NCBI GenBank assembly: GCA_030731845.1
Contig: JANQTF010000007.1
Coordinates: 19,344 to 65,965 of the forward strand
DNA: 46,622 nucleotides
Direction: 5' to 3'
Source: Bacteroidia bacterium
GTDB lineage: Bacteria > Bacteroidota > Bacteroidia > J057
The position numbers and the translations under genes are program-made. The notes under the pieces were generated by a model. The model was not told the origin of the DNA, did not search any database, and saw only the letters and a program-made list of their open reading frames with translations. This document shows, in pieces, positions 1 through 46,622 of the stretch; position 1 is the stretch's first letter; every line of letters begins with the position of its first letter.

Positions 1-2
1 TG

Positions 3-1364
3 ATCAAGAATTCCGGCATGGACTTCGGCGGTCAGTTTTATCTCTATGTGACCACCGGAAGCGGCTTTGGCGCCACCACGGGCGCCATTATCCCCCTCAC
101 CGATGCTGATGCCTTCACAAATACTCTTCGTGATCTTTCTGCTAAGGAAGGGCTTCCATTCACGATGAACACAACCAACGGCATGCGCCATGCAGTGCTC
201 GGTGATGGCTATGGCCTCATTGTTTGGACTGATGACCGGGCACTTCTCCTGCAAAAAACCAGTTTGTTTGGCGATAGCGAAGACCTGCTCGAAGAGGCCC
301 TGGCAACTTTTGAGCACGGATGTGAGGATAAATTGATAGATGCGAGCCATGAATTTCAAGACTTGCTCAAGCAGCAGCACGATGCCGCCATGTTCCTCGA
401 TTATGAGAAAATTGCCCCGCTAGCTGGCCTTCTTAATCCTATGGTAGCCCAGGCTGGCCTGAAAGACGCACAGATGGCCATGGGGCTGGATTTCAAAGAT
501 GGAGAAACCAACCTCGATATGACCCTATTTTATGGAAAAGATGGCAGCAGGTATGCAGATGTCATGGATAGCGATTTTGATCAAGATATCATGAATGGCA
601 TTTGCAGCCCCCTTCCCATCGCCTTTATGTCGGTCGCCATGGAGATGGACAATCTCTACGACCTCCTCGATGAAACAGGATTGGCCAAGGAAATGGAGCA
701 GGAGCTCAAGTCCGAAGGAATTGAGCTTCAAGACCTCATGGAAGCGCTCTCTGGCGACGCCGGGGTTGTGCTCAACCGTCTGGAGCTCAACACAAAAAAT
801 AGCTACTCCTATTCCAAGGAGCCATCTCCTTCCTTCGTAGGCAGCCTCGGAATAGAAGACCGGGAAGAAGTAGAAAAAGCCCTCGACGCGATTGTATCTC
901 ATCAAGGCTTGAGTAAACGGGGCAATGTGTACACCATCGACAAAAGCGAAATCGTGCTGATTCTCGAAGAGGATCGTCTCCTTGTTTCCAATATGACTCA
1001 TGCTGAGGCACTCCTCGCCGAAGAAGGAATGAGTGACTTGCCCGCTAATCTTGCCAAACTCGCCCGAAATTATCCTACCGTCATGGCAATAGACATGGAA
1101 CACATCTCTGAAGACCTGAAGGAACATCTATCCAAAGAGCTGCCACGTAACAAGCGAGAAGAAGCCCTCCGGGAGTTTCCGATCCTGAAGATGGAGACCT
1201 ACGCCGAAAAGCCCAATGATCGCATGATCAAAAGCAATATGAGGATTGTGACAGTCAACCCAGACGAAAATTCTCTGCGAACGATCATCAATTACCTTGA
1301 CCTGCTGTCAAACCAGCAAGCAAAGAAAAAAGAGAGAGAATCTGTGACGGTGACACCATTGTAG
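3..1364 (+). CDS. DUF4836-like protein, 5' end outside the window
   Basis: The reading frame is open from base 3 to a TAG at 1362-1364, and residues before the first in-window ATG (base 18) already read as protein (IKNSGMDFGG), so the true start lies upstream. The visible 450 or so residues have the two-lobed, acidic, non-repetitive composition of the DUF4836 family of Bacteroidota, which usually begins with a lipoprotein or signal sequence and is around 500-600 residues long. The NSGMDFGGQFYLY stretch resembles the family's conserved 'SGID' strand. There are no membrane segments or catalytic motifs I recognise. The role of the family is unknown; export to the periplasm is inferred from family habit, since the N-terminus is not visible. 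The family assignment rests on pattern memory and is moderate. Confidence 0.6.
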   Translation: MKNSGMDFGGQFYLYVTTGSGFGATTGAIIPLTDADAFTNTLRDLSAKEGLPFTMNTTNGMRHAVLGDGYGLIVWTDDRALLLQKTSLFGDSEDLLEEALATFEHGCEDKLIDASHEFQDLLKQQHDAAMFLDYEKIAPLAGLLNPMVAQAGLKDAQMAMGLDFKDGETNLDMTLFYGKDGSRYADVMDSDFDQDIMNGICSPLPIAFMSVAMEMDNLYDLLDETGLAKEMEQELKSEGIELQDLMEALSGDAGVVLNRLELNTKNSYSYSKEPSPSFVGSLGIEDREEVEKALDAIVSHQGLSKRGNVYTIDKSEIVLILEEDRLLVSNMTHAEALLAEEGMSDLPANLAKLARNYPTVMAIDMEHISEDLKEHLSKELPRNKREEALREFPILKMETYAEKPNDRMIKSNMRIVTVNPDENSLRTIINYLDLLSNQQAKKKERESVTVTPL

Positions 1365-1378
1365 TGGTCGGCCACTAC
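1361..1378 (+). other. hairpin spanning the stop codon
   Basis: A perfect 7-bp inverted repeat (GTAGTGG at 1361-1367, CCACTAC at 1372-1378, 4-base loop) contains the TAG stop of the DUF4836-like gene. It is followed ten bases later by a second, longer hairpin. It could contribute to 3'-end stability. Confidence 0.5.
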
Positions 1379-1388
1379 GTAAGCATCC

Positions 1389-1424
1389 ACATGGGTCATT
1401 CCGAGAAATCAGGATGACCCATGT
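1389..1424 (+). terminator. hairpin with GAAA loop, probable terminator
   Basis: An 11-bp perfect stem (1389-1399 with 1414-1424) extends through a short imperfect part to a GAAA loop at 1405-1408. The following tract TTTCGTATT is only weakly T-rich. It sits between the convergent ends of the DUF4836-like gene and the minus-strand gene ending at 1454, so it may act on both. The loop and inner stem closely resemble the hairpin after the acyl-CoA dehydrogenase gene (43813-43844). Confidence 0.6.
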
Positions 1425-1453
1425 TTCGTATTACAAGCGCCCAGAAGCTACAG

Positions 1454-2167
1454 TTACAAGCTTGATTTGAGCATCGTGAGCATCCTTCGCTTGACCACAG
1501 GGAGCACGGCCTCCTGCTGCGGAAACCGCAGAGAGGCCCTCACCAAAAAGGTAGCTGGGTTGGGGAGTTGCTTTCGCTGCTTCACGAGGTGCCACTTGAT
1601 ATGCTCATAGGTATGAGTCAAAGAGACCACCTGTGTATCGACCTGATCTACATGAATCCCGTGAAGGTTGCCATTGACATGCTCAAGAAACAGCACTTTG
1701 TATTCGTAAATCGCTACCGCGGGATCAGGCTCCTGCCGCACGAAAAAGTAGCCTTCTTTGGTGTATAAAGGCGTGATGCCGATGGGTTCAATATTGAGCG
1801 TATTTTCCACCTCTTCGAATCGTCCAATGCCTTCTTGGAGATTGATTTTGATTTTCGGAATCGAGTAGTCAATGATCGAATCGATCTCGTGGATACTGCT
1901 GTCAGAGACAGGCGCATGGAAATCAAGCTTTAGCTGCTTAAACGCCTCATGATCCAGCTCGCGGGGAAATTGCTTGCTCAGGGTATGCCGCTGCTCCCGA
2001 AAATTGAGGAGTGCATTATGATGAGCCACCAACTCTGCCAGAGCTGGATAGAGTCGATAATCGGCAAACTCTCTGCTCACATGCTGGAGATAAGCCAGGA
2101 GTACATACTTTTTGTACTCAAAATCAAGGGTTCCTTCTACGAACCAATCTGCATTCAATGACTTCAT
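1454..2167 (-). CDS. conserved hypothetical protein, 237 aa
   Basis: This is a soluble, charged protein of 237 residues with no signal peptide or membrane segment. It starts MKSLNADWFVEG, then has a helical, histidine-rich stretch (about residues 60-85) and ends in a basic tail. I recall similar proteins in many Bacteroidota genomes but know of no function. It is the last gene of the minus-strand run that includes the response regulator (2278-2670) and the SLC5-kinase, 110 bases after the regulator, so it may be cotranscribed. That link is positional only. No catalytic motif stands out. Confidence 0.75.
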   Translation of the reverse strand: MKSLNADWFVEGTLDFEYKKYVLLAYLQHVSREFADYRLYPALAELVAHHNALLNFREQRHTLSKQFPRELDHEAFKQLKLDFHAPVSDSSIHEIDSIIDYSIPKIKINLQEGIGRFEEVENTLNIEPIGITPLYTKEGYFFVRQEPDPAVAIYEYKVLFLEHVNGNLHGIHVDQVDTQVVSLTHTYEHIKWHLVKQRKQLPNPATFLVRASLRFPQQEAVLPVVKRRMLTMLKSSL

Positions 2168-2277
2168 ACCGAGTAGATCTTTGGGTTGGGCCAGTACCCG
2201 GGGGCGTCAATGAATATACAGAATTTTACATATAAAATCTACCAGAAAGCGGCTTGTTCTTAGAGAATTTATTTGGC

Positions 2278-2670
2278 TCACCAATCAAGATCGAGGGAAT
2301 CCCTCACTTTTTCGACAAGCGCCTTGTTGTCAAACGGTTTGGTGAGATACACATCTGCCCCGGCTCCATATCCCTGGCTTTTGTCCTTTTCGGCGCCTTT
2401 GGCTGTGAGGAAAATGATTTTGGTACCTGCCCATTTATCCTCTTTCCTCATAGAACTAGCCACTTCGTAGCCATCCATGACTGGCATCATGACATCCAAA
2501 ATGAGCAAATCGGGCTGAAAAGCCTCCATCATCCGGAGAGCCTCTGCCCCATTGTAGGCGCTAGCCGTTTGAAAGCCTTGCTGCTGCATGAGAAAATCAA
2601 TGGCAGTCACAATGTTGGGCTCGTCATCTACAATCATAACCCTTGGCGAGGCGGAATCATTGCTTTTCAT
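2278..2670 (-). CDS. single-domain response regulator (CheY-like)
   Basis: A 130-residue receiver domain with no output domain. The acidic pocket is D15-D16, the phospho-acceptor is D59 in LILDVMMP, the switch threonine is T89 (FLTAKG) and the conserved lysine is K111 (YLTKPF), so every residue needed for phosphorylation is present. It lies 44 bases downstream of the SLC5-histidine kinase gene on the same strand, which makes that kinase its likely partner. Without a DNA-binding domain it must act through protein contacts or pass phosphate on; its target is not visible here. Confidence 0.93.
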   Translation of the reverse strand: MKSNDSASPRVMIVDDEPNIVTAIDFLMQQQGFQTASAYNGAEALRMMEAFQPDLLILDVMMPVMDGYEVASSMRKEDKWAGTKIIFLTAKGAEKDKSQGYGAGADVYLTKPFDNKALVEKVRDSLDLDW

Positions 2671-2714
2671 ATTTCGGGGGATTGAGTAGTAGTAAAAAAA
2701 ACTTCAGCAGGAGG

Positions 2715-5486
2715 TCATGGGGTACGGTTGAAAGAAGGTGTTTTCATCGGCAGTCGTCTTGTCTCAGACAATGGCAGAGTGACTGTGAAGGTAGCTCCTT
2801 CGCCCGGACTACTCTCCACCTCGATACTACCGCGGTGATACCTCACGATTCTCCAGGTAATGCTCAACCCGAGTCCACTACCCTGCCGTCTTCCAGAGCG
2901 ATGATCGGTGAACTGGGTGAATTTATCAAAGATATAAGGCTGCACCTCTGGCGAGATTCCCTCACCATTGTCAGAAACTTTGAGAATCAGGTCTTCGTCG
3001 GTGTAAACCATCCTGACATTTACCACCCCACGATCGGGCTTACAAAACTTAATGGCATTAGAAAGCAGGTTGATGACCACCTGCATGAGCCTGTCTTTGT
3101 CGCCACGAATCAGGGGCAGATGATTGGGCAGATCCAGATGGAGTTTGATTTCCTGCTCGTTGATGAGGGACTGAAGTCGCCTGACCGACTCCTGCACCAC
3201 GAGTCCCACATCGAGTTGGGTGAGGTTCCAGTCTGCGTGGCCCGATTCCATTTTTTCCAGATCAAGCACCTGATTGATCAGGCGGGAAATGCGTTGACTT
3301 TCCTGAATGATGATGGCAAGAAACTCCGCTCGTTTTTCATCCTCGAGGGCGGGATTGTCATAGAGAATATTAGAAAAAGAGCGGATAGACGTGATGGGAG
3401 TACGCAGCTCATGGGTTACCGTGGTGATAAACTCATCTTTGAGTGCGTCCATTTCCTTGAGCCTTTCGTTGGCAGATTGCAGGTCGAGGGTGGCTTTTCG
3501 GAGTTCTTCGGATTTGCGTTCCAACTCTTGGCTATACCGCATGAGTTGCTGGGTCTCATCGAGGATATTCATCACCTCATAGAGGTTGATGGGTTCTTCT
3601 TTCACGACAGATCCGACGAGCAATCTGGCGGAAGCGGCTCCAATTACCCCAGAAAGTAGCTTTTCTGCATACAATACCATGTGCGGGCTGGCCTCTTTGA
3701 TTTTTTCCAACTCCAGATTGTGGTTGCGGGCATAGCGATTCAGCAAATCATTAGAATGCTCATATCCCAGAAAGCGGTTGAGCATGAGGCGAATGTCCAC
3801 AAACTGAGCCTTGCCACGGAAAAATGCAGACTCGGTTTGTCCACCAGTGTATTTGTAGATATTGACAAATAGATTGGCTTGGGTATGCCCAATGACCGAC
3901 GGCTTGCCATACAATGAGCCAATGACATAAAGGGCCGCGTTCACCAGTAGGCTCCAAAAGGCAGAGTGAGAGACTTTATCCATTCCCTCCATGCCAAAGA
4001 GGGCAAAAGGCCGTAGCCCGTCTATTCCCCAAAGACCTTTTTCGATTAACTCACTCTCAATGATGCCCGCCTGAACCAAGGAGGCAAATGGCAGCGTGAA
4101 TGCCCAGATCATAAATCCTGCGAGCAAGCCCATGATCGCCCCGACCATGTTGCCATCTTTCCAAAAGAGTCCACCGATCATGGAGGGGATAAATTGCGCT
4201 ACTGCGACAAAGGAAATGAGCCCGATAGATACCAAAGATGTGCCCTGCCCAATGGAAATGAAATACACGTAGGCCAGAATCAGGATCACGATGATGATCA
4301 ACCTGCGCAAAGACCGCAATCGGCCAGACACGTCGCGCACAAAATCGCCCTGGATGGCGGATGTTCTCAGCAGGAGAGGCACGAGCAGGTTGCTGCTTGC
4401 CATGATGCTCAGGGCATTGGTAGCCACAATCACCATACTCGTAGAGGCGGATAATCCCCCGATAAATACTAATAAGGCGAGGTACTCATTACCGTAAGCC
4501 AAAGGAAGGCTCAATACATAGGTGTCTGCATCCACATTCTGCCCTGAAAATTCCATCATACCGCCCAGCGCTATGGGCATCACGAAAAGATTTATGACGA
4601 AGAGATATAAGGGAAAAAGCCAGATCGCCTTATTCACATGATTGGGATGCTTATTCTCTATCACAGCCACATGAAACTGACGCGGCAAAAACAAGATCGC
4701 AGACATGGAGATGAGGGTGAGCCAGGCCCATGTCCATGGCTGCGAACCATGGTTCTGGTCTATCACAAACAAGTTTCTCAACTCTTCGATCTTATCAGCT
4801 TGCTGAAACAGGTCGATCGGGCTATCGAAAACGCCAAAGCACACAAAAAGCCCCACCGAAACAAAGGCCACGAGCTTCACGATGGACTCAAAGGCGATCG
4901 CCGCCACGATCCCCTCGTGTTTCTCGGCCACTTCGAGGTGCCGGGTACCAAACAGGATGGTGAACGCTGCCAGGATAATGGTGATGTAGAAAGCGGTATC
5001 CTGATAAAAAGAAGTGCCCTCAAAAAAAGCCTGGGGGCCTCCTTGCTGTGTGAGAATGTCAAAACTAAAAGATACAGCCTTGAGCTGAAGAGAAATGTAG
5101 GGGATTATTCCGATGATGGAGATGATGGTGACTGCACTCCCCAAAAAGGCACTTTTGCCGTACCTCGCCGAAATGAAGTCGGCGATGGAATTGATCCGCT
5201 GTGATTTGGCAATGACGATCATTTTGCGGAGCAAAATATACCACAGCGGTGCCATGAGGGTGGGCCCTAGGTAAATGGTGATAAACTCCAGGCCTGTTTC
5301 TGTCGCGCGACCAACCGAGCCGTAGTAGGTCCATGCTGTGCAGTACACAGCCAGAGAAAGCGCATATACAAAAGGATTGTTGGTGATGCTTCTGCCTTGC
5401 AGCGCTCGCTTGTCGCCAAAGTATGCTACACCGAATAACAGTACGAGGTAGCCCAAGGATGCAACAACAACAACAAGGGTACTCAT
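2715..5486 (-). CDS. SLC5-type sodium:solute symporter fused to a sensor histidine kinase
   Basis: A 923-residue hybrid. The first roughly 560 residues form a many-helix SLC5/sodium:solute symporter domain (starting MSTLVVVVASLGY, with NPFVYALSLAVYCTAWTYYG near the N-terminus). A linker with a coiled coil (about 650-685) leads to a HisKA domain with H692 in THELRTP, then a HATPase domain with the N box NLLSNAIKF, the G1 box DNGEGIS and the G2 box GSGLGLS. This is the CbrA-like architecture, in which a transporter domain is tied to signalling. I chose ATG 5486 because it overlaps the stop of the upstream small gene as ATGA; the open frame runs 27 codons further. The kinase likely phosphorylates the receiver encoded just downstream. 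Whether the symporter part transports is unknown. Confidence 0.93.
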   Translation of the reverse strand: MSTLVVVVASLGYLVLLFGVAYFGDKRALQGRSITNNPFVYALSLAVYCTAWTYYGSVGRATETGLEFITIYLGPTLMAPLWYILLRKMIVIAKSQRINSIADFISARYGKSAFLGSAVTIISIIGIIPYISLQLKAVSFSFDILTQQGGPQAFFEGTSFYQDTAFYITIILAAFTILFGTRHLEVAEKHEGIVAAIAFESIVKLVAFVSVGLFVCFGVFDSPIDLFQQADKIEELRNLFVIDQNHGSQPWTWAWLTLISMSAILFLPRQFHVAVIENKHPNHVNKAIWLFPLYLFVINLFVMPIALGGMMEFSGQNVDADTYVLSLPLAYGNEYLALLVFIGGLSASTSMVIVATNALSIMASSNLLVPLLLRTSAIQGDFVRDVSGRLRSLRRLIIIVILILAYVYFISIGQGTSLVSIGLISFVAVAQFIPSMIGGLFWKDGNMVGAIMGLLAGFMIWAFTLPFASLVQAGIIESELIEKGLWGIDGLRPFALFGMEGMDKVSHSAFWSLLVNAALYVIGSLYGKPSVIGHTQANLFVNIYKYTGGQTESAFFRGKAQFVDIRLMLNRFLGYEHSNDLLNRYARNHNLELEKIKEASPHMVLYAEKLLSGVIGAASARLLVGSVVKEEPINLYEVMNILDETQQLMRYSQELERKSEELRKATLDLQSANERLKEMDALKDEFITTVTHELRTPITSIRSFSNILYDNPALEDEKRAEFLAIIIQESQRISRLINQVLDLEKMESGHADWNLTQLDVGLVVQESVRRLQSLINEQEIKLHLDLPNHLPLIRGDKDRLMQVVINLLSNAIKFCKPDRGVVNVRMVYTDEDLILKVSDNGEGISPEVQPYIFDKFTQFTDHRSGRRQGSGLGLSITWRIVRYHRGSIEVESSPGEGATFTVTLPLSETRRLPMKTPSFNRTP

Positions 5487-5707
5487 TGGGATGAGATTTT
5501 TGACTTTCCAGACTTGACGATCCTTCTTTCTACCACAAACACCAGACAAAGAATCATGGCCAACCAAAGAGCAAATATGGAAAACAACAAGTGAGGAATC
5601 CCCAAAAGACTCCCCTCACTTCCCCAAATTTGAAGAATTGGATAGTTGAATAAGGTGGCGAACAACAGAAATACCCCAATGAGCTTGGCGGATGTTTTTT
5701 GCCTCAT
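5483..5707 (-). CDS. small two-helix membrane protein, 74 aa
   Basis: The protein has two hydrophobic helices (about residues 8-27 and 37-60) and a short basic tail (KSGKSKISSQ). Its TGA overlaps the ATG of the SLC5-kinase gene by four bases (ATGA), which points to translational coupling. Short two-helix proteins of this sort commonly sit beside SLC5 transporters, where some act as accessory subunits. An accessory or stability role for the fused symporter-kinase is an inference from position. No family name is assigned. Confidence 0.8.
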   Translation of the reverse strand: MRQKTSAKLIGVFLLFATLFNYPILQIWGSEGSLLGIPHLLFSIFALWLAMILCLVFVVERRIVKSGKSKISSQ

Positions 5708-5787
5708 TTTGCTGATTCACATTTGGTAGCTCCTTCCATTTGCAAGGGACTAATAACATGAAATTTATTAAGAAAGTCGTTTACTCC

Positions 5788-6042
5788 CTAGCTTCCTGAA
5801 GAGATCTTTTCTGGTAAGGCCTGCCCTTCTCCCCCTTTTTGTTGGTTCTCAAACCAAAACCAATTGGGATTGAGGTATCCGGACTTGACGAGAGCCCACA
5901 AAAACAGCAAAGACAAAAACCCTGTAAAAAAGGAAATCCAGAAGTATGACCCCAGCTCAGACTCATAGAAAATACGAATACCGAGGGTGATGACGAGATA
6001 CGCAATGATGATTCGCCGGGACCAAATTTGATTCAATTTCAT
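5788..6042 (-). CDS. small membrane protein, 84 aa
   Basis: Starting at ATG 6042 (MKLNQIWSRR), the protein has a hydrophobic helix at about residues 9-25, a second at about 32-50 and a hydrophilic, glycine/glutamine-rich tail. The open frame extends upstream to 6156 but would overlap the symporter gene and adds a cysteine/proline-rich leader that does not look real. It lies 76 bases after the SLC5 symporter and 80 before the other two-helix protein, so all are probably cotranscribed. Function is unknown; an accessory role in the uptake and sensing complex is a guess from position. Confidence 0.7.
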   Translation of the reverse strand: MKLNQIWSRRIIIAYLVITLGIRIFYESELGSYFWISFFTGFLSLLFLWALVKSGYLNPNWFWFENQQKGGEGQALPEKISSGS

Positions 6043-6118
6043 AGCAATATGATTGTAAGGTAATAACGAGCCAGAAGCCAGGCAGGACTGCCCGGCTACT
6101 GACTCGTTATATAAAGGA

Positions 6119-7885
6119 TTAGTGTGAGCTGGCTTCTTTGGCTCCGCGTGGCACACGAATGTCTTCCACTATCTGCTGGATTTCCTCAGAAGGAGGAGGC
6201 GTGAGACGTGATACTACCAGGGTGATCACCATGTTGAAGATCATACCCAGGGTTCCGATTCCTTCTGGCGAAATACCAAACCACCAATTCGCAGGCACAT
6301 TGAGTTCGGGATTGGCGATTTTGAAGTAAATGATATAGGTGGCAGTGAAGATAATTCCCACAACCATCCCTGCGACAGCACCTTGTCTGTTGGTGCGCTT
6401 GTCGAAGATGCCCAGGAGAATGGCCGGGAAAAAGGAGGAAGCGGCAAGCCCAAAGGCAAAAGCCACAACCTGTGCCACAAAACCCGGAGGATTCATCCCT
6501 GCGATCCCGGCTCCTACCACAGCCACGCCAGCAGCGATGCGTGCATAAAGAAGTTCCTTTTTGTCAGAGATATCGGGCATAAAGGTTTTCTTCAGCAAGT
6601 CGTGGCTGATGGAGGTTGAAATCACCAGGAGCAAACCCGCAGCGGTAGAAAGGGCCGCAGCCAAACCACCTGCCACCACCAGGGCAATCACCCAGTTGGG
6701 AAGCTTGGCAATCTCTGGATTGGCCAGAACCATAATATCCTGGTCTGGCACAAACTCATTGCCTTTCCAGCCATTGGCAATTGCCACAGCCTGCCCAGCT
6801 TCGCTCTTGTCGTTGTAGTACTGGATCTTGCCATCACCATTGAGGTCTTCATACTTGATGAGTCCGGCGGTTTCCCAGTTCTTGATCCAATCTGGAGCGG
6901 TGGCATAGGCCACGCCTTGTCCATCTTCGCCCATCACTGTGTCGATCATATTGGCACGGGCAAAGGCTGCTACGGCAGGAGCAGTAGTATAAAGAATGGC
7001 GATGAAAATAAGCGCGTAGCCTGCCGAGAGGCGTGCATCAGACACTTTAGGCACGGTGAAAAAGCGGACAATCACGTGTGGCAGACCTGCTGTTCCCAGC
7101 ATCAGGGCAGCGGTAATGAAGAAGACATCGACTTTGGATTTGGTGCCGGCGGTATATTCATTGAACCCCAGATCCGTATTCAACTGATTCAATTTTTCGA
7201 GAAGAGAAACACCTTCTCCTTTAAAATCGCCCAAAAATCCAAACTGAGGAATAGGATTGCCGGTGATCTCAAGCGAGATAAAGATGGCCGGAACCAGGTA
7301 GGCAAAGATGAGCACACAATACTGTGCTACCTGCGTGTAGGTGATTCCTTTCATTCCACCAAGCACGGCATAGAAAAATACGATGGCAATGCCGATCATG
7401 ACTCCCACATTGAAATCAACTTCCAAGAAGCGGGAAAAAGCCACCCCTACGCCTTTCATCTGCCCTACGACATAGGTAAAGGACACAAACAGCGCACAAA
7501 CAACCGCCACAAGTCTGGCCCAGTTGATCTTTGCATTCTTGTCGGTTCCGGCATAGCGGGCACCGATAAAGTCTGGCACGGTAAATTCGCCAAACTTGCG
7601 TAGGTAAGGAGCGAGCAATAGGGCCAGGAGAACATATCCGCCAGTCCAGCCCATGAGATACACAGCGCCGTCGTAGCCCATGAAGGAGATCAGGCCAGCC
7701 ATAGAAATGAAGGAGGCTGCCGACATCCAGTCAGCGGCAGTAGCCATGCCATTGGCCAGTGGCGAAACGCCACCGCCTGCTACATAAAACTCTTTGGTGG
7801 AGGATGCCCGAGACCAGATCGCGATCCCGATATACAGGGCAAAAGTCAACCCCACCATCAAAAAGGTCCATATTTGAAGATCCAT
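6119..7885 (-). CDS. sodium:solute symporter, SLC5 family, VC_2705/ActP-like
   Basis: A 588-residue inner-membrane permease with about 13 hydrophobic helices. The N-terminal segment STKEFYVAGGGVSPLANGMATAADWMSAASF is the SLC5 pattern seen in acetate permease ActP and in the VC_2705 subfamily; DUF4212 genes normally accompany the latter, as here. Between helices, about residues 311-398, is a long hydrophilic loop carrying an EF-hand-like stretch DLNGDGKI (347-354). The cytoplasmic C-tail is charged. It likely imports a small carboxylate such as acetate or lactate with sodium; the substrate is inferred from the subfamily, not shown by sequence. It follows its small subunit by 105 bases. Confidence 0.93.
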   Translation of the reverse strand: MDLQIWTFLMVGLTFALYIGIAIWSRASSTKEFYVAGGGVSPLANGMATAADWMSAASFISMAGLISFMGYDGAVYLMGWTGGYVLLALLLAPYLRKFGEFTVPDFIGARYAGTDKNAKINWARLVAVVCALFVSFTYVVGQMKGVGVAFSRFLEVDFNVGVMIGIAIVFFYAVLGGMKGITYTQVAQYCVLIFAYLVPAIFISLEITGNPIPQFGFLGDFKGEGVSLLEKLNQLNTDLGFNEYTAGTKSKVDVFFITAALMLGTAGLPHVIVRFFTVPKVSDARLSAGYALIFIAILYTTAPAVAAFARANMIDTVMGEDGQGVAYATAPDWIKNWETAGLIKYEDLNGDGKIQYYNDKSEAGQAVAIANGWKGNEFVPDQDIMVLANPEIAKLPNWVIALVVAGGLAAALSTAAGLLLVISTSISHDLLKKTFMPDISDKKELLYARIAAGVAVVGAGIAGMNPPGFVAQVVAFAFGLAASSFFPAILLGIFDKRTNRQGAVAGMVVGIIFTATYIIYFKIANPELNVPANWWFGISPEGIGTLGMIFNMVITLVVSRLTPPPSEEIQQIVEDIRVPRGAKEASSH

Positions 7886-7990
7886 GATTCTTTTCAGGTT
7901 AATTTGTGAAAGTCAGGCAGGTGTCAGAATGATCGGCAGCTCTCCTGCTTCTCCATTCACCGACCCAGGTAATTCGAGGCAGGTTTTCTG

Positions 7991-8224
7991 CTATTCTTCG
8001 TTTACATCATATTCTTTGTCCAGTCTGTTCATCAGAAAGACATACACAAAAATGAGCACGACGAATACATAGATAGAGCCTTGCTGGGCAAACCAGAATC
8101 CAAGCCCGCCAAGGGCGTCTTTGAAAATGATGCCAGCTCCGTAGGATACCATAAACCAGACTGCGAGAAGCGATAGCAGGTATGTCAGGTTTCGTTTCCA
8201 ATATTTTTTGAGGTCCTTTTTCAT
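7991..8224 (-). CDS. DUF4212 symporter small subunit
   Basis: A 77-residue protein with two helices (about 13-33 and 43-65), a basic start (MKKDLKKYWKRN) and an acidic end (LDKEYDVNEE). This is the typical DUF4212 layout, including the GxGFWFAQQGSIYVFV segment between and into helix two. DUF4212 proteins are always found paired with a VC_2705-type SLC5 permease, which is the next gene here, and are taken to be its small subunit. A 20-bp palindrome lies 37-56 bases upstream of the start. Confidence 0.92.
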   Translation of the reverse strand: MKKDLKKYWKRNLTYLLSLLAVWFMVSYGAGIIFKDALGGLGFWFAQQGSIYVFVVLIFVYVFLMNRLDKEYDVNEE

Positions 8225-8260
8225 ATCAGCAAGAGGTAATAGGGTTGAAGTGAGAGTAGA

Positions 8261-8280
8261 AATATCGAGGTCTCGATATT
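8261..8280. promoter_or_regulatory. 20-bp palindrome, candidate operator
   Basis: AATATCGAG at 8261-8269 is a perfect inverted copy of CTCGATATT at 8272-8280, with only GT between. It lies 37-56 bases upstream of the DUF4212 start, in the 106-base gap after the porin gene. No T-run follows on either strand, so it does not look like a terminator; a binding site for a dimeric regulator is more likely. No regulator is assigned. Confidence 0.5.
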
Positions 8281-8330
8281 TTCAGATAGTTACATAATTA
8301 GATATGTCATTCCAAACATATCGGCAGATG

Positions 8331-9620
8331 CTACAGATAGATCATCGCCTGGAAGCGAAGGAGGCTACTGGCATCCGGTGCAGCACTGAGGCCTTGCCCT
8401 CTGCTTCTCTGAACCTCCAGAGAGAGTTTGGCATTATTCCCTTCCACATAGTAGTTGGCGCCGATACCGATCCGGTTAGAAGTCGGTGCTACAAAGTCAG
8501 CAAATGCATCGAGTGCCCTGTTTGAAAAATCGACATAAGGCTGAAACTTGGTGCCGGGAATGAGATAGCCGGCGTGTGCATAGATAATGCTCCCGGTGCC
8601 TACACCATCGAGCCCGCCGGTGAGATTGGGGCCCCAGTTGTGCTTGGTATAGGAGGCATAGGCAGTCACCGCGCCTCCGCTTGTGCCCACAGGCATATCG
8701 AGGAATGCGTCCACAGCAAAAGAAAATGGGCTCACGAGCTCGCCGTTGCCATTGGTGTCTTTGTAGAAGAAGGCACCATTATGATGATAGAAAAAACCAG
8801 CCCCGATGTTGAATACCTTTTTGCTTCCTAAATACGTGCCTACGAAATAGGGAAGGGTGTTGCTTTCCTGATCGAGAAACTCATAGTTCACATACCCTGA
8901 CACCACTTTTCCACCGCCGCTTTGCGTGGGATTGCGATACACGGCTTTGTTGGCCACTGTGCCAGTTGTGTCGGAAGTGCGATCAATATCGCTAAGGTTT
9001 CCACCAAGCAGCGGATTGCGAATGGCCTCATTGATCGAAAAGCGGTAGTCTAGTTTGCCGAGTTTACCCTTGGCATAGAACCCGAGGTGGCGGGCAAATT
9101 GGTCTGAGGTGCCTAGCGTGGCCCAATTGTGCAGCGCGTTGTCGAGGGTGAGGAAGTTGAGGGTACTTTGGCTATTGGCCCGCGAAATCCCATTCCAGTA
9201 GTGAAGTCCTCCTCCCAGGTAGAGTTTGCCTGGTGCTACGGTGTATTCTACCCAAGCATCGTGCATAAAGAAAGAACCATTTCCACTGGCGCTTGGCACC
9301 GGACCGGCTGTACCCATTTGCCCGGGACCCAGGTTGTTGAGCCCGAAGTGGGTCAACACGAGGAAGCGCTTGCTAATCTGAGCAAACATGAGAAAGCGGG
9401 AGCGGCGCAACAGAAAATCCGACTGCAACTTGTCGTCAGGGCCCTGGCTAAACGTAGCCCACATCTGATGCCAGGTGATAAATCGCATGTACTTGCTGCC
9501 GTCATCATTGAGTTTCACCTTGAGACCGCCAGTATAGTTTTCTGATGCCTGCCCCATTGCCATGGTAGAGATCATCAATAAAGCCATACAACTGAAAGTA
9601 ATATGTCTGATTTGACGCAT
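8331..9620 (-). CDS. outer-membrane porin, phosphate-selective-porin-like
   Basis: A 429-residue precursor with a signal peptide (hydrophobic core about residues 8-21, likely cleaved near MAMGQ-ASENY). The mature part is rich in alternating aromatic and polar strands with repeated short glycine turns and ends in an aliphatic strand (LRFQAMIYL), as expected for a beta-barrel of 14-18 strands. A start such as YMRFITWHQMWA and a barrel of about 400 residues fit the OprO/OprP-like porins of Bacteroidota. It precedes the DUF4212-SLC5 genes by 106 bases on the same strand, so it may bring the same solute across the outer membrane. That link is inferred. Confidence 0.8.
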   Translation of the reverse strand: MRQIRHITFSCMALLMISTMAMGQASENYTGGLKVKLNDDGSKYMRFITWHQMWATFSQGPDDKLQSDFLLRRSRFLMFAQISKRFLVLTHFGLNNLGPGQMGTAGPVPSASGNGSFFMHDAWVEYTVAPGKLYLGGGLHYWNGISRANSQSTLNFLTLDNALHNWATLGTSDQFARHLGFYAKGKLGKLDYRFSINEAIRNPLLGGNLSDIDRTSDTTGTVANKAVYRNPTQSGGGKVVSGYVNYEFLDQESNTLPYFVGTYLGSKKVFNIGAGFFYHHNGAFFYKDTNGNGELVSPFSFAVDAFLDMPVGTSGGAVTAYASYTKHNWGPNLTGGLDGVGTGSIIYAHAGYLIPGTKFQPYVDFSNRALDAFADFVAPTSNRIGIGANYYVEGNNAKLSLEVQRSRGQGLSAAPDASSLLRFQAMIYL

Positions 9621-10037
9621 AATGAAGATTTTTGGAGTGTAGTAGAACTTGCTTTAAGTATCTAAATATCTAGATGTTTTATTAAAAAATCCTAATCTCT
9701 CTCATTATTTTTTGAAATCGACCATCACAATTTCGCATAATACATTGCCACACAAGCCCCAAAAAAATATCAATAAATTGATTATCAGTTGTTTATTTGC
9801 ATGAATCACAAATTATAATTTTATCAAAAAAAAGAAGGCCCGAAGCACCTTGAGCTTCGCATGAAAACTAAATACATCTATATTATTAAATTTGATATCA
9901 AGACGCTAGCTCTCCAAGACCGAGTCACCTACCCCTGGACAATGGTCAATTGCCTTTAGGCCAAGCCCAGAGAAATTGGATCCTGCGTGTTGCCAGGTTC
10001 ATTGCCTTGCAGAATTTTTGTCAGGTAGGCCCTCCGG
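9621..10037. other. 417-base intergenic region, AT-rich
   Basis: This gap between the porin start (9620) and the propeller kinase end (10038) is strongly AT-rich at 9640-9840. It must hold the porin promoter, but I see no clear TAnnTTTG box with a partner TTG. The right-hand part holds the kinase's terminator-like hairpin (9826-9859) and a hairpin over the kinase stop codon. I see no gene in it. Confidence 0.6.
9826..9859 (-). terminator. rho-independent-type terminator after the propeller kinase
   Basis: On the minus strand, CGAAGC (9859-9854) pairs with GCTTCG (9846-9841) around a 7-base loop, followed by GGGCCTTC and then a run of eight T (complement of 9833-9826). The orientation suits the kinase gene that ends at 10038. 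Confidence 0.65.
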
Positions 10038-10046
10038 CTACCTGAC
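10020..10046 (-). other. strong hairpin overlapping the kinase stop codon
   Basis: GTCAGGTAG (10020-10028) and CTACCTGAC (10038-10046) form a perfect 9-bp stem, extended by two G-C pairs past one bulge to a 4-base loop. The minus-strand arm contains the last codons and TAG stop of the propeller kinase. The flanking minus-strand sequence is A-rich, not T-rich, so it does not look like a simple terminator. Confidence 0.55.
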
Positions 10047-13000
10047 CTTTGGCAAACTAAACGTAAAGCAACTTCCCTGGCCTAATGTCGAGGTAAGTGC
10101 GAGCGTGCCGCCGTGTAAGTCAATAATCTTTTTGCAAATAGACAGCCCAATTCCGGTTCCTTCGTAGTTGCCAGCATGTAAGCGTTTGAAGATATTGAAT
10201 ACTTCGATCTGATACTCAGCTTCAATGCCTATACCGTTGTCTTCCACCGAAATATACCAGAACCGATCATCCTCATCAGCCCTAATCACAATAAAGGGAG
10301 CACTAGCCCCTTGAAACTTAATGGCGTTTTCGATCAGATTCTGTATCACCAACGAAAGCTGATACCGAATCCCAATCACATGGGGCAACACCCCTTTCTC
10401 AATCTGACAATGGCTCTCCTTGATGCTGTGAGCCAACTTCCTCTGTACCTCCATCACCAAATCACTGAGGCTTAGCTCTTGAAAATGGCCATCACCTCCC
10501 CCGATTTGTGCGTAGCTGAGCAAATCCACCACCAGGGAATTCATCTGCTTGGCTCCTGCCTCCACCAAATCGAGGTATTCCTGGATATTTTCTTCTAGCT
10601 TGCCGTCCGTTTTTCTTTTGATGAGCTGAGTAAAGGAGCTGATGGTCCGCAACGGGCTTTTTAGATCATGTGAAACCACATAGGCAAACTTTCTCAACTC
10701 TTCATTGGATCGTTGGAGCTCTTTGTTTGTATTCCGGAGCTCTCTGGTTTGCCTGTCCAGGGTAATTCTGAGTCTTGTTCTCTCCTTTCGTCTCATGAAA
10801 AAGGACTGTATGGCCATAATGGCCAATATTCCCAATATCAGCATCAAGACAATAAACCACCACGAGGCCCAAAAGGGAGGCGTTATCACAAAAGAGAGCG
10901 ACTGAACCATCTGTGGCCAGGCAGCATTGCTTCTTCTGACTTGAACACGAAAAGTATAACTGCCAGCAGGCAAGTGAGAGTATCGCACCACTTCCGATCT
11001 GCCAGTTACCCAGTCCTTGTCGAGCCCATCCAATTGATATCGATACTGAAGGTCTTTACCTCCCAAGAAATCCAGCGCAGTGAACTTGATGGTCACATCA
11101 TTCACCCCACGATCAAGATGAATAGATTCTTTGTAGTTGCTGAGGTTAATCACTTGATTTCCAGCAAGCATTTCCTGAAAAAACACCTGAGAGTTGGTCC
11201 CTGATTCATAAATCAACTGGAGTGGAAAACTTGCCAATCCGCCAGAAGTAGCGAGGTGTACGATGTCGTGATCCAACTCAATGTCCCAGATTTCATTGCC
11301 GACCAATCCATCTTGATTGCTAAGGGTGTGCAAATGAGTAGGGACCGTACCCGGAACCCCCAACTCAAAAAAGCTGGCACCTTGATTGGTTCCTGCGATC
11401 AGAATATTTCCTTTGATATAGAGGCAATGACAATTCATGCTTGCCAGTCCATCTTTTGTCTCAATATGCACAACACCTTTGTCGGTGACACAAGTGACTC
11501 CGCCCCCTTTGCTGGCAACCCACAGCTCACCAAATGGCCCCTGCGCCAAGTCAGCTACAAAATAGGAGAGGTATTTGTCCTTTTCTCCGTATCCGATCAG
11601 TGTCTCGTTTTCATATCGAAACAGGCCGTCGACTCCTCCGAGCCAGAGACAACTATCCCCTTCCAGGATACTATATACCCTTCCCGGATATTGAATCCGA
11701 TTGCCCAATGGCCGGAGATTATCATTAGCTGGTATGTAATCCTTCGAAAAAAAGGTAAGTCCCTGCCCTGTTCCCACCCAAATTCCTCCTTCTCTGGCTT
11801 CGATGGCACATTTGCTGGCTTGGATATTTGAATAAATTGAAATTTTACCTCCCTGATAAGCCCCAATCCCAAGATCGGTCACGAAGAGCAACTCCCCCGG
11901 CTTTGGTTCGAGGATTTTCAATACCCGGTTATAGCTTCTCGGATTGGGAAAGGGCTCATACTTTTTCATTCTCCCTTGGGGATCTATGCGAATGACATAA
12001 TTGGTACAGCCAAGCCAAATAGAAGAATCTGAGGCGATGTGCATCGAAAAGACCGAAGGATCAAGCCCCAAATTTATAGGCAAATGATAGGTCATCTGAC
12101 GATAGCTTTTAGGGAAAAAGAAGAGCCCTTTTCCCATCGTCGAGACCCACAAATTCCCGTCGCGATCCTCCATCAAATCAGAGACACGCTCCCCGGGCAA
12201 CATATTATCTTCCAGCACGAAGCCTCCCTCCTCAAGCCGATAGCTAGAAATCCCCTTGGTACCACCACCAAACCAATAAATGCCGCTGCGATCTCTCTCC
12301 ACCACAGAAACGGGGATTCCATCCAGCCCCTCCACGAATGGTTTCTCCGAATTATCCAAAAACCGTAACCCATCAAAGCTGCCAATTAAAAAGCCTTTCC
12401 CATCAATATAGATCGCATTGGGAGGGAGCAAAAAAGGAGAATTCGGGTTTTTCTGAGTAGTCTGTAACGAGAAATCATCAGGGTTCAGGCGGGTGAATCT
12501 CCCCCCCCAAGACAAAAACAGCAGGGTTTGATCAGGGTATTGCCCTATGGGATAAGGCCTTGATATGTTCGCGTCATCTTTATAAACAGTCATGCTATCC
12601 GGGGCACCATCTTCCAGTTTGATAATCTGCCTCCGCGTAGTGATCCACACACGACCGTCCTTTCCCTCAAAACTTGATACGAGCTCCTCGCCGCCAGGCA
12701 AGGGCAACAGGTAGATGGTATCACGCGCTTGAGGCATGTAGGCGATTCCATCAAATGTCTGAATCCAAAGGCAATTGCGCCGATCAACAAAAATGTTCAG
12801 CACTTCATTGTCTGGCAACCCGTTGAGCCTTGTGAAAACATCAAATCTATGGCCATCAAATCTGGCGAGTCCGGCATCCGTAGCGATCCAGATAAATCCA
12901 GATAAGTCCTGAACAGCCCGATACACAACAGAGCCCGGAAGGCCATTGCTCGCATCATAGTGGACCCCGCTTGGATGTGGACTTACCTGACCCTGGGCCT

Positions 13001-13055
13001 CAAAAAGGCCACCATAACTCCACACGGAAAATACTATAAAAACGAGGGTGCGCAT
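10038..13055 (-). CDS. two-component beta-propeller sensor histidine kinase
   Basis: A 1005-residue sensor of the kind abundant in Bacteroidota. A signal/anchor (MRTLVFIVFSVWSYGGLF) is followed by about 650 residues of propeller repeats with the typical W-I-A/G-T and L-x-R-x-D-G pattern (for example GFIWIATDAGLARFDGHRF), forming a two-bladed-fan periplasmic domain. A Y_Y_Y domain (LQYRYQLDGLDKDW... YTFRVQV), one membrane helix (FWASWWFIVLMLILGILAIMAI), a coiled coil, HisKA with H796 (VSHDLKSP) and HATPase (N box NLIENAIKF, DNGIGIE, GTGIGLS) follow. There is no attached receiver or AraC domain, so its partner lies elsewhere. I chose ATG 13055 because the signal sequence begins there. Family members often sense polysaccharide fragments, but no glycan genes adjoin it, so the ligand is unknown. 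Confidence 0.93.
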   Translation of the reverse strand: MRTLVFIVFSVWSYGGLFEAQGQVSPHPSGVHYDASNGLPGSVVYRAVQDLSGFIWIATDAGLARFDGHRFDVFTRLNGLPDNEVLNIFVDRRNCLWIQTFDGIAYMPQARDTIYLLPLPGGEELVSSFEGKDGRVWITTRRQIIKLEDGAPDSMTVYKDDANISRPYPIGQYPDQTLLFLSWGGRFTRLNPDDFSLQTTQKNPNSPFLLPPNAIYIDGKGFLIGSFDGLRFLDNSEKPFVEGLDGIPVSVVERDRSGIYWFGGGTKGISSYRLEEGGFVLEDNMLPGERVSDLMEDRDGNLWVSTMGKGLFFFPKSYRQMTYHLPINLGLDPSVFSMHIASDSSIWLGCTNYVIRIDPQGRMKKYEPFPNPRSYNRVLKILEPKPGELLFVTDLGIGAYQGGKISIYSNIQASKCAIEAREGGIWVGTGQGLTFFSKDYIPANDNLRPLGNRIQYPGRVYSILEGDSCLWLGGVDGLFRYENETLIGYGEKDKYLSYFVADLAQGPFGELWVASKGGGVTCVTDKGVVHIETKDGLASMNCHCLYIKGNILIAGTNQGASFFELGVPGTVPTHLHTLSNQDGLVGNEIWDIELDHDIVHLATSGGLASFPLQLIYESGTNSQVFFQEMLAGNQVINLSNYKESIHLDRGVNDVTIKFTALDFLGGKDLQYRYQLDGLDKDWVTGRSEVVRYSHLPAGSYTFRVQVRRSNAAWPQMVQSLSFVITPPFWASWWFIVLMLILGILAIMAIQSFFMRRKERTRLRITLDRQTRELRNTNKELQRSNEELRKFAYVVSHDLKSPLRTISSFTQLIKRKTDGKLEENIQEYLDLVEAGAKQMNSLVVDLLSYAQIGGGDGHFQELSLSDLVMEVQRKLAHSIKESHCQIEKGVLPHVIGIRYQLSLVIQNLIENAIKFQGASAPFIVIRADEDDRFWYISVEDNGIGIEAEYQIEVFNIFKRLHAGNYEGTGIGLSICKKIIDLHGGTLALTSTLGQGSCFTFSLPKVR

Positions 13056-13105
13056 GAGACTTGTAATGATCCCGTATATTGAGCGATTAGAAAAGCAATT
13101 GCAAC

Positions 13106-13135
13106 AAAAAAAAACACTCATCCTTTCAGATGAGC
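13106..13135 (-). terminator. terminator of the rplU-rpmA operon
   Basis: On the minus strand, CTCATC (13134-13129) pairs with GATGAG (13122-13117) across a 6-base loop and is followed at once by GTG and nine T (complement of 13114-13106). It begins 28 bases after the rpmA stop. Confidence 0.8.
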
Positions 13136-13162
13136 GCAAAAATATTGTCCAATTTCCAAAAT

Positions 13163-13432
13163 CTATTCAGAGACAGATTCTACGAAAACGACTTTGCGGG
13201 TTTTTTGGTTGAAAGTCCGGTCAACGAACTTTACTGTACCATCAGTAAGGGCAAAAAGTGTGTGGTCTTTGCCGATGCCAACATTTTTTCCGGGACGAAA
13301 CTTGGTGCCTCGCTGACGGATGATGATGTTTCCAGCAATTACTTCCTGACCACCAAAGACCTTAACACCCAGGCGTTTGCTATGTGATTCGCGTCCGTTG
13401 CGGGAACTACCTGCACCTTTTTTGTGAGCCAT
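13163..13432 (-). CDS. rpmA: 50S ribosomal protein L27
   Basis: The 89-residue protein begins [16 protein letters not shown] and contains the conserved [15 protein letters not shown] core, the hallmark of bacterial L27, whose N-terminal tail reaches the peptidyl-transferase centre. Length is normal. No extra cleavable N-terminal extension like that of Firmicutes is present. It is 29 bases downstream of rplU in the usual rplU-rpmA order and is followed by a clear terminator. Confidence 0.98.
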
Positions 13433-13461
13433 GACAAGAAAAATTTGTGAGGGTGAAAAGA

Positions 13462-13773
13462 TTATGCCTTGATTGCGGCAATTTCAATTTTAGAAAGCGA
13501 CTGACGGTGACCGTTTTTCACACGGTAGCCTTTACGACGCTTCTTTTTGAATACGATGACTTTGTCATCTTTCAGGTGGTCAACGACTTTTACCGTTACG
13601 GATGCGCCCTCTACGAAAGGGGTACCGATCATGACTGATCCCTCGTTGTCCACGAGCAGGACCTCGCTCAACTCAACGGTGGAGCCGGTATCTTCGGACA
13701 TTCTGTTCACGAAGATCTCCTGGCCCTCTTCAACCTTGAATTGGCTGCCTTGGATATTGACAATAACGTACAT
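13462..13773 (-). CDS. rplU: 50S ribosomal protein L21
   Basis: This 103-residue L21 starts [17 protein letters not shown] and carries the C-terminal [17 protein letters not shown] signature that binds 23S rRNA. A longer open frame reaches 13977, but the extra 68 residues are not L21-like and would start upstream of the promoter; ATG 13773 matches the family exactly. It is the first gene of the rplU-rpmA operon, with a good promoter 27 bases upstream. Confidence 0.98.
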
Positions 13774-14088
13774 TGGTTCGATTTTCTCTATGCGGAGGGC
13801 AAAGATAAGGATTTTTGAACCTGCTGCAAGCATCTTCCCATGATTTTTTACTAAGGAAGGTGAGAAAAATAACTTCCAGTTTTTGCGCAGAGATCTTGTG
13901 CGAAGCCAAAGAAGGAAAACCGAGTTTTGCGAGCCAAATGAGGATTTTTCTGACGCCGGATTCGTGCAAGAGATCAAGTCAAAAGCGGATCTTATTTTTT
14001 GAACCTTCCAAAGTATGACCTAATAATCTATCATCAACCTACTTAGGCTCGCCCCTTCTTGTCTCATCAGCAACGCACTTTTTCGCTC
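13774..14088. other. 315-base intergenic region
   Basis: Between rplU and the end of msrB. It holds the rplU promoter (13800-13829). The rest (13830-14088) is unremarkable mixed sequence, and frames through it lack coding character. No terminator with a T-run for msrB was found. Confidence 0.6.
13800..13829 (-). promoter_or_regulatory. Bacteroidota-type promoter for rplU-rpmA
   Basis: On the minus strand, TTG (13829-13827) is followed after 19 bases by TATCTTTG (13807-13800), an exact match to the TAnnTTTG -7 element with standard spacing. Transcription would begin near 13795, giving a leader of about 20 bases before rplU. That is too short for a structured leader. Confidence 0.75.
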
Positions 14089-14631
14089 TTACTTTTCTTC
14101 GCCTGCCACAAAATCCAACGAGGCCGAATTGATGCAATAGCGAAGGCCTGTTGGTGCAGGACCATCATCAAACACGTGACCCAGATGGCTGCCACAGCGC
14201 GCACAATGCACCTCCGATCTCACCATACCATATTTTGTGTCTGTGTCAGAACCTACGAATCGCTCATCGATCGGCTCAAAAAAGCTCGGCCAGCCTGTCC
14301 CGGATTCAAATTTTGTAGCAGAGCTGAACAAGGGCAGGCCACAGCCGATGCAGGTATATACCCCCGCATCATGGTTGTCCCAGTACTTTCCGGTAAATGC
14401 ACGCTCAGTCCCCTCTTCACGAGTCACGCGATACTGAAGGTCGGTTAGCATCCCCCGCCACTCCTCTTCGGTGCGGGTCACGGGCTCGAGGCTCACATTT
14501 TCAAGATCAACTGTTACTGCCACTTGGGAGTGCTCATGGTCTTGATGATCACCAGCGGGCGTTTGGGCACAGCCAACGCTGAGAATCGCCAGCATGCCAA
14601 TGGTAAGGAGAAAATATGGGACAACTTTCAT
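14089..14631 (-). CDS. msrB: peptide methionine (R)-S-oxide reductase, lipoprotein
   Basis: A 180-residue protein with a lipoprotein signal (lipobox ending LSVG-C21), so it is an envelope-anchored MsrB. The SelR domain spans about 55-178: zinc-binding pairs C94/C97 and C143/C146, the substrate motif SGTGWPSF (110-117), and catalytic C166 in [11 protein letters not shown]. It reduces methionine-R-sulfoxide in oxidised proteins, here in the periplasm. The short linker after the lipobox is histidine-rich (DHQDHEHSQ). A BatD-like oxygen-tolerance protein gene lies 199 bases upstream on the same strand, which fits a shared oxidative-stress theme, though cotranscription is unproven. Confidence 0.96.
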
Positions 14632-14830
14632 GTTTTGTTGAGTAAATAATAACCGTTAGTTCACCGATGAACGAATTTGGCGAGGCTTTGGTTTTCGAAA
14701 GCAGGCCTCTTCCTCCGGCAAGGACTTGCTATGTCGGCCACCTGACCTAAGTTGCCCCTTGCTTGGAGCGTGTTTGGTTCACGTCCCTTTTCCCTTGACA
14801 CATGGCAGACCACAATCTCGCTCTTTCCAA

Positions 14831-16252
14831 TTAGTGCCCCCGATATCTTTTGTATCGCAGAAGTTCATGGACCTTCTCCTTTTTATGGCGAGACCGTATC
14901 GCAGCTGCAACTACGACCACAAAGATCGACATAACAGATAGCACCCACGCAGCGGGTCGCAACCACGCAAAAGTCGCCTGAGTACCGAAACCGATCTCCG
15001 GTTGGCCGTCATAAAAATGATCCAACTCATGCTGATGCAGCAATTGTGAAATCGGAGTCCCTGTCACCCGGAGACTCGGCAAAGCCACCATGCTACTATC
15101 CTGCTTTCCTATCTGATCAGACTGCCAGTACAGTTTCAGTGCTCCAAGCGAATGGCTCCCAGGATTCGCAGAATATATCAGATAGGTGAGCCTTTTGGTT
15201 CCAATCCCATTTCCATTTTCTATACGGTACCAGGTCCTCGTCTCTGGGCCGCGGACGATGAGGTCCGTTGGCCTTTCAAAAGTTGGGGCAGGCACAAGCC
15301 CCATAAAAACTGCCCCTTCCATCAGCACATCCAACTGAAATGGTTGGCCGGTGGTTAAGGTGGTTTTTCCCCACTCCGCCTCGATAGAGATCGGTCCCAA
15401 AGGAGCAGCAGGCTTGCGTAGCCCCGTTTCCGCCTTAGCTACCTGCCATGAAACCGCAGCTGTGGTCAACATCTCCTCCTCCCATTGCCCAGCAGCACGC
15501 CTGCCACCTCTGTATAGCAGCTTCGGTTGCCAAAGCCGCTCTATTCGAATGCTTGCCGCTGCGATTTCCTGCCTGCCAGCCTCGGGGCAGGCCCACCAAG
15601 CCTCATAGCAAGGAAACCTCAGCCAGCCATCACTTGTCTTGCCAGTGGAGAGTGGTGTGCCCAAAATGGTGTCGGCCAGGAGCCATGCACCCCCCGCACT
15701 GCGACGCAGGCTGTCTGCCAATTCTGCCAATGATCCCAAATCCCAATTCACATGATTCCGGTGCGCAGGAAGCAATTCTATATACAGTGTCCCATGTTTG
15801 ATTGATCCCACGGGGCTTTCCATGCTATCCATATCCCACTGAGTCCGAATACTCAATGGAGCTGCGCTCAGGTTGGACAATGAGCTTGTCTGCTTTTTTT
15901 TGACGGTGACGATTCCAGCGCTCACCCTCTCCGTATGATCCAGAAAAGGAACAATAATTTGTGGCATGACATAGGTCCCTTCTTGTGTCGGCACATAAAC
16001 CTGCTCATACAAGATGGTTCTCGTGGCTCCTTCTTTAAGCACCTTCGATTCCCGAATGCCCATGGTAAAGCCTTCCATCACAGGAAATTCTGGATTGGCA
16101 ATCGGTGTAACGCCACGACAAGTGAGAATCATACGAAGCTCTTCGCCCACCTCAAGCCACCTTCGGCTCACATACCCACGAATGTCCTGACCTGCCAACC
16201 AGGCAGGCAACATGAAAATTCCGCAAAACAGAATGCGATGCCAGAAGTTCAT
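14831..16252 (-). CDS. BatD-like oxygen-tolerance family protein
   Basis: A 473-residue protein with a signal peptide (cleavage near WLAGQ), an extended periplasmic all-beta region and one membrane helix near the C-terminus (about 432-452), followed by a short basic cytoplasmic tail. The N-terminal domain (RGYVSRRWLEVGEELRM...FPVMEGF) matches the 'oxygen tolerance' BatD family, including the typical P-x-F/L-x-G-F strand and IVPFLDHTERVSAGIVTVKKK. BatD is normally one of five genes batA-E that also encode von Willebrand A proteins. None are next to it here, so this is an orphan copy or a paralogue. Its specific role is unknown. Confidence 0.75.
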   Translation of the reverse strand: MNFWHRILFCGIFMLPAWLAGQDIRGYVSRRWLEVGEELRMILTCRGVTPIANPEFPVMEGFTMGIRESKVLKEGATRTILYEQVYVPTQEGTYVMPQIIVPFLDHTERVSAGIVTVKKKQTSSLSNLSAAPLSIRTQWDMDSMESPVGSIKHGTLYIELLPAHRNHVNWDLGSLAELADSLRRSAGGAWLLADTILGTPLSTGKTSDGWLRFPCYEAWWACPEAGRQEIAAASIRIERLWQPKLLYRGGRRAAGQWEEEMLTTAAVSWQVAKAETGLRKPAAPLGPISIEAEWGKTTLTTGQPFQLDVLMEGAVFMGLVPAPTFERPTDLIVRGPETRTWYRIENGNGIGTKRLTYLIYSANPGSHSLGALKLYWQSDQIGKQDSSMVALPSLRVTGTPISQLLHQHELDHFYDGQPEIGFGTQATFAWLRPAAWVLSVMSIFVVVVAAAIRSRHKKEKVHELLRYKRYRGH

Positions 16253-16343
16253 CTACAACTGAATACTAGGTAGGAAAGGAGGGCAGGGCTTATACAGTGC
16301 AACAACTTTGTTAGTTTTCTCTAGAAATCAAAATATTACCTGA

Positions 16344-16916
16344 ATGACAAGCGAAAATCCATCCAAGAAAAAGAAGATCATCCTCGCCATCACAGGTGCA
16401 AGTGGCAGCATCTATGCGCAGCGGCTGCTGCAACAATTGGAGCAACAAAAAGACCTCGTCGAGGTAGGCGTAGTGCTCTCCAAAAATGCCCCTGACGTCT
16501 GGAATCATGAACTCGGCATTCCGTTTAGCACCATTTTCCCGGTCTATGACCGCAGTGACTACCGGGCTCCATTTGCCTCAGGATCAGCGAGATATGAGCA
16601 CATGGTGATCGCACCCTGCTCCATGGGCACTCTGGGCCGCATTGCCCACGGCATTTCGGACGACCTCACCTCCCGCGCCGCCGATGTCATCCTCAAAGAG
16701 CGTCGCCAACTCCTCTGCATGGTTCGCGATACCCCTTTCAATCTGATCCACCTGGAAAATATGCGCAGCCTCACCATCGCAGGAGCGACCATGATCCCCG
16801 CGATTCCTTCTTTTTACTCCCGTCCTACGACCATCGAAGAAGTCGTGGATACCGTGGTGCACCGAATTCTCGATCAGCTGGGACTGGAGCTCCAAACCTA
16901 CCGTTGGGGAGAATAA
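16344..16916 (+). CDS. ubiX: flavin prenyltransferase UbiX
   Basis: At 190 residues this is a normal-length UbiX. Signature parts are the FMN-binding ITGASGSIYAQRLL start, the SARYEHMVIAPCSMGTLGRIAHG loop and the RRQLLCMVRDTPFNLIHLENM segment containing the conserved R-D-T-P region. UbiX makes prenylated FMN from FMN and dimethylallyl phosphate as cofactor for UbiD-type decarboxylases. In a menaquinone-using Bacteroidota cell the likely client is a UbiD-family enzyme of quinone or aromatic acid metabolism; none is encoded in this window. It is a stand-alone plus-strand gene, divergent from the BatD-like gene. Confidence 0.96.
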   Translation: MTSENPSKKKKIILAITGASGSIYAQRLLQQLEQQKDLVEVGVVLSKNAPDVWNHELGIPFSTIFPVYDRSDYRAPFASGSARYEHMVIAPCSMGTLGRIAHGISDDLTSRAADVILKERRQLLCMVRDTPFNLIHLENMRSLTIAGATMIPAIPSFYSRPTTIEEVVDTVVHRILDQLGLELQTYRWGE

Positions 16917-16985
16917 GCATCTTTGGCGCATGGCCTTGGTCCATACACGCTTATTGTCTGATTCTCCCTCCAAACAATGCCGTAC

Positions 16986-17023
16986 AAAAAGCTCCCCAAC
17001 GCACATAGAGCATAGGGGAGCTT
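16986..17023 (-). terminator. terminator after the 609-aa T9SS protein
   Basis: On the minus strand, AAGCTCCCC (17023-17015) pairs with GGGGAGCTT (16997-16989) around a 17-base loop and runs into TTTTT. It lies 34 bases past the stop of the 17057-18886 gene; ubiX ends convergently on the other side. Confidence 0.65.
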
Positions 17024-17056
17024 CGCAATACAATTATTGTCTGAGAAAAAGCAAAT

Positions 17057-18886
17057 TTACTCCTTCCTGATCCGGCGGGTAATCGTTCCCGATTCGGTGC
17101 GGATACAGATCACATAGATACCAGCAGCCATATCGGCGAGAGATACATCGACCTTCATCATCGAGCGCTGGCTCAAGTTGCCTTGCAACAGCGTTCTACC
17201 CATCACATCTACTACAGACCAATCCAGGGCTGAAGGCACAAGCAAGTCCACAGACAAGTGCAGCAGACCCTCGGTAGGATTGGGATATACCTCCACCTTG
17301 CCAATCGCCAACTCCGCCTCTTGTGAAGCAAGAATCACCGAAAGTGATTCTGTGGGGGGAGAGGTACAGCCTGTATTCTTGTCCCTGGCGATGGCATAAA
17401 AAATCCCGCTATTGGTGGGCTGAAAGGTGCTTCCGGTGCCTTTGAGCACCCCTACATCATTGTACCACTCGTACTCAATGTCGGGATCGGGGCTGGAGAT
17501 TTTGAACATCCCATTGCCGTCATAGATAAATGCCGGCGTGGCTACTTCCACTGCTTCGAGATAGACCCAATCAGACAACGAGCGGCAAAGCGTGACCGGG
17601 TTGATCGACTCAACCTGATAAAATCCGCTTTCTTTCACCACCAGGACCGTGTCTGCTGCTCCTGGAATTGGCTGAAAATCTACATACCACACCAGAGAAT
17701 CAGCACTTGTGGTATAGAGAAGCACGGAGTCACCGGAGCAAAATAGCGTGGTATCGGCTTCCAGAACGGGCACAAGAGGCACTTCGGCAAGCACAAAGGT
17801 ATCCGCACAAGCGACTGTCAGCGTGGGCTTGGCTACCCAAAAGGTAACGGTCAGCCCATTTAGGATGATGGTCTTGGGGCCGGGAGTAGCCGGAGGTGCA
17901 TTAAAGGTCAAGCCTGCGCCTGCGTTGCCTGCGCAGCCATCGTCCCCCCCAATGTTGTCGTCATCCCACACCTCAAAGGAGTATCCTCCCTGGCTCAGCA
18001 AAAGGTTGCCAGTGTTGATACTGATGGGCAGCGTAGCATTGGAGATCGGGGTAGTGGATGTATTGAGGAGTTCTGTGCCTGTTGGATCAAAAAATTTCCA
18101 GTAAATGTCTGGCGCATCGAGAAGATCGCTGCAATTCACCGTTTGAATCACGATAGAATCGAGTTGCCATGGGAAGGTATCAACCACAGCAGAATAATTG
18201 AGGTAATAGGCACCGGGATCTTCGAGCCAAACAGGCGATGGATTCATGGTATTAGAAGAAAAAACATACCCATTGGGGCCCGTGAGACTCCAATCTGTGT
18301 CAAAATCGCCAATAATGGCAGAATCCAGGCCATTTTCTAAGGTGAGCGTAGCAGGTGCGCAAGCCGCATCCAAGGTATAAGTATAGCAATCGCTCCCGAA
18401 GGAGCAGGGCCCTACCACCAGATCTCTGATGAAGACAGAGGGCTGATCGAGTGGGTTATTGAGCAAGGTGACATTGGCCGTGAGGTTTACGATCAGGGTG
18501 TATTTGCCTGGAATAGAAGGCGTACCAAACAGCCTGATACACCCCATGGTGTCGGGATTGGGATTACCGGGGGCAATGTTGTACTCACAATCAGGCGTGA
18601 GATTGCAAGACCAGCTCATACCGGGAGGCAGTCCCTGGATCGATTCGATCCGAAAAAAATTAAAAGGTAGCGTGAAATTTTGCCCAAAAACCAGCACCGT
18701 GGTGTCTCGGGGAAAAATGAAGGTGATGTCGGTTTCGGAGTACTGACAGCCCGTGATGGGCGGTAGGCTATCGGGATACAATCCCGGCGCTCCAACGATC
18801 AAAGAGTCGGGCACACACTGTGCAGACATGGTGCTGGATACCAGCAGGGCTCCTACGATAAAGAGCAGACGAGTAGCGAGGTTCAT
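17057..18886 (-). CDS. T9SS-exported protein with Ig-like/PKD-like repeats
   Basis: This 609-residue precursor has a signal peptide (MNLATRLLFIVGALLVSSTMSAQ) and a C-terminal Por sorting domain (about 530-609) with the typical VEVYPNPTEGLLHLS start and a final GIYVICIRTESGTITRRIRK strand. The middle is all-beta, cysteine-containing and rich in short Ig-like modules, including one with CSGDSVLLYTTSADSLVWY of the kind repeated in surface adhesins. No catalytic motif is visible. It should cross the outer membrane by type IX secretion and stay on the surface or be released. The frame is open 28 codons further upstream, but the signal peptide fixes the start at 18886. Confidence 0.88.
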   Translation of the reverse strand: MNLATRLLFIVGALLVSSTMSAQCVPDSLIVGAPGLYPDSLPPITGCQYSETDITFIFPRDTTVLVFGQNFTLPFNFFRIESIQGLPPGMSWSCNLTPDCEYNIAPGNPNPDTMGCIRLFGTPSIPGKYTLIVNLTANVTLLNNPLDQPSVFIRDLVVGPCSFGSDCYTYTLDAACAPATLTLENGLDSAIIGDFDTDWSLTGPNGYVFSSNTMNPSPVWLEDPGAYYLNYSAVVDTFPWQLDSIVIQTVNCSDLLDAPDIYWKFFDPTGTELLNTSTTPISNATLPISINTGNLLLSQGGYSFEVWDDDNIGGDDGCAGNAGAGLTFNAPPATPGPKTIILNGLTVTFWVAKPTLTVACADTFVLAEVPLVPVLEADTTLFCSGDSVLLYTTSADSLVWYVDFQPIPGAADTVLVVKESGFYQVESINPVTLCRSLSDWVYLEAVEVATPAFIYDGNGMFKISSPDPDIEYEWYNDVGVLKGTGSTFQPTNSGIFYAIARDKNTGCTSPPTESLSVILASQEAELAIGKVEVYPNPTEGLLHLSVDLLVPSALDWSVVDVMGRTLLQGNLSQRSMMKVDVSLADMAAGIYVICIRTESGTITRRIRKE

Positions 18887-18976
18887 ACAGGAATACTTGG
18901 GGAAATAAAAGTATGGGAACAACGCGCCGGGAAAAGCTTCGCCAACAATTAACAGAATATTTATGCTCAATATTGC

Positions 18977-19930
18977 CTACAAATCTATGATCATGCCTTC
19001 TTTGGCCACATGAAAGCCCATTTTTCTCACCTCCTCCCTCGCAGACTCTTGCCAAAGAAGTGGATTGGTGTGGTTCATGTGAATAAAATAGACCTTGCTT
19101 TTTTCGGAGGTAGGTAAGTCCATGAGAAGGCTTATCGTTTCCTCCACAAATGGATGGGGTATTTCACGCATGTCCCGGTTGGGCAATTCTCCATTTTTGA
19201 AAAACGTAGCGTCAATCAGGGCATAATCTACCGAGCGAAGCACCTCCGCCAGGTCTCTGTCCCAGCGATCCCATTTGTCAATATCGGGCAAAAAAAGCAC
19301 CCGATTTCGCGGCCCTTCGATCACAAATCCCACGGTTTCGCTCCATTCGTCGCGGTGAGGCACGAGCCATGGCATGACCGTCAATCCGGTGCCCAGGCTA
19401 GTCGCACGATCGGCTTCGAGGGGTTTCAACACAATATTTCCCAACTCTACCAATTGGCTCCAGGGACCATTTTGGGAGAGAAACTGCTGCATTTTGGGCA
19501 TGGCCCACACAAGGACAGAGTCTGCCCCCATCACCTCGCGGCCCAGGTGCAACAGACCGGTATAGTGGCCCATGTGCGCGTGGGTGAGCAAGATACCATC
19601 GGGCTGGGTTTTGCCAGGCTCGCGCTGCTGCAAGGTGTGCCACTGCTCCCGAAAATCTGGGGTGGCCTCTATCAGCCATAGCTGCCGCGACGCCGGGTCG
19701 TGAATGCCCAAAGATACTACTCCACGTTTGGGTTCATTTCCTTCCCAATGCCTGGCGCAGCAACTTTTTATACAGGCTGCCTGCGGATATCCTGCATCTT
19801 GTGCCGTTCCAAGCACAAGTAGCTGCGGACCAGGAAACAGTTCCTCCTGTTGCGACCACAGCACCATTGCCGTGGATCCAAGCAGAAGTAACAGCCCTAC
19901 AAGCTTGCCGATAGAGAATGTCCGCCTCAT
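18977..19930 (-). CDS. PqqB-like metallo-beta-lactamase-fold hydrolase, membrane-anchored or exported
   Basis: The 317-residue protein has an N-terminal hydrophobic segment (about 8-25). The MBL domain opens with LLVLGTAQDAGYPQAAC, followed by the cysteines C53, C57 and C58. The metal motif reads THAHMGHYTGL (H117, H119, G121, H122), so the usual Asp of HxHxDH is Gly. Later come PHRDEWSETVGF and an HMNH near the end. This is close to PqqB, but no other pqq gene is nearby and the protein is exported, so a PQQ role is doubtful. ATG 19930 overlaps the pyrD stop as ATGA, indicating coupling to pyrD. The substrate is unknown. Confidence 0.87.
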   Translation of the reverse strand: MRRTFSIGKLVGLLLLLGSTAMVLWSQQEELFPGPQLLVLGTAQDAGYPQAACIKSCCARHWEGNEPKRGVVSLGIHDPASRQLWLIEATPDFREQWHTLQQREPGKTQPDGILLTHAHMGHYTGLLHLGREVMGADSVLVWAMPKMQQFLSQNGPWSQLVELGNIVLKPLEADRATSLGTGLTVMPWLVPHRDEWSETVGFVIEGPRNRVLFLPDIDKWDRWDRDLAEVLRSVDYALIDATFFKNGELPNRDMREIPHPFVEETISLLMDLPTSEKSKVYFIHMNHTNPLLWQESAREEVRKMGFHVAKEGMIIDL

Positions 19931-21000
19931 GAATAGCGCTTTATGTTGTCTGGATGATGTGTCGCCCAAAGCATCGAGCGCAGAATCCGCTTCACAAACA
20001 TCGGCCCTTGATATACATAGCCCGTGTAGAGTTGGATGAGGTCTGCCCCCTGGTCCAGGCGCATACGCGCATCGAGGGTTTCCATGATCCCCCCTACCCC
20101 AATGATCACAAAGTCTGGCCCCAATTTCTGCCTCAGATAGTGCATCACTTCCCAGGCTTGGTGGGTGAGCGGAAGTCCGGATAGGCCACCGGCCCCAATC
20201 GCCGCTACCTTGTCGCGAGAAGCATGAAGATTTTCACGGCTGATGGTGGTATTCGTAGCAATCAGACCACTCAGTTGGGTGGTATTGGCGACTTCCACGA
20301 TATCATCGAGCTGATCGGGTGTGAGATCAGGGGCAATCTTGAGCAAGATAGGCTTGGGCACTGCCTGGGCCTGATTGGCTTCCTGAAGGGTGTTTAAAAT
20401 TTCGGTGAGTGGTCCCTTTTCCTGAAGGCTGCGCAACCCGGGAGTGTTGGGGGAGCTTACGTTCACCACAAAATAATCCACATAAGGAAAAAGGGCCTCA
20501 AAGCAGATGAGGTAGTCTTCTACGGCCTGCTCGTTGGGTGTGTCTTTATTTTTGCCAATGTTGGCACCGAGAATGATTCCTTTCCTGTTGATATGTTTCA
20601 ACCTGCTAACCATGGCCTCCACGCCCTGGTTATTGAATCCCATGCGATTGATGATGGCCTGGTCTTCTGGCAGGCGAAAGAGTCTTGGCTTCGGATTGCC
20701 GGCCTGTGGCCGAGGGGTCACCGTGCCGACTTCTACAAAGCCAAATCCCAGCGCTTTCCACCGGTGAGCGAGTAGCGCGTCTTTATCAAAACCAGCGGCC
20801 AACCCTACGGGATTGCGAAAGTGCATTCCCAACAATTCCCGCTCCAAGCCCCGATCATCCAAGCTCAGGATTCGCCCAAATATCCAGGAAACCCCAGGAA
20901 TAGCCAGGAGAATGCGCAAGGCCCAAAAGGTCGCGTGATGTGCAGACTCTGCATCCAACTTAAACAGGAAAGGTCGGAGTATTCGTTGATACATAAGCAA
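19927..21000 (-). CDS. pyrD: dihydroorotate dehydrogenase (quinone), class 2
   Basis: At 357 residues with an N-terminal membrane-associating helix (MLMYQRILRPFLFKLDAESAH), this is a class 2 enzyme that oxidises dihydroorotate to orotate in pyrimidine synthesis and passes electrons to quinone. Typical segments are NPVGLAAGFDKDA, GTVTPRPQAGNPKPRLFRL, NRMGFNNQG, VNVSSPNTPGLR (with the catalytic Ser region) and the C-terminal FMN-binding IIGVGGI...GADLIQLYTGYVYQGP. ATG codons at residues 1 and 3 are both possible starts. The stop overlaps the start of the PqqB-like gene. Confidence 0.97.
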   Translation of the reverse strand: MLMYQRILRPFLFKLDAESAHHATFWALRILLAIPGVSWIFGRILSLDDRGLERELLGMHFRNPVGLAAGFDKDALLAHRWKALGFGFVEVGTVTPRPQAGNPKPRLFRLPEDQAIINRMGFNNQGVEAMVSRLKHINRKGIILGANIGKNKDTPNEQAVEDYLICFEALFPYVDYFVVNVSSPNTPGLRSLQEKGPLTEILNTLQEANQAQAVPKPILLKIAPDLTPDQLDDIVEVANTTQLSGLIATNTTISRENLHASRDKVAAIGAGGLSGLPLTHQAWEVMHYLRQKLGPDFVIIGVGGIMETLDARMRLDQGADLIQLYTGYVYQGPMFVKRILRSMLWATHHPDNIKRYS

Positions 21001-21080
21001 ATGCGATGGAGGTCGGACAGAAATATGAGCGCAGAAGGTCGGCTTCAGCCATTGCCATCTGACAGCTCGAAAATAGGTAA

Positions 21081-21119
21081 AAAAACACAGGCAGAAGCCT
21101 AATTAGCTTCTGCCTGTGT
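21081..21119 (-). terminator. terminator near the 260-aa lipoprotein gene
   Basis: A perfect 14-bp stem (21085-21098 with 21106-21119) with a 7-base loop is followed on the minus strand by a run of T (complement of 21085-21079). It starts 24 bases past the stop at 21143 and protects pyrD from read-through. Confidence 0.85.
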
Positions 21120-21142
21120 GGAATCATTCATGGGAGGAGTGA

Positions 21143-21925
21143 TTATTCTTCCAAAGTCACTTTGCGGGTAACATCATTGTATGGTCCCGGCACGGGATTT
21201 CCTTGTGCATCGATTAGCTCAAGGCGAACGGTGGCTTCTCCTTTTGGGAGGCCGTCGATCACATAAGGAGCCCATTCGTCGAGGATAAACTCTTGCCCGT
21301 TGATGGTAGCGCGCACGCGGTTGCCATCAGGAGAGAGGGTCGTATTCACGAGGAAAAAGTCGAGCAAGAGGTGCTCTGTGTCAGCTCCTTTGTAGGTTCC
21401 TTTGGGGCGGCTGTAGAACATGTGCGGAGCAGAAAAATCTACCTCTTCGCTTGTGCCGGGGCCCACATGATACTGGCTGAGGGTATAGGATTTGTTTTCT
21501 CCCATATTCTTCACGCTTTCATGATATGAGCGAGAGAGGAAGGCAAGCACAACGTGGCGTCCATTTTCGCCCATTCCAACGGCGTTGGGCATGTAGTGCG
21601 CTTCGTAGGGAGAGTTATCAACGATGAAGTGAATATGCTGGCCCATACCAGAATTGTTAAGTGCTACTTCAGGTTTGGGCTCGGTTTGGGCACCGAGCTC
21701 ATAATTTTTCACATCAAACTCAAAGGCGTAGTTGCCAGTATCGGTGGGGGTAGCGCTGAGGAGGGCAAGACTTGCATCGGCGAAAGCGGGAGAGCCCTGA
21801 AGCTTTGACAAGGTGATGGTGGGCGTGGCAACCTCGGTGGAAGTATCCTCTTTGGGTGTTTCTTCACAGGCAAAGAGGACAAAAAGGAGTGCCAATACAG
21901 CGAGGAAGGTGGATTTAGAATTCAT
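21143..21925 (-). CDS. lipoprotein of unknown function, 260 aa
   Basis: A lipoprotein signal (MNSKSTFLAVLALLFVLFAC, Cys20 as lipid site) is followed by an acidic Thr/Glu linker and an all-beta domain. A conserved-looking stretch, GMGQHIHFIVDNSPYEAHYMP (about residues 93-113), has three histidines and resembles a metal or ligand site. It is also seen in other Bacteroidota lipoproteins I recall, but without a known role. The C-terminal 60 residues look like a beta-sandwich (VRLELIDAQGNPVPGP). It has its own strong terminator and a candidate -7 box, so it is probably a single-gene unit. I cannot name a function. Confidence 0.82.
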   Translation of the reverse strand: MNSKSTFLAVLALLFVLFACEETPKEDTSTEVATPTITLSKLQGSPAFADASLALLSATPTDTGNYAFEFDVKNYELGAQTEPKPEVALNNSGMGQHIHFIVDNSPYEAHYMPNAVGMGENGRHVVLAFLSRSYHESVKNMGENKSYTLSQYHVGPGTSEEVDFSAPHMFYSRPKGTYKGADTEHLLLDFFLVNTTLSPDGNRVRATINGQEFILDEWAPYVIDGLPKGEATVRLELIDAQGNPVPGPYNDVTRKVTLEE

Positions 21926-21948
21926 AATGTAGGTATTTCTGATCTATG

Positions 21949-21956
21949 CAAAGGTA
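21949..21956 (-). promoter_or_regulatory. candidate -7 box for the 260-aa lipoprotein gene
   Basis: The minus strand reads TACCTTTG here, a match to TAnnTTTG 24 bases before the start codon. The only upstream TTG-like partner (21972-21974) is 15 bases away, shorter than the usual 17-23, so this is tentative. Confidence 0.4.
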
Positions 21957-22067
21957 GCTGAATTTATGAGGCAAAGTAAAGTGGCATGTTCTTGATAACA
22001 GCATCGATGCAAAATTTAATGCAATGATGGTTTTCCTGTGCACATGATTTTTTGCCAAAGGGCAAAA

Positions 22068-22101
22068 AAGAAGCCGGGCAGTCCGATCAGGACAACCCGG
22101 C
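22068..22101 (-). terminator. terminator after the redoxin gene
   Basis: On the minus strand, a 12-bp stem with two mismatches (22101-22090 with 22084-22073, 5-base loop) is followed by TTCTTTTTT. It begins about 20 bases past the stop at 22121. Confidence 0.75.
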
Positions 22102-22120
22102 CATGTTACAATCGAACGGA

Positions 22121-22717
22121 TCAATTTTCGTCTTCGAGGCCTTTGATGGAGCATCCGCTTGTAGGGGTTTCCTTCACTTCTACCCGCTCGCCTTTGAGGA
22201 GTTGATCAATGGCATCTTGCAGGAAGTTGTGGCGCACCATGGTCTCATCGAGAGGATTATCATCGATTTTGCCGTGGTACACAATTTTGAAACTTTGCCC
22301 CGATGGCACAAGCACAAACACCTCGGGGTTTTTGGTTGCCTCAAACTTTTTGGCAATGGCCTGATCTGCGTCTTTCAAAAAGGGAAAGCTTGGAGGAGAA
22401 ATCCTCACCAACTCGCCTTCGAGGGTAGGGTCATTGCTATTGATGGCAACAAATGCCACGTCGCGCGTTTTCATTTGGCGGTAAAGTTGCTCCAGCCGAT
22501 CCATGTATTTCACAGACCAAGAGCAATGGTAGCTGGTGAAAATCACCACAACCGCTTTTTTACCTTGGAAGTCACTGAGGGACACCGAGCTATCACCAAA
22601 CTCACTCGGGAGGGTGAAGGTCTCGATATTCCCTTGTCGCTGTGCATGAAGAGGCGCCTGTATCCACAGGATGCTCAACAATGCGGCAGCTACGAGGCTA
22701 AAAAAGGTTTTTTTCAT
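22121..22717 (-). CDS. exported redoxin/thioredoxin-like protein
   Basis: A 198-residue precursor with a signal peptide cleaved near PLHAQ-RQ. The domain has the AhpC/TSA-like layout: LSDFQGKKAVVVIFTSYHC, then a helix and VAFVAINSNDP, ending with the cis-Pro region NPEVFVLVPSG. The active-site area is SYHCSWSVKY, with C65 but no second cysteine three residues on. The only other mature cysteine is C189 near the C-terminus. It resembles the PRX-like1 group, which favours a peroxidase- or reductase-type single-cysteine chemistry over classic disulfide exchange. It lies 9 bases downstream of the TlpA-like lipoprotein gene and is almost certainly cotranscribed with it. Confidence 0.88.
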   Translation of the reverse strand: MKKTFFSLVAAALLSILWIQAPLHAQRQGNIETFTLPSEFGDSSVSLSDFQGKKAVVVIFTSYHCSWSVKYMDRLEQLYRQMKTRDVAFVAINSNDPTLEGELVRISPPSFPFLKDADQAIAKKFEATKNPEVFVLVPSGQSFKIVYHGKIDDNPLDETMVRHNFLQDAIDQLLKGERVEVKETPTSGCSIKGLEDEN

Positions 22718-22726
22718 AATCGTTGG

Positions 22727-23245
22727 TTAGTCCCCAAGACTTTGATGACGATGGATCTCCATGGTCACTTCCTCGGGGGTTGTCATCCCAAGAGCTTTGA
22801 CGAGGGTTCCGTCTTTGCTAAACACAAGGTTTAGCGGAATATCACCACGCCAATCGGGATACATCTCCATTATAAACGACTCAGCTTCGCTGAGCGTATA
22901 ATGGTAGGTGGGAAAGGAGATATTCATTCTGGCGAACATCTTCCCCAGATTTTGTTGAATATTTTCTTCACTATCCAGGGAAACGAGCATCAACCCAGCA
23001 TCGCCAACTGATTCTTCAGACATAGCAACGAGCTCAGGAATTTCCATCTCACAGGGCCTACAGTAGCTGGCATAGAAATTCACCAACACATAAGGTTTGT
23101 CAGATTGAGAAATTTTTTCGAATAGAGACTTCTTATCGACCTTAATGGGGTCAATGAGTAGCTTCTGCGACTCGCTGCTGCTCGAGCACGCAGTCGCCAG
23201 TATAAGTAAGGAGAAAATCAGGATATATCGCATAAGCGATTTCAT
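22727..23245 (-). CDS. TlpA-like thioredoxin-fold lipoprotein
   Basis: A lipoprotein signal (lipobox ATA-C20) precedes a thioredoxin fold with VLVNFYASYCRPCEMEIPEL. The redox pair is C62 and C65 (CRPC). Family members (TlpA/ResA) reduce disulfides in the periplasm, for example during cytochrome c maturation. The gene begins inside the 3' end of the phosphopantetheinyl transferase gene: with ATG 23245 the overlap is 95 bases, and with the alternative ATG 23233 it is 83. The signal peptide cannot be shortened further, so the overlap is real. It is followed after 9 bases by the second thioredoxin-fold gene. Confidence 0.92.
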   Translation of the reverse strand: MKSLMRYILIFSLLILATACSSSSESQKLLIDPIKVDKKSLFEKISQSDKPYVLVNFYASYCRPCEMEIPELVAMSEESVGDAGLMLVSLDSEENIQQNLGKMFARMNISFPTYHYTLSEAESFIMEMYPDWRGDIPLNLVFSKDGTLVKALGMTTPEEVTMEIHRHQSLGD

Positions 23246-23840
23246 ACTTTTTTTGAAATCCTTCTTTGTTTACGAATACATGGAGGATTCCGTTATCCGT
23301 GATGGTCAAATCATCGACTTGGATGGCAATATGGTGTTTAAAAGCCACACCAGAGCCAAATAATTTATAGACGGTCTCTTTGGCGCTCCATGCCAGGATG
23401 AAAAACGGGCTATCCGGCGCCTGCTCGTAATAGGCAAGCTCTTGGTCATTCATCCATAGAAAACGAGTCTTGGGGTTTCTTTTCCTTCCCAAAAACTCGA
23501 TATCAATCCCTACTTCGCAGCCTTTGGAGGCGATAGCGGCGGAGTAATGATTGGAATGGGTATAGGAGATATGATGAGGGTCGTTGGACAGATAGGGTTT
23601 TCCCGTGATGGCGTTGAGGGATTCGGTGTGGGAAAAGTCACTGATCTGAAGTAATTCTTTGAGGCAAAGCCTACTGGAGAGCCATTCGAGCCGCTTCATT
23701 GGGTGAGCGATACGCGCAAGCCGCTTCCACTCATTTTCATAGAGTTTTACCCGTTCTAAAAAAAATAGTTCGTCCTCGGTTATTTGCCAGACACCAAGCT
23801 GAACATCAGGCAAGACAGTATCAATGGTAAGGAATGGCAT
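23151..23840 (-). CDS. 4'-phosphopantetheinyl transferase superfamily protein
   Basis: A 229-residue Sfp/AcpT-type enzyme with the two signature motifs: GIDIE (111-115, with D113 and E115 as magnesium ligands) and WSAKETVYKLFG (151-162, with E155 and K159). It transfers the phosphopantetheine arm of CoA to a carrier protein. Length and the KPYLSNDPHHISYTHS segment fit the Sfp-type class used for lipid, polyketide or non-ribosomal peptide carriers; no such carrier gene is in this window. Its 3' end overlaps the TlpA-like gene by 83-95 bases. Confidence 0.94.
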   Translation of the reverse strand: MPFLTIDTVLPDVQLGVWQITEDELFFLERVKLYENEWKRLARIAHPMKRLEWLSSRLCLKELLQISDFSHTESLNAITGKPYLSNDPHHISYTHSNHYSAAIASKGCEVGIDIEFLGRKRNPKTRFLWMNDQELAYYEQAPDSPFFILAWSAKETVYKLFGSGVAFKHHIAIQVDDLTITDNGILHVFVNKEGFQKKYEIAYAIYPDFLLTYTGDCVLEQQRVAEATH

Positions 23841-23927
23841 GTCGCTTCTCTATTTCTTACCTGAATGTAGGAAAATATTTGCGGATCGAATAGCCTTATT
23901 CGCACTTATATCACACTTTTAACACAC

Positions 23928-23953
23928 AAAAAAGGCAGCCTAATGGCTGCCTT
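23928..23953. terminator. bidirectional terminator
   Basis: AAGGCAGCC (23932-23940) and GGCTGCCTT (23945-23953) form a 9-bp stem with a TAAT loop. T-runs follow on the minus strand (complement of 23934-23928) and on the plus strand (TTTTTT at 23956-23961). It mainly serves the SPOR-domain gene that ends at 23981. Confidence 0.85.
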
Positions 23954-23980
23954 CGTTTTTTCTATGTTTTTGGAGAATGA

Positions 23981-24628
23981 TCAGTTGTTGAAAGCTGGCT
24001 TTCCCTGGCGTGCCAGGTAATCTTTGGCTTCCTGAATTGACACGCGCTCCCCATCGAGGTAGGGCACGATCCAGGCATCTTCTATGCCAAGGGTTTTGAG
24101 TTCATCACGAAACCCTTCGCACTCTTCGTAGGAGCGAAAGTTGCCGATGACATACTTGTTGAATCCATCCGCTTTTTCGCTTACGATATCGGGAGAGTCT
24201 CCTTTCACATTTTCCATTTCATGAAACACAAAGGCTCCGATTTGTACCCGATAGATCAGTCCTGGCTGAATGCCCATGTCGCTTACCTTGCGGCGAGACT
24301 GATATTCTGCACGTAGTTGGTCATATTTGGATTGCAGGGCCTGTAGCTCGCCTTCAACCTGGATCGCTGCCCAACGGAGGCTATCCACCAAATCGGTGTT
24401 TTGGTTGCTGGCAGATCTGTTGAGCAAATCTTTGTTGCGGGCTTTGAGATCTTTGATCTGCTCCTGATAGTTTTCAAACTCGGCCTTCAATGCCAGGGGG
24501 TTTCCTGCATACATTTTGGCCTTTTGCTTCCAAAACTTGGTCTCCTCCTTGGATACCTGGGCAGAAGCATCAGGTGTCACCAAAGCGAACACAAATATTG
24601 CAAGGCAGGTACGAAGAAGGAATTTCAT
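23981..24628 (-). CDS. exported SPOR-domain protein with coiled coil
   Basis: Starting at ATG 24628 (MKFLLRTCLAIFVF) gives a signal peptide cleaved near ASAQ and a 215-residue precursor. A predicted coiled coil (about residues 40-110, rich in E, K, Q and L heptads) leads to a SPOR-like domain (about 122-192: YRVQIGAFVF...FNKYVIGNFRSYEECEGFRDELKTLGIEDAWIVPY), the fold that binds denuded peptidoglycan glycan strands at division sites. It may therefore locate to the septum. A further in-frame ATG at 24646 is possible, but the candidate -7 box at 24654-24661 favours the shorter start. No partner gene is adjacent. Confidence 0.88.
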   Translation of the reverse strand: MKFLLRTCLAIFVFALVTPDASAQVSKEETKFWKQKAKMYAGNPLALKAEFENYQEQIKDLKARNKDLLNRSASNQNTDLVDSLRWAAIQVEGELQALQSKYDQLRAEYQSRRKVSDMGIQPGLIYRVQIGAFVFHEMENVKGDSPDIVSEKADGFNKYVIGNFRSYEECEGFRDELKTLGIEDAWIVPYLDGERVSIQEAKDYLARQGKPAFNN

Positions 24629-24653
24629 GCGATAGGTTTTTGTCATGGAAAAT

Positions 24654-24661
24654 CAAAAGTA
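24654..24661 (-). promoter_or_regulatory. candidate -7 box for the SPOR-domain gene
   Basis: The minus strand reads TACTTTTG, an exact TAnnTTTG match 26 bases before ATG 24628. No TTG partner was found at the expected distance, so confidence is limited. Confidence 0.4.
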
Positions 24662-24891
24662 CAGATTGTCTGGAAGGAGTAAAAACAGATGTGTCGAGAA
24701 TCCAACACAGGTTTTTTTTCTTACTGGAATGCCCTTCCTTTGTTTTCCGCACAAGGATTGTGCCTGAAATGCAGAAAAAAAGCTCCATCTGTGAAAAACT
24801 TACGGGGAACAGTCGATAATCCGGCCTGTAGGGAACAAAATCGAGGGTGGCTTTCGCAGATCATCAGAACATAAAAGGTTGAAGGCTGAAA

Positions 24892-24922
24892 TTGGAAAGC
24901 CCGCGAGAGCCATGTAACTTGC
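24892..24922 (+). promoter_or_regulatory. Bacteroidota-type promoter for mdh
   Basis: TTG (24892-24894), a 20-base spacer and TAACTTGC (24915-24922). The -7 box is one shift from the TAnnTTTG ideal but keeps TA and TTG. Transcription would start near 24929, giving a leader of about 40 bases. Confidence 0.5.
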
Positions 24923-24970
24923 ACAGCGTAAATTCGCTAAATATTGCTTACTTCAATAAATCCCATTCCC

Positions 24971-25906
24971 ATGTCCAAAGTAACAGTTGTAGGGGCAGGT
25001 AACGTTGGGGCAACCTGTGCCGAAAACGTGGCCCGTGCAGAGTTTTGCAACGAGGTCATCCTGGTAGATATTAAGCCCAATTTTGCCGAAGGCAAAGCCC
25101 TCGACCAGTGGGAGACCTCTCCGGTCAATTATTTCGACACCCGCATCGTAGGGGTCACCAACGACTATGCCCGCACCGCCGGCTCCGATGTCGTGGTCAT
25201 CACCTCTGGCCTTCCGCGCAAGCCCGGAATGTCTCGCGATGACCTCATCAAGGTCAATGCCGGTATCGTGAAGTCGGTTACCGAGCAAATCATTGCTCAT
25301 TCGCCTGATTGTATCATCGTCGTCGTTTCAAACCCCCTCGACGTCATGACCTATCAGTCCTACGTGACCTCAAAGTTCCCTTCTCACAGGGTAGTAGGAA
25401 TGGCTGGCGTGTTGGACACAGCCCGCTACCGCTCTTTCCTCGCCATGGAGCTCAACGTTTCCCCCAAAGACATTCAAGCAGTGCTGATGGGTGGTCATGG
25501 CGATACCATGGTTCCTCTGCCACGCTACACCACCGTAGCCGGTATCCCTGTAACTGAATTCCTCGACGATGCTACCCTCGAAGCCATCATCGACCGCACC
25601 AAAAACGGCGGTGGCGAGATCGTGAATCTCCTCGGGACTTCAGGTTGGTATGCCCCCGGTGCCGCAGCTGCACAGATGGTAGAAGCCATCATGAAGGATT
25701 CTAAACGCATCTTCCCCTGCTGTGCCTACCTCACTGGCCAATATGGCATCAATGACCTCTACCTCGGTGTGCCCTGTAAACTCGGCCGCGGCGGCGTAGA
25801 AGAAATCCTGGAGCTCAAGCTCAACAATGAAGAAATGGCTCTCCTCAAAGAGTCTGCCGATGCGGTGCGCTCAGTAGCCGATGCGCTCAAGGCGATGGAG
25901 ATATAA
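24971..25906 (+). CDS. mdh: malate dehydrogenase (LDH-like type)
   Basis: This 311-residue NAD-dependent enzyme interconverts malate and oxaloacetate in the TCA cycle. The Rossmann start is VTVVGAGNVGATCA, the NAD-preferring Asp lies in VILVDIKP, and the substrate-binding arginines lie in GLPRKPGMSRDDL and VLDTARYRSFLA. The catalytic histidine is in MGGHGDTMVPLPR. These are features of the lactate-dehydrogenase-like MDH group. ATG 24971 is the family start; a TTG nine codons upstream is in frame but adds nothing. It is a single-gene unit with its own promoter and terminator. Confidence 0.98.
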   Translation: MSKVTVVGAGNVGATCAENVARAEFCNEVILVDIKPNFAEGKALDQWETSPVNYFDTRIVGVTNDYARTAGSDVVVITSGLPRKPGMSRDDLIKVNAGIVKSVTEQIIAHSPDCIIVVVSNPLDVMTYQSYVTSKFPSHRVVGMAGVLDTARYRSFLAMELNVSPKDIQAVLMGGHGDTMVPLPRYTTVAGIPVTEFLDDATLEAIIDRTKNGGGEIVNLLGTSGWYAPGAAAAQMVEAIMKDSKRIFPCCAYLTGQYGINDLYLGVPCKLGRGGVEEILELKLNNEEMALLKESADAVRSVADALKAMEI

Positions 25907-26267
25907 TTTGACCGATCGTTTTTCACGGCAATGAAAAAAGACCACCTCGAGAGGTGGTCTTTTTTTGTCCCCGCCGCGGGCGCAAGGCTTTTCTAAACGT
26001 GGGCGCAAGACCCGCAGGTATGCCACCCTTATCTCAATATCTCGCCTCTAATGCAGACCGCTTCGCTGCGAGAGGTGAGACCCGCTTCGCTATGATCCCG
26101 CAAGCGGGACTTCGCTTCGCCCAGGAGGGCGAGACCAGATCGGATTCGCCTTTTTCTTGGTCTCAACATTTTTGCTTCTCGACATCTCGCCTCTCAATCA
26201 GCGCTCTTTTTCTTGTCTGACTTCTGACCCCTCACAGTCTGACTTCTCTTATCACCCCTGACATCTC
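25907..26267. repeat. 361-base intergenic region with degenerate short repeats
   Basis: After the mdh terminator the sequence is built from imperfect repeats. GGGCGCAAG occurs at 25978-25986 and 26001-26009, ATCTCGCCTCT at 26039-26049 and 26184-26194, and GTCTGACTTCT at 26215-26225 and 26237-26247. CTTCGCT-type units recur between 26060 and 26118. A hairpin TCCCGC/GCGGGA lies at 26096-26109. An 88-codon open frame crosses it on the plus strand but is made of repeat-derived residues, so I do not call a gene. Confidence 0.65.
25934..25966 (+). terminator. terminator of mdh
   Basis: ACCACCTC (25941-25948) and GAGGTGGT (25951-25958) form a GC-rich stem, extended by AAAAAG/CTTTTT pairing and followed by seven T. 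It is symmetric enough to work on both strands. Confidence 0.9.
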
Positions 26268-27326
26268 CTAATCCCCTATGGAGAAAAGCAGTGACACGTC
26301 TTTTCCAAGGGCTGTGTAGAGCGCCATAACAAGCACAATGGATACAATGAGCCCTAAAGCGGCTTTGCCAAGGTCAGAGAAGAGCATCAACGAGAGGCTG
26401 CGGTCGGGCTTGGGGCCGAGGCGCATTCTGATGGCGAGTTCGCGACCGGCAAGGAGGCCAAGAAATACCCAGGTGGTACTCATGGGGAGTTTGGCTTCCC
26501 ACAAGCCTAATATGTTTTGCTTGAAAATCAGCAGACAAATCCCGTAGATCAAATTAATGATGGCCGCTGACCGAATATCTGAGGTGTTTGTTTTTGCTTT
26601 AACGATCGCCTGAATGGCACCACCCCGTTGGTAAAAAATATAAGCCAATAGGACGAGAATGATACCAAGAGACAGAAAAAACATCCCAACAGAGAGGTCT
26701 TCCGGACGACCGAGATAGATATAAATATTGGCCAGATCCTGGGTGAGCCATTGTGTCCACAAGAAGGCAGCTGAGATCCATTGGATGGTGCGCCAAAAGG
26801 GCTTATTGGTCCAAAATCCGTGATCATGCTTGCTATCAAAGGGAAACTGCTGGAATCGTTTTTCCATCCAGGTTGAAATTCCCATAAAGGCTATCCACGA
26901 AAAAGAAAAGGCGATAAAATACCCTATCAGGGACTTATTGAGCATTCCGGGGAAACTTTTGGCCGAGAAAAAGGTGAGGATCAAAAACGTCGTACTAACA
27001 GGAATTCCAAACCTCGTGATGAACAACAGGACCAAGGGAGGGAGGAGGTACCAAACAGATAGGGTTTCGGGGATGCTGATGTTGTCAAGCCTGTCGAAAG
27101 CCACATCATTGCCTCCGAGAAGGCCTGTCAATCCAAGTGGCTCTACGAGTCCGAAGAAGCCCATCATCAACATAGCCGCCAAAATGCCCCCAGCAAATAA
27201 AAACAACACCCACCAAGGCTTGTCCTCATTTGCGGTGAGAAACGTACCCAAAGTTTGGAGTACGTCGTTGCCCACAACCGAATAGGAGGCGAGGGCAAAA
27301 CCAATGATCATGATAGCAGTATCCAT
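26268..27326 (-). CDS. divergent PiT-like inner-membrane permease
   Basis: A 352-residue protein with about 8-9 membrane helices. Near the N-terminus it carries ASYSVVGNDVLQTLGTFL, which resembles the GxNDxxxxxGT signature of the PiT inorganic phosphate transporter family. A second weak copy, TQWLTQDLANIYIYLGR, lies at about residues 190-206 and fits the duplicated PiT topology. The overall sequence is otherwise far from standard PiT proteins, and it lacks a neighbouring DUF47 partner. It probably moves a small anion, but the substrate is open. It sits alone between the repeat region and the protease gene. Confidence 0.7.
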   Translation of the reverse strand: MDTAIMIIGFALASYSVVGNDVLQTLGTFLTANEDKPWWVLFLFAGGILAAMLMMGFFGLVEPLGLTGLLGGNDVAFDRLDNISIPETLSVWYLLPPLVLLFITRFGIPVSTTFLILTFFSAKSFPGMLNKSLIGYFIAFSFSWIAFMGISTWMEKRFQQFPFDSKHDHGFWTNKPFWRTIQWISAAFLWTQWLTQDLANIYIYLGRPEDLSVGMFFLSLGIILVLLAYIFYQRGGAIQAIVKAKTNTSDIRSAAIINLIYGICLLIFKQNILGLWEAKLPMSTTWVFLGLLAGRELAIRMRLGPKPDRSLSLMLFSDLGKAALGLIVSIVLVMALYTALGKDVSLLFSIGD

Positions 27327-27430
27327 TCCGAGAGATGGCTAGGTTCGTTGGAGGCCGAAGCTAGCACCCATTCACCGAGACAACAAATAATATACAGGTT
27401 GCAACCGATTCTTTACAATCCCTTAACATT

Positions 27431-30400
27431 TCACTCTACTACAGAGAATTTACCGACAAACTCTTCCACATCGCCAGAATCGGTATAGACCCTGTACAAA
27501 TAGATTCCAGGCTTGATTCGATACCCTCCTTCGTCTCTCATATCCCATTCCAAGCCACCATCTCCGTCTTTTTCTTCAAGCCGCTGCACGCGACGCCCCG
27601 ACACGGTGTACACCTCAATAAAGGCCTCCCGGGTGAGGTTGGCAAAGCGCAGCCCGTCAAATAGTTTGTGATCTCGAACAGGGTTTGGATACACAAAGAC
27701 AGCCGATAGGTCTTCCATGTGGGTGGAGAAGGTGGCTGTGTTGCCAGTCTCGTCGATGCATACCTGATGAATGGCGCAAACATCCTCAACGGTCACAGAT
27801 AATGGATAGCCCAAAGCGCCCAGCCTTGCATCTTCGATGGTTATGTCGATCGCGTCAAAATCTTCGGAGCCCCAGGCCACCGCCACAATGCTGCCGACTG
27901 GCGTGAGTGTGTAGTGCGTGCTGTCGAGGGCCGATACTTCATCGAGCGGATAGTTGAAAAAGAGGCGCGCGGTCTTGTCGTCCACGATTTTCCAATGGGT
28001 AAGAAATAGATTATCCTCTTCGATTGGCTCATAGTAAAAACTTGCCTGCGCAAAATTAGGATCAAGGACCCCACGGAGGGCGTCCATAAAGGTGGTATCC
28101 ACTTGCAGGGTGTGCCAGCCAATGTCAATGGGCTTTGCGAGGGTAATGATGAGGCTCTCGCCCGGGTTGCCATTGGCAATGACAGCGAGGGGCACGTTGG
28201 TGCCATTCACCTTGAACCGCCCTTTATCGGTTTCCCGATCCATCACAGGCTGAGAAAAATACACTTCTAGCTGCGTAGCTGAGAGGGCCACCACGCTATC
28301 AAGACGTGGTCGCTGATGCGGCGTGAGGATGATGGCATTGCCAAATCCTGAGGTATCAGCCAGGTTCAGGCTTCGGAGGACATAGAGATGCGGCACATTG
28401 GCTGTGAGCCCCACATCCAAAAAGGAGGTAGCGGGAATCGGTCCGATGAGGGTAGCCAGGTTATTTTGATCTGGATCTGGCAGCCGAATGAGCTCATAGC
28501 CGGTGGCATTGGCCCCTGGCAGCCAGGTAAGCTCCACGCGATCGGCGCCCATCACACGGCCACTGAGGGAGGTAACAGGCTGAGGCCCGTTTCCAATGAT
28601 ATTCTTTTCAAAGAAAAAGGCAGAATCTCCACGGCCGAGGGTAAACTCGGCTATGCCATTGCCATTGAAGTCGCCTACTACGTGGTGGGTCTGGATATTT
28701 CCGGTCTGATACCAGGTGAACGTGTATTCGCCCTGAACATATTCCAGCAGATAGGTACGGGGAAAGGTAGAAAAAAGGATTTCATCCTCAGGATCATTGT
28801 CCAGGTTGGCAGAGGTAGCAGCCGTATAGGCTTTGGTGTCATTGTCAAACAAATAGTCTTCCCACACCACGGCAAAAGGCGTAGCACCAGATTGATCAAA
28901 GATCCTCATTCGCCAAAATGGGCTGTTATATTCTCCATCTTCATTTTCCAAATCACTGGTACGGACTGCAACAAACCACTCTTTGTTTCCATCTCCATCA
29001 AAATCGCCGGTGGTAATGAAGGACTCTGCATTGGCCTCGGCAAAGTCTGTGGAATCGATCAGCGCCAGTGAGTAGGTATTGCCTGATTGATGCTCATAGG
29101 CAACGATGTCGGCATCGGCATCACCAAAAAGAAGCTCAGGTCTCTTATCTCCATCGGCGTCGGCGGTCCAGAGCCGGGCGAGGCCTGGAGCGAGGTTGGT
29201 TGGGCTGGTATTGGGCAAGGTAGCCACCTCATTGAAGCTTCCGCTCCACTCGTACACAAAAAAATCTTTGGTATCTCTGCTGACAAGCTCCAGTTCTCCG
29301 TCACCATCCGTGTCTTCTAAGCCAGCTGCGTATCTACCATTGTCCTCTTCTTTCCAGAGAATGTCTTTGGGAAATGCTGCTCCGGCGGCTTTTGTAAGCA
29401 CAAACATACTATCATTGACCGAAACAAGGATCTCATCATCGCCATCTCGATCCACATCGCCTACGGCCTTGGGGATGAGAATAGGCTTGAAATTCACCGA
29501 ATCAACTGCCCGAAAAAAGCTACCATTGAATTCATACCATTTTAGCTTCCCAAAGGAGAGAGATGCGTCGTATTCGCTCATCACCACTTCGAGCATCCCG
29601 TCGCCATCGGCATCGGTGGGAGTTTCGAGATAGCGACCCATGGGGATGGGATTCCCCAGGAAGGAAACACCTAGTCGCTGAATGTTTTGGCTTTGCCAGT
29701 CGAAGGTTGCGAGGGGCGTCTGCCCGGTGAGCCCGGCAAGGTTTTCTGATTCGATGTACCATTCGTAAGTGCCAGTGAGCAGATCATCTTGTGTGAGCCA
29801 AAAATCTTCGTTTCGGGTAAATCGATCTGCTGTCTCGCTTCGAAACTGGGTCTCCCCTGCTCTTCGGTAATGCAAGGTGTGGCGGCCTTGATCACTGCTT
29901 CGGAAGCGAAAAAACCAGCCATTTCGCTGATCTCCCCAAGCCGAAACGGCTTGAAAGATTTCAATTTCGGGCGCGCTACGGTCGATCACGAAGCGAATTC
30001 GATCTTCCACGGTGAACCCGTCGGTTTTGTCGAGGCGCAAGCGCAGGGTGTATTCACCCTCCGCCAAATCGCCTGTTTGCCACAGGGCGAGGGTGTCCCC
30101 TACTTTTTGATAAGGCTGATCCATGAGAATGGGAAACCAATCCTGATCGCCCTCTGTGCCCGGCTGATATTCGAGGTGGTAGGCCAGGAATTCTGGATGA
30201 AGAACCGTACCGGTGATCCAAACTGAGTCGGCAGGGGTTCCAGAATCATTCAAGGGGCTGAGAATAGATACTTCGCTGTTGCCAACAGCTGTGAGGAGTT
30301 TGTAGAGATTGAGGCGCCCAGCACCGGTAAAATGATCCCAGCCCGTGGAACTGATGTCGTCGGTAGTAGATCGAAGAAGGCCGCGAGCCTGCTCTGGGGT

Positions 30401-31723
30401 GAGGCTGCCACGCTGCGAGAGCAGGAGTCCCACAGCTGCGGACACCATGGGGGCCGAAAAGCTCGTGCCCTGGGTGCGGGTAAATGCTTTTATTTCGCCA
30501 GAATCAAGGGTGTCGAGAGGTTGAGTCGTGAGAATGCCCGCCGCAGGTGCGGTGAGGTCCACAGTAAGGCCGTAGCTACTGAGTGGCCAAAAAAATTCGC
30601 GGCCATCGCTCGCATCGAAAGTAGAACCCGAAACGGAGATCACTTCCGAAAATCCAGAGGGATAATGGAGCACATCGCCCTTGCCATTACCAGCTGAACC
30701 GATCATGATCACACCACGCACGTAGGCGTATTGGATGGCCGATTGCATCATGCGCGAGGGGTAAATATCGCCAAAACTGAAATTGAGAACCGGGATGCCA
30801 TTGTCGGCGGCATACACGATGGCTCGGGAGATATCGTCGTCCTGACCGCTCCCATTGGCCGTAAAAGCGCGTAGCACCACGATTTTGCAATCGGGAGCAA
30901 TGCCGGCACCGCCATAGTTATTGTCCATTTTTGCCCCGATGACCCCAGACACGAGGGTTCCATGCGAGTTGTCGTCAAAAGGATCTGAATCAGGGGTGAG
31001 ATAATCTCCAAAGGATGGGTCGGAAGGTTGATCGGCAAAGTCGTAGCCGACGACATCGTCGCGATAGCCGTTGTTGTCCTGATCTATTCCATCAAAATCT
31101 CCAGAAACACCATTGCGAAGCTCCGTGGCAGGCCATGGATCAAAACGGCCATTGTTGTTGCGATCTTCGGAAGCATTGATCCACATCTGCCCGTCAAATT
31201 CTTCGTGCAAATAATCAATGCCGGTGTCGATCACACCGATTCTGACCTGATTGGACCCACGGGTGATGTCCCAGGCCTTTTCAGATTGAATGTAGGAGTG
31301 ATACCATTGACGGTCAAGAGAGTCGTCATTAGGAGTAAAATCGAGCTGATCGAGTTGATAATATCTGACTGGCTCAACCTGCTCAAACACCCCTTGCGAA
31401 AGGAGCCAAGTCTCAGCGCTGAGATTCATGGTGCTATCAAAGGAAACAGAATACCAGCGAAGCGCCTCTTCCTGAAATCCCTGAGGGGCAGTAGATCTTA
31501 CCATTTTCTGCACTGAGAGAAGGTGAGATAGCCCTTCATTGGCGGCCAGAGAGGCAGGCAATGGCGCTTTTTGAGGGCCAAAATTGTCTGCGGCGAGAAG
31601 CCAGGATTCCCAGGACTGTTGTCCGGGCTGCAACAGCACGTTATACTGAGTCTGCCCCTGCAGGCAAAGATTTCCCCCCACAAGAAGCAGGAATATCATG
31701 GACAAGCGAGAGATGATTTTCAT
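27431..31723 (-). CDS. large subtilisin-like (S8) protease, T9SS cargo
   Basis: A 1430-residue precursor: signal peptide (MKIISRLSMIFLLLVGGNLCLQGQ); an N-terminal prodomain to about 150; an S8 domain with D166 (VIDTGID), H254 (NSHGTLVSG), N346 (GSAGNG) and S421 (GTSFSAP), so the triad and oxyanion Asn are intact; and a central FG-GAP-like region (about 690-1050) with repeated DxDGDG-type calcium loops such as DADGDGML, DVDRDGDDE, DTDGDGEL and DFDGDGNKE. Fibronectin-like domains and a C-terminal Por sorting domain (VYPNPVRDHKLFDGLRF...PGIYLYRVYTDSGD) follow. It is an extracellular or cell-surface protease exported by type IX secretion. ATG 31723 is fixed by the signal peptide; the open frame begins 14 codons earlier. 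Confidence 0.95.
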   Translation of the reverse strand: MKIISRLSMIFLLLVGGNLCLQGQTQYNVLLQPGQQSWESWLLAADNFGPQKAPLPASLAANEGLSHLLSVQKMVRSTAPQGFQEEALRWYSVSFDSTMNLSAETWLLSQGVFEQVEPVRYYQLDQLDFTPNDDSLDRQWYHSYIQSEKAWDITRGSNQVRIGVIDTGIDYLHEEFDGQMWINASEDRNNNGRFDPWPATELRNGVSGDFDGIDQDNNGYRDDVVGYDFADQPSDPSFGDYLTPDSDPFDDNSHGTLVSGVIGAKMDNNYGGAGIAPDCKIVVLRAFTANGSGQDDDISRAIVYAADNGIPVLNFSFGDIYPSRMMQSAIQYAYVRGVIMIGSAGNGKGDVLHYPSGFSEVISVSGSTFDASDGREFFWPLSSYGLTVDLTAPAAGILTTQPLDTLDSGEIKAFTRTQGTSFSAPMVSAAVGLLLSQRGSLTPEQARGLLRSTTDDISSTGWDHFTGAGRLNLYKLLTAVGNSEVSILSPLNDSGTPADSVWITGTVLHPEFLAYHLEYQPGTEGDQDWFPILMDQPYQKVGDTLALWQTGDLAEGEYTLRLRLDKTDGFTVEDRIRFVIDRSAPEIEIFQAVSAWGDQRNGWFFRFRSSDQGRHTLHYRRAGETQFRSETADRFTRNEDFWLTQDDLLTGTYEWYIESENLAGLTGQTPLATFDWQSQNIQRLGVSFLGNPIPMGRYLETPTDADGDGMLEVVMSEYDASLSFGKLKWYEFNGSFFRAVDSVNFKPILIPKAVGDVDRDGDDEILVSVNDSMFVLTKAAGAAFPKDILWKEEDNGRYAAGLEDTDGDGELELVSRDTKDFFVYEWSGSFNEVATLPNTSPTNLAPGLARLWTADADGDKRPELLFGDADADIVAYEHQSGNTYSLALIDSTDFAEANAESFITTGDFDGDGNKEWFVAVRTSDLENEDGEYNSPFWRMRIFDQSGATPFAVVWEDYLFDNDTKAYTAATSANLDNDPEDEILFSTFPRTYLLEYVQGEYTFTWYQTGNIQTHHVVGDFNGNGIAEFTLGRGDSAFFFEKNIIGNGPQPVTSLSGRVMGADRVELTWLPGANATGYELIRLPDPDQNNLATLIGPIPATSFLDVGLTANVPHLYVLRSLNLADTSGFGNAIILTPHQRPRLDSVVALSATQLEVYFSQPVMDRETDKGRFKVNGTNVPLAVIANGNPGESLIITLAKPIDIGWHTLQVDTTFMDALRGVLDPNFAQASFYYEPIEEDNLFLTHWKIVDDKTARLFFNYPLDEVSALDSTHYTLTPVGSIVAVAWGSEDFDAIDITIEDARLGALGYPLSVTVEDVCAIHQVCIDETGNTATFSTHMEDLSAVFVYPNPVRDHKLFDGLRFANLTREAFIEVYTVSGRRVQRLEEKDGDGGLEWDMRDEGGYRIKPGIYLYRVYTDSGDVEEFVGKFSVVE

Positions 31724-32007
31724 ACGCCGAAACTTACGACAACAATAACCTTCTCCCAAGAGCATTCTTTATCAGGATGTTTCATGAATCCTTTGTTTTT
31801 TTGCCAGGAGAACCTGCGACATTTTTACCAATCAGAAGGCCTTGATGTAAAAGCCCTTTTTCTCTTCTTTGTTTCACGAACAAACATGTAAACTATAGAA
31901 AAGAGTGAGGGCTCTGGCAAACATTGGAGAGAAGATTGAGTATAAAGGTCAAGACCATGCGCAACAAAAAGTAAAACAATCAGTATTAATAGCAAAACTA
32001 CCAAACC

Positions 32008-33768
32008 GTGGCTGAAAATCTAGAATGGGCTGACCAAAGCCTGATTGGGCGACCTTTGAAGCGCTTCTTCAGAATGCTGTCCATAGACAAGCGAGAGATT
32101 GTGTATATCTACATATATGCGATTTTCAATGGGTTGATCAACCTTTCTCTCCCACTCGGCATACAAGCGATAATTGGCCTTACGCTTGCCAACGAAATCT
32201 CGTCTTCCTGGGTTGTCTTGATTGTGGTGGTAACAGCTGGCACGGCGATCGCGGGTTTGATGCAAATCATGCAAATTTCGCTTACAGAGTTGCTGCAGCA
32301 GCGAATTTTTGCTCGGGCAGCCTTTGAATTTGCGTGGCGACTTCCCCGCCTCAAAATGGAAAAGCTTACCAAATACTATCCACCGGAATTGGTCAACCGA
32401 TTTTTTGACACGCTCAATGTGCAAAAGGGGCTTCCCAAGATTCTGATCGATTTTTCCCAGGCTTTGCTTCAGATTTTGTTTGGGATGCTCTTGCTCTCTT
32501 TTTACCATCCATTTTTCGTCTTTTTTGGCTTGGGCTTGATGCTCATCTTATTTTTAATTTTCCGTTTCACAGGCCCTAAAGGACTTGCCTCAAGTCTGGA
32601 AGAGTCCGATTATAAATATCAGGTAGCGTATTGGCTGGAGGAAATCGCGCGAACCATAACGACCTTCAAACTTGCCGGAGAAACGAACCTGGCTGTGGAC
32701 CGCACCAATACCCTAGTCAAAAAATATTTGAGTGCGCGCAAGAAGCACTTCAACGTGTTGATTTTTCAGTTTGGAAACATTGTAGGGTTCAAGACCATTG
32801 TCACCGCGGGCCTCCTCATTCTGGGATCCATCCTGCTGATGGAGCGCCAGATCAATTTGGGGCAATTTGTTGCTTCTGAGATTATCATCATTTTGATTAT
32901 CGGATCGGTAGAGAAACTTGTGTTGAGCGCAGAGACAGTCTATGACGTTCTCACGGCAATGGAAAAACTTGGAAAAATCTCTGATCTTCCCTTGGAACGC
33001 CATTTGGGCATTAATTTCGAGGAAGAGGATACCAAGATTCCGATGGAAATCAGGATCAAGGATATGTCCTTCACCTTTCCGGGCGATCCACTTCCCTCTT
33101 TAAACCACCTGAGTATGGATGCCGCGCCGGGGGAGAGTATTTGTATAACCGGTTTTAATGGCTCGGGCAAAACCTTACTCCTGAATATCATCTCGGGCAT
33201 GTATGAGAATCATTCTGGTGTCATTTCCTACAATGATATCCCGATGAAGAACTATGACCCGATCTCCCTTCGAGGCTACATCGGAGACTGCCTTACCCAA
33301 AAAGTGCTATTCAGGGGCACTGTATTGGAAAATCTCACGGTGGGAAGACCCAATATTACCATGGAAAGCATTCGTTGGACCCTGGAAAAACTAGAGCTTA
33401 CCGACTATATTCATTCCTTGCCAGAAGGCCTCAATACGGAGATGATTCCCGAAGGTCCGCAGGTACCCGAGAGCATTTCTCGCAAGCTCATCCTGGCACG
33501 CTCCATCGTGAAGCGCCCACGACTTCTGGTCATGGACGATTTTCTGCGCACGATGGACCCGGGCGAGCGCGACCGTATCGGCACATTCCTTACTGGTTGT
33601 CCTCTGTGGACCCTCGTGGTGGCAAGTAATGATCCTATTTTTGCAGCCAAGTGCTCCAAAGTCTATGTATTAAGCCAGGGCACCTTCACCGACTCTGGCA
33701 CATTTGAGCAGATCATCCAAAAGCCCTATGCCGGGCCCTTGTTTGGCCTCAGCCAAGATCAATCCTAA
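32008..33768 (+). CDS. ABC exporter half-transporter with degenerate ATPase motifs
   Basis: A 586-residue type I exporter subunit: six membrane helices in residues 30-310 and one nucleotide-binding domain (345-570). Walker A is intact (GFNGSGKT, 382-389). The signature LSGGQ is replaced by PESIS (about 487-491), the Walker B glutamate is Asp (LLVMDD, 506-511) and the switch His position reads Asn (ASND, N541). There is no N-terminal peptidase domain. GTG 32008 is the earliest start after an in-frame stop at 31990. It is the first gene of an operon with an HlyD-type and a TolC-type gene, so it is the inner-membrane part of a type-I-secretion-like exporter. I recall similar degenerate ABC proteins in other Bacteroidota. 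No substrate gene is visible. Confidence 0.93.
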   Translation: MAENLEWADQSLIGRPLKRFFRMLSIDKREIVYIYIYAIFNGLINLSLPLGIQAIIGLTLANEISSSWVVLIVVVTAGTAIAGLMQIMQISLTELLQQRIFARAAFEFAWRLPRLKMEKLTKYYPPELVNRFFDTLNVQKGLPKILIDFSQALLQILFGMLLLSFYHPFFVFFGLGLMLILFLIFRFTGPKGLASSLEESDYKYQVAYWLEEIARTITTFKLAGETNLAVDRTNTLVKKYLSARKKHFNVLIFQFGNIVGFKTIVTAGLLILGSILLMERQINLGQFVASEIIIILIIGSVEKLVLSAETVYDVLTAMEKLGKISDLPLERHLGINFEEEDTKIPMEIRIKDMSFTFPGDPLPSLNHLSMDAAPGESICITGFNGSGKTLLLNIISGMYENHSGVISYNDIPMKNYDPISLRGYIGDCLTQKVLFRGTVLENLTVGRPNITMESIRWTLEKLELTDYIHSLPEGLNTEMIPEGPQVPESISRKLILARSIVKRPRLLVMDDFLRTMDPGERDRIGTFLTGCPLWTLVVASNDPIFAAKCSKVYVLSQGTFTDSGTFEQIIQKPYAGPLFGLSQDQS

Positions 33769-33786
33769 CCATCGACCACACACGTT

Positions 33787-35145
33787 ATGCTCAATATTTC
33801 TCCAAATAGGATTGAGGACATCGATAAGATGTACGACTATGATTCATTCGATCAAGTGTATAAGGCAAGATCTGCCAAAAAAATCGCTTACTGGATCGTC
33901 GGAATCCTCATTTCTGGAGTCGTGATTCTCTTTTTACCCTGGACACAAAACATTCGGGCAGAAGGAAATCTGACTACACTGCGCCCATCACAGCGACCAC
34001 AAGAGATTCATTCTACCATTGCAGGCAGGATCGAAGCATGGTATGTGAATGAAGGAGATACCGTATATGTCGGCGACACCATTGTTTTCCTCTCGGAGAT
34101 CAAAGACGCATACTTTGATCCTGAACTCATCGCCCGGATCGATATGCAAATCGAGGCTAAACTCGGCGGAATCGAGGCCTACACCAATAAGGCTGAAGCC
34201 CTCGCAGGCCAGATTAGGGCACTGGAAGCCACCCGGGCCCTCAAAGTGTCGCAGGCCATTAATAAAGTGACCCAAACAGAGCTCAAAGTGCAGTCAGATA
34301 GCATTGATCTTGTGGCAGAAGTCATTGCACTTGATATCGCTGAAATTCAATTTGCTCGTGCAGATACCTTATTCAAACAGGATCTGAAATCTCGGGCAGA
34401 TTGGGAAGAGAAGCGAAACAAAATGATGGAGGCAAAGGCCAAATTCATTTCTCAACAGAATAAGCTAGATGGAAGCAAGCAGGAACTCACCATCGTGAAG
34501 ATCGACCAGCGAAATGTGCTCAATGACTATCAGGAAAAAATAGCCAAGGCTAATTCTGATCGACAAAGTGCTCTTTCCGACCTCTTCGCTGCCCAAGGTG
34601 ATGTGGCCAAGCTTCGCAATCAACGAAGCAACTATGAGGTCAGGGTCGGATTTCGATACATCACAGCTCCGCAAGAGGGATTTGTGAACAAGGCCTTGAA
34701 ACCCGGGATCGGCGAGACGGTGAAAGAAGGCGAAGCCATTGTGAGCATTGTCCCAATTGAACAGCAGCAAGCAGCAGAAATTTTCGTGCGACCGGTAGAT
34801 GTCCCACTCGTGCTCAAGGGCGAGCATGTACGCCTCGAATTTGATGGCTGGCCTGCCTTGGTATTCTCCGGTTGGCCCAATACCTCTTTCGGTACCTTTG
34901 GCGGTCGGGTATTTGCCATAGAAAACGACATCAGCACCAACGGCCTCTATCGAATCCTCATCGAGCCAGACCCAGAAGATGAGCCTTGGCCTATCCAGTT
35001 GCGGGTGGGATCAGGGGTTCGTGGGTTTGCCTTGCTCGATGATGTGCCACTCTGGTACGAGCTATGGCGACAGCTCAACGGTTTCCCGCCAAACTACTAC
35101 ACGGGCAATGGCACAGACAAAGCCAAAGCTGGCAAAGGGAAGTAA
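33787..35145 (+). CDS. HlyD-family membrane-fusion adaptor
   Basis: A 452-residue adaptor with a cytoplasmic N-terminus, one membrane helix (about 34-54), a lipoyl-like half-motif (TIAGRIEAWYVNEGDTVYVGDTI), a long alpha-hairpin/coiled coil (about 115-280) and the returning half (FRYITAPQEGFVNKALKPGIGETVKEGEAIVSIVP). A beta-barrel domain and a C-terminal periplasmic or cytoplasm-facing tail follow. It bridges the inner-membrane ABC protein and the outer-membrane channel. It starts 18 bases after the ABC gene, so the two are cotranscribed. The tail carries an aromatic stretch (LWYELWRQLNGFPPNYY) that I do not recognise from classic HlyD. Confidence 0.94.
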   Translation: MLNISPNRIEDIDKMYDYDSFDQVYKARSAKKIAYWIVGILISGVVILFLPWTQNIRAEGNLTTLRPSQRPQEIHSTIAGRIEAWYVNEGDTVYVGDTIVFLSEIKDAYFDPELIARIDMQIEAKLGGIEAYTNKAEALAGQIRALEATRALKVSQAINKVTQTELKVQSDSIDLVAEVIALDIAEIQFARADTLFKQDLKSRADWEEKRNKMMEAKAKFISQQNKLDGSKQELTIVKIDQRNVLNDYQEKIAKANSDRQSALSDLFAAQGDVAKLRNQRSNYEVRVGFRYITAPQEGFVNKALKPGIGETVKEGEAIVSIVPIEQQQAAEIFVRPVDVPLVLKGEHVRLEFDGWPALVFSGWPNTSFGTFGGRVFAIENDISTNGLYRILIEPDPEDEPWPIQLRVGSGVRGFALLDDVPLWYELWRQLNGFPPNYYTGNGTDKAKAGKGK

Positions 35146-35189
35146 TTGACTGGCAACTTTGTGCCCTTCTCACTCATCCACATTCATCC

Positions 35190-36623
35190 ATGCGACTACG
35201 CCTCTTCTTTTTTTTCCTTCTCTGCCTGATGGCCCTTCCCGTATCTGCGCAAGAAAGGGAAGATCTCCTCACTTTTGATGCATTTTTGGAGCGGGTAGCC
35301 CAGTATCACCCCCAGGCACAGCGGGCCAATTTGCTTCTTCAACAGGCTGATGCAGAAATGCGGAAGGCACGTGGTGCTTTTGACCCCAAGCTCGAAGGGG
35401 GACTTTCGCAGAAAGTATTTGAAGACAAAAACTACTACCGCTATGTCGATGGCGGGATCAAGTGGCCCACACGCCTGGGAGGACTGGAATTCAAGGCGGG
35501 ATATGAAGCCTCTTCAGGGATCAACCTCAATCCTGAATTTTCCGTGCCGGGCAATGGACTTGCGCAGGTAGGGGCTTCCCTACCGATCGGGCAAGGCCTA
35601 CTGATTGACCCCGCCAGAGCTGGATTCCAGCAAGCTACCATCGGGCTGGAAGCTGCGCCTATAGATCGACTCAATATGCTCAATAATCTTCTGTACGAAG
35701 CTTCCTATGCCTACTGGGATTGGGCAGAAACTGCTGGCAGAGTATCTATTCTGGTGAGGGCTACCCAAGTAGCAGAAGATCGGCTGCGTTGGATCAGCAA
35801 TACTGCGATTGCCGGTGATTTGCCATTGATCGACACCCTTAAGGCCAGCATTCAAGTCCAAAATCGGCGACTGGAACGCGATCAGGCTTTGCTGGAACTC
35901 ACCCAGTACAGGCAATTGCTTCAGGTATATCTATGGGACGAAGGCGCGATCCCCTGGCAGCAGGGCAGCGATTTTGCGGCACAGGCTCCGGTATCCATTG
36001 CTGCTGAGCCACCCATGGCGGCTGACAGCCTCGCCGCGATGCTCATGAGTATCGAGACCCAGCACCCCGAGCTTCTCGGCCTTCGCTACGACCTTGCCTG
36101 GCTGGATGTGGAGCGAAGAATGAAAGCCGAAAAGCTCAAACCCAAACTCAACCTCGAATATGCAGCTCTCAATGAGCCTATTTTCGGAACGGGAGGCTCG
36201 GTGGTAGATCCGAGCCTATTCATGGACAATTACAAGTGGGGGTTTCAGGTGAGTTTTCCCTTGTTTTTGCGGGAGGCACGTGGCGACCTGGGGCTCACGA
36301 AGGTGAAGATTCAGGATGTGCAATGGAAACAAGAGGAAAAAAGGCAGGCTATTCTGGCGAAAGTAGGCGTGTATGCCAGCCAAATGGAAGTATTATTTGA
36401 TCAGATGCAGCTTTCCCAGCAGAATGTGAGCAACTACCGGCAACTCTTGGAAGCCGAAAACAACAAATTCAGGGCAGGAGAAAGCTCCGTTTTCGAAATC
36501 AATGTGTGGGAAACCCAGCTTATCGAATCAGAATTGAAGCTCCTATCACTTCAGGCAAAATATGCTAAAACGCAGGCGGCACTCGCCTGGGCGGCAGGCC
36601 AACTGGCCAATCCGATGAATTGA
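35190..36623 (+). CDS. TolC-family outer-membrane efflux channel
   Basis: A 477-residue precursor with a signal peptide (MRLRLFFFFLLCLMALPVSAQ). The duplicated OEP fold is visible as helical stretches with Q/A/E heptads (for example AQRANLLLQQADAEMRKARGAFDPKL and the mirror NYRQLLEAENNKFRAGESSVFEIN). It lies 44 bases after the HlyD-type gene and completes a three-part export machine. ATG 35190 is chosen because the signal peptide begins there, although the open frame starts inside the previous gene. Mature length (about 456) is usual for the family. Confidence 0.95.
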   Translation: MRLRLFFFFLLCLMALPVSAQEREDLLTFDAFLERVAQYHPQAQRANLLLQQADAEMRKARGAFDPKLEGGLSQKVFEDKNYYRYVDGGIKWPTRLGGLEFKAGYEASSGINLNPEFSVPGNGLAQVGASLPIGQGLLIDPARAGFQQATIGLEAAPIDRLNMLNNLLYEASYAYWDWAETAGRVSILVRATQVAEDRLRWISNTAIAGDLPLIDTLKASIQVQNRRLERDQALLELTQYRQLLQVYLWDEGAIPWQQGSDFAAQAPVSIAAEPPMAADSLAAMLMSIETQHPELLGLRYDLAWLDVERRMKAEKLKPKLNLEYAALNEPIFGTGGSVVDPSLFMDNYKWGFQVSFPLFLREARGDLGLTKVKIQDVQWKQEEKRQAILAKVGVYASQMEVLFDQMQLSQQNVSNYRQLLEAENNKFRAGESSVFEINVWETQLIESELKLLSLQAKYAKTQAALAWAAGQLANPMN

Positions 36624-36678
36624 GTCACTTTTTTTGAATATTTTCGTTACCAACGGGCCATTGACCCGTCAAAGAAGT

Positions 36679-37368
36679 ATGAAGACCAATATCATCCTAT
36701 CCCTACTTGCCTTGGCACTTTGCCTGCCAGCCCTTGCTCAAACCCCACAAGAAGGTCGGTACGAGTTCTACAAAAAAATCGCACCGGCAGCTCCCGGGCT
36801 CACCTTTACCTATGATGCCGACCCGGCAACAGTAGAGGCCGCGCTCGCTGAGAGGCTCTCTTCTGCAACTACCAAAAAACCAGAAAAAGTCAAGGGAACT
36901 CTGGCTGTTTATACCGGACTTGTATTTCCACCAATCGCTTCACAAACCCTGGATTACTATGTTCAGCTGGATGAAATTGGTGGAAACCCAACCAAAACAA
37001 AGCTGACTTGGTTCATGGCCCTTGGCAATGATAACTTTATTTCTTCCGCCAATTTCCCCACAGAAATGGCCGCAGCCTCCAACTTTTTGGTAAGCCTCCA
37101 GCAAGACATCAACCGCAGCCTGCTGCGCGTAGCTGCTGAGGAAGCACTTGCAACGCTCGAAGCCCAGGAAAAGGTGGTGAAAGACCTCGAAAAAGCCAAA
37201 GAAGATCTGGAAAAAGAAAAGCAAAAACTGGAAGACGAATTGGCAGAAAATAAAAAATCAACCGAGAAAAATGCTGATGCCTTGTCAGAGGCCAAAGCCA
37301 AACTGGTAGAGCTACGCAGTACTGTGCAAGGGCTTCGCAAGGATATGCAATCGCTTGAGCGCCCCTAA
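36679..37368 (+). CDS. exported coiled-coil protein of unknown function
   Basis: Starting at ATG 36679 (MKTNIILSLLALALCLPALAQ) the protein is a 229-residue precursor. A globular beta-rich domain (about 22-145, with TFTYDADPATVEAALAERL) is followed by a long charged coiled coil (about 145-229; KDLEKAKEDLEKEKQKLEDELAENKKS). It is 55 bases after the TolC-type gene and precedes a strong terminator, so it is probably the last gene of the exporter operon. It may be a periplasmic partner that reaches the channel or peptidoglycan, but this is positional inference. I do not recognise a family for the N-terminal part. Confidence 0.75.
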   Translation: MKTNIILSLLALALCLPALAQTPQEGRYEFYKKIAPAAPGLTFTYDADPATVEAALAERLSSATTKKPEKVKGTLAVYTGLVFPPIASQTLDYYVQLDEIGGNPTKTKLTWFMALGNDNFISSANFPTEMAAASNFLVSLQQDINRSLLRVAAEEALATLEAQEKVVKDLEKAKEDLEKEKQKLEDELAENKKSTEKNADALSEAKAKLVELRSTVQGLRKDMQSLERP

Positions 37369-37383
37369 CAAAGGCTCAATTCT

Positions 37384-37427
37384 GGCAAAGCCCGAGGGAT
37401 ATTCATCTCCCTCGGGCTTTGCCTTTT
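37384..37427 (+). terminator. strong terminator after the exporter operon
   Basis: A perfect 16-bp stem (37384-37399 with 37408-37423), 8-base loop, followed by TTTTG. It begins 16 bases past the coiled-coil gene and separates it from ftsK. Confidence 0.92.
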
Positions 37428-37541
37428 GAAGAAATCTATCGAAGGCAAGGGAATCTGTGGAAGACGTGCCCATTGCCATCCTCGCTGCTTGAGCATCACG
37501 CTTGGCAGAGGGTATCGATCCCCTCAACTTTGTAGCTAACA

Positions 37542-37574
37542 TTGGCATTTGACCCTAATTTTTAGGTATCTTTG
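37542..37574 (+). promoter_or_regulatory. candidate promoter for ftsK
   Basis: TATCTTTG (37567-37574) matches TAnnTTTG exactly, with a TTG at 37542-37544, 22 bases upstream (within the 17-23 range). Transcription near 37581 would give a leader of about 87 bases. Confidence 0.55.
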
Positions 37575-37667
37575 ATAGAGAATTTAGCTATCTGAGTCTC
37601 AATTGTTTGGAATCAGGTACTTGATGTGTAGCATTAGCTTTTAGCATAGGAATTAATTTTAACCCTC

Positions 37668-40271
37668 GTGGCGAAACAGAGCTCGAATCGTAGGAAACCA
37701 GCCCCAAAAAAGAAAGCCCCTGCTGGCCCCATTTCCTCCTTTCAAGGAATATGGAAATCCCTTGCAAGCACCACTGAGCACAAAGAGCAATGGTGGAAAT
37801 TCTTTTCCTGGAGTCTGGTGTTTCTTAGTCTCATCTCCCTCATTGCCTGTATTTCCTATTTTTTCACCGGGAAGATAGATCAGTCTGAGCTAGGCGTAGA
37901 AGCAGTAGAACCCGGGCAGGTGCGCAATTGGCTCGGGAAAACGGGGGCAGGCATCGCCAACCTCATTATTTTCCGGGGCTTTGGCCTGGTAGGCCTGCTC
38001 ATTCCAGCCTATGGCCTCCTTCTTGGCCTCCTCATGCTAGAAGACGATTATTACGCCTACGCAAAAAAACTCCTGAAGTACATCCTCTTCATCCTCTTTT
38101 TTGGCACCATCTTCATCTCTTTTGTTGAGCTCCTGATCGACCCTATGAGCGCCTTCTGGGGTGGTGGAGTTGGCGTATCGATCAACTATTGGCTCTTTGC
38201 CCGCATAGGCAAAGTAGGAGTTACCTTCCTGATCTTGTTCTTCATCGTCCTCTTTTTTGTGCTCAATTATAATGCTGAACTACGCGCCTCAGGATTGATC
38301 AACACCCTGAAGACCAAGATGGACAAAGGCTTGATTCCCAAAGGGATCGATACCAGCAAAGCCAAAAAAACGCTGGGAAAAACCTTTCAGAAAAAAGACC
38401 CCACAGCTCAGCCAACTACCACAACAGAAAAACCAGCGCCCAACACCCAACCCCTTCAAGAACCAGCATTCAGCGTATCGGGGGATGAATCATCTGTTCG
38501 ACCAGATCAACCATTAACCCTGGAGTTTCCCTCAACCGCCATCAAACCCAGGGAAGACAATCCAAAGAAACCCGGAGACGATCTGGAGTTTACCATCGTG
38601 ACGCCGCAAGACGAGCCCAAGCTTGTGATCTCTGATCCCATCAAGTTAGAGCAACTCGGCGAGGACAACGTTGGCATCGATGAGCAAGGCAACGCGATGA
38701 AAATTGTGCCTGACTCTGATCTCGAAATCGAAAATGCCGAGGATTATTTTGATGACGAGCTCTACGACCCTACCCAAGAGCTCTCCGATTATGAAAAACC
38801 CAGACTCGAGCTTCTCGAAGACCACGGCAGCGGGCGTGGTCGGGAGGTGGACCGGCAGGAGTTGGAGGACAACAAAAACAAAATCGTGAAGACCCTCAGC
38901 GACTACGGCATCTCGATCGAGTCCATCAAAGCCACCGTAGGTCCCACGGTTACCCTCTATGAAATCGTGCCATCGGCAGGGGTGAGAATCTCCAAGATTC
39001 GCAACCTCGAAGACGATATTGCGCTGAATCTCGCGGCGCTCGGCATTCGCATTATTGCCCCCATTCCCGGCAAAGGCACCATTGGGATTGAAGTCCCAAA
39101 CTCCAACCCCGAGATCGTATCACTGCGCGGTGTGTTTCAGACAGAAAAGTACATGACCACCAAGGCGGAGCTCCCCATCGCACTTGGCCGCACCATCTCC
39201 AACGAGGTATTTATCGCCGACCTCAACAAGATGCCTCACCTCCTGATCGCAGGGGCTACCGGGCAAGGAAAGTCCGTAGGCCTCAACACGGTCATCGCTT
39301 CGATTCTGTATAAAAAGCACCCTGCGGAGGTGAAATTTGTGCTTATTGACCCCAAAAAGGTGGAAATGAGCCTCTATGCCAGCCTGCGCAACCACTTTTT
39401 GGCCCAGCTGCCAGAGCAAGGCGATGAGCCCATCGTAACCGATGTGAGAGACGCCGTGAACGTGCTCAAGTCGCTGTGTGTGGAGATGGACAGGCGATAC
39501 GACCTGCTCAAAAAAGCCAGGGTAAGAAACCTCAAGGAGTACAACACCAAGTTTACTTCGCGCAAGCTCAATCCTCGCAAAGGACATGAATTTCTGCCCT
39601 ATATCGTGCTCATCATCGACGAGTTGGCAGATATGATGATGACCGCTGGCAAGGAAGTGGAAATGCCCATTGCCCGCCTTGCACAGCTCGCCCGCGCAGT
39701 GGGAATCCACCTCGTGGTGGCTACCCAGCGCCCTTCGGTAAATGTGATCACCGGGATCATCAAGGCCAACTTCCCCGCAAGGCTTTCCTACCGGGTTATT
39801 TCCAAAGTCGATTCACGCACCATTCTCGACGCTAATGGCGCCGATCAACTCGTAGGAAGGGGTGACTTGCTTTTGTCCACAGGCAATGAAATTATCAGGA
39901 TTCAGAATGCCTTCATCGACACGCCAGAGATTGAGCGAGTGGTTGACTTCATCTCCAAGCAGCGAGGATTTACTGAGCCATACCTGCTCCCAGAGATCCC
40001 CATCGAGGGTGGAGATGATTTAGATGATGAAGATGAAATTTTTGAGAAAGATAGTCGTTTTGAAGAGGCAGCCCGGTTGATTGTGAGGTTCCAGATAGGA
40101 TCTGCCTCCCTGATTCAACGGAAGATGAAGCTTGGATATAATCGCGCAGGTCGGATCATTGATCAGCTAGAACGAGCAGGAGTTGTAGGCGCCCATTCTG
40201 GAAGCAAAGCCCGTGATGTTCTTGTGACTGATGAAGCAGAGTTGGAACGGTATTTGTCCAATATGGATTGA
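37668..40271 (+). CDS. ftsK: DNA translocase FtsK/SpoIIIE
   Basis: An 867-residue FtsK. Four membrane helices (about 48-68, 95-122, 137-157, 183-201) anchor it at the septum. An acidic, Pro/Thr-rich linker (about 205-380) is shorter than in E. coli. The motor domain has Walker A GATGQGKS (529-536) and Walker B YIVLIIDELADMMM, with HLVVATQRPSVNVITGIIKANFPARLSYRV. The winged-helix gamma domain (about 800-867, FEEAARLIVRFQIGSASLIQRKMKLGYNRAGRIIDQLERAGVVG) reads orientation sequences on the chromosome. It pumps terminus DNA during division. The start is GTG at 37668; the next gene is a LolA-like carrier 29 bases on. Confidence 0.97.
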   Translation: MAKQSSNRRKPAPKKKAPAGPISSFQGIWKSLASTTEHKEQWWKFFSWSLVFLSLISLIACISYFFTGKIDQSELGVEAVEPGQVRNWLGKTGAGIANLIIFRGFGLVGLLIPAYGLLLGLLMLEDDYYAYAKKLLKYILFILFFGTIFISFVELLIDPMSAFWGGGVGVSINYWLFARIGKVGVTFLILFFIVLFFVLNYNAELRASGLINTLKTKMDKGLIPKGIDTSKAKKTLGKTFQKKDPTAQPTTTTEKPAPNTQPLQEPAFSVSGDESSVRPDQPLTLEFPSTAIKPREDNPKKPGDDLEFTIVTPQDEPKLVISDPIKLEQLGEDNVGIDEQGNAMKIVPDSDLEIENAEDYFDDELYDPTQELSDYEKPRLELLEDHGSGRGREVDRQELEDNKNKIVKTLSDYGISIESIKATVGPTVTLYEIVPSAGVRISKIRNLEDDIALNLAALGIRIIAPIPGKGTIGIEVPNSNPEIVSLRGVFQTEKYMTTKAELPIALGRTISNEVFIADLNKMPHLLIAGATGQGKSVGLNTVIASILYKKHPAEVKFVLIDPKKVEMSLYASLRNHFLAQLPEQGDEPIVTDVRDAVNVLKSLCVEMDRRYDLLKKARVRNLKEYNTKFTSRKLNPRKGHEFLPYIVLIIDELADMMMTAGKEVEMPIARLAQLARAVGIHLVVATQRPSVNVITGIIKANFPARLSYRVISKVDSRTILDANGADQLVGRGDLLLSTGNEIIRIQNAFIDTPEIERVVDFISKQRGFTEPYLLPEIPIEGGDDLDDEDEIFEKDSRFEEAARLIVRFQIGSASLIQRKMKLGYNRAGRIIDQLERAGVVGAHSGSKARDVLVTDEAELERYLSNMD

Positions 40272-40300
40272 ACAGCGAATACGGTAATTTAACAAGAAAA

Positions 40301-40957
40301 ATGAAGAAAATTTGGAATCTCCCTGTGGTCTTCTTGATCGGGACCTTCTTGATCGGAGCAGGCTTTCGCACTGCCCCTGTAGAAGACGCGAATCAAATTC
40401 TGCGGGAGTCGAAAGCGAAATTAGAGTCGCTTCAAGATCTTTCGGCTAAGTTTAGCTACGAAATCAGCAATCCTGCCATGCGTGCGGTCCGCAAAGACGG
40501 CAACGTGATCTACAAAGGTGGCAAGTTTGTTGTGAAGCTCAATGACATGCAAGTGTATTGCGACGGGGAAACCCAATGGTTTTTTCTGCCCGAAGTGAAC
40601 GAAGTGACTGTACAAGACTACGATCCTGAAGATGAATTCTCTATCGAATACATTTTCAGAGTGTATCAGGCCGCCGCGAGAGCACGCTATGACGGCACCG
40701 ACCAAATTCACGGTGCTACTTGTCACAAGATTTTCCTCGCAGTCACTGACCCCGCCCTTGATTATCATCAGGCTCACGTCTGGATTAATACAACCACCAA
40801 ACTGCTCGAAAAAGTAGCCCTCGTGGACAAAAAACAGACCAAAACGACCTATGAGTTCTCCAATATTGAGGTAAACAAAGGGTTGAACAACGAAATATTC
40901 AAATTCAAATCCTCTGACCATCCAGGCGTCGATATCTATGACGAGCGGATGAATTAG
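40301..40957 (+). CDS. LolA-like outer-membrane lipoprotein carrier
   Basis: A 218-residue precursor with a signal peptide (MKKIWNLPVVFLIGTFLIGAGFRTA). The mature part is a LolA/LppX-type half-barrel: ILRESKAKLESLQDLSAKFSYEI, then a strand pair GNVIYKGGKFVVKLNDMQVYCDGETQWFFLPEVNEVTVQ. It matches the LolA fold that shields the acyl chains of lipoproteins while carrying them across the periplasm from the LolCDE exporter. It is 29 bases after ftsK, a neighbour I recall from other Bacteroidota. Residues before ATG 40301 are in frame but lack a signal sequence. A second LolA-like gene, broken by an amber codon, follows at 41221. Confidence 0.9.
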   Translation: MKKIWNLPVVFLIGTFLIGAGFRTAPVEDANQILRESKAKLESLQDLSAKFSYEISNPAMRAVRKDGNVIYKGGKFVVKLNDMQVYCDGETQWFFLPEVNEVTVQDYDPEDEFSIEYIFRVYQAAARARYDGTDQIHGATCHKIFLAVTDPALDYHQAHVWINTTTKLLEKVALVDKKQTKTTYEFSNIEVNKGLNNEIFKFKSSDHPGVDIYDERMN

Positions 40958-40972
40958 GAAGTTTGAATGAGC

Positions 40973-41009
40973 AAAAGCCCGCTATTCTATCGGAATAGCG
41001 GGCTTTTTT
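40973..41009 (+). terminator. terminator after the LolA-like gene
   Basis: A perfect 15-bp stem (40973-40987 with 40993-41007), 5-base loop, ending in a T-run of six. It closes the ftsK-LolA unit. Confidence 0.93.
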
Positions 41010-41173
41010 GTATCCTACCCCAGGATTTTCACCCCATTTCTAAGAAACTCAACCTACAAAGGAGATCCCAGTGCTTTGGCTATCAATCCCCTGGGCCATC
41101 TTCCTTTCCATGGATGAGGTAGTAAAGCATCTAGAATTTATGGGCACCAATTTGAGGGGAGAAACATTTCAGC

Positions 41174-41204
41174 TTGGCAGGCATTTTCAAGATTCGTAAC
41201 TTGA
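41174..41204 (+). promoter_or_regulatory. candidate promoter of the broken LolA-like gene
   Basis: TTG (41174-41176), a 20-base spacer and TAACTTGA (41197-41204); the -7 box resembles that of mdh. The start codon at 41221 lies 16 bases further on, so the leader would be very short. Confidence 0.45.
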
Positions 41205-41220
41205 CCAAAAACGAATCGCC

Positions 41221-41814
41221 ATGACTCGCCTCCTTGCCCGTTTTCTCCTGATTTTGATTGGATTGAGCTCCTAGTGTTTTGCCCAATTAGGGCCAACCAT
41301 TTGGGACGAAGCCAAAAAAGAATTCGCCAAACATGCTAGCTACAAGGTTGAATTCTCCTTCGACAGGTCTAGCCCCATGACCCGCAGCGCGCCTGCCAAA
41401 GGAAGTATGACCTATAGTGAAGGAAAATTCAAGCTTACTTTGCCAGACCTCAGCTGGTATTTCAATGGGGACACCCTGTGGGAGCAAGTGGATGGCAGAT
41501 ATAATGTCGAAATCCGACTCGGGCTTGATCCCAAAGCCCTCTCGCCCTCCGAAATGCTGGAAGTATTGAATCGGCAGCCAGCCTCCGTGAAGCATTATGG
41601 CATCATGGATCACAATGGAGAGATGTGCGATCGCCTCAAAATCGATTTTTCAGGAAAATCACTCCCCTATGAGACCGTATTTCTGTGGGTCAATACGAAG
41701 CGGCAAATCGTAAAAGTGCTGTTTATGGATCAGCATCAGGTGGCTACCACCATCGTGCTCCATAGCATCAAGCCGATCCCAACTCCCAATCCTTTGACTT
41801 TCTCCTTTCGATGA
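41221..41814 (+). pseudogene. LolA-like gene interrupted by an amber codon in its signal peptide
   Basis: From ATG 41221 the frame reads MTRLLARFLLILIGLSS, then TAG (41272-41274), then CFAQLGPTIWDEAKKEFAKH and on without a break to the stop at 41812-41814. The parts before and after the TAG join into a perfect signal peptide ending near CFAQ, so one codon is hit and the rest is intact. The downstream body is LolA-like (MTYSEGKFKLTLPDLSWYFNGDTLWEQV, LWVNTKRQIVKVLFMD) and parallels the intact copy at 40301. The first ATG after the stop (41377) would give a 145-residue protein without signal or first strands. It is a recent pseudogene, a sequencing error or a readthrough site; I cannot tell which. 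Confidence 0.85.
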
Positions 41815-41893
41815 TCCCGTAACGCAAAGAGGGGACGCAAATTTTCCGTAAAAGGGTAAGCCTGGCTTCGCTGGCAAATGGTATATTCACAGA

Positions 41894-42460
41894 GTGAAAA
41901 TCATCATTCTCTGCATTAGTCTCGCGTGTCTTGTGCTTTCTTGTGACCAACAAAGTCAAGGGAGCCGCCTATCCCCGCCCGCCACACTCACTGCCTTGAG
42001 TCATCGACTTGAGGCTGCGCCTCATCCACCCCTGAGCAAAGAGGCACTCGGAGCATGGTTGGCTACCTGTCAACTCGAAGGATTTAGCATCAAAGAAAAT
42101 AATACGTCGGAATTCATGATTAACGGTCAGCCGGTGACAGAAGGCAAACTCGTGGGCGTAAATAAAGACGGCTATGTGGCCATGGTGATCACCGATTATG
42201 CGGCAGATAGCAGTGCTTTTTTGAATCTATACAGGCGCTATCTCTGGGAAAGCCCGGCAGAACCAAGCCCTGGCTTGGACTGGGTAAAAGAGTATGGCGG
42301 TTTTGCGTGGATTTGGAAAGAGGACGGGAGCGATATTCAATATCTGGAAGCAGGAATCCTTGACAGGTTTCACCTGAGGGTGAGAAGCAACCTTCCTGAT
42401 TCTGATTCGTTGCTGCAAGAGGTAGCAGCTAGTCACAGGTGGCAAAGTATTCATCGATAA
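41894..42460 (+). CDS. small lipoprotein of unknown function
   Basis: The start is GTG 41894 (MKIIILCISLACLVLSC), with a lipobox LVLS-C17. The 188-residue protein has a mixed alpha/beta soluble part with tryptophan-rich stretches (YRRYLWESPAEPSPGLDWVKEYGGFAWIW). I do not recognise the family. It follows the broken LolA-like gene by 79 bases on the same strand and may share its transcript, which would be consistent with a lipoprotein-transport neighbourhood, but nothing in the sequence shows a joint role. Confidence 0.7.
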   Translation: MKIIILCISLACLVLSCDQQSQGSRLSPPATLTALSHRLEAAPHPPLSKEALGAWLATCQLEGFSIKENNTSEFMINGQPVTEGKLVGVNKDGYVAMVITDYAADSSAFLNLYRRYLWESPAEPSPGLDWVKEYGGFAWIWKEDGSDIQYLEAGILDRFHLRVRSNLPDSDSLLQEVAASHRWQSIHR

Positions 42461-42599
42461 AAGAAGGCCTAACTCAGAATATTCCTGCAACAAGGCTAAA
42501 ATCTTACACCCTCGGGAGCATTCTTTAAGGCGCCAATTTTCCATCATTGCAAAAAATAAATACCTTTACTGTCGGAATAATTTCAAATCTAATACCAAT

Positions 42600-43784
42600 A
42601 TGGCCTCATCAGTCCCTACCTCAGAACTTTCTTTGTCTGGCATGAATTTCCAACTGAGCGAAGAGCATCTCATGATTCGCGATATGGCTCGCGAATTTGC
42701 AGAAACTGAGCTGAAGCCAGGCGTTATTGACCGTGACGAGAAGCAGTATTTTCCCAAAGAACTCTTGCAGCGCATGGGAGAGCTTGGCTTTTTGGGGATG
42801 ATGGTGAGCGAAGAATATGGAGGAGGAGGGATGGATACTGTCGCGTATGTGCTCGCGATGGAAGAAATTTCCAAATGGGATGCCTCCGCTTCGGTGATCA
42901 TGTCAGTAAATAATTCTCTCGTTTGCTGGGGAGTAGAAAAATACGGAAATGAGGAACAGAAGAGAAAATACCTCCCAAAACTCTGCTCTGGAGAAACCAT
43001 CGGCGCTTTCTGCCTCTCTGAGCCAGAAGCAGGCAGCGATGCTACCCGCCAAAAAACGATAGCCGAAGATCGCGGAGATCACTATGTGCTCAACGGCACC
43101 AAAAACTGGATCACCAACGGTGGCATAGCCGGAGTGTATCTCGTGATGGCCCAGACTGATGTAGAAAAAGCCCACAAAGGCATCAATTGCCTCATCGTGG
43201 AGCGAAACTCACCTGGCTTCGAAATCGGCCCCAAAGAGCAGAAAATGGGGATCAGAGGTTCTGACACACACTCACTCAATTTCAACGACGTGATCGTGCC
43301 AAAAGAAAACCGGATCGGCGAAGACGGCTTCGGATTTAAATTTGCCATGAGCACCCTCAACGGTGGCCGCATCGGGATCGCATCGCAGGCCCTTGGCATT
43401 GCCTCAGGTGCACTTAACCTTGCACTTGAATACGCCAAAATCCGGAAGGCATTTGGCACCGAAATCATGAACCATCAAGCCATCCAGTTTAAATTGGCTG
43501 ATATGGCCACAGAAATAGAAGCCTCACGATGGCTCATCATGAAGGCTGCGAGGGAAAAAGACATGGGCATAGACTATGTGCAATCCGCTGCCATGGCTAA
43601 GCTCTACGCTTCCAAAACTGCGATGAAATGTGCCGACGAAGCCATACAGGTCCATGGCGGCAATGGTTACGTAAAAGAATATCACGTGGAGCGCTTTCTC
43701 CGCGATGCCAAGATCACGGAGATCTACGAAGGAACTTCTGAGATCCAGCGCATTGTGATTGCGAGAAGCATCATCAAGGGATAG
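42600..43784 (+). CDS. acyl-CoA dehydrogenase, short-chain/butyryl type
   Basis: A 394-residue FAD enzyme that oxidises acyl-CoA to enoyl-CoA. Family signposts are FCLSEPEAGSDATRQKT, the NGTKNWITNGG loop, KMGIRGSDTHSLNFNDVIVP, GGRIGIASQALGIA, QVHGGNGYVKEYHVERFLRDAKI and YEGTSEIQRIVIARSII. The catalytic base is E377 in YEGTSE, as in short- and medium-chain members. ATG 42600 and ATG 42642 (MNFQLSEEHLM) are both possible; the second matches the usual family start. It is a single gene followed by a terminator. Confidence 0.96.
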   Translation: MASSVPTSELSLSGMNFQLSEEHLMIRDMAREFAETELKPGVIDRDEKQYFPKELLQRMGELGFLGMMVSEEYGGGGMDTVAYVLAMEEISKWDASASVIMSVNNSLVCWGVEKYGNEEQKRKYLPKLCSGETIGAFCLSEPEAGSDATRQKTIAEDRGDHYVLNGTKNWITNGGIAGVYLVMAQTDVEKAHKGINCLIVERNSPGFEIGPKEQKMGIRGSDTHSLNFNDVIVPKENRIGEDGFGFKFAMSTLNGGRIGIASQALGIASGALNLALEYAKIRKAFGTEIMNHQAIQFKLADMATEIEASRWLIMKAAREKDMGIDYVQSAAMAKLYASKTAMKCADEAIQVHGGNGYVKEYHVERFLRDAKITEIYEGTSEIQRIVIARSIIKG

Positions 43785-43812
43785 GGTTCCTCTCTTTTGA
43801 GTTTGACAGAAC

Positions 43813-43850
43813 ATGAGCCATCCCGAGAAATCGGAATGGCTCATTTTTTG
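43813..43850 (+). terminator. terminator after the acyl-CoA dehydrogenase gene
   Basis: A 14-bp stem with one mismatch (43813-43826 with 43831-43844) and a GAAA loop is followed by TTTTTTG. Its inner stem and loop (CCGA-GAAA-TCGG) nearly match the hairpin at 1389-1424. Confidence 0.9.
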
Positions 43851-44010
43851 AGATGGCCCCTTGTTCATCGGAGGGCCCTGTCGGGAAAGAACCACCCAAA
43901 TCACACCGCAACATGTTTGTTGACCCAAACACGCGGATAGTTTTGAGCTCGATTATTTCTACGACTGTGTGTTTTATTTTTTTTGTAGTTTTCCCAAAAT
44001 ACGCAATGAT

Positions 44011-44460
44011 ATGCGCCAACGGAATTTTGTGACTATTTCTACACACCTCTACCCACACGATGCCGATTTGGCAGTGCTCAAGGCGAGGATAGAGGCGGAG
44101 GGTATTCCTTATTTCCTTCAAGACCAACACTATGTGGCCATTGCGCCGCTGGAATCGCTGGCTATTGGCGGCGTGAAACTCAGAATTTTTCCAGAAAGTG
44201 AGGGAAAAGTTCGGGAGATTATGACGGAAATGAGAACTACCCCCCTGGCGCTCGCCGAAGAGATAGACCCCGAAGAAGCAGCCTGGATGGCGGAGAGATT
44301 ACATAAGGAGCGAAACTACCGGGCTAGGTTTAACAAATGGGCGCCTGTCATTGGAGCGGCCCTCCTGATCTTGTCCATGCTGGGCATTCTCTTCAAAGAG
44401 CTCTTTACAACTCGTTCATATTCCCACAATCAGTCATTCTCAAGCCAATCTCTTCCATGA
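44011..44460 (+). CDS. DUF2007-domain membrane protein
   Basis: From ATG 44011 (MRQRNFVTISTHLYPHDADLAVLKARIEAEGIPYFLQDQH) the first 75 residues match the DUF2007 'putative signal-transducing protein' domain, a small alpha/beta fold that opens with this 'strand, D-A-x-L-A-V-L-K-x-x-L/I-E-A-x-G-I' pattern. A basic stretch and one membrane helix (about 112-130) follow. Total length is 149. The open frame begins 14 codons earlier in poor sequence. Its TGA overlaps the ATG of the next gene (ATGA), so the VOC-fold protein is translated with it. The function of the family is unknown. Confidence 0.82.
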   Translation: MRQRNFVTISTHLYPHDADLAVLKARIEAEGIPYFLQDQHYVAIAPLESLAIGGVKLRIFPESEGKVREIMTEMRTTPLALAEEIDPEEAAWMAERLHKERNYRARFNKWAPVIGAALLILSMLGILFKELFTTRSYSHNQSFSSQSLP

Positions 44461-44822
44461 GACTCACCGGATTTTCGCCGATGCTCGAAACAAAAAACCT
44501 GAGCAAATCCATCCAATGGTATCAGGAAATATTAGGCTTCGAACTTCAGGATCATTTGCCAGACCTTGGCTGGGCCAGCCTCGTCAAAGATGATGTCAGA
44601 ATTATGCTCATGACAAGGGTCACTCAGAGAAAACACTCTGACCCGGTTCTCACGGGTTCCTTTTACTTCTACACAAGCGAGGTGGATGCCTGGTGGGAGG
44701 CATTAAAAGGAAAGGTCCCGGTGGAATATCCACTCGAGACCTATTCTTATGGGATGCGAGAGTTTGCCATTCGTGATATCAATGGCTATCTCCTGCAATT
44801 TGGCACCTATGCTGTCGAATAA
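44457..44822 (+). CDS. VOC/glyoxalase-bleomycin-resistance family protein
   Basis: A 121-residue single-domain VOC protein (MRLTGFSPMLETKNLSKSIQWYQEILGFELQDH, ending REFAIRDINGYLLQFGTY). The start-strand, helix and C-terminal GY-x-L-x-F pattern are standard; it would form a dimer. The last-strand glutamate seen in active glyoxalase I is replaced (LLQFG), so metal catalysis cannot be assumed. It overlaps the DUF2007 gene by four bases. The substrate is unknown. Confidence 0.88.
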   Translation: MRLTGFSPMLETKNLSKSIQWYQEILGFELQDHLPDLGWASLVKDDVRIMLMTRVTQRKHSDPVLTGSFYFYTSEVDAWWEALKGKVPVEYPLETYSYGMREFAIRDINGYLLQFGTYAVE

Positions 44823-44825
44823 CCC

Positions 44826-46622
44826 TTACTGAAGGGACAGAACCCGGCGATCTGACTTGCCGTTCCACTTCACTTCCAGCAAGTAATACCCCGATGACAA
44901 TCCAGGTAATTGTAACAAATTCCGGGATCCGATCTGCATGTCTTTGTCAACACTGTAGAGTTCTCTTCCGGTGATGTCAAGCAAGCTGATCTTAGCAGGT
45001 GTGCTCTCACTTTCCCACATCAATTCCAAGGCCTGATCTCCATCGAGGTGCCTTACCGTGAATGCCCTTGTCACGTCCACCATGACTGATACCTGATCGC
45101 TGTATGCGATACTGCCGTCGATGTCGTGCATCACGAGGCGATATACATTTTGCCCAGACACGGGGCGGTGGTCCCAGCTTGTGTAAAAAGGCATGCCACG
45201 GCCTGCTACTTGCGAAATAGCCTGGAATTCGGGGTTGATCCCCGTCTTTCTCTGCACCTCATAGTGAGAAAAATTCTCCTCAGAAGCAGCTTCCCACTTG
45301 ATTTTCACAGACTCCCCCAGCAAGGTAGCATCGAAGCTACTGAGCGTAACGGGGAAGGTCACGGGCGCAAAATTCAAGGAAACGAACTGTACTTCTGCGG
45401 TAGAAAGTGCCGAGGCATTATGACTGGTGAATGCAATTCCCGCGTAGATGGTATCGCTCATGGCAAAGGTCTGGGGATTGTTTCCTCCATTGATCACCAT
45501 CCAGGTCACTCCATCTTCGGAGTGATAGGCGGTGAAGGTATTACCAACGCGCACGAGCTTCATCCATTGTGGAGGATAGAAACCCTTGTTTTCAACTTTG
45601 CTAGTGCTTTCACCGGGATTTTTACGATACTGGAGTGCAATCGCATTTTCTGGATTGATAGCCAGAAAGGCGTTGCGGGAGTCCTTGGCAAGGGTCTCAC
45701 GAAACATGATGCCGATCTTGGTATCGTTGTCTTGCTGGGTGAGCCAATTGAGCTTCATGATCATTTCACCGTCTCCGCTTACAGGCGTAGCGAGGAAGTG
45801 CCCTTCATCGTCTTTACTCCAGATATTCTTTCCCGCCGCCGTCATTCGATAGGTATTTCCTGTGACACAGGCGCTGCCAGTAAGGGATGGCGTGCCGAGG
45901 CTGGTCTCGATCCAGTTGGTTGGAACCACACAAGCTGGAATCGCTTCACACGTGAGCATGACCTGGCTGCTATTGTTTGTGCCGTTATGCGACACGGTAA
46001 ATATACTGGTAAATGGCCCTACGCTGTCTGGGGTGAATGTCATGGAGAGGCTTGTCTCAGCATTGGGGGCAAGCACAGCAGGAAGCGTAGAAGAGAGGGC
46101 AAAATTGCCTGTATTCGAATGAGAAGAGGATGCGAGATTCACAGCTGTGGCACCCGGTGTGAGGAGATCCACAGGGAAAGTAAAGCTGGAGCCCAACTCA
46201 ATTCCGTCACAAATATCAGGCTGATTGAGCAGGACGATTCCGTCTGGTGAGGGTCCAACAGTGAGCCTCACGACAAGGGTGTCTGGCTGATAGGTCACAG
46301 TGAGCGATGGATTCACGACATCTGAGCTACTTCCCTGGAGGATCACCTTGGCATAGTGAACGCCAGAAGGCAGCCCGGTGCTATTGACAGAAAGAGGTAC
46401 TCGCTTGCCGGCAATATCGAGAGATACGCTATCTGGTGTGGTGAGCCAGGGAGCCGGAGCTTCCAGCGCGATATCAGCCTTGATGGTAGCAGTTTTTGCC
46501 CATGAAAATACCTTTTGTTCGGCACTGAGTCCCTGATAGGTCCAAAAATCAACCGTGTCCCGATTCCAACCCAGTTCATAGACAGGCGTGCGCGTGATGG
46601 TTTTATACTTGGTATAAGCCTT
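44826..46622 (-). CDS. T9SS-exported multidomain protein, 5' end outside the window
   Basis: The minus-strand frame is open from the stop at 44826 to the window edge (598 residues seen); the GTG at 46346 is only an internal codon. Visible parts, in order, are a beta-sandwich stretch, an ASH/HYDIN-like module (LAPNAETSLSMTFTPDSVGPFTSIFTVSH), a concanavalin-like module (GEMIMKLNWLTQQDNDTKIGIMFRETL...YHSEDGVTWMVI), a fibronectin-like module (VTLSSFDATLLGESVKIKWEAASEENFSHYEVQRK) and a Por sorting domain (LDITGRELYSVDKDMQIGSRNLLQLPGLSSGYYLLEV). An enzyme or adhesion domain may lie upstream. It ends three bases from the convergent VOC gene. Confidence 0.9.
   Translation of the reverse strand, partial: KAYTKYKTITRTPVYELGWNRDTVDFWTYQGLSAEQKVFSWAKTATIKADIALEAPAPWLTTPDSVSLDIAGKRVPLSVNSTGLPSGVHYAKVILQGSSSDVVNPSLTVTYQPDTLVVRLTVGPSPDGIVLLNQPDICDGIELGSSFTFPVDLLTPGATAVNLASSSHSNTGNFALSSTLPAVLAPNAETSLSMTFTPDSVGPFTSIFTVSHNGTNNSSQVMLTCEAIPACVVPTNWIETSLGTPSLTGSACVTGNTYRMTAAGKNIWSKDDEGHFLATPVSGDGEMIMKLNWLTQQDNDTKIGIMFRETLAKDSRNAFLAINPENAIALQYRKNPGESTSKVENKGFYPPQWMKLVRVGNTFTAYHSEDGVTWMVINGGNNPQTFAMSDTIYAGIAFTSHNASALSTAEVQFVSLNFAPVTFPVTLSSFDATLLGESVKIKWEAASEENFSHYEVQRKTGINPEFQAISQVAGRGMPFYTSWDHRPVSGQNVYRLVMHDIDGSIAYSDQVSVMVDVTRAFTVRHLDGDQALELMWESESTPAKISLLDITGRELYSVDKDMQIGSRNLLQLPGLSSGYYLLEVKWNGKSDRRVLSLQ

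Follow-up and report, generated by a model that had tools for sequence, protein, structure and literature searches.

A LolA-like tandem paralogue with a single amber codon in its signal peptide, probably a recently lost second copy, in a Bacteroidia genome

The tandem LolA locus and the interrupted lolA2 frame

We examined a forward-strand locus in a 46,622-nucleotide stretch of a Bacteroidia genome, the whole of which is referred to here as the window, where two LolA-family genes, lolA1 and lolA2, stand in tandem behind a gene for a DNA translocase. The source genome is a 5.26 Mb assembly in 390 contigs, with 93.8% completeness and 2.2% contamination. The features of the locus are the following.

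37668-40271 (+): FtsK/SpoIIIE DNA translocase, a conserved upstream neighbour
40301-40957 (+): lolA1, an intact LolA with TAG as its stop (NF053572, 134 bits; cut-off 100)
40973-41009 (+): strong hairpin and T-run 3' of lolA1, likely an intrinsic terminator (-28.8 kcal/mol, z -5.95)
41221-41814 (+): lolA2, a LolA-like tandem paralogue, its frame broken once, at codon 18
41221-41271 (+): codons 1-17, which form the n-region and h-region of a type I signal peptide
41272-41274 (+): in-frame amber TAG in the signal peptide, immediately 5' of the CFA-Q cleavage site
41275-41814 (+): post-stop frame, with the cleavage site and the LolA-fold body, without the conserved C-terminal tail
41894-42460 (+): small putative lipoprotein, which adjoins LolA copies in several relatives
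42600-43784 (+): acyl-CoA dehydrogenase, a downstream neighbour conserved in some relatives

The upstream copy, lolA1, is intact and conserved beside FtsK. In lolA2, the TAG at 41272-41274 is the sole stop ahead of the terminal TGA, as the original prediction had described for the otherwise open frame 41221-41814. Codons 1-17 encode MTRLLARFLLILIGLSS, with a normal n-region and h-region, and the codons after the stop encode CFAQLGPTIWDEAKK, which lines up, with no gap, with the SPI cleavage site and the first mature residues of relatives, such as VSAQNPQEILEESKK in one of them (G007). This alignment confirms the CFAQ-type cleavage site that had been proposed to follow the stop. With its signal peptide interrupted at codon 18, lolA2 as it stands does not qualify for type I export, while the cleavage site itself is conserved. 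A lipoprotein (SPII) reading of LSS-TAG-C was ruled out, since the FAQ site matches the SPI sites of relatives without gaps. Entry by frameshift or from an alternative start was likewise rejected as a source of the signal peptide: stops soon close the alternative frames across 41221-41290, and no in-frame start occurs before 41377.

The post-stop frame of lolA2 has a codon score of 0.216. This exceeds every one of 265 wrong-frame segments and places the frame at the 47th percentile of 53 segments from real genes; the other two forward frames reach about -0.2. Of 20,000 first-order Markov sequences, 14 contained a run of 179 open codons. Because the codon score is typical of the genome and so long an open run is rare in Markov sequences, the lolA2 frame is a genuine coding sequence, present or recent.

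The hairpin and T-run behind lolA1 imply that lolA2 would need a promoter of its own. A sigma-70 scan for such a promoter found none, and the best match in a Bacteroidota-type scan reached 8/10, the level of random sequence, where the short consensus makes this weak evidence of promoter absence. The earlier suggestion that a plausible promoter remains is thus not borne out. A short frame at 41071-41202 (+), which begins with GTG and a hydrophobic stretch, sits in the gap that separates the terminator from lolA2; it is in lolA2's frame and is probably due to chance.

Fold, divergence and conservation in the family

The part of lolA2 after the stop has no match to Pfam LolA. Against the NCBIfam profile LolA1_Flavo (NF053572) lolA2 scores 46.2 bits (E 4e-12), which does not reach the cut-off of 100 bits. 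In a comparison of 25 family copies it has the lowest score, 49.6 bits, the next lowest being 72.9 bits. An AlphaFold2 model, which took the relatives as its alignment and is favoured by them in its fold, shows a helix at the N-terminus together with 11 strands (pLDDT 86.6, pTM 0.80). The top Foldseek matches of this model are the LolA of Bacteroides uniformis (4mxt, E 6e-12) and that of Porphyromonas gingivalis (8cgm, E 6e-10). The lolA2 product is therefore predicted to be LolA-like in fold, an incomplete beta-barrel closed by helices, and the LolA-like identity originally assigned to the read-through product agrees with these solved structures.

In a LolA tree in which its placement is unsure, lolA2 has the longest terminal branch, 3.47 changes per column where the median is 0.59, and orthology was judged from gene position. 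It retains 15 of 30 conserved positions; all other copies retain 61-100%. The C-terminal tail PGV.VYDER is absent, and a remnant of it in another frame was rejected after none was found in any of the three. By these sequence measures lolA2 is the most diverged LolA copy by far. The original prediction was correct about the stop, and it overlooked both the strong divergence and the missing tail.

The comparison covered 13 genomes of the source genome's family, among which the source is the sole species of its genus; no genus-level relative was present among the genomes searched. The order FtsK - LolA - LolA occurs in seven family relatives (G001, G003, G004, G005, G006, G007 and G009), followed 3' by the small lipoprotein in G005, G006 and G007 and by the acyl-CoA dehydrogenase in G003 and G009. 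In two further genomes (G002 and G010) FtsK is followed by just one LolA, without a second copy, and in three genomes of one genus (G008, G011 and G012) a single LolA lies elsewhere than behind FtsK. The second LolA copy is thus optional in the family, because some relatives have one LolA only. None of the relatives' 23 LolA1_Flavo matches contains an internal stop, in a comparison of the lolA2 codon with relatives at 15-28% identity. A check of this codon in closely related genomes had been recommended; among these more distant relatives, none has a stop there, and all their LolA copies are open. Set against the intact homologues that occupy this locus in relatives, lolA2 carries a disabling change.

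The small putative lipoprotein (41894-42460, +) has an invariant Cys17 and the motifs DYAADS and RFH, and has no Pfam or NCBIfam match. It adjoins LolA copies in G004, G005, G006 and G007. Its predicted fold combines strands and helices (pLDDT 80.5); the model has no PDB match at E<=0.001 and resembles mycobacterial TiME and MucB/RseB only weakly. A role as a LolB-like partner is conceivable. In G004 (L009 / L028, G004:C890) a second LolA pair lies away from FtsK, with the small lipoprotein between both LolA genes, which suggests that the lipoprotein travels with LolA.

Probable recent loss of a second copy and the alternatives

We consider it probable that lolA2, the second member of a tandem LolA pair, has been inactivated by a lone nonsense mutation in its signal peptide, either not long ago or in some of the population only. 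Started at 41221, translation would end after 17 residues. The next in-frame ATG, GTG or TTG lies only at 41377, and a product re-initiated there would be without the signal peptide and mature start and would stay cytoplasmic. LolA1 would supply the carrier function in place of lolA2, which would already have diverged strongly while still coding, as for a dispensable paralogue. What the data show directly is the stop, the open and coding-like frame, the gene order, the divergence and the failure to find a suppressor tRNA; the loss of function, its recency and the masking by LolA1 are what we infer.

The record of constraint on lolA2, read against distant relatives, is mixed: a long branch and lost conserved positions, yet normal codon use and no further stop. 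The post-stop frame offers 69 single changes to a stop, and none has been taken. Under neutral drift, the chance of no second stop is 0.32 at 0.05 substitutions per site and 0.10 at 0.1, so that neutral drift has probably stayed under about 0.13 substitutions per site, a bound that indels would tighten. It follows that lolA2 was still translated while most of the divergence built up, and that the stop either arose recently, is polymorphic or is not real. A fast-evolving protein under new constraint would have a long branch as well.

A stop that is not real is the chief alternative, which we judge rather unlikely, though well ahead of the others. The TAG would then be an assembly or consensus error, or the base of a minority strain, in a contig that is probably metagenome-derived, and the gene would be intact in the organism. 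The fragmentation, incompleteness and contamination of the assembly given above speak for it, as does the fact that the relatives retrieved by name are metagenome bins; moreover, one substitution accounts for everything, the remaining lolA2 frame being ordinary coding sequence. Against it, the 45 ABC-domain matches found in this genome are all free of internal stops, which argues that stops by error are uncommon, and the long branch and lost conserved positions are signs of relaxed constraint that are independent of the stop.

Useful levels of read-through at the stop, which would make export of the second LolA conditional, are very improbable in our estimate. The frame past the stop is indeed open and coding-like, with a predicted LolA fold. 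However, no tRNA with a CTA anticodon is among the tRNA genes recovered by targeted searches (30 matches), in a genome about 94% complete from which some expected tRNAs are missing, and of the eight matches to a pattern of CTA anticodon loop plus T-arm, three are tRNAs, namely Glu, Leu and Leu. A suppressor tRNA, for which a check had been advised, is thus rejected as far as the assembly reaches. RF1 is present above its cut-off, and TAG terminates 7 of the 22 well-supported genes of the window, including LolA1 and the acyl-CoA dehydrogenase; genome-wide recoding of TAG is therefore ruled out. The RNA 3' of the stop is no better folded than shuffles (z -0.33), so a stimulatory structure was rejected as well, and no relative has a stop at this position. 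A brief literature search on bacterial UAG read-through returned nothing specific to a case like lolA2. Since no CTA tRNA was found, RF1 is present, TAG is an ordinary stop, the RNA lacks such structure and relatives lack the stop, read-through of lolA2 beyond background is unsupported. Still more far-fetched is a signal-peptide amber kept as a switch, by which rare read-through would export the diverged second LolA under particular conditions.

The idea that lolA2 is translated from an internal start codon into a cytoplasmic protein without a signal peptide deserves hardly any credence: the ATG at 41377 does open a frame of 145 residues, but its product would lack the helix at the N-terminus and the first strand of the LolA fold and could not enter the periplasm, and no such form is seen in relatives.

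Of the three options originally offered for the stop, recent death of the gene fits best, a base error or strain variant is the main rival, and read-through is unsupported. The accompanying proposal that the intact upstream copy could mask the loss fits the data, given that LolA1 scores above the LolA1 cut-off and is conserved next to FtsK, and that the second copy is missing in some relatives.

Known LolA systems and implications

Bacteroidota carry several LolA proteins with unequal roles, and in F. johnsoniae LolA1 is the one that the lipoproteins of gliding and type IX secretion require (PMC11885536). By analogy with this role, masking of lolA2 loss by LolA1 is plausible. Compared with LolA1 of Bacteroidota (NF053572; Flavobacterium johnsoniae Fjoh_2111, PMC11885536), lolA2 matches most of the profile weakly, shares the fold of an N-terminal helix and 11 strands and the layout of a type I signal peptide, and stands in tandem with a true LolA1. 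Unlike it, lolA2 has a score below the cut-off, a stop in the signal peptide, no conserved C-terminal tail and changes at half of the conserved positions. With the LolA2 of flexirubin loci (NF053544), lolA2 shares the LolA fold and a C-terminus that is shorter, a trait described for F. johnsoniae LolA2 (PMC11885536); in contrast, it has no match to that profile, and its locus is one of FtsK and acyl-CoA dehydrogenase, not of pigment synthesis.

There is also a likeness to an ordinary bacterial pseudogene, a paralogue with a single nonsense change: lolA2 shares the early stop, the intact adjoining copy and some signs of relaxed constraint, and no distinguishing feature was found. Under the preferred reading of recent loss, the case is ordinary gene decay. 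Annotations should label lolA2 a probable pseudogene or flag the base as uncertain, and should not call it a recoded gene. For the family, the tandem LolA copies behind FtsK are unequally constrained, the second copy being diverged or absent in several lineages.
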